Assembly: GCF_016461955.1 (NCBI RefSeq)
Contig: NZ_JADMNM010000002.1
Coordinates: 310,001 to 374,000, forward strand
Source: Qipengyuania sp. YIM B01966
GTDB taxonomy: Bacteria; Pseudomonadota; Alphaproteobacteria; Sphingomonadales; Sphingomonadaceae
Length of the DNA stretch: 64,000 bases
Reading direction: 5' to 3'
Made by a program: the position numbers and the translations under genes. The notes under the pieces are model-generated. The model did no database searches and had not been told where the DNA came from. It saw nothing but the letters and a program-made list of their open reading frames with translations. Below, piece after piece: positions 1 to 64,000 of the stretch (positions are counted from its first letter, which is position 1; the number at the start of each line of letters is the position of its first letter).

Positions 1-2566
<2,566 letters not shown>

Positions 2567-2711
2567 GGGGCCGCGTGTTCCGGTTTCGTTCGGTGAAGTC
2601 AATGGGCGCTGCGAGCAAGGCCCGGATCAAGCACGCCAAATGGTGCGCGCTGGCACTTTTGCAACTTGGCAAAGCGCTGAAAACGCCGGATGAGCCGATC
2701 AGGGAGGAACC

Positions 2712-2825
2712 ATGCAAATTGCCGCCTGTCTCGATGCCATCCGCAGGGGCCGCGTCGCCACCGTGGCGCACTGTCCGTGCGCACACACCCACATCGCGGA
2801 AGATGTAGCTGGGCCGGCGGACTGA
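2712..2825 (+). CDS. Possible 37-aa Cys/His-containing small protein
   Basis: A 37-codon ORF starts at an ATG eight bases after a strong Shine-Dalgarno sequence (AGGGAGGA at 2701-2708) and stops 19 nt before the K+ transporter gene. The peptide contains the motif HCPCAHTH near its middle and ends in an acidic stretch. I do not recognise it. It may be a genuine small protein, a translational leader for the downstream transporter, or chance. The good ribosome site and the close same-strand neighbour are the only support. Confidence 0.4.
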   Translation: MQIAACLDAIRRGRVATVAHCPCAHTHIAEDVAGPAD

Positions 2826-2844
2826 GTCGGCAAGACCCCGCCTG

Positions 2845-4224
2845 ATGCCCTTCCTCGACCTTCCCGCCCGCACGATTACGCGCCGCGTTGGTGGGTTGGC
2901 GCAAGGGGTGTCGCCCGTGAGGCTGGTACCGCTCGGTTTTGCGCTGGCGATCCTTGCCGGCACCGCGTTGCTTATGGTGCCCGCCGCGCGTGAGGCTGGA
3001 GCGATCGAAGGCGGCGCGCCGTGGCTGGTGGCGCTGTTCACTGCGGTCAGCGCCACCTGCGTCACCGGGCTGGTGACGGTCGATACCGGCACCTACGGGT
3101 CCGGCTTTGGCGAGGCGGTGATCCTCGGCCTCATCCAGATTGGCGGGCTCGGCACGCTGGTCGTGACCACGCTGTTGCTGATGGCCCTGGGCGACCGGCT
3201 GTCGCTGTCGGGCCGGTTGCGGGCCGGGGCTGAGCATCGCGGTGTCGGGCCCGGCGGGGTCGAGCGGCGAGTGCGCACGGTGCTTGCCTTCACGCTGGCG
3301 GTCGAACTGGGGATTGCCGTTCTGCTGATCGGCTGGTGGCGACTCGCCTACGGCGCGCCGTGGGCCGAGGCGGCGTGGCACGGGCTGTTCCATTCGGTCA
3401 GCGCGTTCAACAATGCGGGCTTCGGCCTCCACCCCGACAGCCTGATGCGCTACAGTCACGATCCGGTGGTGTTGCTGGCGCTGTCCGCCGCAGTGGTGCT
3501 GGGCGGGATCGGGATGCCGGTGGTGGCCGAACTGCTTCGCCGTCACCGGGGCGAGCGGGTTTCGCTCCACACCTATTTGACCGTGCTCGGCACGCTAATC
3601 TTGCTGGCGGGCGCGGCGCTGCTGACCTTTCTGTTCGAGCGCGACGGCGCGCTGGCGGGCATGGCTACGCCGCACGCCGCGCTCAATGCGCTGATCCATT
3701 CGGTGATGCTGCGCACCGCCGGCTTCAACGCGATCGACATTGCCGCTTTGTCAGATGCCGGGGTATTGATGGCGTGCTTCGTCATGATCGTCGGCGGCGG
3801 CAGCGTGGGAACGGCGGGCGGGATCAAGGTGACCACGGTGATGGTGCTGCTGGCGGTGGTCGCCGCCGAATTGCGCGGACGGCCCGACAGCACGATCCGC
3901 AGCCGGCACCTCCCCGGCGCAGTCCAGCGCGAGGCGCTGGCGGTGCTGGTGCTGGCGGTAGCGGCGGTCGGGCTCGGCACGCTGGCGGTGCTCGGCCTGT
4001 CGGGTCTGCCCTTGCGCGATGTGATGTTCGAAGCATCCTCCGCCTTTGCCACTGTCGGCCTGTCGACCGGGATTACCGCCAAATTGCCACCGGCCGCACA
4101 GGGCGTCATCATGGCGCTGATGTTCATCGGCCGCGTCGGGCCGATCACGCTGGGCGCCGCGCTCGCATTGCGCAACCGGCCTACCAATATCCGTTATGCC
4201 GAGGAGAGAGTCATTGTGGGGTAG
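2845..4224 (+). CDS. TrkH/KtrB-family potassium transporter, membrane subunit
   Basis: Inner-membrane K+-translocating subunit of a Trk/Ktr system, 459 aa with many hydrophobic segments. The four pore-loop filter regions of the family are recognisable: TCVTG (71-75), FNNAGFG (188-194), RTAGFN (about 289) and TVGLSTG (about 403). A long positively charged N-terminus precedes the first membrane helix. The regulatory RCK subunit overlaps its 3' end, so the two are translationally coupled. Length fits the KtrB/TrkG group better than the longer TrkH (about 480 aa). Choosing between Ktr (often Na+-dependent) and Trk needs phylogeny. Confidence 0.92.
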   Translation: MPFLDLPARTITRRVGGLAQGVSPVRLVPLGFALAILAGTALLMVPAAREAGAIEGGAPWLVALFTAVSATCVTGLVTVDTGTYGSGFGEAVILGLIQIGGLGTLVVTTLLLMALGDRLSLSGRLRAGAEHRGVGPGGVERRVRTVLAFTLAVELGIAVLLIGWWRLAYGAPWAEAAWHGLFHSVSAFNNAGFGLHPDSLMRYSHDPVVLLALSAAVVLGGIGMPVVAELLRRHRGERVSLHTYLTVLGTLILLAGAALLTFLFERDGALAGMATPHAALNALIHSVMLRTAGFNAIDIAALSDAGVLMACFVMIVGGGSVGTAGGIKVTTVMVLLAVVAAELRGRPDSTIRSRHLPGAVQREALAVLVLAVAAVGLGTLAVLGLSGLPLRDVMFEASSAFATVGLSTGITAKLPPAAQGVIMALMFIGRVGPITLGAALALRNRPTNIRYAEERVIVG

Positions 4225-4888
4225 CGATAGCGGCACCGGGCGCACCAGCGTGGCGGTGATTGGGCTTGGCCGGTTCGGCGGGGCGGTGGCCGATGCGCTG
4301 ACCCGGCTGGGGCACGAAGTGCTGGGGATCGACGCCGACCAGGCGCTGGTGCAGGCCTTTGCCGACCGTCTGAGCCATTGCGTGCAGGCCGACGCCACGG
4401 ATGAGCGCGTGTTACGCGACCTGGGTGTCGAAACCATGGCCCATGCCGTTGTCGGCATCGGCACCAACCTCGAAGCCAGCATTCTGGCGGCGTCTACCCT
4501 CGTGGATATGGGCGTGGCCGACGTCTGGGCCAAGGCGCTGGGGCCCAAACATGGCCGCCTGCTCGAGCGCGTCGGGGTGCATAACGTGGTCTATCCCGAA
4601 GCCTCGATGGGCGAGCGCGTAGCCTATCAGGTCGCCGAACAGGTGCTTGATTACATCGACTTTCACGACGGGTTCGCGATCGCCAAGGTCAGCGCACCGG
4701 CTGATGCGGTCGGCCGCACGCTGGCGGAGGCAGCTCTCAGGAGCCGTTTCGGCATCACCGTAGTCGGGGTCAAACGGCCCGGCGAACCGTTCATCTACGC
4801 CCGCCCCGAAACCGCGCTCGAGCCCGGCGATCTGCTGATCGTCGCGGCCGAGGCCGAAGCGCTACAGACATTCGCGCGGCGAAAATGA
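4214..4888 (+). CDS. TrkA/KtrA-family RCK regulatory subunit
   Basis: Cytoplasmic gating subunit that binds nucleotide and controls the adjacent K+ pore. Seen: an RCK-N Rossmann motif VIGLGRFGGAVADAL with the acidic residue of LGIDAD at the end of strand 2, and an RCK-C domain in the last 70 residues. An in-frame ATG exists at 4196, but the sequence GAGGAGAG (4200-4207) lies just before a TTG at 4214, so I prefer the TTG start. Either start overlaps the pore gene. The 3' end overlaps the next ORF by ATGA at 4885-4888. Confidence 0.9.
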   Translation: MWGSDSGTGRTSVAVIGLGRFGGAVADALTRLGHEVLGIDADQALVQAFADRLSHCVQADATDERVLRDLGVETMAHAVVGIGTNLEASILAASTLVDMGVADVWAKALGPKHGRLLERVGVHNVVYPEASMGERVAYQVAEQVLDYIDFHDGFAIAKVSAPADAVGRTLAEAALRSRFGITVVGVKRPGEPFIYARPETALEPGDLLIVAAEAEALQTFARRK

Positions 4889-5817
4889 CCATACGGCTGA
4901 TCGCCCTCGCACTGGCGCTGGCCGGATGCGCGAACGGCGACGTCGAGGATGCGAAGCCAGCACCGGAGGCGACCAACGGCGCGCCCGTCACCAGCCTTGC
5001 CGAGATCGAAGGCTTGTGGCTGGTCGAACGGTTCGGCGATTTTACTCCCGGCTGGCAGAACGGAGCAGGCTGGCGGCGGTCCTATGTCGAGGTACGCAAG
5101 GGAGGCCTCGCCTACGCTGTCGGCTGCAATCATTCGGGCAATGCCGCGTCTTTGGGCGCTGACGGTATCCTGCGCGACCACAGCGAAGAGGGCGGCCGAT
5201 TGCAGACGCTTATGGGCTGCCCGCCCGAGCAGGAGCAGCGCGACGGCCGCTTTTTCGCCTTCTTCGGTACGAATCCGCAGGTGACGCGGATGGCCCCGGA
5301 TCGCATCCGGCTGGCCAGCAGCGCAGGCGAGCTTGTCCTCGTCACCCCTGCCGCGTGGCGGCGTGCCAATGCTCCTGCGCTCAGCGAAATCACCGGCCGC
5401 TGGGTACCGCAGTCCTCCACGACCTACGAAGGTGCAGGCAGTCGAGGGAGTGGGTTCGAGCGCGACGGGGCGATCATCATTACTGAGGATTCGATCGACT
5501 GGACAGCATGCGCCGAGGCCGGGGTCGGCGGGCGCTGGGACAAGGCCGCGCAGTTCACCGTCACCCGTGCGCCCACGGGGACGTGCCGCATGGGCGAGGC
5601 GTTTCCCGGCCACGATGCGGGGCTGATCCTCGCCCGCATTCTCGCCGCCGGGCCGGCGGTGGTGCGGACCGGCGAACACCACATTACCCTCGTTGCCGGG
5701 TCGGACGAGGTCACTCTGGAGAGCGAGGCGAGCGTGCTCAATCCACCGCCGCTTCCGCCGCCGCCACTCCCGCTACCGCCAGGCGTGCCACCGCCGCCGC
5801 CGCCGCCGCTGCGTTAG
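4885..5817 (+). CDS. META-domain lipoprotein with proline tail
   Basis: A 310-aa predicted lipoprotein. The signal sequence ends in the lipobox LAGC, giving an acylated Cys near residue 14. The N-terminal half resembles a META (HslJ-like) domain: GCNHSGNAA followed by the LMGCP motif seen after the conserved Leu/Thr region. The second half may be a degenerate second copy, as it again has Trp and Cys landmarks. The final 25 residues are almost all Pro, Leu and Gly, encoded by a CCG-rich microsatellite. It overlaps the K+ regulator by four bases and probably belongs to that transcript. Function unknown; META proteins are often linked to envelope stress or heat shock. Confidence 0.75.
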   Translation: MTIRLIALALALAGCANGDVEDAKPAPEATNGAPVTSLAEIEGLWLVERFGDFTPGWQNGAGWRRSYVEVRKGGLAYAVGCNHSGNAASLGADGILRDHSEEGGRLQTLMGCPPEQEQRDGRFFAFFGTNPQVTRMAPDRIRLASSAGELVLVTPAAWRRANAPALSEITGRWVPQSSTTYEGAGSRGSGFERDGAIIITEDSIDWTACAEAGVGGRWDKAAQFTVTRAPTGTCRMGEAFPGHDAGLILARILAAGPAVVRTGEHHITLVAGSDEVTLESEASVLNPPPLPPPPLPLPPGVPPPPPPPLR

Positions 5818-5818
5818 T

Positions 5819-7087
5819 TCAGGCGCGCGAAGCTGGATCGTCTGCTGGGTCGAGGTTGCGCGCGGTCACCCGTTCGACGGCGATGCCCGCGGTCAGCCCG
5901 TGGACCAGCGTCGAGAGCAGGATGGTGAAGGCGACCGTCGCCCACAGCGCCTCCTCGTTGACCAGTTCGACATTGTGGCCCGCATAGGCGAGGTAATAGA
6001 CCGAGCCAATCCCGCGCACGCCGTAGAACGCGATCACCGCGCGTGGCCGCCAGGCGAGGCCTGTGCGATAGAGGCTGCACCAGCCGATCACCGGCCGGAT
6101 GATAAATATCAGCGCCAATCCGATCAGCGCGTGCGGCCAGTCGAGATAGGGCCATAGTGCCGGAAACGCCGCGCCCAGGGCCACCAGCAGCACCGCGGTC
6201 AGCGCGTGTTCCACCGCCTCGGCAAAATCGTGTAGCCGCAAATGATACTCGTCGTCCTGTTCCTGCCGGCGCAGGACCACCCCGGCGACAAAGGCGGCAA
6301 TAAAGCCGTACCCTTCGACCAGTTCCGCCCCGCCATATGCGACCAGCACCCCGGCGAGCGCGATGATCCCGGTCTGCGTACGTGCCAGCGGATTGTTGCG
6401 CGGCCAGTAGAACAGCACCCGGCCGAGCAGCCAGCCGGCCGCAACGCCCGCCAGCCCGCCCAGCGCAATCCGCCAGATCACATCGCGCAGCAGCCACTCG
6501 CCGGCCATGTCCCAGGTCAGCACGCCGGCGCTGGCGAACAGGATGCCGAGGTGGACAAAGGGGAACGCCAGCCCGTCATTCAGCCCCGCCTCGGTCGTCA
6601 GCGCGTAGCGGACGGGATGCTCTCCACCCTCCTGCGGCGGGCCGACCTGGACATCGCCGGCCAGCACCGGGTCAGTCGGCGCCAGCACCGCGCCCAGCAG
6701 CAGCGCGCCGGCCAGCGTCATCCCGGCAAACTGCCAGCCGACAATGGCGAGCGCGAGGATCGTCAGCGGCATCGCCACCGAAAGCAGGCGGATGGTCGGC
6801 AGGAAGCGGATGAAACTGCCGACCTTGTCGATGCGCAATCCGGTGGCGAACAGGCCAATGATCACACACCATTCGGCCAGCAATTCCCACGGATAGGGCT
6901 GTGTCAGGGGGTTCGGTGCCTGCGGCATACCGGGGATGAAGAACGCCGCCATCCCCAGCAGCACCAGCAGCGCGGACGCCGCCGGCTCGCGCCCCGAGAT
7001 GAACCGCGGCAGCCAATGCGCGGCGATGATGACCATGCCGGTGCCGGCCAACAGGACATGATAGGAATCGAAACTGAACAGCGTCAT
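5819..7087 (-). CDS. Cation:proton antiporter, CPA1 (NhaP-like)
   Basis: Inner-membrane Na+(K+)/H+ exchanger, 422 aa with about twelve hydrophobic segments. Family landmarks seen: APTDPVLAGDVQVG in the middle of the protein and EAGLNDGLAFP further on, where the Asp residues of TDP and ND form the cation site in NhaP proteins. The frame is open far upstream, but the protein-like sequence begins with MTLFSFDSYHVLL at the ATG at 7087, and the upstream part is shadow. It converges on the META lipoprotein with one base between stops. Together with the K+ transporter it makes a small ion-homeostasis neighbourhood. Confidence 0.9.
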   Translation of the reverse strand: MTLFSFDSYHVLLAGTGMVIIAAHWLPRFISGREPAASALLVLLGMAAFFIPGMPQAPNPLTQPYPWELLAEWCVIIGLFATGLRIDKVGSFIRFLPTIRLLSVAMPLTILALAIVGWQFAGMTLAGALLLGAVLAPTDPVLAGDVQVGPPQEGGEHPVRYALTTEAGLNDGLAFPFVHLGILFASAGVLTWDMAGEWLLRDVIWRIALGGLAGVAAGWLLGRVLFYWPRNNPLARTQTGIIALAGVLVAYGGAELVEGYGFIAAFVAGVVLRRQEQDDEYHLRLHDFAEAVEHALTAVLLVALGAAFPALWPYLDWPHALIGLALIFIIRPVIGWCSLYRTGLAWRPRAVIAFYGVRGIGSVYYLAYAGHNVELVNEEALWATVAFTILLSTLVHGLTAGIAVERVTARNLDPADDPASRA

Positions 7088-7243
7088 CTGACGCGCATGG
7101 CGGTCGGTGGTGTGCTGGTCAATCGCCGGGCTCGCGGGGGAAAAGCGCACGAGATCATGTGTATTGCCGCAGCAAGAGTGCTTGCAAACCGCCAAGGCCT
7201 GAGGCACCGGCCCACTCCCATTCGGTGGATAAAGGAACATTCT

Positions 7244-7573
7244 ATGCGCAAGATCATGATTGCAGCGGCCGCGCCGCTCGCTTTTGCCCTCGCCGCTTGT
7301 GGCGAAACGGCCGGCGAGCAGGTCGAAGAAGCCTACGACCAGCGCGCTGACAACCTCGAAGCCAAGGCCGAAACACAGGAAGACATGGGCATGCCCGGTG
7401 CCGCTGCGCAGACGGAAGCGCAGGCCGCTGCCGCCGAAGCCAAAGGCGAAGTCCTGGGCGAAGCGGTCGACGATGGCGCCCTGACCACCAACCAGGCCGT
7501 CGCCCCGATCGCCGGCGCGACCCCGGCGGCCGGCGCTGCTGCCCCGGCTGCTACGGCCACCCCGGCCCAGTAA
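7244..7573 (+). CDS. Small Ala-rich lipoprotein
   Basis: A 109-aa exported lipoprotein. The signal peptide ends in the lipobox LAAC, followed by a charged helical region rich in Glu, Ala and Gln that could form a coiled coil, then an Ala/Pro/Thr-rich tail. The ATG at 7244 is preceded by AAAGGAAC. It is a single-gene unit: a divergent antiporter lies upstream and a strong terminator follows. I do not recognise a functional family. Confidence 0.7.
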   Translation: MRKIMIAAAAPLAFALAACGETAGEQVEEAYDQRADNLEAKAETQEDMGMPGAAAQTEAQAAAAEAKGEVLGEAVDDGALTTNQAVAPIAGATPAAGAAAPAATATPAQ

Positions 7574-7599
7574 TCCGGCGGCCATCACGGCTTTGGAAG

Positions 7600-7629
7600 G
7601 GGGCGCCGCATTGCCGGCGCCCCTTTTTG
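7600..7629 (+). terminator. Rho-independent terminator of the lipoprotein gene
   Basis: A perfect 9-bp GC stem, GGGGCGCCG/CGGCGCCCC, with a six-base loop is followed at once by TTTTTGTTTG. It lies 26 nt after the lipoprotein stop. Confidence 0.9.
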
Positions 7630-7761
7630 TTTGTCCTCGCGCCGCGCGGTTCAGCGCCGGGCAAAGGTTGCATCGGCAACGAAAAGCTGGTTGGCATGAT
7701 GCCATTGGTGGCGGCGCGCTATTTCGTGCCAGACTGCCCTGTCTTGTTGAGGAACCGACGC

Positions 7762-9945
7762 ATGAAAGCCCCCCTTCTTGCTGCTGCCGCGCTTGGCGCG
7801 CTGACCGCCGGATGCACCACGATGTACGATCAAACCGAAACGGCGGCCGTCGCCGCACCGGCCGCGCTGCCGCAGGCGACCGGCTATTTCGCCGATGTTT
7901 CGGCGCTGCCGTTCCGCGCGCCCGATTTCACCCGCATTGCGGAGAGTGATTACGGCCCCGCCTTCGACCAGGCGATGGCGATCGAGCGGGCCGAGGTGCA
8001 GGCGATCATCGACAACCCCGCCGCGCCGACCTTCGACAATACGATCGTTGCACTGGAGACCACCGGCCAGATGCTGGGCCGCGTAGCCAATGTATTCTTC
8101 GCGCTGACGGGCAGCCACACCAACCCCACGCTCGAAGCGATCAACAGCGAATACAGCCCCAAGCTGTCGGCCCATGACGACTGGATCACGCTCAACCCGG
8201 CGCTGTTTGCGCGGGTCAAGGCGGTGTACGACGCGCGCGCCACGCTGGGCCTTGACCGCGAACAGATGAAGCTGCTCGAAGACCGCTACGAGGGCATGGT
8301 CCACGCCGGCGCGCTGCTGACCGAGGCGCAGCGTCAGCAGGTGATGGAAATCAACACCGAGCTGTCGACCCTAACCACCCAGTTCGGCCAGACACTACGC
8401 AAGGCGACCAATGACGGCGCGATTGTGGTCGATAACGTGGCCGACTTGCAGGGCCTTTCGGCGGACGAGATCGAAAGCGCGCGCAAGGCTGCCGAGGAGC
8501 GCGGCCTCGCCGGCAAATATGTCATCGCGCTGCAGAACACGACCCAGCAGCCGATCCTGCCCAATCTCGCCAACCGCGCGTTGCGCGAACGGATCTTCAA
8601 CGCCTCGGCCCATCGCGCCGACCAGGGCGGCCCCAACGATACGCGGATGCTGGTCGCGCGGATCGCGCAATTGCGCGCCCAGAAGGCGGCCTTGTTCGGC
8701 GCGCCTGACTGGGCGACCTATGCGATGTGGGACCGGATGGCCGAGAAGCCTGCCACCGCGCTCGGTTTCATGCAGCAGATGGTCCCGGCCCTTGCCGCGA
8801 CGCAGCGGCGCGAAGCCGAGGTGCTCAACCAGAAGATCCGCGCGACCGGTGGCAACCATACGGTCCAACCGTGGGACTGGTATCGCTATGCCGAAATGGT
8901 CCGCAAAGAACGCTACGACCTCGACGAGAATGCCGTGCGGCCCTATTTCGAGATCACCAACGTCCTCGAACGCGGCGTATTTTATGCTGCTAACCGGTTG
9001 TATGGGCTCGATTTCCGCAAGCGCACGGACCTCCCGGTCTATCACCCGGACGTGACCGTCTATACCGTGCTCGACCGGGATGGCAGCGAGCTGGGGCTGT
9101 TCTATTTCGACCCCTATCAGCGCCCGTCAAAGCGCGGCGGTGCGTGGATGAGCAATTTCGTCGACCAGTCGCACCTCTACGGCACCAAGCCGGTGATCTA
9201 CAACGTGCTCAACATCCCCAAGGCGCCCGATGGCGAGCCGCAGCTGGTCAGCTTCGACAATGTTGGCACGATGTTCCACGAATTCGGCCACGCGCTGCAC
9301 GGTCTTTTCGCCAATCAACAATATGCCTCGCTGTCAGGCACGGCCACGGCGCGCGATTTCGTCGAATATCCGAGCCAGGTGAACGAGGTGTGGGCGACCG
9401 AACCCTCGGTGCTGGCCAACTACGCCCGCCACTATCAGACTGGCGCGCCGATCCCGGCCGCTCTGGTGACCAAGATCGAGGAAGCGGCCAAGTTCAACCA
9501 GGGCTACGATTTCGGCGAGGTGGTCGCGGCCGCCCTGCTCGACATGAAGTGGCACGCGCTGAGCCCGCAGCAGGCGGCGGCAATCAACACGCCCGAAGCG
9601 GTCGACGCATTCGAGCGCCGCTCGCTCGAGGATTTGGGCCTGGCGGTCGATCTGGTGCCGCCGCGTTATCGCAGTTCCTATTTCAACCACATCTTCTCGG
9701 ACCCCTCGGGCTACAGTGCGGGGTATTATTCCTACCTCTGGACCGAGATGCTCGACCGCGACAGCCGCAAATGGTTTGCCGACAATGGCGGGCTGACCCG
9801 CGCCAATGGCGACCACTACCGCGCCACTGTGCTGAGCCAGGGCGGGACGATGGATTATTTCGAGATGTTCCGAAATTTTGCCGGCCGCGAGCCGCAGGTG
9901 CAGCCGATGCTCGAAGCGCGCGGCCTGACCGGGACGGGGAACTAA
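7762..9945 (+). CDS. dcp: M3 family zinc oligopeptidase (Dcp-like), lipoprotein
   Basis: Zinc metallopeptidase of family M3, 727 aa, close to peptidyl-dipeptidase Dcp, which removes C-terminal dipeptides. The zinc motif HEFGH (His506, Glu507, His510) and a downstream Glu535 in EYPSQVNE are present. The start at 7762 follows TTGAGGAACC and gives an N-terminus with the lipobox LTAGC, so the enzyme is probably anchored in the periplasm, as is usual for sphingomonad Dcp homologues. The open frame extends upstream to 7627, but that part overlaps the preceding terminator. The stop codon overlaps that of the convergent btuD. Confidence 0.93.
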   Translation: MKAPLLAAAALGALTAGCTTMYDQTETAAVAAPAALPQATGYFADVSALPFRAPDFTRIAESDYGPAFDQAMAIERAEVQAIIDNPAAPTFDNTIVALETTGQMLGRVANVFFALTGSHTNPTLEAINSEYSPKLSAHDDWITLNPALFARVKAVYDARATLGLDREQMKLLEDRYEGMVHAGALLTEAQRQQVMEINTELSTLTTQFGQTLRKATNDGAIVVDNVADLQGLSADEIESARKAAEERGLAGKYVIALQNTTQQPILPNLANRALRERIFNASAHRADQGGPNDTRMLVARIAQLRAQKAALFGAPDWATYAMWDRMAEKPATALGFMQQMVPALAATQRREAEVLNQKIRATGGNHTVQPWDWYRYAEMVRKERYDLDENAVRPYFEITNVLERGVFYAANRLYGLDFRKRTDLPVYHPDVTVYTVLDRDGSELGLFYFDPYQRPSKRGGAWMSNFVDQSHLYGTKPVIYNVLNIPKAPDGEPQLVSFDNVGTMFHEFGHALHGLFANQQYASLSGTATARDFVEYPSQVNEVWATEPSVLANYARHYQTGAPIPAALVTKIEEAAKFNQGYDFGEVVAAALLDMKWHALSPQQAAAINTPEAVDAFERRSLEDLGLAVDLVPPRYRSSYFNHIFSDPSGYSAGYYSYLWTEMLDRDSRKWFADNGGLTRANGDHYRATVLSQGGTMDYFEMFRNFAGREPQVQPMLEARGLTGTGN

Positions 9946-10667
9946 CCCAGCGCCAGCGCCCGCGCACCCGGCTCGCCCAGCCAGTGCGCGGGGACGCCCC
10001 AGACGCGCTCGATCACCCGGTGGTCGAGCGCGTCTTCGCATCGGCCATCAACGACGACCGCGCCTTGGTCGATAACGATCACGCGGTCGGCATGGTTCAT
10101 CGCCAGCGCGAGATCGTGCAGCACCAGCACCACGCCCGCTCCAGTTTCCGCCGCGCGGCGCAGATGCGAAAGCAGCGCAAGCTGATGGCCGAGATCGAGC
10201 GCGGCCAGTGGCTCGTCGGCAAGGATCCAGCGCGGTTCCCCCGCCAACACCCGCGCCAGCAATGCACGCGCCCGCTCGCCGCCTGAGAGGCGCGATACGG
10301 GGCGGTCGGCCAGCGCGGCCAAGTCGAGCGCCTCGAGCGCGGCTGTAATCGCCGCCGCGCCCCGATCGCGGTGCGGCAGGCGGCCCAGCCCCACAAGGTC
10401 GCGCACGGCGACATCCCAGGCCACCTCGCCCGATTGGGGGAGGTAGCCGATCGCCTGCGCGCGCCGGCGCGCATCGAGGGCATCCAGCCTCGCGCCATCA
10501 AGCGTTACAAACCCGGTATCGGGACGCTCCAACCCGGCCAGCAGCTTTAGCAGCGTGGATTTCCCCGACCCGTTCGGCCCGCATATCGCAGTGATAGTGC
10601 CCAGCGCAAACGACGCCGTGACGTCACGCAAACGCGCGCCCAGCGTCAGATCTTGCGCCGCCAGCAT
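9942..10667 (-). CDS. btuD: Vitamin B12 ABC transporter ATPase
   Basis: Cytoplasmic ATP-binding subunit, 241 aa, energising cobalamin import through the BtuC-like permease. Seen: Walker A GPNGSGKST (30-38), Q-loop YLPQSGE, signature LSGGE, Walker B ILADEP with LAALD, and the switch His in VLHD. The ATG at 10667 overlaps the permease stop (TGATG). The longer open frame upstream is a shadow of the permease. Last gene of the riboswitch-led operon. Haem and ferric-siderophore ATPases look alike; the riboswitch and BtuB decide for B12. Confidence 0.93.
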   Translation of the reverse strand: MLAAQDLTLGARLRDVTASFALGTITAICGPNGSGKSTLLKLLAGLERPDTGFVTLDGARLDALDARRRAQAIGYLPQSGEVAWDVAVRDLVGLGRLPHRDRGAAAITAALEALDLAALADRPVSRLSGGERARALLARVLAGEPRWILADEPLAALDLGHQLALLSHLRRAAETGAGVVLVLHDLALAMNHADRVIVIDQGAVVVDGRCEDALDHRVIERVWGVPAHWLGEPGARALALG

Positions 10668-11638
10668 CACGCCAACCCCCGCCGCATCCGTAGCAGCAGA
10701 TGGAGGAAGAACGGCGCCCCAATCAGGCTCAGCGCGATGCCCAGCCGCAACTCGGTCACCAGCGGCAGCACCCGCACCAACGCATCGGCCAGCACCAGCA
10801 ACAGCGCCCCGGCGAGCGCTGCGGGCACCAGCAGGGTGCTGGGCCGCCGATCGGTCAGCGGGCGGACCAGATGCGGCACCACCAACCCGACAAAGCCGAT
10901 GATGCCCGCCACAGCCACGCCGCTGCCGACAGTGAGCCCCACGCCTGCCACCAGCCAGAACAGCAGCGGGCGCGGCGCAATGCCGAGCGAGCGGGCGGTT
11001 TCCTCCCCCAGCACCAGTGCATCCAGCCCGCGCCCGGCAGCGAGCAGGCAAGCCAGCCCCGCCAGCGTCAGCGGCGCGGCCAGCGCGACATCGGACCAGC
11101 CGCGATCGGTCAAAGCGCCCATCAGCCAGGTGACGATTTCCGACATCGCAAAGGCGTTGGGCGCCAGGCTGATCACGAGGCTGGTCAGCGCCCCGGCGAG
11201 GCTGGCGATCATCATCCCTGCGAGCGTGAACAGCGCGAGGCCATGCGTGCCGCCTGCCGTCTGCCCCGCGATCAGCGCCAGCAGCGCCATCGCCCCGCCC
11301 GCGCCAATCAGGGCAAAGCCGGGCAGCGCGAATGGCTGCGTGGCAAGGTCCAGCCACAGGCACAGCACCGCGCCCAGAGCGGCGGCGGGCGCGATGCCGA
11401 ACAGACCCGGATCGGCCAGCGGATTACGCAGATAGCCCTGCATCGCTGCCCCGCTCGCACCCAGCCCGGCACCGATGATCGCCGCCAGCAGCGCGCGCGG
11501 CAGGCGCAACTGGGCGAGGATCACCGCCGCATTGGGCGTGCTGGCCGGGTCGAGCCACACCCGCCCGGCGAACAGCGAGCCAGCGACGGCAAGCCCCAGC
11601 GCCGCTGCCAGCATCATGTTGAGCCGCAATGCGCTCAT
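10667..11638 (-). CDS. btuC: Vitamin B12 ABC transporter permease
   Basis: FecCD/BtuC-type inner-membrane permease, 323 aa, with about ten hydrophobic segments. Typical family blocks are visible: LRLPRALLAAIIGAGLG, then GAAMQGYLRNPLADPGLFG, and GFVGLVVPHLVRPLTDRRP near the coupling helix. The ATG at 11638 overlaps the stop of the binding-protein gene (ATGA), indicating translational coupling. The alternative start at 11707 would overlap the upstream gene by 70 nt and adds a non-conserved segment. Confidence 0.93.
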   Translation of the reverse strand: MSALRLNMMLAAALGLAVAGSLFAGRVWLDPASTPNAAVILAQLRLPRALLAAIIGAGLGASGAAMQGYLRNPLADPGLFGIAPAAALGAVLCLWLDLATQPFALPGFALIGAGGAMALLALIAGQTAGGTHGLALFTLAGMMIASLAGALTSLVISLAPNAFAMSEIVTWLMGALTDRGWSDVALAAPLTLAGLACLLAAGRGLDALVLGEETARSLGIAPRPLLFWLVAGVGLTVGSGVAVAGIIGFVGLVVPHLVRPLTDRRPSTLLVPAALAGALLLVLADALVRVLPLVTELRLGIALSLIGAPFFLHLLLRMRRGLA

Positions 11639-12468
11639 ATGCGGCCCGCGTTGCGGATTGCGGCCAGCCGCTGCGCCGCGCGAATGATCGTTGGCCCGCC
11701 GCACCACAGCAGCGAGGGGTCGTACTCTGCCCGCCGCATCTGCGGAACGGCCGCCAGCGCCGGATGATGCTGCGCGCGGTCCGTGCCCGCCACCAGCAGG
11801 ATGTCGGGCGGATTGGCCAGCACCTCCTCCAGGGTGAGAAACGTGCCCTGCCCGCCGGTCCCCATACGGGCAAACCCGGCGCGCGCGAGCAATTCGGCCA
11901 CCAACGTATGGTCAGCAGCCGCGAGGCCGCCAGGCTGCCACAGGACCGCACGAGGCGACGGCCCGGCGCCTAATGGTGCGGCTTCGGCCAAGGCGCGATC
12001 GATGCGCGCGATCAGCGCTTCACCGTTCTGCTGGGCCCCAGCCAGGGCGGCGATCCGCCGGCTCTGCGCGTGGCTTTCTTCGACCGAGGCCGGGCTGCCA
12101 AACGTCTCCACCCGAATACCGAGGCGCTCCAGCGCGCTGCGGGTTGCCGGGGGCAGGAATTGACCAGCGACGACCAGATCGGGGGCGAGCGTGATAATCT
12201 CCTCGACCGTGCCTCCGGTCGTGCGGAACTGCGCGGCCCGCGCCGCATCGAGCGACGAGGCACCCGGATCGCGGCTGTAATGCGAAATCGCCAGCACCTG
12301 CCCCGGCGCAGCGATCTCGACCAGCACCGCGTCAAGGCACGGGTTGAGGCTGACGATGGCGGTGCGCGCGTGGCCGGTGGCCGGCGCGGGCGCAGCGGCC
12401 AGCTTTGTGCAGCCCGCCACGCCCAGCGCCAGCAAGATCGCCAGCCGACCCGCGCGCCCGCTGATCAC
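11635..12468 (-). CDS. btuF: Periplasmic cobalamin-binding protein
   Basis: Class III substrate-binding protein of the B12 importer, 277 aa. The N-terminus is a lipoprotein signal (LGVAGC, Cys20), so it is membrane-tethered rather than soluble. A Peripla_BP_2-type fold is suggested by IVSLNPCLDAVLVEI, the long middle helix around VEESHAQSRRIAALAG and the C-terminal lobe. It starts with GTG at 12468, overlapping the btuB stop by GTGA. The order receptor - binding protein - permease - ATPase fits one uptake pathway. Confidence 0.9.
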   Translation of the reverse strand: MISGRAGRLAILLALGVAGCTKLAAAPAPATGHARTAIVSLNPCLDAVLVEIAAPGQVLAISHYSRDPGASSLDAARAAQFRTTGGTVEEIITLAPDLVVAGQFLPPATRSALERLGIRVETFGSPASVEESHAQSRRIAALAGAQQNGEALIARIDRALAEAAPLGAGPSPRAVLWQPGGLAAADHTLVAELLARAGFARMGTGGQGTFLTLEEVLANPPDILLVAGTDRAQHHPALAAVPQMRRAEYDPSLLWCGGPTIIRAAQRLAAIRNAGRI

Positions 12469-14372
12469 AGCTTGACCCGCGCCCCGGCAAAGACCCCGCG
12501 CGGGGTCGATGAATAGCTCGCAGCTGTCTGATAGTGCTGGTCGAACAGGTTCTCGATCCGCCCGAACAGTTCGAACCTTTCGCCCACCGGCATGGCAGCG
12601 CGCAGCGTGACCACCTCAAAACCATCGAGCCGCGTGAGGTTGGCCGCATCGTCGAAACTGTCGCTGACCAATCGCACATCGGCCCCTAGCGCAATTCCCT
12701 CGGTGACAACCTGCCAATCCGCGCTCAGCGTCAGCGCATGGCGTGGCCGGCGCGCCAGGGCATTGCCCAGCCGCGTGCTACCCGGCGTGCGGTTTTCGGC
12801 ATCGACATAGGCATAAGCGGCGCGCGCGATGAAGCCGGCGACGGGCCGCGCGCCCAGCTCCAGCTCGAACCCCTGCGCGCGGACGCGGCCGATATTGTCG
12901 TAATAGCCGAACGGGCGCGTGGCACAGAGCGGCGCGGTGGAGCCGAAGCAACTGGCAAATTCGATCTGGTTCTCGCTCTCGCGCCGAAACACCGTGGCCG
13001 CACCATAAAATGCGCGCCGTTCGAACACCCGGTCGCCCAATGTCAGGCCGAGGTCGATGCTGGTGCTCGTTTCCGGCTGCAGCGCCTCGTTGCCGTAATC
13101 GCTGAACAGCTGGAACAGCGTCGGCGCCTTGAACCCCTCGCCAATACTGGCCCGTACGCGCAGATCGGGCGCGATGGTGTAGCTGAGATCGGCGCCGAAG
13201 CTGGTGCCGCTGCCGAACCGGTCATGCTGATCCACGCGGCCGCCGGCCCGGGCCGAGAGCGCGCCGAATTCAATGCCGAGCTGGGCATAGGCGCCAAAAA
13301 TCCGCGCCTTGGCGCCACTATCGTAGAGCGTTTCGTAACCCGTCCATTCGTGCTCGCCGCCGAAATGCACCAGCAGCGGACCAAACGGCCGCCACTCGCC
13401 GCGCAGCGCCAGCCGGTCGGAGGTGCCGGTGCTGCTGAAGGTCGGCCCGGCGGCGGGATCGCGGTTTTCGCGCTCGGTCTCCGCGCGGCTGAAACTGGCG
13501 TTGAGAAACAGCGGACCGCGATCATATTCCGCCCCGGCGCTGGCCGAAAGCTGCCGCGTTTCCTGCACCTCACGGGTATCGGCGAGCTGATAGGTCGGTG
13601 CGGGGAAGCCATCGATGTCGAGCGTCCCCTTGGCCCACCGCGCGCGGGCGAACAATTCGAGCGCGTCCGATATGTAGAGCCGGCCATCCCCGCCGAGCGC
13701 GTAATGTTCAAACCCGTCCGCTTCGGTGCCGCTGGCCGCGGCGGAAAAGCCGTCGGTCCGCAGGTAAGTACCCGACAGGCCTAGAAACCCGCGCGTGCCC
13801 GCAATGCCGCCGCTCAGCGCGCTCGACAGGGTGTTCCGGCTGCCATACTCCGCCTCGGCCACCAGCCCGCGGCTGACGCGCGTGGACGCCACCACGACGC
13901 CGCCGATCGCGTCCGATCCCCAGACAGTCGAATTGGACGCGCGCAGCACCTCGATCTTGGCGAGATTGCCGGTTGTCAGCGTGCCGAAGTCGAACCCGCC
14001 GCCGGGGGAGGCGGTATCTGCTACGCGCACCCCGTCGAGCACGACCAGCGTCTGCTCTGCCTCCGCCCCGCGCAGGCGGACCCCGGTGAACGCACCGAGC
14101 CCGCCATTGCGACTGACGGTGAGCCCCGGCACCCGCTCCAGCGCGCGGGTGAGATCAGGGCCTTGCACGGCGCGCAACTCGCTATCGCCTATCACGGTGA
14201 CGGGCTGGCCGGTTGCCGTAACATCGCCCGCTGTCCCCGTGGCGACGACGGTGATGACCGCCTCGTCGCGCGGTTTGGTGAGAACAAGCGGCTGGTCCTC
14301 GGCCGCTTCCTGCGCGTTTGCGGCGACGGGAACCACCAGGGCACAACTAGCCAAAAACAGATATTTATGCAT
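12465..14372 (-). CDS. btuB: TonB-dependent cobalamin receptor
   Basis: Outer-membrane gated barrel for vitamin B12, 635 aa. The start ATG at 14372 follows GGAGAAGC and gives a signal peptide ending ANAQ. A TonB-box-like segment (DEAVITVVATG) is followed by the plug domain (VRLRGAEAEQTLVVLDGVRV) and a long beta-barrel ending in a C-terminal hydrophobic residue pattern. An in-frame ATG at 14627 lies inside the riboswitch and is rejected. The cobalamin riboswitch directly upstream supports the B12 specificity; by sequence alone it could be another TonB receptor. Confidence 0.93.
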   Translation of the reverse strand: MHKYLFLASCALVVPVAANAQEAAEDQPLVLTKPRDEAVITVVATGTAGDVTATGQPVTVIGDSELRAVQGPDLTRALERVPGLTVSRNGGLGAFTGVRLRGAEAEQTLVVLDGVRVADTASPGGGFDFGTLTTGNLAKIEVLRASNSTVWGSDAIGGVVVASTRVSRGLVAEAEYGSRNTLSSALSGGIAGTRGFLGLSGTYLRTDGFSAAASGTEADGFEHYALGGDGRLYISDALELFARARWAKGTLDIDGFPAPTYQLADTREVQETRQLSASAGAEYDRGPLFLNASFSRAETERENRDPAAGPTFSSTGTSDRLALRGEWRPFGPLLVHFGGEHEWTGYETLYDSGAKARIFGAYAQLGIEFGALSARAGGRVDQHDRFGSGTSFGADLSYTIAPDLRVRASIGEGFKAPTLFQLFSDYGNEALQPETSTSIDLGLTLGDRVFERRAFYGAATVFRRESENQIEFASCFGSTAPLCATRPFGYYDNIGRVRAQGFELELGARPVAGFIARAAYAYVDAENRTPGSTRLGNALARRPRHALTLSADWQVVTEGIALGADVRLVSDSFDDAANLTRLDGFEVVTLRAAMPVGERFELFGRIENLFDQHYQTAASYSSTPRGVFAGARVKL

Positions 14373-14478
14373 TGCTTCTCCAATCATGTGCGAAATGTCG
14401 CCCATGACGGAGAGCGAGCAGGATCGCCCGCATCCGTATGCGCCCGGTAAACCCCGCCCGGCCGCGGAACGACCGTCA

Positions 14479-14634
14479 CTGGCAGGTCTCCTGGCTCCCG
14501 GATCGTCGCTGTCCCGCCGCCTTCCCGGGCGATGCCCAGTGGCGATATGGCGGAGCCGCTCCCCGGTCACAGTTGCGGGGGCAGCGCGGGTGTTGCACCC
14601 GCTTCCCTCTTCGGTCCCGAAGGACAACCCGTGA
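14479..14634 (-). promoter_or_regulatory. Cobalamin riboswitch (B12 element)
   Basis: Read on the minus strand, the leader contains the classic B12-box blocks in order: a purine-rich AGAGGGAA start, GCTGCCCCCGCAACTGTGA, GCCACTG, CCGGGAAGG and AGCCAGGAGACCTGCC. These are the core of the AdoCbl-class aptamer, which lowers expression when cobalamin is plentiful. About 105 nt separate it from the btuB start, room for an expression platform. Confidence 0.96.
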
Positions 14635-14644
14635 CGATGCGCGC

Positions 14645-14673
14645 GGCATAGACGCGCAAAAAGCCGCGCACAA
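14645..14673 (-). promoter_or_regulatory. Candidate promoter of the btu operon
   Basis: Minus-strand TTGTGC and TATGCC hexamers are separated by exactly 17 nt and sit just upstream of the riboswitch, placing a start site near 14638. Sigma-70-like by pattern only. Confidence 0.5.
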
Positions 14674-14775
14674 GCTGTCAGACTTTGCTAACCATGTCGA
14701 TTAATCGGGCGTTTTGCCATGTGCCGCTATTGGACAGGCGGACGCGCGTGGCTGCCTGTTGGTGCCGAGTATGAT

Positions 14776-15984
14776 ATGCGCCCTGCGCGTCCCACGGCGC
14801 ATTGTCGTTTCGCAAGGACCATTGCCCTGACACCGATCGCGCCATTCCTGCCAACCGCCGAGGCCGAGCTGCACGCGCGGCTGGTCCGCCGTGTGCGGCC
14901 ACTGGCGGCGCGGATCGCCGCGCGCCATCGCGGGCGGCGGCTGGCGCTGGCGGCAGCGGCACTTGCCGTTCCGGCCATGGCGGCGCCGGGCGGGTGGGAT
15001 ATGCTCACTACATGGCGCGATGGGGGCGGTGCCCCGCGAACAATGCCGTTCGAGACCGCCGGGCAGAGCTTTCCCGGCTCTGCGCTCTACTACCTCGAAG
15101 ACCCGGCCCCGCAGCCCGGCCTTGCCGGGGAATTGATGCCCTTTGTCCGGCCGGCCGGGGCGGAGGAAGCGCCGCAACTGGCCGCGATCGTCGATGCCGG
15201 CCCCGCCGCCCGTGCCTTCTCGCAGGCAGGGACAGGGATCGACAAGGCGCGCGCGCTGCAATGCCTGTCGATGGCGGTCTATTACGAGGCCGCCAGCGAG
15301 AGCGAGGAGGGGCAAAAGGCGGTCGCGCAGGTGGTGCTGAACCGCGTTGCGCACCCGGCGTGGCCCAATAGCGTATGCGGCGTCGTGTTCCAGGGTTCGG
15401 AGCGGCAGACCGGGTGCCAATTCACCTTCACCTGCGACGGATCGCTGCTGCGTCGCCCGTCGGTCGCCGGCATGGCCCGCGCCCGGCGGATCGCGGCGCG
15501 CGCGCTGGCGGGCGATGTCTATGCGCCGATCGGCCTTGCCACGCATTACCACACGGTCTGGATCAATCCCTATTGGGCCGGAACGCTCGATACGGTCGGT
15601 CGCATCGGCGCGCACGTGTTTTATCGCTGGCGCGGCGGGGCCGGCACGCGGAGCGCGTTCACCGTTGCCTATCGCGGCGGCGAGCCGGTTGCCGCGCCGC
15701 ATCCGCGAGCAGCCTTGCCGGCCGCGGGCGATCCGCTGGCGGGCGACCCGGCCGCGCTCGCCCGCGCACTTGAAGAGCAATACCAGACGGCCCGCGCCGC
15801 CGCCGAGCAGCAGGCACAGGCTGCCTCCGCCGCGCCGGTAACCGCGCAACCGGTGCCGACCTATAACGCGGCCGTGCAGGCGCGGGGCGGCGATGCCCAG
15901 TTCGTTGGGGAGAACCTGCCATCGGGCGGCACGGTCAAGCCTGAATACGCCAATTCGGGCCGGTGGATCGCCCAGCCACGCTGA
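14776..15984 (+). CDS. SleB-like cell wall hydrolase
   Basis: A protein of about 402 aa with one N-terminal membrane or signal segment (LALAAAALAVPAMAAP) and a Hydrolase_2 (SleB-type lytic transglycosylase or amidase) domain at about residues 157-260. The domain shows the conserved MAVYYEAASESEEGQKAVAQ helix with its catalytic Glu (about 171), LNRVAHPAWP, and the Cys-containing CGVVFQGSERQTGCQFTF. The C-terminal 100 residues are Ala/Gln-rich and low in complexity. An in-frame ATG at 14719 exists but would add an atypical 19-residue segment; the start is uncertain. It is divergent from btuB. Likely acts on peptidoglycan in the periplasm. Confidence 0.82.
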   Translation: MRPARPTAHCRFARTIALTPIAPFLPTAEAELHARLVRRVRPLAARIAARHRGRRLALAAAALAVPAMAAPGGWDMLTTWRDGGGAPRTMPFETAGQSFPGSALYYLEDPAPQPGLAGELMPFVRPAGAEEAPQLAAIVDAGPAARAFSQAGTGIDKARALQCLSMAVYYEAASESEEGQKAVAQVVLNRVAHPAWPNSVCGVVFQGSERQTGCQFTFTCDGSLLRRPSVAGMARARRIAARALAGDVYAPIGLATHYHTVWINPYWAGTLDTVGRIGAHVFYRWRGGAGTRSAFTVAYRGGEPVAAPHPRAALPAAGDPLAGDPAALARALEEQYQTARAAAEQQAQAASAAPVTAQPVPTYNAAVQARGGDAQFVGENLPSGGTVKPEYANSGRWIAQPR

Positions 15985-16068
15985 GCAGCGGGCGTTAACC
16001 CTGCTTTCGAACCGGGTCTTAGGCCCGGCCGGCTAAAGCTGCGGCTCACCAGTTCGAGGTCGCGCTTG

Positions 16069-16380
16069 ATGCCCATCCGTTTTGCTCCCGCCATCCATTG
16101 TGGCGGACGTTCGCCGGTCCACCGGGTGCTGTCATCCGACACCCGGGCCCCCGCCGCAGCGAATGACAACGCGCCCGATGCACTGTTCGACGCCGTCCAG
16201 CAGAATGCTCTCCGTTTGTTCGGCGCGCACGGAGTCGCCGCCGTCTCCCATTTCGCCGCCGCCGCAAAAACTGCCCTCGCCGCCGGTAATCGCAACGCGG
16301 CGATGCGCTATCTGGCCTATTGTGCCGCGCTCGACCCGGCCAAGGCGCGCAGGCTTGCAAGCGATCTGGGAACCGGTTGA
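16069..16380 (+). CDS. Small conserved-looking hypothetical protein
   Basis: 103 aa. The N-terminus is variable-looking; from residue about 35 it is a compact helical domain (ALFDAVQQNALRLFGAHGVA, then a segment rich in Ala ending YLAYCAALDPAKARRLASDL). No signal peptide, metal motif or known family is recognised. It starts at ATG 16069, with an in-frame TTG just before it. It lies between the wall hydrolase and mdh on the same strand. Confidence 0.55.
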   Translation: MPIRFAPAIHCGGRSPVHRVLSSDTRAPAAANDNAPDALFDAVQQNALRLFGAHGVAAVSHFAAAAKTALAAGNRNAAMRYLAYCAALDPAKARRLASDLGTG

Positions 16381-16428
16381 GCGTGCTCTGCATTTGACAC
16401 ATGACAGCCCCGTTTGCGGGCATACTTG

Positions 16429-16452
16429 CTATTGCAAATCATTCACAAAGAT
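16429..16452. promoter_or_regulatory. Fur-box-like palindrome upstream of mdh
   Basis: The sequence TTGCAAATCATTCACAA (16433-16449) is a near palindrome around a central C. Its 15-nt core matches the E. coli Fur 7-1-7 consensus TGATAATCATTATCA at 11 of 15 positions. It lies about 150 nt upstream of mdh in a 219-nt gap that otherwise holds no gene. Iron control of this TCA block is inference. Confidence 0.4.
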
Positions 16453-16518
16453 AAGTTCGCGACCGCGCCCCGTCATGCTTGCAAAGGCGATCTCGCGGGC
16501 CTACCGCCAGGGGCGTAA

Positions 16519-18031
<1,513 letters not shown>

Positions 18032-18041
18032 GAGCTACTGA

Positions 18042-18932
18042 ATGTCCATCCTCGTCGACAAGAACACCAAGGTCATCACGCAAGGGATGACCGGCGAAAC
18101 CGGCACCTTCCACACGCAGCAGGCGCTCGACTACGGCACGCAGATGGTCGGCGGGGTGACGCCGGGCAAAGGCGGCACCACGCATATCGGCCTGCCGGTC
18201 TATGACACCGTGGCCGAAGCGGTGCACGCCACCGGCGCGACAGCGAGCTGCATCTATGTCCCGCCGCCATTCGCAGCGGATTCGATCCTCGAGGCAATCG
18301 ATGCCGAGGTGCCGCTCATCGTTTGCATCACCGAAGGCATTCCGGTGCTCGACATGGTGCGCGTCAAGCGCGCGCTGTCCGGCAGAAAGAGCCGGCTGAT
18401 CGGCCCCAACTGCCCCGGCGTGCTGACGCCGAATGAATGCAAGATCGGCATCATGCCCGGGTCGATCTTCAGCAAGGGAAGCGTCGGCGTGGTCAGCCGC
18501 AGCGGTACGCTGACATATGAGGCGGTCCATCAGACCACCATGGTCGGCCTCGGCCAGACCACTGCCGTCGGCATCGGCGGCGACCCCGTTAACGGGACCA
18601 ATTTCATTGACGTACTTGACCTGTTCCTGAGCGACGATGCGACCAAGTCGATTATCATGATCGGCGAAATCGGCGGCAGCGCCGAAGAAGAAGCGGCCGA
18701 ATTCCTCGCCCATCAGGCGAAGAAGGGCCGCACGAAGCCCGTGGTCGGCTTCATCGCCGGGCGAACCGCCCCTCCGGGCCGGCGCATGGGCCATGCCGGC
18801 GCGATCGTCAGCGGCGGCCAGGGCGGCGCGGAAGACAAGATCGCGGCGATGGAGAAAGCCGGCGTGCGCGTCTCTCCCTCGCCAGCCGAGTTGGGCAAGA
18901 CACTCGACGCGCTGCTCAAGGAACTGGCCTGA
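18042..18932 (+). CDS. sucD: Succinyl-CoA synthetase alpha subunit
   Basis: 296 aa. Forms succinate and NTP from succinyl-CoA together with the beta subunit. Seen: the CoA-binding N-terminus ([17 protein letters not shown]), [11 protein letters not shown], and the phosphorylated His (about 251) in [13 protein letters not shown]-like AGGAGCTACTG precedes the ATG. The beta-subunit gene sucC is not in this block and must be elsewhere if the enzyme is functional. Confidence 0.97.
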
Positions 18933-18967
18933 CCCCTGCGCGTCCCTTCAACAGGGGCGCGAGAAAA

Positions 18968-21790
18968 GTGAGCGACATGGGTAACGAAGTGCACGATTTT
19001 CCGTTGGATGCGGAGCCGCAGGCCGGGCCGAGCTGGCAGCGTGCCGGCTGGCCAGCAGTGGACGGCAACGATGCGGACGAGCTGACCCAGGCGCTCGACC
19101 CCACGACGCTGGCGGTGGCGGTCAAGGAGGCTTCGGCCAAAGCCGGCAAGCCCCTCGACGCCAAGGCGGTCGAGGACGCGGCCGGTGCTTCGATCAGGGC
19201 GATGCTGCTCATCCGCACTTACCGCGTGCGCGGGCATCTGGCGGCCAATCTCGATCCGCTGGGCCTGTCGAAACAGGATCTTCCGGCCGATCTCAGCCCT
19301 GAATATCATGGTTTTACTGGCGAGGCACTCGACCGCGAGGTGTATCTGGGCGGCACGCTCGGCCTCGAATGGACTACGCCGCGCAAGCTGGTCGAGGTGC
19401 TCAAGGCCAATTATTGCGGCCATGTCGGCTTTGAATACATGCACATTTCCGACGTGGAGGAGCGGCGCTTCATCCAGGACCGGATCGAGGGGCCGGAAAA
19501 GGTCATTCAGTTTACGCCCGAGGGCAAGCGCGCCATCCTCGCCGCGGTGATCCGGGGCGAACAATACGAGGCGTTCCTCGGCAAGAAGTATGTCGGCACC
19601 AAGCGGTTCGGGCTTGATGGCGGCGAAAGCATGATCCCCGCACTGGAGGCGGTGATCAAATATGGCGGCCAGCTCGGCGTGCGCGAGATCATCTACGGCA
19701 TGGCCCACCGCGGCCGGCTTAATGTACTCGCCAATGTCATGGCCAAGCCATACCGCGTGATCTTCCACGAATTCTCGGGCGGCAGCGCCAATCCGGAGGA
19801 TGTCGGCGGATCGGGCGACGTCAAATATCATCTCGGCACCAGTACCGACCGTTCGTTCGACGGAATCGAGGTGCATATGAGCCTCGTTCCAAACCCCAGC
19901 CACCTCGAGACGGTAGATCCGGTAGTGCTGGGCAAGACCCGCGCGCAGCAGGCGTTCCGCGACGATCTCGACGATCACCGCGAAGTCTTGCCCGTGCTGA
20001 TCCATGGCGACGCTGCCTTTGCCGGGCAGGGCGTGGTGTGGGAATGCTTCGGCCTGTCCGGCGTGCGCGGCTACAACACCGGCGGCTGCCTGCATTTCGT
20101 GATCAACAACCAGATCGGCTTCACGACCAGCCCGAAATTCGCGCGGAATTCGCCCTACCCCTCCGACGTGGCGAAGGGCGTTCAGGCGCCGATCCTGCAC
20201 GTTAATGGCGACGATCCCGAAGCCGTCACCTTCGCCTGCAAAATGGCGATCGAATACCGCCAGCAATTCCGCCGCGATATCGTGATCGATATGTGGTGCT
20301 ATCGCCGCTTCGGCCACAATGAAGGCGATGAGCCGAGCTTCACCCAGCCGCTTATGTATGACGCGATCCGCGCCCATCCCAAGGTGAGCCGGATTTACGC
20401 CGCCAAGCTCGAGGCAGAGGGCGTGATCGACAGTGCTTATGCCGACGGGCTGTGCGCCGAGTTCAACGCGCTGCTGGAGGAGGAATTCGCCGCCGCCAAG
20501 GGCTATAAACCCAACGAGGCCGACTGGTTCGCCGGACGGTGGAGCGGGTTCAACAAGCCCGCCGACGCCGAAAGCGCGCGGCGCAATGTCGAAACCGCTA
20601 TTGAGAAAAAGCTGTTCGACAGCCTGGGCCGGACCCTCACCGCAATCCCCGACGATTTGACCGTCCACAAGACGCTGCGCCGCGTGCTCGACGCCAAACG
20701 CACGATGTTTGAAGAAGGCGTCGGCTTCGATTGGGCTACGGCCGAGGCGCTGGCGTTCGGCAGCCTCGTCAGCGAAGGCTATGGGGTTCGCCTTTCGGGG
20801 CAGGATTCCGGGCGCGGCACCTTCAGTCAGCGCCACGCCATCTGGCTCGACCAGCAGACCGAGCGCAAATACATCCCGCTCGCGACGCTGCCGCACGGCA
20901 AGTTCGAGGTCTATGACAGCACGCTCTCAGAATATGGCGTGCTAGGCTTCGAATACGGCTTCGCCCTCGCTGACCCCAAGACACTGGTGTTGTGGGAAGC
21001 GCAATTCGGCGATTTCGCCAATGGCGCGCAGATCATTATCGACCAGTATGTCGCCGCCGCCGAAGCCAAATGGCTGCGTGCCAATGGCCTCGTGATGCTG
21101 CTGCCGCATGGCTATGAAGGCCAGGGGCCCGAGCACTCCTCCGCGCGGCTCGAGCGGTTCCTGCAGCTGTGTGCGAACGACAATATCCAGGTCTGCAACA
21201 TCACAGTGCCGGCCAACTACTTCCACGTGCTGCGCCGGCAGATGCTGCGCCCGTTCCGCAAGCCGCTGATCATCATGACGCCGAAATCGCTGTTGCGTCA
21301 TCCGTTAGCCAAGAGCGAGGCGGCCGATTTCGTCGGCGAAAGCCATTTCCGCCGGATCGTCAGCGATATGAAAGGCATTGCCGACGACAAGGTGCGCCGG
21401 CTTGTGCTGTGTTCGGGCAAGGTGGCATATGACCTGATGGAAGCGCGCGACAAGGCCGGTCTTGACGATGTCTCGATCGTCCGGCTCGAACAGCTCTATC
21501 CCTTCCCCGGCGACCCGCTGGCCACCCGGATCGCGCGGATGAGCAATCTGGCCGAGATTGTCTGGTGCCAGGAAGAGCCGCACAACAATGGCGCGTGGTT
21601 CTTCGTCGACCGGCTGATCGAGCAGGCGGCGGCAGATGCGGGCAAGCCGATGCGGCCGATCTATGCCGGGCGCGATGCCTCGGCTTCTCCGGCAACCGGC
21701 TATGCCCGGCGGCACGAACAACAACAAAAGGCGCTGGTTGCCGATGCGCTCGGCCTTGGTGCCGATAGCGCGGCCGATAGCCAGTCCTGA
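18968..21790 (+). CDS. sucA: 2-oxoglutarate dehydrogenase E1 component
   Basis: Thiamine-diphosphate-dependent decarboxylase of the 2-oxoglutarate dehydrogenase complex (odhA), 940 aa, the usual length. It transfers the succinyl group to the lipoyl domain of E2. Seen: [14 protein letters not shown], the ThDP-binding region starting [13 protein letters not shown] (Asp348), and the C-terminal transketolase-like region ([36 protein letters not shown]). The GTG at 18968 is the likely start, with an in-frame ATG three codons later. Followed 17 nt later by sucB. Confidence 0.98.
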
Positions 21791-21807
21791 ACGCGGAAAG
21801 ACCCATC

Positions 21808-23112
21808 ATGGCCACCGAAGTCAAAGTACCTGCCCTGGGCGAATCGGTCACCGAAGCCACTATCGGCGAATGGCTCAAGCAGCCCGGCGATGTGGTGAAA
21901 CTCGACGAGCCGATTGCCAGCCTCGAGACCGACAAGGTCGCGGTCGAGGTGCCCAGCCCGGTCGCGGGCGTACTCGGGGCGCACACGGTAGAGGTCGGCG
22001 CCACGGTCGAAGTTGGCGCGGTAATCGCGACTATCGAGGATGACGTTCCGGCGGGCGAAAGCACCCAGGTCGAGGAGCGCGACAATGCCGCGCCGCCGCG
22101 CGCGAAGGCAGAAGTGACCGGAGATAAGGGCGCGGACGCGTCCGACGTGGCTGAAGCAGCCGCCAACGCACCTGCGCCGGCCGCTGCCAAAGCCGACAGT
22201 CATGGCGGCGATACGCAAACCCTGTCGCCCGCGGTGCGTCGCGCGGTGCTGGAACACGGCGTTGATCCGACTGCGATCCAGGGCAGCGGGCGCGACGGTC
22301 GGCTGACCAAGGAAGACGTGCTCGCCGCCGCCAAGGCGCGCACTAGTGAGCCTGCGCCGGCGGCCAGCGCCCCCGCCGACGCCCCCGCCCCGTCAACCTC
22401 GACGGGCGACGGCCGGCGCGAGGAACGGGTCAAGATGACCCGGATGCGCCAGACCATCGCCAAGCGGCTGAAGAGCGCGCAGGAAACTGCTGCGTTGCTG
22501 ACCACCTTCAACGACGTAGATATGAGCGCGGTGATCGAGGCGCGCGAACGCTACAAGGACGTGTTCGTTCAGAAACACGGCATCAAGCTCGGCTTCATGT
22601 CGTTCTTTGCCAAGGCCTCGTGTCTGGCGCTGAAGGACATCCCGGCGGTTAACGCACAGATCGATGGCGACGAGATCGTCTATCACGATTATGTCGATAT
22701 CTCGGTCGCGGTCAGCGCTCCGAACGGTCTTGTGGTCCCCGTGGTGCGTGATGCCGACAGCAAGAGCTTTGCCCGGATCGAGAAGGACATCGCCGATTTC
22801 GGCAAGCGCGCCAAGGAAGGCACGCTGACTATGGAAGACATGAAAGGCGGCACCTTCACCATCTCAAATGGCGGCGTGTTCGGCGGGCTGATGTCCACCC
22901 CGATCATTAATCCGCCGCAGAGCGCCGTTCTCGGCCTGCACCGGATCGAGGACCGCCCGGTCGTGCGCGATGGCCAGATCGTCATCCGTCCGATGATGTA
23001 TATCGCGCTCAGCTATGATCACCGGCTGATCGACGGGCGCGAGGCGGTGACCGCGCTCAAGACGATCAAGGAAGCGATAGAAGATCCCACCCGCCTGCTG
23101 ATTGACCTTTAA
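21808..23112 (+). CDS. sucB: Dihydrolipoyllysine succinyltransferase (E2)
   Basis: Core of the 2-oxoglutarate dehydrogenase complex, 434 aa. Domains in order: one lipoyl domain (lipoylated Lys43 in ETDKVAVEV), an Ala/Pro linker, a peripheral subunit-binding domain ([15 protein letters not shown] ... [12 protein letters not shown]), a second Ala/Pro linker, and the catalytic domain with His405 and Asp409 in [13 protein letters not shown]. Between sucA and lpdA with short gaps. Confidence 0.98.
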
Positions 23113-23137
23113 CTCCCTCCGCTGTCCGAGATATTCC

Positions 23138-24544
23138 ATGGCTGACCAGACCTACGATTACGACGTCCTCATCATCGGCGCGGGGCCCGGCGGCTATGTC
23201 GCGGCGATCCGCGCGGCGCAACTGGGCCTCAAGACTGCCTGCGCCGAAGGTCGCGAGACGCTGGGCGGCACTTGTCTCAATGTCGGCTGTATCCCGTCAA
23301 AGGCGCTGCTTCACGGCAGCGAACTGTTCGAGGAAGCGCGTGACGGCACGCTGGCCAAATGGGGCGTCGGCGTCGGGGCGCCGCAGCTCGATCTCGCCGC
23401 GATGCAGGGACAGAAACTGGCCGCGGTGAAAGAGCTGACCGGCGGCATCGAATTCCTGTTCAAGAAGAACAAGGTCGATTGGCTGAAAGGTTATGCCACC
23501 TTCAAAGACGCCCACACCGTCGAGGTCGCCGGCAAGACCGTGACCGCGAAGGACATCGTCATCGCCACGGGTTCATCCGTCACGCCTTTGCCCGGCGTCG
23601 CGGTGGATAATGATGCCGGGATTATCGTCGATTCCACCGGCGCGCTAGCGCTGGAACAGGTGCCCGAACATCTGGTGGTGATCGGCGGCGGTGTCATCGG
23701 GCTTGAGCTCGGCAGCGTCTGGCGCCGGCTGGGGGCCAAGGTCACGGTGGTGGAGTTCCTCGACCAGCTCCTCCCCGGCATGGATGGCGACATCCGCAAG
23801 GAAGCGGCCAAGATCTTCAAGAAGCAGGGCATGGAGCTGCGGCTCGGCACCAAGGTCACCGGCGCTACGGTTGATGGCGGCAAGGTCACGCTGACGCTGG
23901 AGCCGGCGGCCGGCGGCGCGGCGGAAACGCTCGAGGCTAGCCATGTGTTGGTCTCGATCGGCCGCCGGCCCAATACAGAGGGGCTCGGGCTCGACGCGAT
24001 CGGGCTTGCCACCAACCAGCGCGGCCAGATCGAAACCGACCATGATTTCCGCACCAAGGTCGATGGCGTGTGGGCGATTGGCGACGTCATCCCCGGCCCT
24101 ATGCTGGCGCACAAGGCCGAGGATGAAGGCATTGCCGTGGCCGAAAACATCGCCGGCCAGACGGGCATCGTCAATCACGCGGTCATCCCGAGCGTCGTCT
24201 ATACCTGGCCCGAGATGGCGGGGGTCGGGCTCACCGAAGAAGCCGCCAAGGAGCGCGGCGCGGTGAAGGTGGGCAAGTTCCCGATGATAGCGAACAGCCG
24301 CGCCAAGACCAACCGCGAACCGGACGGCTTCGTCAAGGTCATCGCCGATGCAGAGACCGACCGCGTGCTTGGCGTGTGGTGCATCGCCAGTGTCGCCGGG
24401 ACGATGATCGCCCAGGCCGCGCAAGCGATGGAATTCGGCGCGACCAGTGAGGATATTGCCTATACCTGCCACGCCCATCCGACCCACGCAGAGGCGCTGA
24501 AAGAGGCGGCGATGGCGGTACAGGGCAAACCGATCCACATCTGA
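23138..24544 (+). CDS. lpdA: Dihydrolipoyl dehydrogenase (E3)
   Basis: FAD flavoprotein, 468 aa, that reoxidises dihydrolipoyl groups with NAD+. Seen: FAD motif IIGAGPGGYVAA, redox-active Cys46/Cys51 in GGTCLNVGCIPSK, the NAD motif GGGVIGLELGSVW, and the C-terminal HAHPTHAEA (445-453) that carries the catalytic His-Glu pair. The start ATG at 23138 gives MADQTYDYDVLIIG. Last gene of the oxoglutarate dehydrogenase run. Confidence 0.98.
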   Translation: MADQTYDYDVLIIGAGPGGYVAAIRAAQLGLKTACAEGRETLGGTCLNVGCIPSKALLHGSELFEEARDGTLAKWGVGVGAPQLDLAAMQGQKLAAVKELTGGIEFLFKKNKVDWLKGYATFKDAHTVEVAGKTVTAKDIVIATGSSVTPLPGVAVDNDAGIIVDSTGALALEQVPEHLVVIGGGVIGLELGSVWRRLGAKVTVVEFLDQLLPGMDGDIRKEAAKIFKKQGMELRLGTKVTGATVDGGKVTLTLEPAAGGAAETLEASHVLVSIGRRPNTEGLGLDAIGLATNQRGQIETDHDFRTKVDGVWAIGDVIPGPMLAHKAEDEGIAVAENIAGQTGIVNHAVIPSVVYTWPEMAGVGLTEEAAKERGAVKVGKFPMIANSRAKTNREPDGFVKVIADAETDRVLGVWCIASVAGTMIAQAAQAMEFGATSEDIAYTCHAHPTHAEALKEAAMAVQGKPIHI

Positions 24545-24619
24545 CGCGTGCGCGCGCTTGCCCTTGTGCGCCGGGCTGCCACGATGGCATGACGGGCTGG
24601 CAACAGGGGGCAACGCGCA

Positions 24620-25954
24620 ATGGACTATACGAAACTGACCAACGAGCCGGGCGCCATTGCGCTCGCCGGTATGATTGCCGCCGGCGAGTTGTCGCCACTG
24701 GAGGCGGTGGACGCCGCCATTGCCCGGATCGAGGCGCTTGACGGGCCGATCAACGCGGTCGTGGTACGGGATTTCGAGCGGGCCCGCGATCGAGCCCGCG
24801 CGCTGACCGATCAAGCGCCCAGCGAGCGGCAGCCTCTGTTCGGCGTGCCGATGACGGTCAAGGAGAGCTTCGATGTTGCCGGCTTGCCGAGTTGCTGGGG
24901 GCTCGAGAAATTTGCCGGCACCATCGCCCCGGAGGATGCGCGGGTTGTGCGGTTGCTAAAGGATGCCGGTGCGATCATCCTTGGCAAGACCAACATCCCG
25001 CCGGACCTGTCGGACTGGCAAAGCGACAACCCGGTCTATGGCCGCACTGGCAATCCGCACGATACCGGCCGCAGCCCCGGCGGATCGTCCGGTGGCAGCG
25101 CGGCAGCGGTGGCGTCGGGCATGGTGCCGTGCGAATATGGCACCGACATTGGCGGCTCGGTTCGCGTGCCCGCCCATTTCTGCGGCGTCTGGACTGTCAA
25201 GACCAGCTGGGGTCTCGTTTCGAAGGAGGGGCACGATCATCCGCTGATGGCGGGGCTTGGCGCGCATGACGGTGCGCTGTCGATTGCAGGGCCATTCGCG
25301 CGCAATGCCGAGGATCTCGAATTGCTACTGCGCCTGACGGCCGCGCTGCCGCTGCGCGAAGCGACGCGCCCGTTGCGCGACGCGCGCGTTCTGGCGCTGC
25401 TTGACCATCCGGTGAGCCCGATTGATGACGCGGTGCGCGCGCCGATCGAAGCCGCGCTCGAGGTGCTGGCGGCGGCCGGCGTGCAGATCGCACGCAGCAG
25501 CGAGCTGGTGCCCGACCTCAACCAGCAGCACCGCGACTATATGCGGATGCTCAATATCGGCATGAGCCGCGGCGGCCGCGCGCCCGACGGTACGCGCGCC
25601 ACCGCCACCGACTGGTTCGACCTGCTCGATGTCCAGGCGCGTAATGAAGCGGCCTGGGCGGCCTTGTTCGAACAATTCGATTACGTCCTCGCCCCCCCTG
25701 CCCCGATACTCGCCTTTGAGCACGACGCGACCGACATTCGCGACCGCAAGGTCACCATCAACGGCGAAGTGCGCAGCTTTGTCGAGGTGTTTGCCTGGGC
25801 GGGGCTGGTAACCTTCCCGAACCTTCCGGCGACCGTGCTGCCGATCGGGCATACAGCCCATCTGCCCTGCGGCCTGCAAGTGATCGGTCCGCGCTGGGGC
25901 GATCTGGGCACCATCGGCGCGGCGCGCGAGATCGATGTTATTCTTGGCGGCTGA
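24620..25954 (+). CDS. Amidase signature family enzyme
   Basis: 444-aa hydrolase of the amidase signature family, Ser-Ser-Lys mechanism. Catalytic Lys81 (MTVKES), the cis-Ser in GRSPGGSSGGSAAAVASG (152-169) and nucleophile Ser180 in GTDIGGSVRVP are all present. No signal peptide. GatA-like enzymes are longer and travel with gatB and gatC, so this is probably a free amidase of unknown substrate. Starts 75 nt after lpdA; the next gene begins 2 nt after its stop. Confidence 0.9.
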   Translation: MDYTKLTNEPGAIALAGMIAAGELSPLEAVDAAIARIEALDGPINAVVVRDFERARDRARALTDQAPSERQPLFGVPMTVKESFDVAGLPSCWGLEKFAGTIAPEDARVVRLLKDAGAIILGKTNIPPDLSDWQSDNPVYGRTGNPHDTGRSPGGSSGGSAAAVASGMVPCEYGTDIGGSVRVPAHFCGVWTVKTSWGLVSKEGHDHPLMAGLGAHDGALSIAGPFARNAEDLELLLRLTAALPLREATRPLRDARVLALLDHPVSPIDDAVRAPIEAALEVLAAAGVQIARSSELVPDLNQQHRDYMRMLNIGMSRGGRAPDGTRATATDWFDLLDVQARNEAAWAALFEQFDYVLAPPAPILAFEHDATDIRDRKVTINGEVRSFVEVFAWAGLVTFPNLPATVLPIGHTAHLPCGLQVIGPRWGDLGTIGAAREIDVILGG

Positions 25955-25956
25955 CG

Positions 25957-26589
25957 ATGGTGCTGGAGCCGCCGGATACGCTGCTGCATGCGCTCGCCTG
26001 GCTTGACCTTGGCGGGGTCGCGCTGTTCGCGCTGACCGGCGCTGTTGTCGCCGCTCGGGCCGGGCAAACCTTTGTTACGCTGGCCTTCCTCGCGCTCGCC
26101 ACGGGTGTCGGCGGCGGATCGGTTCGCGATGTGCTGATCGGCGCGCCGGTCTTCTGGATCCGCGACCCGTGGGTGGCGGCAGTCTGCCTGCTGGCCGCGC
26201 TGGTCGCCTGGTTCACGCCGACGAGATGGTGGGAGGGCAAGCTGGTCGATCTGGCGGATGGGCTCGGAATGACGGGCTTTGCCGTGTTCGGAACCAGCAA
26301 GGCGCTGTCCTATGGCGTCACGCCCGTGCCGGCGATCATCATGGGGGTGTTCACCGGCTGCGTCGGCGGGATCATCCGCGACGTACTGATCGGCCGGCCG
26401 TCGATCCTGCTGCGCCCCGAGATCTATGTGACCGCCGCCGCGCTCTCGGCCAGCCTGTGCGTGCTCGGCGAATTGGCAAGCCTGCCCACCGCTCTGGTGT
26501 GGACCATCGCCGTCGGCTGCGGCTTCGCGCTGCGGGCGGCTGCCATAATGCGAAATATCGGTCTGCCCGCATACCGCGATCGGGGTTGA
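25957..26589 (+). CDS. TRIC-type cation channel family protein (UPF0126/YicG)
   Basis: 210-aa inner-membrane protein with about seven hydrophobic segments. The two family repeats each contain a conserved glycine/arginine motif: GVGGGSVRDVLIG and CVGGIIRDVLIG. Bacterial TRIC homologues form homotrimeric monovalent-cation channels. It starts two bases after the amidase stop, so the two are probably one transcript, and it converges on the next gene. Confidence 0.88.
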   Translation: MVLEPPDTLLHALAWLDLGGVALFALTGAVVAARAGQTFVTLAFLALATGVGGGSVRDVLIGAPVFWIRDPWVAAVCLLAALVAWFTPTRWWEGKLVDLADGLGMTGFAVFGTSKALSYGVTPVPAIIMGVFTGCVGGIIRDVLIGRPSILLRPEIYVTAAALSASLCVLGELASLPTALVWTIAVGCGFALRAAAIMRNIGLPAYRDRG

Positions 26590-26599
26590 GCGAGCGCGA

Positions 26600-27346
26600 T
26601 CAGCTTTCGCCGGGGAGCGGACCACCGGGATAGGCCGGCTGCGGCCCGTCGGTCACCGGCGCACTACTGCCACCCAGCGCAGCATCGTCCGCCTGCCGCC
26701 GCGCAGTGGCATAGCGCGCATCGTCCCACTGATTATCGACTGCGCTGCCCTGCCAGCCTAGCTGCACCGCGCCGTAATCGACGTCCTCAATGCGCCCGTC
26801 ATTGCCGATCCGGCAGGTGAAGCCGCGTCCGTCGAAAATGGTGCCGTCGATCCGCCAACCTTGGGCGGTGCGCTGAGCGCCGGTCACCTCGGCAACGCGA
26901 ACATTGCGCTGGATTGCATCGACACACATATCGGCCGCCCGGTCCATTCCGCGGCTTTCGCCCAACCGGCTGTCAGGCCGCGCATCGCGATAGCGATAGA
27001 CCGGCTCCTGATAGCGCCGGTCGTGGTAGCGATAATCGCGCTCGCGGTAGCTTTCATCATGGCGGGCATTGCGCGTCGCGGCATTGGCGATCGCGGCAAT
27101 TCCGCCGATGATGAGGACGCCGGCCAGTACGTCGCCGGCATTGACGCGGTTGCGCCGGTAGCCACCCCAATAGCCGCCGCCCCAGCCCCAACCGCCCCAC
27201 TGGTTCACAGCGACTGCATCATCACTCCACGCCGCCTGGGCCGGGGCTTGCGGCGCATCGCTCAGCGGTGAGGCGGCAACCGGCGTCGCAACCAGTGACG
27301 CGGCAACGGCAAAGGCGGTCGAGCCAGCAAAATATACGCGGCGCAT
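26600..27346 (-). CDS. Exported Tyr/Arg-rich protein, paralogue A
   Basis: 248 aa. Signal peptide ending PVAAS, then a Gly/Trp-rich stretch (GGWGWGGGYWGGY), a hydrophobic segment with NAGDVLAGVLIIGGIAAIANA, a Tyr/Arg/Asp-rich linker, and a C-terminal domain with two Cys (ADMCVDAIQ and RGFTCRIGNDGRI). The same layout occurs in the neighbouring gene at 27438, so the two are paralogues. ATG at 27346 follows GAGGAGCC. Family function is unknown to me; similar proteins are common in sphingomonads. Confidence 0.7.
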   Translation of the reverse strand: MRRVYFAGSTAFAVAASLVATPVAASPLSDAPQAPAQAAWSDDAVAVNQWGGWGWGGGYWGGYRRNRVNAGDVLAGVLIIGGIAAIANAATRNARHDESYRERDYRYHDRRYQEPVYRYRDARPDSRLGESRGMDRAADMCVDAIQRNVRVAEVTGAQRTAQGWRIDGTIFDGRGFTCRIGNDGRIEDVDYGAVQLGWQGSAVDNQWDDARYATARRQADDAALGGSSAPVTDGPQPAYPGGPLPGES

Positions 27347-27384
27347 CAGCGGCTCCTCGGACGAAAGCTTATCTATACGAAATT

Positions 27385-27418
27385 GGGCGGCTCAGGCTTG
27401 CGATAGCCTGAACCGCCC
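27385..27418 (-). terminator. Terminator hairpin after paralogue B
   Basis: A 14-bp stem with one mismatch (GGGCGGCTCAGGCT paired with AGCCTGAACCGCCC) and a six-base loop lies 20 nt after the stop of the gene at 27438. On the minus strand it is followed by AATTTCG, a short weak T-run. Confidence 0.65.
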
Positions 27419-27437
27419 CAGATTCATGCAGGTTCGC

Positions 27438-28010
27438 TCAGCGGAGCCCGCGCAGCCCGCTATAGTCGAGATTGACGATCCGGCCGTAGCGCACGTCGCA
27501 GGTGAAGCGCCCGGAATCGCCGCGACTGCGATAGGAATCGCGATCGCGCCAATCACCACCCCAACCGTTGTATCGCCCATCGCGGCCGACCGCGATTTCG
27601 CCGCGCACGCGGTAGCCATCGCGCCGCTGATCGACATCGGTGATACCAGTCACATCCGCGCGGCCATAGGTGTAGCGCGCCGCATCCTGTTCGGCTGCCA
27701 GCACGCACCGTTCGACGGCCTGGCGCGAACTGCCGCGCTGATAGCCATCGCGCCAGTTATACCGGTCTGTATAGCGATCATTATACCGATCGTCATAGCG
27801 GTAGTCGTAGCCGCGATTGCCGCGCAGCGCGCCGGTCGCTGCAGCAATACCGCCGAGGATTACGGCACCGGCGATAATCTCGCCCGCATTGATCCGATTG
27901 TCATCCCGGTAATCGCGGTACCGGTCCTGCGCCATAGCCGGCGCCGCAGAGGCCAGCGCCATCGCGCCGACGGCTGCGGAACCGATGATCGATTTGCCAA
28001 AGGTCTTCAT
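27438..28010 (-). CDS. Exported Tyr/Arg-rich protein, paralogue B
   Basis: 190 aa. Signal peptide ending PAMAQ, the hydrophobic segment NAGEIIAGAVILGGIAAATGA, a linker of repeated DDRY/NDRY/TDRY units, and a C-terminal domain with two Cys (VERCVLAAE and GRFTCDVRYGRI). Cys spacing and the VTG/FTC landmarks match paralogue A. The tyrosine-rich linker is low-complexity and probably disordered. Role unknown; probably envelope-associated. Confidence 0.72.
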   Translation of the reverse strand: MKTFGKSIIGSAAVGAMALASAAPAMAQDRYRDYRDDNRINAGEIIAGAVILGGIAAATGALRGNRGYDYRYDDRYNDRYTDRYNWRDGYQRGSSRQAVERCVLAAEQDAARYTYGRADVTGITDVDQRRDGYRVRGEIAVGRDGRYNGWGGDWRDRDSYRSRGDSGRFTCDVRYGRIVNLDYSGLRGLR

Positions 28011-28136
28011 GGTGCTGTCCTTCCACTGCGCGGCGCCGTGATGCGCTGCATGTGGATGGTGTACCAGTGTGCGCGTTGTGTGATGCTGAATTGCCCCGTC
28101 AGCCGCCGTTCAGCCATTCCCCACGAGGAATGAACA

Positions 28137-28164
28137 AAGGGGAGAGCCTCGCGGCCCTCCCCTT
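28137..28164 (-). terminator. Terminator after rplQ
   Basis: AAGGGGAG pairs with CTCCCCTT, extended by an inner GCC/GGC around a four-base loop. On the minus strand a TGTTC follows. It lies 28 nt after the rplQ stop and closes the ribosomal cluster. Confidence 0.75.
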
Positions 28165-28191
28165 GCGATCATCGGTGCGCGTTTCGCCCAA

Positions 28192-28617
28192 TCAGGCGTC
28201 TGCGTATTCCTCTTCGTCGGCGGTCGTCACCGGGCCGCTATCTTGGCCCTTGGCGGCCAGATCGCGGTCAACGAATTCGATCACCGCAAGCGGAGCGGCG
28301 TCGGATTCGCGGATGCCCGCCTTGATGATGCGGACATAACCGCCTTCGCGATCAGCGTAGCGCTCAGCGAGGACATCAAACAGCTTCTTGAGCTGGGTGT
28401 CGTCCATCAATCGGCTGGCAGCCAGGCGGCGGTTCGAAAGGCCGCCACGCTTCGCCAGCGTGACGAGCTTCTCAACGTAGGGCCGCAGCTCCTTTGCCTT
28501 AGGGGCGGTGGTGATAATCTGTTCGTGCTTGATGAGCGCAGCCGCCATATTACGGAACATCGCGTTCCGATGGCCGGTCTTCCGGCCGAGCTTGCGCTGC
28601 TTCATTCCATGACGCAT
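28192..28617 (-). CDS. rplQ: 50S ribosomal protein L17
   Basis: 141 aa. Begins with the invariant [20 protein letters not shown] and contains [20 protein letters not shown]17 lines the exit-tunnel side of the large subunit. In most bacteria it directly follows rpoA. Here an unrelated exported-protein gene and a terminator lie between them, so it probably has its own promoter. The C-terminal 20 residues are acidic and extend beyond the E. coli length of 127. Confidence 0.98.
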
Positions 28618-28688
28618 GGGTATCTCCGTTCGTTGAGGGCCCGTGCCAGGTAGCCCAAACCACGCGGGGCCCTTCCCCGCGAAGCGCC

Positions 28689-28717
28689 GCCCAAGCGGAA
28701 CCTCGCGGGAAAGTCAA
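28689..28717 (-). promoter_or_regulatory. Candidate promoter of rplQ
   Basis: In the 128-nt gap upstream of rplQ the minus strand shows TTGACT, a 17-nt spacer and TTGGGC. The -35 is good and the -10 poor. Some promoter is needed here because rplQ is cut off from rpoA. Confidence 0.3.
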
Positions 28718-28745
28718 CCCTGACGCCGGAGATTCAGCTTTCCGA

Positions 28746-29633
28746 TCAGCGGCGCACGCGCGCCCGGTTTTCGAGATCGGAGATCCGGCTTTCGAGATAA
28801 GCGCGCTCCTCCGCTGTGGGGGTCAGCCGCGCGTAGGCTGCTTCCAGCCGCACGATGTCGCCATGTTCGACGAGCAATTGCTGACGCGCGGCGAGGCTCA
28901 GCCCGCTGCTCGGCAGCGCCTGCGCTATTGCGTCGAGGCGGGCGCGGTTGGTCATCACGGGCGTCGTATAGGCGATATCTCCCACCCGCTGGTCCAGCGC
29001 GTCGAGACGGGTATCGAGATCGTCACGCTCGCGATCAGTCAACGTGCCATCGCGCATATAATCCGCTTCGAGCGTGATCAGGCGGGCATAATCAGACTTA
29101 AGCCGGGTGCCGACGGTGCGGGTCAAGCGCCGCGCCGCGACCTGCGCATCAACGCGCCGATTAAACTCGGCCTGTCCGTCACGCACGTCCCAGCGGCTGA
29201 AAAGGTCGGTATTTCCATACTGGCTGTCACCATACCGGCCATCGGCGAGAACCTGCAGCAGTTCGTTATATCGCGCGGTCAGTTCGCTGCGCTCGGCGGA
29301 CGAATATGACCGATCAGCCCCGTAGCGTGCTTCGAGCTCGACAAGCTGGTAATAGTCGCTCTTTAACCGTGCACCCGTCGCCTGCGCCATCCGCCCGTTC
29401 CGCACATCCGCATCAACGCGGCTTTCGAATTCGGCCCGCTGGTTAGCGAGCGGGGTCCGACCGGCCCGCCATTGGCCCTCGAGCGAGGAATCTGCGCTGT
29501 TCCCGACACCGAGCAGATTGCCGAGGATCTGCGTAATCCGGTCACGCGTAGATGGCTGTGTGGTCGTCTGAGCCTGGGCGGGAACCGCAATGGCCGCCAT
29601 CGACACGGCGGCGAGAAGGGTTTTGAGACGCAT
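28746..29633 (-). CDS. Exported protein with three internal helical repeats
   Basis: 295 aa. Signal peptide ending VPAQAQ. The mature part contains two clear copies and one degenerate copy of a helical unit of about 70-80 residues. Copies 1 and 2 share the pattern EF..RVDA.V...R.T...G.RLKSDY..L..LE..Y, followed by an acidic stretch and L..R...L. Copy 3 starts about residue 227 (RARLDAIAQALPSSGLSLAA) and retains VRLEAAYARL ... YLESRI. A coiled-coil or helical-bundle fold is likely, located in the periplasm. I know no family for it. It lies between rpoA and rplQ, preceded by AGGTGATCT before the ATG. Confidence 0.78.
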   Translation of the reverse strand: MRLKTLLAAVSMAAIAVPAQAQTTTQPSTRDRITQILGNLLGVGNSADSSLEGQWRAGRTPLANQRAEFESRVDADVRNGRMAQATGARLKSDYYQLVELEARYGADRSYSSAERSELTARYNELLQVLADGRYGDSQYGNTDLFSRWDVRDGQAEFNRRVDAQVAARRLTRTVGTRLKSDYARLITLEADYMRDGTLTDRERDDLDTRLDALDQRVGDIAYTTPVMTNRARLDAIAQALPSSGLSLAARQQLLVEHGDIVRLEAAYARLTPTAEERAYLESRISDLENRARVRR

Positions 29634-29707
29634 AGATCACCTGAAATTATTGGACATCTGGCATCATGAACGCCTCGCACCGGATAGGTTTCCCCGGGGC
29701 CAAAAGG

Positions 29708-29735
29708 AAAGGCCGCCCCTTGCGGAGCGGCCTTT
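29708..29735 (-). terminator. Strong terminator after rpoA
   Basis: AAAGGCCGC(T)CC pairs with GGGGCGGCCTTT around GCAA, a 12-bp stem, followed on the minus strand by CCTTTTGG. It is also T-flanked on the plus strand, so it may work both ways. It sits 26 nt after the rpoA stop. Confidence 0.85.
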
Positions 29736-29761
29736 TGATAGTTTGCGAGGATCGAGCCAGA

Positions 29762-30817
29762 TCAGCCGAGCAGTTCCTGCTCCAGCTTCTTGGCCATCTC
29801 CTCGATGTTTTCAGGCGGCCAGCCCGGAATATCCATACCGAGCCGTAGCCCCATCGACGACAGCACTTCCTTGATCTCGTTGAGCGACTTGCGGCCGAAA
29901 TTCGGCGTCCGCAGCATCTCGGCTTCGGTTTTCTGAACAAGGTCGCCGATATAGATGATGTTGTCGTTCTTGAGGCAGTTCGCCGAACGGACCGACAATT
30001 CCAGCTCGTCGACCTTTTTGAGGAGGTACCGGTTCAGCTGGTTGGCGTCCGATTCCTCGATCGGCGCGGCATGGCCGATCATCGGCGAGCCAGCCTGCGG
30101 CATACCATCGTCGAAATGGACGAACAGGCTGAGCTGGTCCTGCAGGATACGCGCGGCATAGGCCACAGCATCTTCAGGGGTCACGGTACCATCGGTTTCG
30201 ACCGTCAGGTTGAGCTTGTCGAAATCGAGTTCCTGCCCGACGCGGGCATTATCAACCTTGTAGCTCACCTGGCGAACAGGCGAATAGAGCGAGTCGACCG
30301 GGATCAGCCCGATCGGCGCATCGACCGGACGGTTGCCCGTCGCCGGCACATAGCCCTTCCCGGTGTCGGCGGTCAGCTCCATGTTGAGCGTCGCGCCTTC
30401 GTCGAGATGACAGATGACCAGGTCCTTGTTCATCACTTCGATGTCGCCGGTGACGGCAATATCGCCGGCCTTGACCTCGCCCGGCCCGGTGGCGGAAAGT
30501 TGCAGCCGCTTGGGGCCTTCACCTTCCATCTTGAGCGCGATCTGCTTCACGTTGAGCACGATGTCGGTCACGTCCTCGCGCACTCCGGCAAGCGAGGAGA
30601 ATTCGTGCAGCACGTTCTCGATCTTGATCGAGGTGATCGCCGCGCCCTGCAGGCTGGAAAGGAGCACGCGGCGCAGCGAGTTGCCGATGGTCAGGCCAAA
30701 GCCGCGTTCGAGCGGTTCAGCAACGAAGGTGGCCTTGCGGCCCTTGTCGCCGCCATCCTTGATTTCAAGGCTGTTGGGTTTCTTGAGTTCCTGCCAGTTC
30801 TTGGTGTTGACGGACAT
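29762..30817 (-). CDS. rpoA: RNA polymerase alpha subunit
   Basis: 351 aa. The N-terminal assembly domain ([20 protein letters not shown]) and the C-terminal DNA- and activator-binding domain ([18 protein letters not shown], then [16 protein letters not shown]) are intact, with the DNA-contacting Arg in RSANCL conserved. 102 nt after rpsK; followed by a strong terminator instead of rplQ. Confidence 0.99.
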
Positions 30818-30919
30818 GGATATCCCCTGAGGTTCAAATGCGGGCGGACCGGGGCGCAGGCGGTGCGCGTCCGGTCCGTAAAGGGCGGCGGACCGAGCGG
30901 CCCGCCGGGCAGGTACGGA

Positions 30920-31309
30920 TCAGACGCGGCGGCGCTTGGACGGCCTTACGCCATTGTGCGGGATCGGCGTCACATCGCGGATCGAGGTGATGGTGAAGCC
31001 CACCGCCTGGAGCGCCCGCAGCGCGCTTTCACGGCCCGAGCCGGGGCCCTTCACTTCGACTTCCAGCGTGCGCACGCCATGTTCGGCGGCCTTCTTGCCG
31101 GCATCGTCAGCGGCGACCTGGGCGGCATAGGGCGTCGACTTGCGGCTGCCCTTGAAGCCCATCATGCCGGCCGACGACCACGAAATGGCGTTGCCCTGGG
31201 CGTCGGTGATGGTGATCATCGTGTTGTTGAAGCTGGCGTTGACGTGCGCCACGCCGCTGGTGATGTTTTTGCGCTCGCGGCGCCGAATGCGCTGGGGTTC
31301 GCGTGCCAT
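30920..31309 (-). CDS. rpsK: 30S ribosomal protein S11
   Basis: 129 aa platform protein. [21 protein letters not shown] and the C-terminal [18 protein letters not shown] are characteristic. Follows rpsM by 66 nt in the alpha-operon order S13-S11-alpha. Confidence 0.99.
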
Positions 31310-31375
31310 GATGTTCGTATCCTGTCCTGATGGGATCGGTAAGCTGGCGGCCGCGCCACGGCGGCCCGGCGCAGC

Positions 31376-31744
31376 TTACTTCTTCTTGCCGGCGATCGGC
31401 TTGGCCTTGCCCTTGCGGGTGCGGGCGTTGGTGTGCGTGCGCTGGCCGCGAACGGGCAGGCCCGAACGATGGCGCAGGCCGCGATACGACCGCAAGTCCA
31501 TCAGCCGCTTGATGTTCATCGCCGTGTCGCGCCGCAGATCGCCCTCGACCGTGTGGTCGGCGTCGATCGTTTCGCGGATCTGGAGCACTTCGGCATCCGA
31601 CAGATCCTGCACCCGGCGAGCGTGATCGATACCCAGCTTGTTGGCGATTTCGACGGCGGTCGTGCGACCGATCCCGTGGATATAGGTCAGCGCGATAATC
31701 ACGCGCTTGTTGGTGGGGAGGTTCACCCCGGCAATACGAGCCAC
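31376..31744 (-). CDS. rpsM: 30S ribosomal protein S13
   Basis: 122 aa head protein contacting L5 and t[18 protein letters not shown] at the N-terminus and the basic tail [16 protein letters not shown] are typical. The start is GTG at 31744 with GGAG seven bases before it. A 160-nt spacer separates it from the frameshifted SRPBCC gene. No clear promoter hexamers are seen there. Confidence 0.99.
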
Positions 31745-31904
31745 TTAATTCTCCATGCTCCACAGAAAGCGGCACAGGCCCATCATGAACCGGGGCGGCT
31801 TTCTATCTCAACGCTTCATCCGGCATGAACGGCAAAGGACCGGACGGCGCACGCCTGAGGCTGGCACCTTCCGGACCGACCGTTTTGTCGAATGAGGCGC
31901 GCGC

Positions 31905-32505
31905 TTAATGCGATTCCACTGCAGAGTCAACCGGTACGCCGGCACCGCTTGGATTGGGGCCGGAGAGGGCTTTGCTCAGCCCTGCCACCTGCTGTGCGAG
32001 CACCGCATCAATGGGTTCCGCCAGTACACCTAATCCACCCGCGCCGGCACGATAGCCGCTCACCGTATAGGTCCAGACCATCTCAGTGCGGCCGTTCGCC
32101 CGCGGCTCCAGCGCGATTGACAGGGTCCCCGCGAGGCCCTCCTGCTGCAACGGCCCCAGCGCACCGGACAGCAGCAGCAAGCGGCCCGGATGGACGTGGA
32201 TCACGCGCAGATGCTCGACGCTGCCGGCAGGCGCCCGCGCTGTCGCCGGCAGCGTTTCGCAGAAGCACCCGCCCGCGCGGATCGAGTGAAAGATTCTCCG
32301 AATGGCCCGACCATGTGTAGCCATCGGCCCACCACAGGCGCGGTTCCACCAACGTTGCCCACACGACCGGCGGAGTGGCAGGCAACTCGGCGCGGTGGCT
32401 GGTGACAAGGGCGTTTTCGCTCGCGGTCAGCACTTCGGCGGCGGCAGAAACGGGCGTGGCGGCGACGAGCGGCCCGATCAGCCCGGCGAGCGCCGGCCTA
32501 CCCAA
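31905..32505 (-). pseudogene. SRPBCC-domain exported protein, frameshifted
   Basis: Two overlapping minus-strand frames together make one protein of about 200 aa. The first (32505 down) has a signal peptide and a START/AHSA1-like motif with VVWATLVEPRLWWADGYTWS and NLSLDPR. The second (to 31905) continues with AGGCFCETLP, SVEHLRVIHVHPGRLL and a C-terminal amphipathic helix. The switch lies at about 32268-32280 in the GC run CCCGCCCGCGCGG; removing one base would restore LDP-AGGCFCE. The start is a TTG overlapping the adk stop. Either a real pseudogene or a sequencing error in the GC run. Function of the family here unknown. Confidence 0.75.
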
Positions 32506-33142
32506 GAGCCTGCTCGATCGCGGAACTGACGCTGTCCATGTCGGCCATACCGTCTACCCGTGCGACGATCCCGCGGCGTTCATAATCGGGCAGGATCGGC
32601 TGCGTCTTGGCACGATATTCGGCCATGCGCGTGCGCACGGTCTGCTCGTTATCGTCAGGCCGGCGCTTGAACTCAGTCGAACCGCATTTGTCGCAGGTGC
32701 CCGGCTGGCGCGGCAGTTTGTAGCGGTCATGATACCCCTCGCCGCAATTGGCGCAGGTGAAGCGGCCGGTGATCCGGTCAACCAGCGCATCCTCGTCGAC
32801 CTCCAGCTCGATCACCCGGTCGAGGCGCCGCCCGTGCCGAGCAAGGATCTCATCAAGCGCCGAAACCTGCTCACCGGTCCGAGGATAACCATCGAAGATT
32901 GCCCCGACAGCCGGGCCCATCGTGGCCAGCTCCGCATCGATCAGTTCAGAGACGATCTCGTCGGAGACGAGTTCGCCGCGCTCCATCACGGCTTTGGCCT
33001 TGAGACCGACAGGCGTGCCCGCCTTCACTGCGGCGCGCAGCATATCGCCCGTCGAAAGCTGGCGCATGGCGCGCCCATCAACCAGCCGCTGGGCCTGCGT
33101 CCCCTTGCCGGCGCCCGGCGGTCCGAGGAGGATGATGTTCAT
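32498..33142 (-). CDS. adk: Adenylate kinase
   Basis: 214 aa, AMP + ATP to 2 ADP. P-loop GPPGAGKGT (8-16), AMP site (RQLSTGDMLRAA), FDGYPRT, and a long LID carrying four cysteines (CANC ... CDKC), so a zinc-type LID as in Gram-positive enzymes. The start ATG at 33142 gives MNIILLGPPGAGKGT. Directly downstream of secY as in many spc operons. Confidence 0.98.
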   Translation of the reverse strand: MNIILLGPPGAGKGTQAQRLVDGRAMRQLSTGDMLRAAVKAGTPVGLKAKAVMERGELVSDEIVSELIDAELATMGPAVGAIFDGYPRTGEQVSALDEILARHGRRLDRVIELEVDEDALVDRITGRFTCANCGEGYHDRYKLPRQPGTCDKCGSTEFKRRPDDNEQTVRTRMAEYRAKTQPILPDYERRGIVARVDGMADMDSVSSAIEQALG

Positions 33143-33187
33143 GGCGGCCCCTTCCCGTCTACGCACCGTGCCCGGCCAGCCGGCGAC

Positions 33188-34552
33188 CTAGCGCAGCCGC
33201 CCCTTCAGCTTAGCCTTCTTGATAAGGTCGCCATATTGATGCGCAAGCAGGTGGGACTGGATCTGGCTGATGGTATCCACTGTCACGTTGACCACGATCA
33301 GCAGGCTGGTGCCGCCAAGGAACAGCGGAATGCCGGTCTGCGCGATCATATATTCCGGCACCACGCAGACGATGGTGAGATAGATCGCCCCGATCACCGT
33401 GATACGGGTCAGCACGTAATCGAGATAATCGGCGGTGCGCTTGCCCGGGCGAATGCCGGGGATGAAGCCGCCGTTCTTCTTGAGGTTTTCCGCCGTTTCC
33501 TCGGGATTGAACACCACCGCGGTGTAGAAAAAGCTGAAGAAGATGATCCCGATTGCATAGAGCAGCATGTAGATCGGCTGCCCGTGCTGGAGATAGAAAT
33601 TGAGCTGGTTGATGATCCCGCCGGCGGTCGAATTCTGGTCGAGCGCGTTGCCGGCAAACTGACTGATGGTCAGCGGCAGCAGCAGCAATGAACTGGCGAA
33701 GATTGGCGGGATGACGCCCGCGGTATTCAGCTTGAGGGGGAGGTGCGAGCGATCGGCCTGCATCATCCCGCGCTGCGTCGCGCGCTTGGGATACTGGATC
33801 AGCAACCGCCGCTGCGCCCGCTCCATGAAGGCGATGAACAGGATCAGCACCACGATCATCGCCAGGAAGCCGATAATGATCACCGGGCTGATCGAGCCGG
33901 TCCGCCCGCCTTCGAACAGGTTGGCGGTGAAGCTGGGGAACTGGGCGACGATGCCCGCCATGATGATCAGCGATACACCGTTGCCGATGCCCCGACTGGT
34001 GATCTGCTCACCCAGCCAGAGGAGGAACATGGTCCCGCCGATCAGGCTGATGACGGCAACAATGCGGAACAACAGGCCCGGATCGACCACCGCCTGCAGA
34101 CCGCTCTGCGCGCCGTAGCTTTCGAGGCCCACCGCGAGGAACCAGCCCTGGATGGCGGTGAGGAACACGGTGCCATAGCGGGTGTACTGGTTAAGCTTCT
34201 GCCGCCCGGTCGCGCCTTCCTTCTTCAGCGCCGCGAGCGCCGGATGAAGCGCTGCCGCAAGCTGCACCACGATCGACGCGGTAATGTACGGCATCACGCC
34301 CAGCGCGATCAGGCTCATGCGTTCAAGGCTGCCGCCCGAGAACGTGTTGAACAGGTCGAGAATGCCGCCCCGCGTCTGGTCGTACAGCGTCTCGAGGATC
34401 AGCGGGTTAACGCCGGGCAGCGGCACGAAGCTGAGGAAGCGGAAGATGACCAGCGCACCGATGGTGAACCAGATGCGCTTCTTGAGCTCGGTCGCCTTGG
34501 AGAAGTTGGCGAAGCTCAGATTGCTGGCGAGATTGTCGGCGCGTGATGCCAT
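33188..34552 (-). CDS. secY: Protein translocase subunit SecY
   Basis: 454 aa, ten hydrophobic segments, the pore of the Sec translocon. Seen: MPYITASIVVQL in TM2, KLNQYTRYGT, and the C-terminal cytoplasmic loop (NLKKNGGFIPGIRPGKRTADYL). Precedes adk by 45 nt and follows rplO. Confidence 0.99.
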   Translation of the reverse strand: MASRADNLASNLSFANFSKATELKKRIWFTIGALVIFRFLSFVPLPGVNPLILETLYDQTRGGILDLFNTFSGGSLERMSLIALGVMPYITASIVVQLAAALHPALAALKKEGATGRQKLNQYTRYGTVFLTAIQGWFLAVGLESYGAQSGLQAVVDPGLLFRIVAVISLIGGTMFLLWLGEQITSRGIGNGVSLIIMAGIVAQFPSFTANLFEGGRTGSISPVIIIGFLAMIVVLILFIAFMERAQRRLLIQYPKRATQRGMMQADRSHLPLKLNTAGVIPPIFASSLLLLPLTISQFAGNALDQNSTAGGIINQLNFYLQHGQPIYMLLYAIGIIFFSFFYTAVVFNPEETAENLKKNGGFIPGIRPGKRTADYLDYVLTRITVIGAIYLTIVCVVPEYMIAQTGIPLFLGGTSLLIVVNVTVDTISQIQSHLLAHQYGDLIKKAKLKGRLR

Positions 34553-34654
34553 GAGACACTCGAATTCCTAGCTTGGCGCCGGTCCCTCCCGGCACAGGGC
34601 CGATAGATAGGGTGCGGGGGCCGCGTTGCGAACCCCCGCTTTGTATCTATCCGC

Positions 34655-35194
34655 TTATTCGCCGGCCTTGGCCTTGGCGCGGGCGGCCTTATTGGCTTCG
34701 GCGCGGGCGGCCTTCTTTTCGTGTTCGGGCGCGCCCTTGGCGATCACCTCGACCGAGCCACCGGCCTGTTCGACCGCCTCGATGGCGCCCTTGCTGGCGC
34801 CGGCGACCTTGAACGCGACCTTGGCGGTCAGCGTACCCTTGCCGAGCAGACGCACGCCATCCTTGCCGCCGCGCGCAAGGCCGGCCGCCTTGAGCGCGTC
34901 GTGATCGATCGTCGCGCCTTTGTCGAGCTTGCCGGAATCGATGAACTTCTGGACCATGCCCAGGTTCACCTCGGCATAATCCTTGGCGAAGATGTTGTTG
35001 AAGCCGCGCTTCGGCAGCCGCATGTGCAGCGGCATCTGACCGCCTTCAAAGCCGTTGACCGCAACGCCCGAACGCGCCTTCTGACCCTTCTGGCCGCGGC
35101 CGGCGGTCTTGCCCTTGCCGGACCCGATGCCACGGCCGACACGGATGCGGCTCTTGCGCGCACCATCATTGTCGCGGATGTCATTGAGTTTCAT
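34655..35194 (-). CDS. rplO: 50S ribosomal protein L15
   Basis: 179 aa. [22 protein letters not shown] and [14 protein letters not shown] are the usual L15 N-terminus. The last 20 residues are Ala/Lys-rich, an extension beyond the usual 145-160 aa. The open frame upstream to 35890 is a shadow of the methyltransferase. It is separated from rpmD by an oppositely oriented gene and appears to start a new transcription unit with secY and adk. Confidence 0.98.
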
Positions 35195-35260
35195 TGTCTG
35201 CACTCGCTTTCGCTTGGCCCCGCCGCAGCAGGGGGTTTCGCACCTTGTGGGAAAGCGGGG

Positions 35261-35289
35261 CGCATAGCCGCCGACAGCGGGCTTGCCAA
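35261..35289 (-). promoter_or_regulatory. Candidate promoter of the rplO-secY-adk unit
   Basis: Minus-strand TTGGCA and TATGCG hexamers with a 17-nt spacer lie about 70 nt upstream of rplO in the 171-nt divergent gap. A promoter is expected here because the upstream operon ends in a terminator and an opposing gene. Confidence 0.5.
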
Positions 35290-35365
35290 GCCCCTTCCGG
35301 CCCTTCACGGCCGGCATGTGAACCCACGCGATCTGAAGAATGTGCCGCCCGAAAGGCCGCTGCCA

Positions 35366-35977
35366 ATGACTGCGGAGCCGGTTGCATGGGACGATCCGAA
35401 GATAGCGTATGTCGTCACCCGATGCCGAGGGCGGCGCGTGATCGATCTCGGCTGCGTGATGCACGACCCGCGAGCCTATACATCGCGCTATTGGCTCCAT
35501 CGTGCACTGGCCGAAAGCGCGGCCGAGGTGACCGGCATCGATCTCGACTCCGAAGGCGTGGCCGCACTCGCCGCGCGAGGGTACCGCGTGCTCCAGGGCG
35601 ATGCCGAGGATTTCTCCGTTACCGAACGGGTCGACGTGGTGGTGGCCGGCGATATCATTGAACATTTGGGCAATCCTGGCGGATTGCTCCGATCGGCACG
35701 TGAAGCCCTGGTGCCGGGTGGCTGTCTGATCATCCAGACGCCTAACCCATGGTACTGGCGCAACAGCGTCAAGGCGATGTGGGGGCGCGAGGTGGCCAAC
35801 AATCCCGAGCATACCTGCTGGTTCGATCCGCGCACCATGCGCCAGCTGACCGCGCGCTTCGGCTTTGAACTGGGCGAGGTCGCATTCCATTCGCGGTATC
35901 GACGCGACCGCTGGCTACCGCTGCCGCGCGGCTGGAAACATACCTCGTGGTCGGGAGTGCTCACGCCGCGCGCATGA
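35366..35977 (+). CDS. Class I SAM-dependent methyltransferase
   Basis: 203 aa, Methyltransf_11/23-like Rossmann methyltransferase. Motif I is [16 protein letters not shown] (with Val-Met replacing the usual Gly-x-Gly), motif II acidic residue in [11 protein letters not shown], then GDAEDFSV, and motif [19 protein letters not shown]. After motif VI ([15 protein letters not shown]) the sequence has a Trp-rich C-terminus. The substrate is unknown; the layout resembles UbiG-like or glycan-linked enzymes. It is the only plus-strand gene inside the ribosomal cluster and splits rpmD from rplO. The ATG at 35366 follows GAAAGG. Confidence 0.85.
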
Positions 35978-36006
35978 AAAAACCCCGGCGCAGAGGCCGG
36001 GGTTTC
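35977..36006. terminator. Bidirectional terminator between methyltransferase and rpmD
   Basis: AAACCCCGGC pairs with GCCGGGGTTT (loop about five bases). On the minus strand a run of six T follows, so it ends the S10-spc transcript after rpmD. On the plus strand GGTTTCTCC follows, ending the methyltransferase transcript. Confidence 0.9.
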
Positions 36007-36035
36007 TCCGTATCACTAGCACATAGTGCTAAAGG

Positions 36036-36212
36036 TCAGTCGACCACCACGACCAGATGCGGGATCTTGGCGATCGCGCCGCGCACTTCGGGGGTGTCCT
36101 GGCGCTCAACGATCTTGTGCATCTTGTTGAGACCGAGACCGATGAGAATCTTGCGCTGCGCTTCGGGGCGACGGATCGGCGAACCGATCTGCTTGATCTT
36201 GATGGTAGCCAT
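36036..36212 (-). CDS. rpmD: 50S ribosomal protein L30
   Basis: 58 aa: starts [20 protein letters not shown] and contains [20 protein letters not shown], unmistakable L30. It is short, and is last in the S10-spc transcript here. It starts 7 nt after rpsE stops and is followed 24-30 nt later by a strong terminator. Confidence 0.98.
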
Positions 36213-36218
36213 TATCTC

Positions 36219-36995
36219 TTACTCCACCAGAGCCGCTGCGTCGGCTTCCGCCTCGGCCTCGCTGGCGCCACCACGGCCGAGCAGGTCAGCGACCTTCTTG
36301 CCGCGGCGCTGCGCGACCGACTTCGGCGAAGTCTGGTCCTGCAGCGCATCGAAAGTGGCGCGGATCATGTTGTAGGGGTTGGACGTGCCGACCGACTTGG
36401 TCACCACATCGGCGACGCCCAAGCTCTCGAACACGGCGCGCATCGGACCGCCGGCAATGATGCCGGTCCCCGGAGGCGCGGTCCGGACAGTCACCTTGCC
36501 GGCCCCGAAACGACCATTGCCGTCATGGTGCAGCGTACGACCTTCCTTCAGCGGGACGCGGATCATCTTCTTGCGCGCCGAGGCGGTCGCCTTGGTGATG
36601 GCTTCGGGCACTTCGCGCGCCTTGCCATGACCGAAGCCGACGCGGCCCGACCCGTCACCGACCACGACCAGCGCTGCAAAGCCGAACCGCTTGCCGCCCT
36701 TCACCGTCTTCGAGACGCGGTTGATGTGGACCAGCTTTTCAATGATCCCGTCATCTTCCTCTTCGCGGCGATTGTCACGGCGGTCGCCCCGGCCACGGCC
36801 ACGGCCCCCGTCACGCCCGCCACGATCGCCGCCGCGGCCACGGCCACGACCGCCTTCGCGCGCTTCTGCCGGCTGCGCGGGATCGCCCGCCGCTGCCGAC
36901 TGGTTCTCGGCCGCTTCGCTCGGCGTAGTCGCCACGGCCGGAGCTTCGGTCGTTTCCACCGGAGTGGTTTCGTTGGTGTTTTCGTCAGCCATCAT
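36219..36995 (-). CDS. rpsE: 30S ribosomal protein S5 with RG-rich extension
   Basis: 258 aa instead of about 166. Residues 1-45 are acidic, Thr/Ala/Glu-rich; residues about 46-75 are an RG-repeat segment ([20 protein letters not shown]); the canonical S5 starts near [19 protein letters not shown]. The decoding-centre part and the [17 protein letters not shown] region are intact. A C-terminal acidic tail follows. It overlaps rplR by one base. Probable role of the extension: RNA contact or disorder; not known. Confidence 0.97.
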
Positions 36996-37339
36996 CAGAA
37001 CTCCAGCCCGCCTTCGCGGGCGGCGTCGGCCAGCGCCTTGACGCGGCCGTGAAACAGGAAGCCGCCGCGATCGAACACGACGGTGGTTACGCCGGCCTTC
37101 TTGGCAGCTTCGGCGATGTCCTTACCCACCTTGCTGGCAGCATCGACGGTGGCGCCGGTGTTGTCGGCCCCCAGCGTGCTCGCGGCGGCGAGGGTGCGAC
37201 CGGCAGCATCGTCGATGATCTGCGCATAGATGTGGCGGCCAGTGCGGTGCACCGAGAGGCGGGGCTTGCCACCGGCGCGGCTCTTGAGCGCGGTCCGCAC
37301 CCGGCGGCGGCGGCGATCGAACAGGGAAAGCTTGGCCAT
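36995..37339 (-). CDS. rplR: 50S ribosomal protein L18
   Basis: 114 aa 5S rRNA-binding protein. [19 protein letters not shown] at the start and [26 protein letters not shown] at the end are typical (family-wide C-terminus). Between rplF and rpsE, adjoining both closely. Confidence 0.98.
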
Positions 37340-37340
37340 G

Positions 37341-37874
37341 TTACTTCTTCTTCCCTTCCTTGCGGAAGATGTATTCGCCGCGGTACTTGATGCCTTTGCC
37401 CTTATAGGGTTCGGGCTTGCGCCAGCGGCGGATTTCGGCGGCGAACTGGCCTACGGCCTGCTTGTCGATGCCGCTGATTTCGACCGTCGTCTGGTCAGGA
37501 GTCTTGACCTCCAGACCTTCGGGCACGTCGAGATCGACATCGTGGCTGTAGCCGAGCTGAAGCTTGAGCTTCTTGCCCTGCGCGCTCGCACGATAACCGA
37601 CGCCGGTGATTTCCAGCACCTTAGTGAAGCCGTCGGTGACGCCTTCGACCAGGTTCGAGACCAGCGTGCGCTGCATCCCCCAGAAATCGCGCGAGCGGCG
37701 GGTGTCGTTCGCCGGCGTGACCGAAATCGAGCCGTCTTCGAGCTTGTATTCGACATCGTCGGCCAGGCCCATCGACAGGGTGCCCTTGGGCCCCTTCACG
37801 GTGAGCGTGCCGTTCTCGATATTGGCGGTGACCCCGGCCGGGATCGCCACCGGCTTCTTGCCGATGCGGCTCAT
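37341..37874 (-). CDS. rplF: 50S ribosomal protein L6
   Basis: 177 aa: [20 protein letters not shown] and the C-terminal [20 protein letters not shown] are signature. Overlaps rpsH by one base (TGATG), indicating coupled translation. Confidence 0.99.
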
Positions 37875-38269
37875 CAGAACACCTCCGCCAGCACTTCGCC
37901 GCCAACATTCTGCGTGCGCGCTTCGGCATCCGAAAGCACGCCACGCGGCGTCGAGACGATGGTGATGCCAAGGCCGTTGCGGACCACCGGCAGTTCGCGG
38001 CTGCCCGAATAGATCCGGCGACCGGGCTTCGAGACGCGCGCAACGTGCTTGATCGCCGGTTCGCCTTCGAAATATTTCAATTCGATCCGCAGCGCCTTGT
38101 GCTTGCCCGAAGTGTCTTCGCTGTAGCCACGGATGTAGCCTTCGCGCTGGAGCACTTCGAGGACATTGGCACGCAGCTTCGACGCGGGAGAGAGGACGCT
38201 GTCCTTCTTCGCCTGCTGGCCGTTGCGGATGCGGGTGAGCATGTCACCCAAGGGATCGGTCATAGCCAT
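37874..38269 (-). CDS. rpsH: 30S ribosomal protein S8
   Basis: 131 aa: [16 protein letters not shown] (start of conserved region) and the C-terminal [15 protein letters not shown] of S8 with [13 protein letters not shown]. Binds helix 21 of 16S rRNA and, in E. coli, regulates the spc mRNA. Follows rpsN by 11 nt. Confidence 0.99.
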
Positions 38270-38280
38270 CTGTCAGATCC

Positions 38281-38586
38281 TCACCAGCTCGACTTGGTCA
38301 GGCCCGGGATCAGGCCCTTGTTGCCGAGGTTACGCAGTTCGATGCGGTTGAGACCGAACTTGCGGTAGTAGCCGCGCGGGCGGCCGGTGGTGGCACAGCG
38401 GTTGCGCACCCGGGTCGGGTTCGCATTGCGCGGAATTTCCGCCAGCTTGAGGCGCGCGATCAGACGCTCGCCCTCGTCGAGGGATTCATCGTCGGCAATC
38501 GCCTTCAACCGGGCATACTGGCCGGCATACTTCTTCACGAGCTTCTTGCGCCGCTCGTTCTTGTTGATGGAACTCAGTTTCGCCAT
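38281..38586 (-). CDS. rpsN: 30S ribosomal protein S14
   Basis: 101 aa, the long zinc-independent (C-) form: [20 protein letters not shown] and [18 protein letters not shown] without the CxxC pairs. Between rplE and rpsH. Confidence 0.99.
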
Positions 38587-38615
38587 GGACTTAAGCTCTC
38601 TTCCTCAAATCTGCG

Positions 38616-39221
38616 TCACGCAGCGGCCTGCTGCTGCTCACCGGTCGGTTCCGGGGCAGCGGCCTCTTCGCGGGGGAACGGGAAACCGAACAGGCGGAGC
38701 AGCTCACGCGCTTCGTCATCGGTCTTCGCCGTGGTGGTTACGATGATGTCCATGCCCCGGATCTTCTCGATCTTGTCGTAGGAGATCTCGGGGAACACGA
38801 TCTGTTCCTTGAGGCCCATGGCGTAGTTGCCACGGCCGTCGAAGGAACGCGGATTGAGGCCGCGGAAGTCGCGGATGCGCGGCATCGCGACCGTCACCAG
38901 ACGGTCGAGGAATTCGTACATCCGTTCACGGCGGAGCGTCACCTTGGCCCCGATCGGCATCCCTTCGCGCAGCTTGAACTGAGCGATCGACTTCTTCGCC
39001 TTGGTGATGACCGGCTTCTGACCGGCAATCAGCGCCATTTCCTCGGCCGCGGTCTGGACCTTCTTCTTGTCCTGGCTGGCTTCACCCACGCCCATATTGA
39101 GCGTGATCTTTTCCAGCCGGGGCACTTCCATCGCATTCTTGTAGCCGAACTTTTCCGTCATCGCCTTGACGATGCGGCTTTCGTAATCGGTCTTGAGACG
39201 CGGGGTGTACTTGTCAGCCAT
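38616..39221 (-). CDS. rplE: 50S ribosomal protein L5
   Basis: 201 aa; the family is usually about 179. Core motifs ENKIT-like [18 protein letters not shown] and [20 protein letters not shown] are present. After GFPFP comes a Glu/Gln/Ala-rich tail ([17 protein letters not shown]). Contacts 5S rRNA and the P-site tRNA. Overlaps rplX by eight bases. Confidence 0.98.
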
Positions 39222-39534
39222 CGATGGTCTCCCCGGACTTCACGGCCACGCGGACCTTCTTGCCGTCCTTGGTTTCGAACCGCACGCGGGTCGGCTTGCC
39301 GTCCTTGGGATCGGCCAGCGCAACCTTGGCGATGTGCATCGGCGCCTCGCGGCGATCGATCCCGCCCTGCGGGTTGGCCTGGCTCGGCTTGCGATGACGG
39401 GCCGCGACATTGATGCCTTCGACGACGACTTTGCCGTCCTTCGGCATCACGGTCTGGACGGTGCCGGTACGGCCCTTGTCCTTGCCCGACAGCACGACGA
39501 CCTTGTCGCCCTTTTTGATCTTGGCGGCAGCCAT
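39214..39534 (-). CDS. rplX: 50S ribosomal protein L24
   Basis: 106 aa KOW-domain protein starting assembly of the large subunit: [20 protein letters not shown] and the [17 protein letters not shown] region. The ATG at 39534 overlaps the rplN stop (TGATGG). The longer open frame to 39843 is a shadow of rplN. Confidence 0.98.
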
Positions 39535-39902
39535 CACAGCACCTCCGGCGCGAGCGAGATGATCTTCATGAAGCCGCGGCCGCGCAGTTCGCGCACCACC
39601 GGGCCGAAGATACGGGTACCGATCGGCTCCTCGTTCTTGTTGACGAGCACGGCGGCATTCGAATCGAAACGGATCACGCTGCCATCGGGACGACGCACAT
39701 CCTTCTTGGTGCGAACGATCACCGCGCGGTGAACGTCGCCCTTCTTGACCTTGGCGCGCGGCTGCGCTTCCTTGACCGACACGACGATAACATCGCCGAC
39801 CCCGGCGGTGCGCCGCTTCGACCCGCCCAGCACCTTGATGCACTGGACGCGCTTGGCGCCGCTATTGTCCGCCACGTCGAGGTTCGATTGCATCTGAATC
39901 AT
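39534..39902 (-). CDS. rplN: 50S ribosomal protein L14
   Basis: 122 aa: [27 protein letters not shown] and the C-terminal [18 protein letters not shown], canonical. 84 nt after rpsQ; that short gap shows only a small GC hairpin (GCCCGGCC-type). Confidence 0.99.
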
Positions 39903-39986
39903 CGATGCTGTTCCTTCCTACCTGGCTTGCCGGAACCAGTCCGGCAGTTCCAAAAACCTGCCCGGCCGCGTGGCCGGGCGCTAACA

Positions 39987-40277
39987 TCAGTTGCCCGCCG
40001 CCTCGACTTCGAGATCGGCTTCGACCGCCACGCCCTTGCTGGCCTGGACTCGGTCGAGCACGGCCCACGTCTTGGTCTTGGAGATCGGCTTTGTCTCCTC
40101 GATGCGGACGGTGTCGCCGGGGCGATATTCGTTGTTCTCGTCGTGCGCGTGATATTTCTTCGAACGACGGATGATCTTCCCGTAGAGCGGGTGCTTCACC
40201 TTGCGTTCGACCAGCACGGTGACGGTCTTGTCGGTCTTGTCGGAGGTGACGGTCCCGATCAGGATACGCTTGGGCAT
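39987..40277 (-). CDS. rpsQ: 30S ribosomal protein S17
   Basis: 96 aa: [21 protein letters not shown] and [20 protein letters not shown]. Binds the central 16S region early in assembly. The ATG at 40277 follows GGAAG; the upstream frame extension is shadow. A short acidic tail extends the C-terminus. Confidence 0.98.
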
Positions 40278-40287
40278 GGGTTCTTCC

Positions 40288-40500
40288 TTACGCCTTGGCT
40301 TCGGCCGTTGCGGCGCGCTGGGTCTGCAGGGTCTTGATCCGCGCAATGGTGCGGCGCACCTCGCGGATGCGCGCGGGGCGCTCAAGCTGGTTGGTCGCCG
40401 CCTGGAAGCGCAGGTTGAACTGCTCGCGCTTCAGCTCGACCAGCTGGTCGTTCAGCTGATCGTCGCTCTTGGCCCGCAGGTCTTCGACATTCTTGGCCAT
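40288..40500 (-). CDS. rpmC: 50S ribosomal protein L29
   Basis: 70 aa helical protein near the tunnel exit. [27 protein letters not shown] and [17 protein letters not shown]-type C-terminus (here [18 protein letters not shown]). Two tandem ATGs, 40503 and 40500, overlap the rplP stop. Confidence 0.98.
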
Positions 40501-40934
40501 CATTCGCCTCCGAGGTGCGAGGTGTCGCCCAGACGGGCCACGACCTTGGTCTTGATCGGCAATTTCATCGCCGCACGCTCGAACGCTTCAGCGGCCAGCG
40601 GGCCGGCCACGCCGTCCAATTCGAACAGGATGCGACCCGGCTTCACGCGGGCGGCCCAGTATTCGACCGAGCCCTTGCCCTTACCCTGCCGCACTTCGGC
40701 GGGCTTCTTGGACACCGGCACGTCCGGAAACACGCGGATCCACAGGCGTCCCTGGCGTTTGATGTGGCGCGTGATCGCGCGGCGAGCGGCTTCGATCTGA
40801 CGCGCGGTGACGCGTTCCGGTTCGAGTGCCTTCAGGCCATATGAGCCGAAGTTCAGAGCGGTGCCACCCTTGGCGTCACCTTTGATCCTGCCCTTGAAGG
40901 CCTTGCGGTATTTGGTTTTCTTCGGTTGCAGCAT
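40500..40934 (-). CDS. rplP: 50S ribosomal protein L16
   Basis: 144 aa: [39 protein letters not shown] and [20 protein letters not shown]. Lines the A-site tRNA path of the large subunit. 15 nt after rpsC. Confidence 0.99.
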
Positions 40935-40949
40935 TTGGCTTACTCTACC

Positions 40950-41654
40950 TTAGCGCCGGTCGAAAACCGGGCGGACGCCAGAAGTTTGCGCTTCCATCAT
41001 CAGCCGGTCCTGCGCGGTCGGATCGTGAGCGAGGATCTCGCCCTTGAAGATCCACACCTTGATCCCGATGATGCCGTAGGCGGTCAGCGCCTCGGCTTCG
41101 GCGTAATCGACATTGGCGCGCAGCGTGTGCAACGGCACCCGGCCTTCGCGGTACCATTCGACGCGGGCGATTTCCGCCCCGCCGAGCCGGCCACCGCAGA
41201 CAATCTTGATGCCTTCGGCGCCCAGGCGCAGCGCCGACTGCACCGCGCGCTTCATCGCCCGGCGGAACGCGACACGGCGGATCAGCTGATCGGCGACACC
41301 TTGTGCGACAAGCTTCGCGTCGATTTCCGGCTTGCGGATTTCAACGATGTTCAGCTTCACCTCGCTGGCGGTCATCTTGGCAAGCTGGCCGCGCAGCTTC
41401 TCGATGTCGGCGCCCTTCTTACCAATGATGACGCCCGGCCGAGCCGCATAGATCGACACGCGGCACAGCTTCGCCGGGCGCTCGATCACCACCTTGGAAA
41501 TCGCCGCCTGGGGCAGCGAATCCATGATGAACTTGCGGATCGCGATGTCTTCCTTGAGCAGCTGCGCATAGTCGCGCCCCTCGGCGTACCAGCGGCTGTC
41601 CCAAGTCCGGTTGATCTGCAGGCGCAGGCCGATCGGATTGCTCTTCTGACCCAT
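40950..41654 (-). CDS. rpsC: 30S ribosomal protein S3
   Basis: 234 aa: [24 protein letters not shown], the KH motif [17 protein letters not shown], and the mRNA-entry helicase region ([17 protein letters not shown]). Four bases after rplV. Confidence 0.99.
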
Positions 41655-41657
41655 GGC

Positions 41658-42035
41658 TTACGCCTCCTCTACTTCACGGACCACGATCCGAAGCCGGCTG
41701 AAGGGCTTGAGGATGCGGGTCGACTTGCCGCGGCCACGCGTGTGGAACCGCTTCATGGTAATCGACTTGCCGACCGAAGCCTCGGCCACGACCAGCGCGT
41801 CGACATCCAGATTGTGGTTGTTTTCCGCATTGGCGATCGCCGAGGCGAGCACCTTGCTGGCGTCCTTGGCCATCGCCTTCTTCGAGAAAGCGAGGATGTT
41901 GAGCGCATCCTCGGCCTTCTTGCCGCGGATCAACCCGGCCACCAGGTTCAGCTTCTGGGCTGAACCGCGAATGGTCGTGCCAACCGCCAGCGCCTCGTTA
42001 TCGGCGACGCGGCGCGGAGCTTTCTGCTTGCTCAT
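41658..42035 (-). CDS. rplV: 50S ribosomal protein L22
   Basis: 125 aa: [24 protein letters not shown] and the tunnel-loop segment [18 protein letters not shown]. Overlaps rpsS by one base at 42035. Confidence 0.99.
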
Positions 42036-42310
42036 CAGCGCTTGCCCTTCTTGTCGGCGGCGTGACCCGGGAAAGTGCGCGTGGGCGCGAACTCACCGAG
42101 CTTGTGACCGACCATGTCTTCGTTGACCGAGACAGGGATGAACTTACGGCCATTGTAGACGTTGAACGTCAGGCCGACGAATTGCGGCAGGATCGTGCTG
42201 CGACGCGACCAGGTCTTGATCGGTGCGCGGCCACCCGCTTCCTGCGCGTCCTCCGCCTTCTTCAGAAGGCTGAGTTCGACGAACGGACCTTTCCAGACGG
42301 AACGAGCCAT
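42035..42310 (-). CDS. rpsS: 30S ribosomal protein S19
   Basis: 91 aa: [40 protein letters not shown] and the C-terminal [20 protein letters not shown]. Standard position after rplB. Confidence 0.99.
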
Positions 42311-42316
42311 GTCGGA

Positions 42317-43153
42317 TTACCTCTTCTTCTTGGCGTGGCGCGAACGGATGATCATCTTGTCCGTCTGCTTGTTGTGGCGGGTGCGGGCACCCTTGGTCGG
42401 CTTGCCCCACGGGGTCACCGGATGGCGGCCGCCGCTGGTGCGGCCTTCGCCGCCGCCATGCGGGTGATCGACCGGGTTCTTGGCAACGCCGCGGGTCAGC
42501 GGCTTGCTGCCCATCCACCGGCGACGGCCGGCCTTGCCCAGGTTCTGGTTCTGGTTGTCAGGGTTCGACACCGCGCCGACCGTGCCCATGCAATCGGCGC
42601 GCAGATAGCGCTGCTCGCCGCTGTTGAGGCGCACGATCACCATCCCGCGGTCACGACCGACAAGCTGGACATAGGTGCCGGCCGAACGGGCGATCTGGCC
42701 GCCCTTGCCCGGCTTCATCTCGACATTATGGCAGATCGTGCCGACCGGCATCTGGCCAAGCAGCATGGCGTTACCGGGCTTGGTATCGACCCGTTCCCCG
42801 GCCACCACCTTGTCGCCCACGGCAAGCCGCTGCGGCGCGATGATATAGGCCAGTTCGCCGTCGTCGTACTTGACCAGCGCGATGAAGGCGGTGCGGTTGG
42901 GATCATATTCCAGCCGTTCGACGGTGCCTTCCACATCCCACTTGCGCCGCTTGAAATCGACATAGCGGTACTTCTGCTTGTGACCGCCGCCGATGCCGCG
43001 CGAGGTGACGTGGCCCTTATTATTGCGGCCGCCGGTCTTGCGCTTGCCTTCGGTCAGCGCCTTGACCGGCTTGCCTTTGTAGAGGCCGGACTTGTCGACG
43101 AGGATCAGGCCACGCCGGCCCGGGCTCGTCGGATTGTAGTTCTTGAGTGCCAT
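42317..43153 (-). CDS. rplB: 50S ribosomal protein L2
   Basis: 278 aa, peptidyl-transferase-region protein. [35 protein letters not shown], and the conserved [14 protein letters not shown] with the catalytic-centre His. 22 nt after rplW. Confidence 0.99.
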
Positions 43154-43175
43154 TGCTCTATCCTAAATCCTGGCC

Positions 43176-43484
43176 TCAGATGCCGCTGGTGATGTCGATC
43201 TGGTCGCCATCGGCGAGCGTGACGACAGCCTTCTTCGCATCGCTGCGCTTGTAGGCCTTGCCCTTCCAGCGCTTGGTCTTGCCCTTGGCGACCATCGTAT
43301 TGACGCCCGTCACCTTGACATCGAACAGCGCCTCGACCGCTTCCTTGATCTGCGGCTTGGTGGCATCGTTGGCGACCTTAAAAACGACCGCATTATGCTC
43401 GGAGAGCAGGGTCGCCTTCTCGGTGATGTGCGGGGCGAGCACGACGTCGTAATGACGCGCATCGATCTGCTTGGTCTTAGCCAT
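43176..43484 (-). CDS. rplW: 50S ribosomal protein L23
   Basis: 102 aa tunnel-exit protein: [36 protein letters not shown] and [20 protein letters not shown]. Overlaps rplD by eight bases. Confidence 0.99.
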
Positions 43485-44103
43485 TGAAGCGCGCCTCCAG
43501 CTTGGCGACCGCGTCCTTGGTCAGGACCAGCGTGTCGTGCTTCAGAATGTCGTACACATTGGCACCTGCCGCGGGCATCACGTTCACGCCCGGCAGGTTG
43601 CCAGCAGCGAGGCGGAAGCCCTCATTGACGGCATCACCGTCAATCACCAGCACCTTGCCGCTCCAGCCGGCCTTGTCGAAATGGCCCTTAAGCGCCTTGG
43701 TCTTGGCGTCCTTCAGCTCGAGGCTGTCGACCACCACCAGGCCTTCCCTGGCCTTGCTCGACAGCGCCATGCGAAGACCCAGGGCGCGGATCTTCTTGTT
43801 CAGCGACTGGTGGAAGTCCCGCTTGCGCGCGCCGTGCGCCTTGCCGCCGCCGATGAAGATCGGCGCCGCGCGGTCGCCGTGACGGGCGGTACCGCCACCC
43901 TTCTGCCGGCCGAACTTCTTGCCGGTGCGGGCAACGTCCGAACGCTCGCGCGTCGGCCGGGCCGTACCGCGGCGGTTTTCCAACTGCCAGGTGACGACGC
44001 GGTGCAGGATGTCGGCGCGCGGCTCGACGCCAAACACGGCATCATTGAGCTCGACATCGCCCGACGCCTGTACGCCGTCGATAGTGTGGACCTTGACCTT
44101 CAC
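43477..44103 (-). CDS. rplD: 50S ribosomal protein L4
   Basis: 208 aa. [19 protein letters not shown]-type loop ([20 protein letters not shown]), which enters the exit tunnel, and the C-terminal [19 protein letters not shown]. In E. coli L4 represses its own S10 operon; the leader here has a hairpin that could serve this. Confidence 0.99.
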
Positions 44104-44105
44104 GA

Positions 44106-44966
44106 TCAGGACTCCTTGCCTTCATCGCCGCCTTCGGCAGCATTATCCGAATCGGCCGCAACGCCGGCATTCTGCTCTTCGAGCAACGCTTCCTGCTGTT
44201 CGGCCGGAACCTGCTCGATCACTTCGTGCTCGGCAGCAGCCTCGACCATGCCAGCGGGCGCTTCCTCGTGCTCGGGCAGCGTGCTCTTCTTCTCGAAGAT
44301 CGCGGCAGGGAACGGCGCGCCGTCGGGCTGCGGCAGCTTGACCGCGTCGCGGACCAGCAGCCAGCAATTATTGTGGCCGGGCACCGAACCCTTGACGAAC
44401 AGCAGCCCGCGCTCTGCATCGGTGCGGACGATTTCGAGGTTCTGCTGCGTGCGCTGACGGTCGCCCATATGGCCGGCCATCTTCTTGTTCTTGAACACGC
44501 GGCCCGGATCCTGACGATTACCCGTCGAACCGTGGGCGCGGTGGCTGATCGACACACCGTGCGTGGCGCGCATACCGCCGAAGCCCCAGCGCTTCATCGC
44601 ACCGGCAAAACCCTTACCCTTGGTGTGCCCCGTGATGTCGACCTTCTGGCCGGCCAGGAAATGCTCGGCACTGATGGTCGCGCCGACCGGCACCAGCCCG
44701 TCTTCGCTGTCGAGGCGGAATTCGGCCACTCGCTTCTTCAGCGGCACTTCGGCCTTGGCGAAATGTTCGCGCTGCGGCTTGGCCACATTCTTCTGCTTGG
44801 CTTCGCCCGAACCGACCTGCACCGCCACATAGCCATCGCGGTCAAGCGTGCGGTGCGAAACGACCTGGCAATTGTCGAGCGCAAGAACCGTTACCGGTAC
44901 ATGGCGACCATCCTCCTGAAAGAGGCGGGTCATCCCGACTTTTCTTGCGATTACGCCGGTGCGCAT
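44106..44966 (-). CDS. rplC: 50S ribosomal protein L3 with acidic C-terminal tail
   Basis: 286 aa, about 75 more than typical. The core is normal: [20 protein letters not shown] and [21 protein letters not shown] (the methylated-Gln region in E. coli). After [20 protein letters not shown] the tail is rich in Glu, Ala and Gln, ending [13 protein letters not shown]. The start ATG at 44966 matches the family; the frame to 45062 is shadow. A 276-nt gap, long for this operon, separates it from rpsJ. Confidence 0.98.
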
Positions 44967-45242
44967 CGTCAAAACTCCTACACAGAGGCCTGCCGGGACC
45001 ATCCCGGAAGGCTTGCAGCCCGTTTTTCGATGCGCCGCCCCGTCCGGGCTGAGTGCTGCCACCGGAAACGGCAGCAGCGAGACGGGGGACGCAGCCCGGG
45101 CCAGGCCCGGCGGTATCCACCAATTTCGTTATCCGGGCCGAGGCCGGGATCATCGGTCGCCTGTGGCGGCCTCGAAACAGTTCCAGCTATTTAACGTCCA
45201 GCCAGGAGGACAGCGAGCCCGGCTTTCGCCGGATGCCGAGGC
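44967..45242. other. Long rpsJ-rplC spacer with hairpins
   Basis: 276 nt without a convincing gene. The minus strand holds CCGGCGAAAGCCGG (GAAA tetraloop), TGCTGCC...GGCAGCA, and an imperfect ATCCCGGCCTCGGCCCGGAT palindrome. This looks like REP/ERIC-type repetitive DNA. A short AGGAG precedes rplC. No strong terminator T-run is seen. Confidence 0.5.
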
Positions 45243-45554
45243 TTAAGCGAGCTTAATCTCGACATTGACGCCGGCAGCAAGATCAAGCTTCATCAGCGCA
45301 TCGACCGTCTGGGCGTTGGGCTGCACGATATCGAGCAACCGCTTGTAGGTACGAACCTCGAACTGCTCCCGCGACTTCTTGTCGATGTGCGGACCGCGGT
45401 TCACGGTGAACTTCTCGATCCTCGTCGGCATCGGAATGGGACCCCGGATCAGCGCGCCGGTGCGGCGGGCCGTTTCGGCAATTTCGCCAGTCGCCTGATC
45501 AAGCACGCGATGGTCGAACGCCTTGAGGCGAATGCGAATATTCTGGGCTTCCAT
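45243..45554 (-). CDS. rpsJ: 30S ribosomal protein S10
   Basis: 103 aa (NusE): [46 protein letters not shown] and VEIKLA at the end. Also an antitermination factor partner. The ATG at 45554 fits; no strong Shine-Dalgarno sequence precedes it. Confidence 0.99.
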
Positions 45555-45580
45555 GTCCGTATACCGATGAGAAAGAGCAA

Positions 45581-45636
45581 ACAAAAATCAGCCGCCCCGC
45601 CCCCTCCCGTCTCCGAGGGAGAGCGGGGCTGCTGAC
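45581..45636 (-). terminator. Terminator or attenuator between tuf and rpsJ
   Basis: A long GC-rich stem (AGCAGCCCCGC... paired with ...GGGGCGGGGCGGCT) is followed on the minus strand by ATTTTTGTTTG. It ends the tuf transcript or attenuates rpsJ, whose ATG is only about 27 nt further on. Confidence 0.75.
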
Positions 45637-45698
45637 CCAATTTCTACCGAAGCATAAGCCGGCGCCGAAGACGAATCCCCGGCTTGCGCGGGCCTATA

Positions 45699-46889
45699 TT
45701 ACTTCGTGATCGTGCTGACAACCCCCGAGCCGACGGTGCGGCCACCTTCGCGGATCGCGAAGCGCAGGCCTTCGTCCATCGCGATCGGCGCGATCAGCTT
45801 GACGCCGATCGTGACGTTGTCGCCCGGCATGACCATTTCGGTGCCTTCGGGAAGGATCACTTCACCGGTCACGTCGGTGGTGCGGAAGTAGAACTGCGGG
45901 CGGTAGTTGGCGAAGAACGGCGTGTGACGGCCACCTTCATCCTTCGACAGCACGTAGACTTCGGCGTTGAATTCGGTGTGCGGGTTGACCGAACCGGGCT
46001 TGGCCAGCACCTGGCCGCGCTCCACATCCTCACGGCCGATGCCGCGGATCAGCGCGCCGACATTGTCGCCCGCTTCGCCGCGGTCGAGCAGCTTGCGGAA
46101 CATTTCAACGCCGGTGACGGTGGTCTTCTGCGTATCCTTAATGCCGACGATTTCGACTTCGTCGCCGACATTGACGATGCCGGTTTCGATACGGCCGGTA
46201 ACGACGGTACCGCGGCCCGAAATCGAGAACACGTCTTCGATCGGCATCAGGAACGGCTTGTCGGTCGGACGCGGCGGCTGCGGGATCGCTTCGTCAACTG
46301 CGTTCATCAGTTCGATGATCGAGTTCTTGCCGATATTGTCGTCGCGGCCTTCAAGAGCGGCCAGTGCCGAACCCTTGACGATCGGAATATCGTCGCCCGG
46401 GAAATCGTACGAGCTGAGCAGTTCGCGCACTTCGAGTTCGACGAGTTCGAGGATTTCCTCGTCATCGACCTGGTCGACCTTGTTCATGTACACGACGAGC
46501 GCCGGCACGCCGACCTGGCGAGCGAGCAGGATGTGTTCGCGGGTCTGCGGCATCGGACCGTCCGCGGCGTTCACCACCAGAATCGCGCCGTCCATCTGCG
46601 CTGCGCCGGTGATCATGTTCTTCACATAGTCGGCGTGGCCCGGGCAGTCGACGTGGGCATAGTGACGGTTGGCGGTTTCATATTCGACGTGCGCGGTCGA
46701 AATGGTGATGCCGCGCTCGCGCTCTTCCGGCGCCTTGTCGATGTTGGCGAAGTCAACGGCGCTGCCGCCATTTTCTTCCGCCATGACCTTGGTGATCGCG
46801 GCCGTCAGCGTGGTCTTGCCATGGTCGACGTGACCGATGGTGCCGATGTTGACGTGCGGCTTGTTCCGCTCGAATTTTTCCTTCGCCAT
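45699..46889 (-). CDS. tuf: Elongation factor Tu
   Basis: 396 aa GTPase delivering aminoacyl-t[12 protein letters not shown] (G1), [12 protein letters not shown] (G3), NKVD (G4) all present, and the domain 2 and 3 sequences are complete. 103 nt after fusA. A terminator follows before rpsJ. Confidence 0.99.
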
Positions 46890-46992
46890 TGTCTTGATAA
46901 CCTCTGTCTGAAATTGAATTCATCGCAGGCAGTTGGCGGCACCCGCTGAATCAGGCGCCGCCCCTAGCCCCTTGGCCCGGCTTTCGCAAGGG

Positions 46993-49086
<2,094 letters not shown>

Positions 49087-49150
49087 GATGAATTCCTTGA
49101 TCGTGGGGTTGCTCCGCCAGGCCCGCTAGAGCCCGACGGAGTAAGGCGTG

Positions 49151-49621
49151 TTACCAGCGGTAATGGCTGAAGGCGCGGTTGGCATCGGCCATGCGGTGCG
49201 TGTCTTCCCGCTTCTTGACCGCATTGCCGCGATTGTTCGCCGCGTCCAGCAATTCACCCGACAGGCGCGCCGACATGGTGGTCTCGGGGCGACCGCGCGC
49301 GGCCGTGATCAGCCAGCGGATTGCAAGCGCCTGGGCGCGTTCCGGGCGCACTTCGACCGGCACCTGATAGGTCGCACCGCCCACGCGGCGACTGCGCACT
49401 TCCACCTGCGGCTTCACATTGTTGAGCGCATCATGGAACATCTGGATCGGATCGGCCTTGGCCTTCGATTCCACGGTTTCGAGCGCACCGTACACGATGC
49501 GTTCGGCAACCGATTTCTTCCCGTCGAGCATGAGGTTGTTCATGAACTTCGACAACACCTGATCACCGAACTTCGGATCAGGCAGGATTTCCCGCTTCTC
49601 GGGACGACGACGACGTGACAT
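49151..49621 (-). CDS. rpsG: 30S ribosomal protein S7
   Basis: 156 aa: [49 protein letters not shown] and the C-terminal [16 protein letters not shown] at 49621; upstream frame to 49762 is shadow of rpsL. Confidence 0.99.
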
Positions 49622-49646
49622 CTCAAATCTCCTTGAGCGGAATAGC

Positions 49647-50018
49647 TTACTTGGGCCGCTTGGCGCCGTACTTCGAACGGCTCTGCTTGCGGTCCTTGAC
49701 GCCCTGGGTGTCGAGCACGCCGCGCAGCACGTGATAGCGCACACCTGGAAGGTCGCGCACACGCCCGCCGCGGATCAGCACGACGCTGTGTTCCTGCAGG
49801 TTGTGCCCTTCGCCGGGGATATAGGAGATGACTTCGCGCTGATTGGTCAGGCGGATCTTGGCGACCTTGCGGAGCGCCGAGTTCGGCTTCTTCGGGGTAG
49901 TCGTATAGACGCGGGTGCAAACGCCGCGCTTCTGCGGGTTCTGCTCCATCGCAGGGACCTTGCTCTTGGCCTTCTGCGGCGTACGGCCCTTGCGGACCAA
50001 CTGGTTGATCGTCGGCAT
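49647..50018 (-). CDS. rpsL: 30S ribosomal protein S12 (Arg88)
   Basis: 123 aa decoding-centre protein. [19 protein letters not shown] has the wild-type Lys43. The [13 protein letters not shown] block carries Arg at position 88 (codon CGC at 49755-49757) where E. coli has Lys88; Lys-to-Arg there gives streptomycin resistance in other bacteria. First gene of the str operon. ATG at 50018; the frame to 50087 is shadow. Confidence 0.99.
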
Positions 50019-50322
50019 GAGTTCTCTCTTCACCGTGTGATGGCGACACCGTACGGGAGGAGGCAGGTCGCAACGCCGCGGCACCAAGTGCCACGCGTGT
50101 CCGATAACCGGACAAAGCGAGCCTGAAACGCTCCACCCGGCCTCGTCGCCAGGTTACTTTGACAGCTGCCCCGAAGCTTGCGCTTCCAATAGAAAAGAGA
50201 CCTGGCGCATCAGCGCGAGGCCCCGGGACCGACCGGCAATGTTCAGCTCTATCTGACTGCAGGGACCAGCCGGCCCGCCGCAGATTGCGCGCCCTTAGGC
50301 GCTCATCGGCCGCCGGTCAAGC
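50019..50322. other. Leader region of the str operon
   Basis: 304 nt. Two perfect small palindromes lie upstream of rpsL: GGCAC-CAA-GTGCC (50080-50092) and TGTCCG-ATAAC-CGGACA (50098-50114). I see no convincing -35/-10 pair and no gene. The left part holds GAGAGAAC before the rpsL start; the right part contains the 3' flank of the pseudopilin gene. Confidence 0.5.
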
Positions 50323-50958
50323 TCAGTCGCATTCCATGACATCGAGGTCTTGCGTGTTGCTGATGACCTGATTTTGCCGCGAACGCACGTTAAAGGCGGT
50401 TTCATATCGGATGGTCCGTTCGGAATTGAACCAGAAGTTGAGGATCGGCTGGTAGCGGTAGTTGGCCTCGACGAACATCACCGCAGTGCCCGGCGATGCC
50501 GCGATGCGGTTGTTTGCCCGGCCCATCCCCTGCCGGAGACGGCCGTTCCCGCGACCTTCGCCCTCGTTACCATAGGCAGGCCGCGCGTCGAGCGCGCCCC
50601 AGCAGCGTTGCCAGCGGATCATCTGGCCCCGATTACCGCCGGTCTCGCCATTATCTTCGAGCGAGGACAGGATGACCCGGCCATTATCCTCAAAATCGAG
50701 ATTGCTCGCAACCACACGCGCGCCGGCAAACACCTCGTGGATATGCGCTTCATCGATGCCCACTGTCACGCGCCCGGCATTGTCTGCCACAGTCATCGCC
50801 ACTTGGCTCACGCGAAGATGCGCCAGAGCAAGGTTGGTGAGTTCGAGCCCGGCCAGCACGATCGTCAGAAACAGCGGCGCGGCTAGTGCGAACTCGATCA
50901 TCGCGACCCCGCCGCGATCTGCGCCCAACCGCCGTGCCAGTAACCTGAGGCGCTGCAC
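50323..50958 (-). CDS. TadE-like pseudopilin, gene 3 of triplet
   Basis: 211 aa. N-terminus ARRLGADRGGVAMIEFALAAP followed by a hydrophobic helix (LFLTIVLAGLELTNLALAHL) is the TadE/TadF pattern with the Glu at +5 of the processed segment. The remaining sequence is poorly conserved, with a Tyr/Phe-rich C-terminus (YRYQPILNFWFNSERTIRYE). It starts at GTG 50958, right after its neighbour's stop; the upstream frame extension to 51198 is shadow. Minor pilin of Tad secretion, presumably in the inner membrane. Confidence 0.75.
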   Translation of the reverse strand: MQRLRLLARRLGADRGGVAMIEFALAAPLFLTIVLAGLELTNLALAHLRVSQVAMTVADNAGRVTVGIDEAHIHEVFAGARVVASNLDFEDNGRVILSSLEDNGETGGNRGQMIRWQRCWGALDARPAYGNEGEGRGNGRLRQGMGRANNRIAASPGTAVMFVEANYRYQPILNFWFNSERTIRYETAFNVRSRQNQVISNTQDLDVMECD

Positions 50959-50959
50959 C

Positions 50960-51583
50960 CTACCCCTCCCCGCACAGGACAGGCGGCGTCGGCTGCGTCC
51001 CGTATGGCTGGTTGCGCACCGCCGTCTGCGCCTCGAGCCGCATTTCGCGCGAGATCGGCAGGAAGGCGTGAGCCGGAAACAGCCGCGGGGCAGCAGCGGT
51101 GGCGGTGTAAAACACGACATCGTTCGCATTGCCGCGCCCGGCAGCGCCAGCGTCGGTGTCGAACTCGCCATTGCCGTTCGTATCCTGCCAGCAATCACCG
51201 TCTGCCCGGTCGAACCGTCCGTTCTCGTTGATATCGCGCATCAAGGGTTCGGGATTTCCGATCTGGCTGAAATCGAAATAGCTCTGCTGGGTCACCGTGA
51301 TCGCACCGCCGGGGATGGTCGGGCCGACGATCTGGCCAATGCGCGCCTCGATCCGGTCCTCCAGCGTCGTGCCCGGGGTCGCGAACCGCGGGTTCTGCAC
51401 CGCGGCGTCGCGGGCAGCCTCGTTCAGCGCACCCTGAAGAAGCGTCCTGACATAGCTTTGATGCGCAACGTTCATTCCGCCAATGATGATCAGGCACATT
51501 GGCGCCAGCACCAGCGCGAATTCGACAATCGTCGCGCCGCGTGAATCGCGAGCAAGCCGGCCAAGAACCGCGCGCGTGGTCAC
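50960..51583 (-). CDS. TadE-like protein with calcium-loop repeats, gene 2
   Basis: 207 aa. DSRGATIVEFALVLAPMCLIIIGG is the TadE/F signature and transmembrane helix. The C-terminal part contains two near-identical loops D-x-N-x-N-G-x-F-D (117-125 and 134-142) around a Cys, typical of Ca2+-binding loops. Overlaps the vWA gene by four bases (51580-51583), so it is translationally coupled. Confidence 0.8.
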   Translation of the reverse strand: MTTRAVLGRLARDSRGATIVEFALVLAPMCLIIIGGMNVAHQSYVRTLLQGALNEAARDAAVQNPRFATPGTTLEDRIEARIGQIVGPTIPGGAITVTQQSYFDFSQIGNPEPLMRDINENGRFDRADGDCWQDTNGNGEFDTDAGAAGRGNANDVVFYTATAAAPRLFPAHAFLPISREMRLEAQTAVRNQPYGTQPTPPVLCGEG

Positions 51584-53055
51584 TGAGTAAGCCTCAGATT
51601 GCCGATCCCCTGTCCGATCCGCTCGAACACGCTTTCAAGGTCAGAACCATCGCTGGTGAAGAAATGTCCGGCGCTGGTCGCGCAGCCTTCTATATCGTCA
51701 GTATTGCCGACATCGAGCGCGATGACCCAGACGGTTATGCCCATGGCGCGCGCGGCCTGGCAGGCAGAAAGGAAGCGTTCCGTGTGGCGCTGCCGCGAGG
51801 TGCCGCTCCCTTGCGTGCGGCGCATGAACCGTTCAATCGAGTGGGCCGAGTAGATGCCATCGTTGGGCATCATCTCGCCATCGGTCATGAACACGATATG
51901 CTGGTTGACCGGCACATTCGACCGTTCGGTCGGATTGTCCGTCGTGAACATTCCGGTGCGCGAAATGAACCGCGCGCCCCAGATCATCCCCATATCGTGA
52001 TAGGTGTTGCCGTTGACCCGCGCGGTCGCCGCATTGATCGCAGTGGTGAACGAGGATTCGGAGGAATAGGTCCGCAGCCGCGTAGCTTCGGACGGGCAGA
52101 CATTCCCGCCCGAGCCTTCCTGCACGCCAGGGTCATAGCGGCCCCATTGCCGCGCTTCGTCGCTGCCATTGCGCGGCATCGCATCGATATCGGCCCGGCT
52201 GACTTCGGATTCGATACGGATCGGACTGGCATCGTTGCCGATCGTTGGCCGTTCCTCGATGCAGGCGTTGCCGCTGGTGCGGAAACCCTGGCGGTTGCCT
52301 TCTTCATTGCCGCCGCGTCCATTACCCCAAGTCGAGCGGCTGATATGCACAATCTTCCTGCCGTAAGTGCACCCGCGCCACGAACATTGCTCGTCGACAT
52401 ACTCCTGGTTGATCAGGATATCGCGGTTTTGCAGCGAGCGGCCGACATTGACCGTTTGCGAGTACGGCATGATGCCAAAGCGGGTGATCGAGCCGTTCGC
52501 ATCTTCTGCTAAGGCCCGGTAGAGCCCCGCAGCGCCGGTCCGCAGGCGGCCGATCTTGGTACCGCCCCCGCTCGAGGGCGCATCGCGCATCGAGCCGGTC
52601 ACGTCGAGCACCAGCATCACGTCATTGTGACCCAGATCGCGCTTGGCATCACATTCTGCGGCGATCGACAGGCTGTCATACCCTGCCAGCCGCATGATCG
52701 AGGTCGGCACCTCGCCCTCGACCCGGCCGAGAATTTCTGCCGGATCGTCCGGATTGGGCTCGACCTGGAAATCGACGCCGGTCGCCCCATGCGTGCCTTG
52801 CGGGAAATTGAAGCCGAAAAACCGCTCGGCTTCATTCTCGGCAGCTGTGCTCCATTCGTTGCCGCGCATAATTTGGCGGCCGGCCAAGACCCCGGCATCG
52901 CAGGCATTCTGCAGCTTGGCCTGCGCCATATAGCGTACGCCGAGATCAAGACCGCTGCCGACCAGCAGGGTCAGCGGCACCAGCGATGCAGCAAAGATGG
53001 CGAGCGTATTGCCGCCCCGATCGGCGGCCAACCGCTGCAAGAATGTGCGACCCAT
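51580..53055 (-). CDS. TadG-like protein with von Willebrand factor A domain
   Basis: 491 aa. N-terminal Tad-type segment (DRGGNTLAIFAASLVPLTLLVGSGLDLG) and then a vWA domain whose first MIDAS motif is DVTGSM (D-x-T-x-S form). An asparagine- and glycine-rich insert with several Cys lies in the middle, and a second vWA landmark (HIVFMTDGEM) follows. Likely exported and anchored by its N-terminal helix. A GC stem (53065-53087) lies immediately upstream of its start. First gene of the triplet; no other tad genes are in the window. Confidence 0.8.
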   Translation of the reverse strand: MGRTFLQRLAADRGGNTLAIFAASLVPLTLLVGSGLDLGVRYMAQAKLQNACDAGVLAGRQIMRGNEWSTAAENEAERFFGFNFPQGTHGATGVDFQVEPNPDDPAEILGRVEGEVPTSIMRLAGYDSLSIAAECDAKRDLGHNDVMLVLDVTGSMRDAPSSGGGTKIGRLRTGAAGLYRALAEDANGSITRFGIMPYSQTVNVGRSLQNRDILINQEYVDEQCSWRGCTYGRKIVHISRSTWGNGRGGNEEGNRQGFRTSGNACIEERPTIGNDASPIRIESEVSRADIDAMPRNGSDEARQWGRYDPGVQEGSGGNVCPSEATRLRTYSSESSFTTAINAATARVNGNTYHDMGMIWGARFISRTGMFTTDNPTERSNVPVNQHIVFMTDGEMMPNDGIYSAHSIERFMRRTQGSGTSRQRHTERFLSACQAARAMGITVWVIALDVGNTDDIEGCATSAGHFFTSDGSDLESVFERIGQGIGNLRLTQ

Positions 53056-53136
53056 TGCGTGCGCCCCCGCGTTATTGCGAAGCGGGGATGCGCTCTAAAG
53101 CTGAAGATCGGTTTAACCCGGCCGCTTTCGATTCCG

Positions 53137-53931
53137 TTAACGCGCCGCGACGAGATGACCGACGAGCGCACGGACTTTCTTCTGCCGCCATTGCGGCAGC
53201 GGCGCGACCATCCAATAGGCACGGCGGCCCGGTGCGGGGCCTTCCAGCGCGCTAAGCCGACCGTCCCGTATCGCGTCTTCCGCAAGCAGGAAAGGAAGCG
53301 CCGCACGGCCCATACCGGCAATGGCTGAAGACAGCGCCTGCCCGGCATTGCCGACCTTCACCGCTACCTCGGCCCCTTCGGGCAGCGGCGCGCCGGGCCA
53401 GTCGATCCAGCCCTTCCCGCCATTCGGTGCGCCGACGACGACACGCAGCGCGGGCGCCAGTTCGACCCCTTCCAGGTCACCCGGTCCATCGACCAGACGG
53501 ATGGCGAGATCGAGATTGGCTTCGGTAAAATCGGCGTGTTCGTCAGCCACCAGTTCGAAGCGGATATGCGATTGGCCCTTGCTGAACTCTGCCAGCCGCG
53601 GAGCCAGCCACTGCGCGTAGAATTCGCGCGGGCAGGCGATCGTATAACGATCCGATGCCTGGCCGGCCTGCATCGCCTGCACACTCTCCTCGAACTTGAG
53701 GAAGCCTTCGCGCAGCGGCTCCAGCCCGGCCGCCCCTTCCTTGGTCAGCTCGAGACCCTTGCTGGTGCGGCGGAACAGAACGGTGCCGAGGTGGTCCTCG
53801 AGCGCGCGGATCTGCTGGCCGACCGCAGCCGGGGTTACCGCCAGTTCGTCTGCCGCGCGGGTGAAGCTGAGATGACGTGCGGCGGCGTCGAATACGCGCA
53901 GCGCATTAAGCGGAAGATGGGTACGCTTCAT
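53137..53931 (-). CDS. LysR family regulator (GcvA-like)
   Basis: 264 aa. N-terminal HTH (PLNALRVFDAAARHLSFTRAADELAVTPAAV) and an effector-binding domain with EFYAQWLAPRLAEF. The GcvA-type motif PLNALRVFDAAARHLSFTRAA suggests the GcvA/AmpR subgroup. Its target is unknown; it lies upstream of the Tad genes and downstream of apaG, all on the same strand. The annotated start is ATG at 53931 (MKRTHLPLN). Confidence 0.88.
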   Translation of the reverse strand: MKRTHLPLNALRVFDAAARHLSFTRAADELAVTPAAVGQQIRALEDHLGTVLFRRTSKGLELTKEGAAGLEPLREGFLKFEESVQAMQAGQASDRYTIACPREFYAQWLAPRLAEFSKGQSHIRFELVADEHADFTEANLDLAIRLVDGPGDLEGVELAPALRVVVGAPNGGKGWIDWPGAPLPEGAEVAVKVGNAGQALSSAIAGMGRAALPFLLAEDAIRDGRLSALEGPAPGRRAYWMVAPLPQWRQKKVRALVGHLVAAR

Positions 53932-53943
53932 CGCAGGCAATCC

Positions 53944-54342
53944 CTAGCCGGCGACAGCAGGCGCGGCCAACGGAAAAAACGGGATCCGCACGGCCAGCGC
54001 CGAGCCATCCGCGCGTTCGAATGTATAGCTGCCTTCCATCGAACCGGTGGGCGTGGTGAGCGGGCAGCCGGAGACATAATCGTGGCTGGCGCCTGGCCGC
54101 AGCGTGGGCTGTTCACCGACAACGCCATCGCCTTCGACGCGGTTGACCTCGCCCCTGCCATCAGTGATGCGCCAATGGCGGCGGCGCAGCGTCAATGGTT
54201 CGTCGGAACCGTTCTCTATGCGAATGTGATAGGCCCAGAACCAGCGGCCAAGGTCAGGGCGCGACTGTTCGGCCAGGTAATTGACCGCCACGCGAACGGT
54301 CACCCCTTCGGTCATCGCGGCGTGCTGGAACAGTTCCTTCAT
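53944..54342 (-). CDS. apaG: ApaG domain protein
   Basis: 132 aa, the DUF525/ApaG family. VTVRVAVNYLAEQSRPDLGRWFWAYHI-type start, IRIENGSDEPLTLRRRHWRITDGRG and PLTTPTGSMEGSYTFE are conserved. The beta-sandwich protein is linked in Salmonella to Co2+ resistance and Mg2+ efflux; its true activity is unclear. The ATG at 54342 lies 4 nt after the metZ stop. Confidence 0.92.
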   Translation of the reverse strand: MKELFQHAAMTEGVTVRVAVNYLAEQSRPDLGRWFWAYHIRIENGSDEPLTLRRRHWRITDGRGEVNRVEGDGVVGEQPTLRPGASHDYVSGCPLTTPTGSMEGSYTFERADGSALAVRIPFFPLAAPAVAG

Positions 54343-54346
54343 CGTT

Positions 54347-55567
54347 TTAGACGCCTGCCGCAGAGAGCGCGCGATCGAAATCCTCGACCAGATCGGCCAC
54401 ATCCTCGAGACCGATATTGATCCGCACCATTCCCTCAACCACGCCCATATCCTCGCGCACCTCGGCGCTGAGCCCGGCATGCGTGGTGCTGGCGGGATGA
54501 CAGGCCAGGCTGCGCGCATCGCCGATATTGTTCGAGATATCGACGATTTCGAGCGCATCGAGGAAGGCATGGGCCTGCGACCGTCCACCCGGCAGGATCA
54601 CCGAGAAGATCGGACCGCAAGCATCCATCTGTCTCTGCGCCAGTGCGAATTGCGGGTGACTGGGGAGGCCCGGGTGCAGCACCCGCCCGCCGGCCGCAGC
54701 TATGCGCGGCTCGATCGCCTTCCCCACCGAAAGCGCGACCTCGCTCTGCGCCTTCGCGCGAAGCGGCAGCGTTTCGAGCCCCTTCAGCACCACCCACGCA
54801 TTGAACGGCGAGAGGGTCGGCCCGGTATTGCGCTGGAACGGCAGCAACACCTCGTTGATGAACTGCTGCGAACCGCACACCGCGCCAGCGAGCACGCGGC
54901 CCTGCCCATCCATCAGCTTGGTCGCGCTATAGGCGACGACATCCGCCCCGAATTCGAGCGGGCGTTGCAGGACCGAGGTTGCAAAGGCGTTGTCGACCAC
55001 CGAGATGATGCCATGCTGACGCGCAAGGCCGCACACCGCCGCGAGGTCGACCAGCTCGAGCGTCGGGTTGGCTGGAGTTTCGAAAAAGAAGACTTTCGTG
55101 TTGGGCCGGATCGCCGCCTCCCACGCGGCAAGGTCGGTCCCGTCGACCACGGTCGTGTCGATCCCGAAACGGGGAAGAAGACTGTCGACCAACCAGCGGC
55201 ACGAGCCAAAGGCCGCGCGCGCTGCAACCAGGTGATCGCCCGAAGAGAGCTGGCATAGCAACGCCGCGGTCATCGCGGCCATGCCGCTGGCCTGAGCGCG
55301 GCATGCCTCGGCCCCTTCGAGCAGGGCGATCCGCTCTTCCAACATTGCCACGGTCGGGTTTTGCAGCCGCGAATAGGTCATGCCGTCGGCCTCGCCGGCA
55401 AATCGCGCGGCTACTTCTGCAGCGCTGTCATAGGTGTAACCCGAACTGAGAAACAGCGCCTCGCTGGTTTCGCCATGCTCGCTGCGCCAGGCGCCGCCGC
55501 GCACACTGCGCGTTGCGGTGCGCCAGCGACGCGTTACGTTCCGATCGGTCGCGGTAGTCTTCTTCAT
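54347..55567 (-). CDS. metZ: O-succinylhomoserine sulfhydrylase (MetZ-like)
   Basis: 406 aa Cys/Met-metabolism PLP enzyme. EALFLSSGYTYDSAAEVAARF, ASGMAAMTAAL, the PLP-lysine region YSATKLMDGQGRVLAG and HPQFALAQRQM are visible. The alphaproteobacterial gene next to apaG is usually metZ, which makes homocysteine from O-succinylhomoserine and sulfide. Cystathionine gamma-synthase is a less likely alternative. No SAM riboswitch is seen in the 120-nt upstream gap. Confidence 0.9.
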   Translation of the reverse strand: MKKTTATDRNVTRRWRTATRSVRGGAWRSEHGETSEALFLSSGYTYDSAAEVAARFAGEADGMTYSRLQNPTVAMLEERIALLEGAEACRAQASGMAAMTAALLCQLSSGDHLVAARAAFGSCRWLVDSLLPRFGIDTTVVDGTDLAAWEAAIRPNTKVFFFETPANPTLELVDLAAVCGLARQHGIISVVDNAFATSVLQRPLEFGADVVAYSATKLMDGQGRVLAGAVCGSQQFINEVLLPFQRNTGPTLSPFNAWVVLKGLETLPLRAKAQSEVALSVGKAIEPRIAAAGGRVLHPGLPSHPQFALAQRQMDACGPIFSVILPGGRSQAHAFLDALEIVDISNNIGDARSLACHPASTTHAGLSAEVREDMGVVEGMVRINIGLEDVADLVEDFDRALSAAGV

Positions 55568-55630
55568 GGCGCCGGCTTAGGCGGCCGGACCCGGCGCGCC
55601 AAGACCAAACGGTTTTCCGGGCGCGCCACG

Positions 55631-55658
55631 AAAAAGGGCACCGCTGATGCGGCGCCCT
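55631..55658 (-). terminator. Terminator after the small membrane protein
   Basis: GGGCGCCGC pairs with GCGGTGCCC (one G-T pair) around ATCA; five T follow on the minus strand. Confidence 0.8.
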
Positions 55659-55687
55659 CCAATTCGTTCATCGATCAACCGATGCGC

Positions 55688-55903
55688 TTAGGCGCTAATC
55701 GAATCCTCGTCGTCATCCGTCAGGATAAGCGCGAGCATACCAGCCGCCGCCAGCGCAATGATGACGAGCGCCGGACCGAAGCGCGCTTCGCTCGCCATGT
55801 CCGACTCGCCGCTGATCGGCGCCGAGGCGGGCGCGGCCTGTGCGACAACCGGCGACAACGTCAGCGCGGCGGCAGACATCCCGAGTACGACCTTCTTCAA
55901 CAT
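55688..55903 (-). CDS. Small membrane protein, 71 aa
   Basis: 71 aa. Signal-like N-terminus (LKKVVLGMSAAALTLSPVVAQ) and a second hydrophobic helix near the C-terminus (FGPALVIIALAAAGMLALIL) followed by an acidic DDDEDS. The function is unknown. Good AAAGGATGTTG before the ATG. Single-gene unit closed by a terminator. Confidence 0.65.
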   Translation of the reverse strand: MLKKVVLGMSAAALTLSPVVAQAAPASAPISGESDMASEARFGPALVIIALAAAGMLALILTDDDEDSISA

Positions 55904-56043
55904 TTCAACATCCTTTGTAAGGCTGGCACGAAGGCCCTTAAGTCCCGCTATATATTCCTCAGATGCACCAAGGTTCCCTAAACCTGCGCATTTTTTGCAG
56001 TCGGCGCGCTTGTCGCCCCATCGCGATGTGGCTAATCGGGCGC

Positions 56044-57318
56044 ATGACGTCGGCCCGTCGCACCACCGATCCGGCGGGCTGGACCGCGCTGCTCTGCGGC
56101 GCGTTTCTGGCGCTTTGCCTGGTGGGCCTTGGCATTCCGACCAAGCCCTATTTCGACGAGATTCATTATCTGCCCGCGGCCCGCCAATATTTGGATGCCG
56201 CGGGCCAGTATCTCAATCCCGAGCACCCGCCGCTTGGCAAACAGCTGATCGCGCTCGGCATTGCCGGGCTGGGTGAAACGCCGCTGGGCTGGCGGATCAT
56301 GTCGGCGCTGGCGGGAACGCTGGCCCTTTTCGCGTTTAGCCGCGCCATGTGGTTTGCCACTGGCAGCCGGTTCGCCACGCTGGTCGGGGGCGTGATGCTG
56401 GTATGCGCGATCCCGCTCTTCGTTCACGCGCGGATTGCGATGCTCGATATATTCATGGTGGCGTTCCTGCTGACCGCGCTGTGGCAGTTGGCAGCGGCAG
56501 TGCGCGAGCCTGAACATGGACGCTGGCGCCTGGCTGCAGGCGGCGTGTTCATCGGGCTTTGCATGGCGGCGAAATGGAATGCGGTGCCGCTGGCCTTGTT
56601 GCCAGGCGCCGCGTTCCTCGCGGCGCGCGCGCTGGCCGGACGAAGTCGGCTGCTCACCAGCCGCAGGGGCGCGCCGGTGCCGGGGATATCGCTGGTCGAA
56701 GCGGCGCTATGGCTCGGTCTGGTCCCGCTTGGGGTCTATGCAGGATGCTACGTGCCTGCCTATGCCATGCTTGCTCAGCCGCCACAGCAGGACCTGATCG
56801 GCCTTCATCACCAAATGCTCGCGCTGCAAAAGAGCGTTACTCAACCGCATCCCTATCAGAGCACCTGGCTGCAATGGCTGCTCGATACGCGGGCGATCTG
56901 GTATCTCTATGAACCGGTGGACGGCGCACAGCGGGGCGTCCTCCTGGTGGGCAATCCCGTCATCATGTGGCCGGGCCTGCTGGCGCTGATCTGGTGCGCC
57001 TGGCAAGGCGTGATGCGGCGCCGGTGGGCAGCTTTGGCCGTGGCGATTCTGTTCGCCGTGTCGCTGGGCATGTGGATTGTCGCGGCCAAGCCGATCCAGT
57101 TCTATTATCATTATTTCCTGCCATCGTGCTTTCTGGTCGCGGCGCTGGCAATGGCGCTCGATGCGTTGTGGCAGAGCGGCCGACGTGCTGCGGCGCTCGC
57201 CCTGCCGCTGGCCGCCATCGCCAGCTTCGCGTGGTTTTATCCGATCGTCTCAGGCGCCCCGCTGGCGGGCGGCGATCAGGCGTTCACACGCTGGATGCTG
57301 CTCGACGGGTGGCGCTGA
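56044..57318 (+). CDS. PMT-like (GT39/ArnT) phospholipid-linked glycosyltransferase
   Basis: About 424 aa with about ten hydrophobic segments. An early periplasmic loop has FDEIHYLPAARQY and HPPLGKQLIALG, landmarks of the dolichyl-phosphate-mannose protein mannosyltransferase (PMT) superfamily, where Asp-Glu are catalytic. The C-terminus includes IWYLYEP and KPIQFYYHYFLP. The open frame starts at 55963; ATG 56026 and ATG 56044 are likelier starts. It converges on a GT2-GtrA gene that could make the lipid-linked sugar donor. Acceptor unknown. Confidence 0.82.
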   Translation: MTSARRTTDPAGWTALLCGAFLALCLVGLGIPTKPYFDEIHYLPAARQYLDAAGQYLNPEHPPLGKQLIALGIAGLGETPLGWRIMSALAGTLALFAFSRAMWFATGSRFATLVGGVMLVCAIPLFVHARIAMLDIFMVAFLLTALWQLAAAVREPEHGRWRLAAGGVFIGLCMAAKWNAVPLALLPGAAFLAARALAGRSRLLTSRRGAPVPGISLVEAALWLGLVPLGVYAGCYVPAYAMLAQPPQQDLIGLHHQMLALQKSVTQPHPYQSTWLQWLLDTRAIWYLYEPVDGAQRGVLLVGNPVIMWPGLLALIWCAWQGVMRRRWAALAVAILFAVSLGMWIVAAKPIQFYYHYFLPSCFLVAALAMALDALWQSGRRAAALALPLAAIASFAWFYPIVSGAPLAGGDQAFTRWMLLDGWR

Positions 57319-58413
57319 CTAGCGATAACGGCCCCAGACAAACCGGCTCGACAATGCGAAGTTCCACACCGAGCCGAGCGCAATCCCGGCCAGCGCGGCG
57401 AGGCGCCAATCGACGCCCCGCGCCTGCAGCCAACTTGCCGCAGCGACATTGGCGAACGCGCCCACCAGACAAGTCAGGCAGAAGCCCAGCCAGCCGCGCA
57501 GCAGCGCGCGCCAGCCGCTGAGCCGCCGGTCGCGATAGGTCAGCCAGTTGTTGAGCCAGAAATTGAAGGTCATCGCGCCGATCGTGGCGACACTTTGTGC
57601 CTGCCAGAACAGTTTCGTCGCACCCGGATACAGCGCCGCGAGTACCGCCATGTGCACCAGCACCCCGGCCGCGCCGACCGTGCCGAACAGCGCAAAACGG
57701 GTCGGGATGATGCGGCCGAGTGTCTTGTCGTAAAGGCCAACGAGGAAATCGAGCGCCACGGCCCGGTCGAGCTTGCTCGCCCCGCTGCGCCGCTGGGCAA
57801 ATTGCATAGGCACCTCAATTACCCGTAACGGCGAGGGTGCGGTGGCCAGCAGATCGAGCAGGATCTTGAAACCGATCCCGGATAGGCTCGGCGCTAGTTG
57901 ACGGGCCGTGGCCGTGGGCAGCAGGAAGAACCCGCTCATCGGGTCGGCCAGCTCCACCCCGGTCAGCCGCCGGGCGAGCCCATTGGCAATGCGCGATCCC
58001 TGCTCGCGCGAGGCGCTCGACAGCCCTGCCGCGCTGCCGCCGGGGGCAAAGCGCGAGGCGACCGCGATATCCGCCGCGCCCGACGCGACCGGCTCCAGCA
58101 TCGCCGGCAGCAGCGCGGGATCGTGCTGATGGTCGGCATCCATCACCGCGACATAGGGCGCCGCAGTTGCCAGCATCCCCTCGATCGCGGCCGAGGCCAG
58201 CCCGCGCCGGCCGATCCGCTGGATCACCCGCACACGCGGATCGGTCAGCGCCAGCGCGCGCGCGGCATCGGCGGTGCCGTCGGGGCTGTCGTCATCAACA
58301 AACAGCACCTCCCACCCGCTCGACCCGAGCGCGGCGGCAATACGCTCTACCAGCGGGGCGATGTTGTCGCGTTCGTCGAGCGTGGGCAAGACGATGGCGA
58401 GACGCAGCGTCAT
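57319..58413 (-). CDS. GT2 polyprenyl-phosphate sugar synthase fused to GtrA
   Basis: 364 aa. N-terminal DPM1-like GT2 domain ([45 protein letters not shown]) and a C-terminal GtrA domain of four hydrophobic helices ([16 protein letters not shown] onwards). Such fusions make polyprenyl-phosphate-linked mannose or glucose. It probably supplies the convergent PMT-like enzyme. It overlaps leuB by four bases (ATGA), an odd functional pairing. Confidence 0.85.
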
Positions 58414-59468
58414 AAGCGGGCAAGCACCGCATCGCCAACTGCCTGCGTCCCGTCGTGACCGCCCAGGTCGGCGCCGCGCAATCCTGCGGCGAGCGTGCCC
58501 GCCACGGCCCGCTCGATCCGCGCGGCCTCGCTCTCCCGGCTGAACGAATGGCGCACCAGCATCGCGGCCGAGAGGATCGCCGCCAGCGGATTGGCCTTGC
58601 CGGTGCCGGCAATGTCGGGCGCGCTGCCGTGGATCGGCTCGTACAGGCCGAAAGTGCCATGCGCGGTCTGCCGCTCGCCCAAAGCGGCGCTGGGCAAAAG
58701 CCCGATCGAACCGACACAGGCGCTGGCCTGATCTGACAGGATATCTCCGAACAGATTGCCGGTGACGATCACGTCGAACTGGCCCGGCGCGCGCACCAGC
58801 TGCATCGCGGCGTTATCGACATAGAGATGATCGAGCGCGACATCGGGATATTCGCCGGCGACCTCGATCATCACTTCGCGCCATAGCTGGCTGGTTTCGA
58901 GCACATTGGCCTTGTCCACGCTCGTCAGCCGCCGATTGCGCCCGGAGGCGGCGCGGAAGGCGACATGGGCGATCCGGCGGACCTCGTGTTCGGAATAGGC
59001 CATGCGGTCCCAGCCCTCGCGCTCGCCATCGGCGCGCTTGTCGATGCCCTTCGCGCCGAAATAGACGTCGCCGCCCAGTTCGCGCACGATCAACAGGTCG
59101 ATGCTGCGGGCAATCTCGGGGCGCAGCGCCGACAGGTCTTCAAGGCCGGCAAACACGCTCGCCGGGCGCAGATTGGCGAACAGGCCCAGTTCCTGGCGCA
59201 GGCCCAGGATCGCCTGCTCGGGGCGCAGGCTGCGCTCGAGCCGGTCGCATTCGGGATCGCCGACCGCGCCGAACAGCACCGCATCGGCGGCCTGTGCCAT
59301 CGCAATCGTTTCGGCCGGCAGGGGATGGCCTTGGCGGCGGAAGGCAGCCGCGCCGACATCGCCTTCGAAAATCGTCAAGCCCGGCAGGTCAATCCGTTCG
59401 AGCACCCGGCGCGCCTGCGCGGTGACTTCGGGCCCGACCCCGTCGCCGGGAAAAATCGCCAGTTTCAT
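58410..59468 (-). CDS. leuB: 3-Isopropylmalate dehydrogenase
   Basis: 352 aa NAD-dependent oxidative decarboxylase of leucine biosynthesis. [33 protein letters not shown], the DLVY-type [24 protein letters not shown] block (metal-binding Asp) and the substrate pocket region. Overlaps recO by ATGA at 59465-59468 and the GT2 gene by ATGA at its 3' end. Confidence 0.97.
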
Positions 59469-60070
59469 TGTGTCATCCGCCCCAATCGCTCTGCCAGCAT
59501 GGCGCGGGCGGCCATAACATCGCGCCGGTTATCGGCAAGCAGATGACGGGCAATGCGCGGGCCCTGGGCGGCAAATAATTCCAGCAGCGGCTCAAGCCCG
59601 TCTACCCCGGCGGCCGGCTCGGCACCGCCATAGCCCAACTCGCGCAGCAACAAGGCCTCATAGGCCACCAGGCCGCGGAGCCAGCCGCGCGCGGAAGGGG
59701 CGTGGCAGATCGCGGCAAGGACCGCGACGAGCGCGTCGTAAATCGGGGGATAGGGGCCGCGTTCCGGCAGCGCGCTGGCGGTGAGCGCGGTGGTCCAGCC
59801 GAGCGCAGCGGCGGCAAGCGGCTCGCCCAGCCACGGCCCGCGGCTTTCGACCAGTTCGAGCGTCAGGAACGGCAATTGCGTATCCGAGCGGGCGGCAAAA
59901 TGCGCCGCTACCAGATTGCCCGGAATGACCACCGGGCGCAGCCGCCGTCCGCGCCCGCCCGCGACATAGCCCGCCATCATCCCGTATTGGCGCGTCAGCA
60001 CGCGCGCAATCAGCGCAGTTTCGCCGTGCTGCCGGGTGGCGAGCACGACCGCCGGGCTGTCAATCTGCAT
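59465..60070 (-). CDS. recO: DNA repair protein RecO
   Basis: 201 aa; RecO anneals ssDNA and loads RecA with RecR. OB-type N-terminus ([32 protein letters not shown]) and a helical C-terminal region. Shorter than the typical 230-250 aa. The start ATG at 60070 fits. No CxxC zinc pair, as in many alphaproteobacteria. Confidence 0.92.
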
Positions 60071-60095
60071 GGCGGCGCCAGCGCCTGAGCGCGGT

Positions 60096-60353
60096 TTAGG
60101 GTGTGGCGGTGCTCACCCGCGCCTCGAGCGCAGCGATACGCTCGGCGAGCTTCTCGTTCTCCTCGCGCGCGCGGGCGGCCATGTCCTTGACCGCGTCGAA
60201 TTCCTCGCGGCTGACGAAATCGAGCCCGCCCATTGCCTCGCGCATCCGCTCGCGCGCGCTGTCACGGGCCTCGCGGGTCATGCCGGCCAGCGTGCCGGCG
60301 GCGCTGTTCGCCAGGCGAACGAAATCGGCGATGATCGGATTTTCTGACTGCAT
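60096..60353 (-). CDS. ubiK: UbiK-family ubiquinone accessory factor
   Basis: 85 aa BMFP (YqiC) protein: MQSENPIIADFVRLANSAAG, then a REARDSARERMREAM helix and the VSREEFDAVKDMAARAREENEKL coiled coil. Assists ubiquinone synthesis via UbiJ-like partners. ATG at 60353; the frame to 60389 is shadow. Confidence 0.88.
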   Translation of the reverse strand: MQSENPIIADFVRLANSAAGTLAGMTREARDSARERMREAMGGLDFVSREEFDAVKDMAARAREENEKLAERIAALEARVSTATP

Positions 60354-60393
60354 GAAGTGCGATGTGGGCTGCCGGGTGGCCCGCGTCAACCGC

Positions 60394-60948
60394 TCAGAAC
60401 GTCACGCGCTGCTGGGCCGCGACCACCTGCTTGCCGTCTGCTCCCGGATTGGCCGCAATGAACTGCCAGTTGAGCACCGAGGCGAACAAGATCCACGCCA
60501 GATAGGGCACCATCAACCATGCGGCCAGCGGGCGCACGCGGCGGAACAAAACGATGGTGACAATGGTCGCGACGACCATGGCCACGATCACCCCGAGCGC
60601 CATCCGCATCTCGCCCGCGCCAAAGAATATCGGCGACCAGGCAAGGTTGAGCGCGAACTGCACGGCAAAAGCGACGAGCGCCCAGCGCCGCCAGCGCGCC
60701 CCGCGCGCAGCCAGCACCAGCGCCAGCGCCACGCCCATCAGGATGTAAAGCGCGGTCCAGACGATCGGGAAGGCGATCGGCGGCGGAAACAACGCCGGCT
60801 TGGTAAGCGCGGCGAACCACGGATTGTCGGCCCCCGAACCCGATAACTGACCCGACAGGAAGCCCAGCAGCGCAATGGCAGGCACGGCGACCAGCATCCA
60901 GCGGGTGAGGCTGCCGCGCAATTGCTGTTTGGTGGCGAGGCGGGACAT
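60394..60948 (-). CDS. TspO/MBR family protein
   Basis: 184 aa, five hydrophobic helices. WFAALTKPALFPPPIAFPIVWTALYILMGVALAL is the TspO signature, and the W...LNLAWSPIFFG motif follows. In related bacteria TspO senses or moves tetrapyrroles and oxygen-regulated porphyrins. ATG at 60948; the longer frame to 61104 is shadow. Confidence 0.93.
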   Translation of the reverse strand: MSRLATKQQLRGSLTRWMLVAVPAIALLGFLSGQLSGSGADNPWFAALTKPALFPPPIAFPIVWTALYILMGVALALVLAARGARWRRWALVAFAVQFALNLAWSPIFFGAGEMRMALGVIVAMVVATIVTIVLFRRVRPLAAWLMVPYLAWILFASVLNWQFIAANPGADGKQVVAAQQRVTF

Positions 60949-61012
60949 GGGCGCTCCGATCAAAGCTGCGAGGGGTGCATAAGCGCACGCAGGCGTCGCA
61001 TCAATGCCGCCA

Positions 61013-61762
61013 TCAGGCCTGTCCCTCGTTGCGACGCGCGGCGATGAGGAATTCGACATTGCCTTCCGGGCCGGTGATCGGGCTGGTCTCGATTCCCAGC
61101 ACATCCCAACCCGCGCCGGTCAGCCAGGCGGCTGTCTCGTCGCACACGCGTCGGTGCAAGGCCGGATCGCGCACTACCCCGCCTTTGCCGACCTCGTCAC
61201 GGCCAACCTCGAATTGCGGCTTGATCAGCGCCACCAGCGTCGCCGGCTGCGTGACCAGCGCCAGCGGCACTTCGAGCACTTTCGCCAGCGCAGTGAACGA
61301 GGCATCGCACACCACCCAGCCATAGGGCCGGCCGATCAGCTCCGGCGTCAGCACGCGCGCGCTGGTCTGTTCCAGCACCGTCACACGCGCATCCTGCCGC
61401 AATTTCCAGGCGAGCTGGTTAGTGCCCGAATCGACCGCGACGACGTGCGCCGCGCCGCGCGTCAGCAGCACGTCGGTAAAGCCGCCGGTCGAACTGCCGA
61501 CATCCATCGCCGTGACGCCTGCGGGATCGAGCCCGAACGCGTCGAGCGCATGAGCCAGCTTCACCCCGCCGCGCGAAACCCACGGATGGTCGCGCCCGCG
61601 CACATCCAGCACCGCGTCTTCTGCCACCTGCTGGCCCGGCTTGGTCAGGCGGGTTTCGCCCTCATAGACGAGGCCGGCCATGATCAGGGCCTGTGCCCGG
61701 GTACGGCTTTCGGCAAGGCCGCGGTCGGCCAGCAACTGATCGAGGCGACGTTTGGCAGCCAT
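61013..61762 (-). CDS. tlyA: TlyA-family rRNA methyltransferase/hemolysin-like
   Basis: 249 aa. N-terminal S4-like RNA-binding domain (RRLDQLLADRGLAESRTRAQALIMAGLVY) and a C-terminal FtsJ-type methyltransferase domain (MDVGSSTGGFTDVLLTRGAAHVVAVD). TlyA enzymes 2'-O-methylate 16S and 23S rRNA and affect capreomycin susceptibility. ATG at 61762 (MAAKRRLDQ). Divergent from the lipoprotein at 61798. Confidence 0.93.
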   Translation of the reverse strand: MAAKRRLDQLLADRGLAESRTRAQALIMAGLVYEGETRLTKPGQQVAEDAVLDVRGRDHPWVSRGGVKLAHALDAFGLDPAGVTAMDVGSSTGGFTDVLLTRGAAHVVAVDSGTNQLAWKLRQDARVTVLEQTSARVLTPELIGRPYGWVVCDASFTALAKVLEVPLALVTQPATLVALIKPQFEVGRDEVGKGGVVRDPALHRRVCDETAAWLTGAGWDVLGIETSPITGPEGNVEFLIAARRNEGQA

Positions 61763-61797
61763 TGGAATGCGGCGCGTTACCGTGCATTGTGGTATGC

Positions 61798-62346
61798 ATG
61801 AACAGAAATCTTGCGTTTCCGCTGGCCGCGCTGCTGGCCCTTCTCGCCGCTGGCTGCGTGCAACAGGCATCGGCGCCCGCGCCCGCGACCGCGCCGGTCA
61901 CCACCCCCCGCCCAGCGCCTGCACCGACCGCTTCGCCGATTACCGCACCGGCGAACTGGATCGATGCGCCACAAACCCCGGGCGACTGGCACCATCGGAT
62001 CCTGAATGGCCAGAGCACCGCTCTGTTCAACGACCCTGGTGGCGCGGTCCGGGTGATGCTGGCCTGCGATCTGGGTCGCGGCACCGTGTCGCTCGGCCGC
62101 GCGGCCGAGGCACCCGGCGCGGTGCAGATGCGCATTTACACTGAAGCGCGCAATGCCAGCCTGAGCGCCCAGCCGCAGGCCGGCTCCGTGCCGATGGTGG
62201 TCGCCGCGCTGCCGGCGCGCGATCCGCTGCTCGATGCCATCGCGTTCTCGCGCGGCCGGTTTGCAGTCGAGGTGGCGGGCCTCCAAACGCTGTATCTGCC
62301 GAGCTGGCCGGAAATCACCCGCGTAATCGAGGATTGCCGGCCCTGA
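61798..62346 (+). CDS. Hypothetical lipoprotein
   Basis: 182 aa. Lipobox LLAAGC, then a Pro/Ala/Thr-rich linker, then a globular domain (DWHHRILNGQSTALFND, RVMLACDLGRGTVSL, VAALPARDPLLDAIAFSRGRFAVEVAG). I recognise no family. Single gene divergent from tlyA. ATG at 61798. Confidence 0.7.
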   Translation: MNRNLAFPLAALLALLAAGCVQQASAPAPATAPVTTPRPAPAPTASPITAPANWIDAPQTPGDWHHRILNGQSTALFNDPGGAVRVMLACDLGRGTVSLGRAAEAPGAVQMRIYTEARNASLSAQPQAGSVPMVVAALPARDPLLDAIAFSRGRFAVEVAGLQTLYLPSWPEITRVIEDCRP

Positions 62347-62355
62347 ACGCGAAAC

Positions 62356-62378
62356 GGGCCGCCCATTCCGGGCGGCCC
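62356..62378 (-). terminator. Hairpin between lipoprotein and hup
   Basis: GGGCCGCCC and GGGCGGCCC form a perfect 9-bp stem with a five-base loop; weak T content (GTTTC) on the minus strand. Could end both converging genes. Confidence 0.6.
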
Positions 62379-62404
62379 GCCAGATCGCTATACGTGGCGA
62401 ACGG

Positions 62405-62677
62405 TCAGTTGACCGAATCCTTGAGCCCCTTGCCGGCCTTGAACTTGGGCTGGTTCGACGCCTTGATCTTCATCGGCTCGCCAGTGCGCGGATTGCGCCC
62501 GGTCGAGGCCTTGCGCTTGGCTACCGAGAACGTGCCGAACCCGACCAGCCGCACCTCGTCACCCCGGGTAAGCGCCTGCGTGATAGCGTCAAACACACCC
62601 TCCACGGCGCCCGCGGCATCATTGCGTGACAGGCCGCTATTTTCAGCGACCGCGCTGATCAGGTCGTTCTTGTTCAT
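62405..62677 (-). CDS. hup: HU family DNA-binding protein
   Basis: 90 aa histone-like protein. MNKNDLISAVAENSGLSRNDA, EVRLVGFGTFSVAKRKASTGRNPRTGEPM and SNQPKFKAGKGLKDSVN are typical HU. ATG at 62677; the frame to 62791 is shadow. Immediately downstream of lon, as commonly seen. Confidence 0.98.
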   Translation of the reverse strand: MNKNDLISAVAENSGLSRNDAAGAVEGVFDAITQALTRGDEVRLVGFGTFSVAKRKASTGRNPRTGEPMKIKASNQPKFKAGKGLKDSVN

Positions 62678-62744
62678 CTCGGAAAAAATCCCCCGTGGCT
62701 GTTGGCTGAGCGGGGCTGCTCGAAGCGACCCGCAACGGGCGGCG

Positions 62745-62773
62745 AATTGACCGGCTTTTGCCCCCGCTGTCAA
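62745..62773 (-). promoter_or_regulatory. Candidate hup promoter
   Basis: Minus-strand TTGACA, 17-nt spacer, TCAATT, lying about 70 nt upstream of the hup start. Perfect -35, moderate -10. Confidence 0.5.
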
Positions 62774-62830
62774 AGCAATTTGCCGTGCCAAACCGTGGTT
62801 TGCACTTGATCTGTCCGTTTTTGGAGCAGA

Positions 62831-62862
62831 GTGACGACCGGGCGGCCGAGCCCGGCCGTCAC
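62831..62862 (-). terminator. Hairpin after lon
   Basis: GTGACGGCCGGGC pairs with GCCCGGTCGTCAC with one mismatch, 65 nt after the lon stop. No T-run on either side, so its terminator role is uncertain. Confidence 0.4.
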
Positions 62863-62926
62863 AACTCTCACATAAGCAATTTTACCCTACGTCAGCCGCT
62901 CGTCGAGTCGCTGCACTGCAGCACGC

Positions 62927-64000
62927 TTAATGCGCGGTGGGCGCGGCGCTGCCGCCGGCCAGCGCAGGATGCGGCGGCTGGCTCGCCAGATCGTCAGCCT
63001 CAGTCCATTCGATCGCTGCCGGAACCGATGTCAGCGCGCGCTCGAGCACCTCGTCGACATGCGACACCGGAACAATCTCCAGCCCCTCTCGAATATTGGC
63101 GGGGATTTCGGCCAGGTCCTTCACGTTTTCTTCCGGGATCAGCACGGTGGTAATCCCGCCACGCAAGGCCGCCAGCAGCTTTTCCTTCAAGCCGCCGATC
63201 GCCAGAACCCGCCCGCGCAGGGTGACCTCGCCGGTCATCGCCACATCCGGGCGCACCGGGATGCCGCTCAGCGTCGAGACGATCGAAGTGACCATCCCGA
63301 TGCCCGCGCTCGGCCCGTCCTTGGGCACCGCGCCCTCGGGCAGGTGGATGTGGACGTTCCGGCGCTGAAACAGGCTCGGCTTGATGCCATAGGCCGGTGC
63401 CCGTGCCTTGACGAAGCTGAACGCCGCGGCGACGCTCTCGTTCATGACCTCGCCCAGCTTGCCGGTGGTCTTGACCTCCCCCTTGCCCGGCGTGGTCACG
63501 CTTTCGATGGTCAGCAATTCGCCGCCCACCTCGGTCCAGGCGAGGCCCGTCACCGCGCCCACCTGCGCCTCGGCTTCGGACACGCCGTGCTTGAACTTGC
63601 GCACTCCGGCAAACTCGCCGAGATTGTCGGGCGTGATAGTGACCGCCTGGTCCTTGTTTTCCAGGATGCGGCGCAGGCTCTTGCGCGCCAGCCGCGCGAT
63701 CTCCCGCTCCAGCGTACGAACGCCCGCCTCGCGGGTGTAATAGCGGATCAGGTCGCGCAGGCCTTCCTGCGTCAGCGTGAACTCGCCATCGGTCAGCCCG
63801 TGGTCGCGCACGACCTTGGGCACCAGATGCCGCTCGGCGATCTCGACCTTTTCGTCCTCGGTATAGCCTTCGAGCCGGATGATCTCCATCCGGTCGAGCA
63901 GTGGCTGCGGCAGATTGAGGCTGTTCGCGGTGCAAACGAACATCACGTCCGACAGGTCGAGGTCGATCTCGAGATAATGGTCCTGGAACTTGTGGTTCTG
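62927..64000 (-). CDS. lon: Lon protease (5' part outside window)
   Basis: About 357 C-terminal residues of ATP-dependent protease La; the frame runs off the right edge. Seen: AAA+ end (LLDRMEIIRLEGYTEDEKVEIAERHL), and the protease domain with the catalytic Ser in PKDGPSAGIGMVTS and Lys in GGLKEKLLAALRGG. The C-terminus ends in a Pro/Ala-rich stretch. Ordinary housekeeping protease, next to hup. Confidence 0.98.
   Translation of the reverse strand, partial: QNHKFQDHYLEIDLDLSDVMFVCTANSLNLPQPLLDRMEIIRLEGYTEDEKVEIAERHLVPKVVRDHGLTDGEFTLTQEGLRDLIRYYTREAGVRTLEREIARLARKSLRRILENKDQAVTITPDNLGEFAGVRKFKHGVSEAEAQVGAVTGLAWTEVGGELLTIESVTTPGKGEVKTTGKLGEVMNESVAAAFSFVKARAPAYGIKPSLFQRRNVHIHLPEGAVPKDGPSAGIGMVTSIVSTLSGIPVRPDVAMTGEVTLRGRVLAIGGLKEKLLAALRGGITTVLIPEENVKDLAEIPANIREGLEIVPVSHVDEVLERALTSVPAAIEWTEADDLASQPPHPALAGGSAAPTAH

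Follow-up and report, generated by a model that had tools for sequence, protein, structure and literature searches.

Proteins of the CpxP/Spy (LTXXQ, PF07813) and ZraP/Metal_resist (PF13801) families are exported, all-helical and charged, and cpxP and cpxRA are arranged divergently. We analysed a 64,000-nucleotide stretch of DNA from Qipengyuania sp. YIM B01966 (hereafter the window), which encodes a protein with these same general features, and some genes of its wider family adjoin two-component genes; nevertheless, the family has no profile match to either PF07813 or PF13801 and is built of tandem three-helix bundles. The only recurrent weak Pfam match was to the FIMAH domain (PF22888; 8 of 56 single units, best E 1.1e-4), the best whole-protein match seen reaching 14.1 bits against a cut-off of 24.8 bits, and kinship with this domain is putative. 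Exported proteins of approximately 105–125 aa with a single unit (for example L060, 5590..5919, and L176, 5740..6081) share with the window protein the signal peptide and the three-helix unit (hhalign 99.1% to units 1 and 2, 96.9% to unit 3), but have one unit instead of three, and their conserved SleB or two-component neighbours are absent at the three-unit gene. Our best explanation, offered tentatively, is that the three-unit protein is a soluble periplasmic multivalent binder that would support envelope upkeep, and that its gene was inserted at a tolerated site between rpoA and rplQ.

Protein architecture and predicted fold

The gene (28746..29633, ATG start) lies on the minus strand, the original prediction having given no strand, and encodes a product of 295 aa, on which a literature search returned no publication. 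The N-terminus, MRLKTLLAAVSMAAIAVPAQAQ, reads as a classical Sec signal peptide (approximately residues 1–20, MRLKTLLAAVSMAAIAVPAQA followed by Q; 29574..29633, minus strand), with a similar N-terminus in homologues, in agreement with the earlier claim that the protein is secreted. Counted from residue 21, the mature chain contains 39 Arg, 2 Lys, 25 Asp and 17 Glu; the protein has no Cys and no evident catalytic or ligand motif, and no usual sigma-70 type promoter was found on the minus strand of the gene.

We identified three consecutive units, all on the minus strand and all visible in AlphaFold2 models: unit 1 (29232..29456; helices at approximately residues 66–78, 84–104 and 112–131) and unit 2 (28968..29192; helices at approximately 150–166, 172–195 and 200–218), which are matched by the unit HMM, and the diverged unit 3 (28749..28964; helices at approximately 229–242, 247–269 and 274–291), which is matched to the other two by hhalign. 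Units 1 and 2 align with a BLOSUM62 local score of 132, compared with 28.6 +/- 5.7 in shuffled sequences (reached by 0/1000), while the scores of units 1 and 3 (55) and of units 2 and 3 (47) were reached by 2/1000 and 3/1000 shuffles, respectively. Profiles built from homologues gave hhalign values of 99.6% (units 1–2), 95.6% (1–3) and 96.9% (2–3). These scores indicate three genuine units. The repeated helical unit of the original prediction is thus upheld, as is the significance of the internal alignment by which it was to be judged; of the predicted two clear copies and one degenerate copy, the number stands and the degeneracy does not, unit 3 being homologous though diverged.

The three units adopt one common three-helix shape in the AlphaFold2 predictions. 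In the model of the whole protein (22 homologues; pLDDT 79.8, pTM 0.41), successive three-helix bundles, each well predicted, occupy residues 66–131, 150–218 and 229–291, and the low pTM makes their mutual placement uncertain. Modelling of one repeat, as had been suggested, gave for unit 2 alone (56 units aligned) a confident three-helix model (pLDDT 91.5, pTM 0.77). The unit comprises approximately 70–75 aa, is homologous across the family and contains the near-invariant residues E42, E55 and L59, as judged from the unit HMM, hhalign and the 56 units.

The protein had been described as belonging to no known family, and the searches for a Pfam family covering the repeat bear this out: Pfam and NCBIfam returned nothing above cut-off for the three-unit protein, and nothing credible for its homologues or for the 56 separate units. 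In Foldseek searches, neither the whole model nor the single unit had a significant PDB match, and the whole model had none among viral proteins either, so the fold provides no functional lead; by sequence or by fold, solved structures contain no significant relative beyond generic three-helix bundles. Matches from the PDB sequence search were designed coiled coils and chance matches and were set aside. A Homeodomain match (0.005) and a CCDC-167 match on L173 were discarded as composition or repeat artefacts, and the L067 match as a beta-barrel false positive.

Distribution and gene neighbours of the module

Homologues in named genomes were obtained with an alignment-based scan, a single-sequence scan of these genomes having found none; whole-protein carriers among them include Blastomonas, Sphingopyxis, Croceibacterium, Novosphingobium, Polymorphobacter, Sandarakinorhabdus and others, together with Brevundimonas and other Caulobacteraceae. 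A whole-protein match is present in 36 of the 362 good genomes of the window's family. No relatives were found in plasmid and phage collections. The unit itself occurs singly in the small exported proteins mentioned above or in tandems of two to four. Among the good genomes sampled, it is present in 54 of 72 of Sphingomonas type, all from one genus, and in 45 of 68 of Caulobacteraceae (genus names in the whole-genome sample were inferred from synteny with named loci), and is scattered in beta- and gammaproteobacteria, genomes outside Alphaproteobacteria including single-unit proteins. The module is widespread in Proteobacteria and missing from protein-family catalogues, and is not private to the window protein.

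Judged by sequence reading, a signal peptide is found in the window protein and in most homologues; it is absent from two proteins of 650–700 aa with three weak units and a conserved neighbourhood (L185, 4371–6464; L186, 5089–7041). Two further unit proteins (L173, 4906–6330; L056, 5703–6641) have a Cys-containing N-terminal region whose best Pfam match, the lectin CVNH, lies below cut-off (E 0.08 and 0.16, respectively). In Blastomonas natatoria (L048, 5516–7940) an IS110-type transposase gene (PF02371, PF01548) interrupts the homologue, so that this strain can do without the gene, which is thus not universally essential.

Recurrent neighbours were observed for the single-unit genes. In Sphingomonas, a SleB-type hydrolase (PF07486; SleB/Hydrolase_2) adjoins them at 23 of the 29 loci. 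Two-component genes lie beside 17 of the 30 Caulobacteraceae loci that were retrieved; an OmpR-type response regulator is the neighbour in one genus of this family (8 of 9 loci), and hybrid histidine kinases adjoin single-unit genes at 9 further loci. All these counts are drawn from related genomes, whose loci are not independent events. Such neighbours, like the weak CVNH matches, speak for our preferred reading, but with less force because they belong to the single-unit cousins and not to the three-unit family, whose own neighbours are varied and show no SleB or two-component linkage. The window also encodes a SleB-type cell-wall hydrolase (15043–15984, plus strand; PF07486, 1.2e-27), unlinked to the three-unit gene. 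A broader proposal, which we regard as possible and somewhat doubtful, is that the unit, in one to four or more copies per protein, represents a major envelope module of Proteobacteria that has gone undescribed. Its function would be coupled in Sphingomonas to that of a SleB-type peptidoglycan hydrolase and in Caulobacteraceae to two-component systems that sense the envelope, and the window protein would be its three-unit version.

The main rival to an envelope-binding role is that of a small helical periplasmic stress protein or chaperone resembling CpxP, Spy or ZraP, induced by a two-component system and possibly feeding back on it. Size class, export, all-helical structure and Arg/Asp/Glu-rich composition agree with such a role, as does the divergent orientation of the single-unit gene and the OmpR-type regulator in the inspected loci of one Caulobacteraceae genus. 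It nevertheless appears unlikely, since Pfam gave no LTXXQ or Metal_resist match even at relaxed E, the window gene has no two-component neighbour, and three-helix bundles differ from the hooked CpxP/Spy dimer (the fold comparison was not significant). We also considered that the exported gene might be dispensable and drifting, lack any consistent job and persist through neutral turnover, which would suit the patchy presence in the family, the variable genomic position and the interrupted Blastomonas copy; this is rather improbable, however, for a protein whose full-length homologues keep 50–61% identity, the unit architecture and the signal peptide across genera, and whose unit is very common in Sphingomonas and Caulobacteraceae.

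The locus between rpoA and rplQ

On the minus strand, the three-unit gene follows rpoA (29762..30817; NCBIfam NF003513, 9.8e-163) and precedes rplQ (28192..28617; TIGR00059, 8.6e-40), both above NCBIfam cut-offs, in a gap of 1144 nt. In all 28 relatives with both genes readable (L084 among them) the gap is 0 to 240 nt with no intervening gene, so the original prediction was correct in placing the gene between two genes that are elsewhere adjacent. Among the homologues seen, only that of L068, an Altererythrobacter-labelled MAG, shares this location, in a gap of 1762 nt that also holds an 89-aa ORF. The others lie beside rplU (Blastomonas), on the far side of rplQ (L084, one Sphingopyxis) or in unrelated places, and hence the position beside rpoA, whose conservation had been put forward as a check, is not kept. 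In the protein tree, the window protein pairs with that of L068 as its sister (98/77), and in the rpoA-rplQ tree the two genomes group with two others that have no gene there (four-genome group, 86/76), with which both a loss in the latter and two insertions are compatible.

Two single-unit exported genes were found in tandem beside rplT (L062, 5748–6382), which makes rplT the third ribosomal gene, after rplU and rplQ, to be seen next to a member of the module family, possibly by chance. In the window, two exported Gly/Arg/Tyr-rich proteins with no Pfam match are encoded on the minus strand (26600–27346 and 27438–28010), and L068 likewise has both downstream of its rplQ.

The gene is flanked by two RNA elements. 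After rpoA there is a 12-bp terminator-like hairpin with an imperfect U tract (29708..29735, minus strand; –31.4 kcal/mol for 76 nt, z –2.30), which the terminator scan did not list; hairpins occur at the same place in many relatives that have no three-unit gene. Before rplQ lies a conserved leader (28615..28676, minus strand; hairpin at approximately 28637–28656; covariance model match of 55.2 bits). In 32 Sphingomonadales, a 6-bp hairpin is formed by the 62 nt that precede rplQ: 99.5% of cells are paired, and 4 of the 6 pairs show a total of 24 double-sided changes. Its covariation score was reached by 0 of 500 shuffles and was far lower in slid versions. The layout is GGGC-UA-CC / GG-GCCC with the loop UNNNAC, followed by ACGAACG and the ribosome-binding site. 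Rfam gave no match for this hairpin, and a class-wide draw of 190 genomes under strict filters recovered it from just three genomes, all of the window's own family. The leader is a candidate ribosomal-protein leader and may serve as an operator for L17 or S4; a second S4 site ahead of rplQ had been suggested for E. coli in 1984, but firm proof never followed (PMC10931766). As the hairpin after rpoA and the rplQ leader are both kept, the insert plausibly spares the control elements of both neighbours.

A specific role in the alpha operon, for instance a supply co-regulated with RNA polymerase alpha and L17, could be read from the common strand, from the location shared by the window and L068, and from the other homologues near ribosomal genes (rplU in Blastomonas; rplQ in one Sphingopyxis). 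Such a role is very unlikely, as the product is exported, the gene is missing there in 28 of 28 readable relatives and sits elsewhere in most carriers and is set apart from rpoA by a hairpin, and rplQ has its own leader. The assignment of the gene to the alpha operon accordingly holds for its location and not for any demonstrated functional membership. The position is a local quirk and is uninformative on function, because relatives have rpoA and rplQ adjacent and most homologues are located elsewhere.

Proposed role of the three-unit protein

The units might also be taken for degenerate EF-hand-like or metal-binding modules with the DG.LT..E turn as ligand loop, unit 2 reading DYMRDGTLTDRE, formally near an EF-hand loop, but we rejected this as highly improbable, since the DxDxDG ligand loop is not conserved (positions 1, 3 and 5 vary across the 56 units), the near-invariant E42, E55 and L59 fit helix capping and core packing, and Pfam gives no EF-hand match.

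In the envelope-binding explanation that we prefer, the protein would be exported by the Sec route as a soluble periplasmic protein whose three three-helix bundles are carried on flexible linkers, representing one of the architectures of an exported module that is widespread and uncatalogued. It may bind multivalently in the cell envelope, to peptidoglycan, a surface polysaccharide or misfolded envelope protein, and would so support envelope upkeep with no enzymatic activity of its own. Its gene would have entered between the post-rpoA hairpin and the rplQ leader, a tolerated site, and this placement has probably been passed down within a single small lineage of Erythrobacteraceae. The analysis itself establishes the export signal, the three homologous units, the module family with its taxonomic spread and the variation in genomic position; periplasmic location, binding and a part in the envelope are what we propose on that basis.

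For the biology of these bacteria, the junction between rpoA and rplQ can accept an insertion provided that the leader of rplQ stays intact, and the analysis exposes in that leader a hairpin not represented by any Rfam family. Many exported proteins of Proteobacteria, probably annotated as hypothetical, are joined in one module family with recurrent gene partners, and their function thereby becomes testable.
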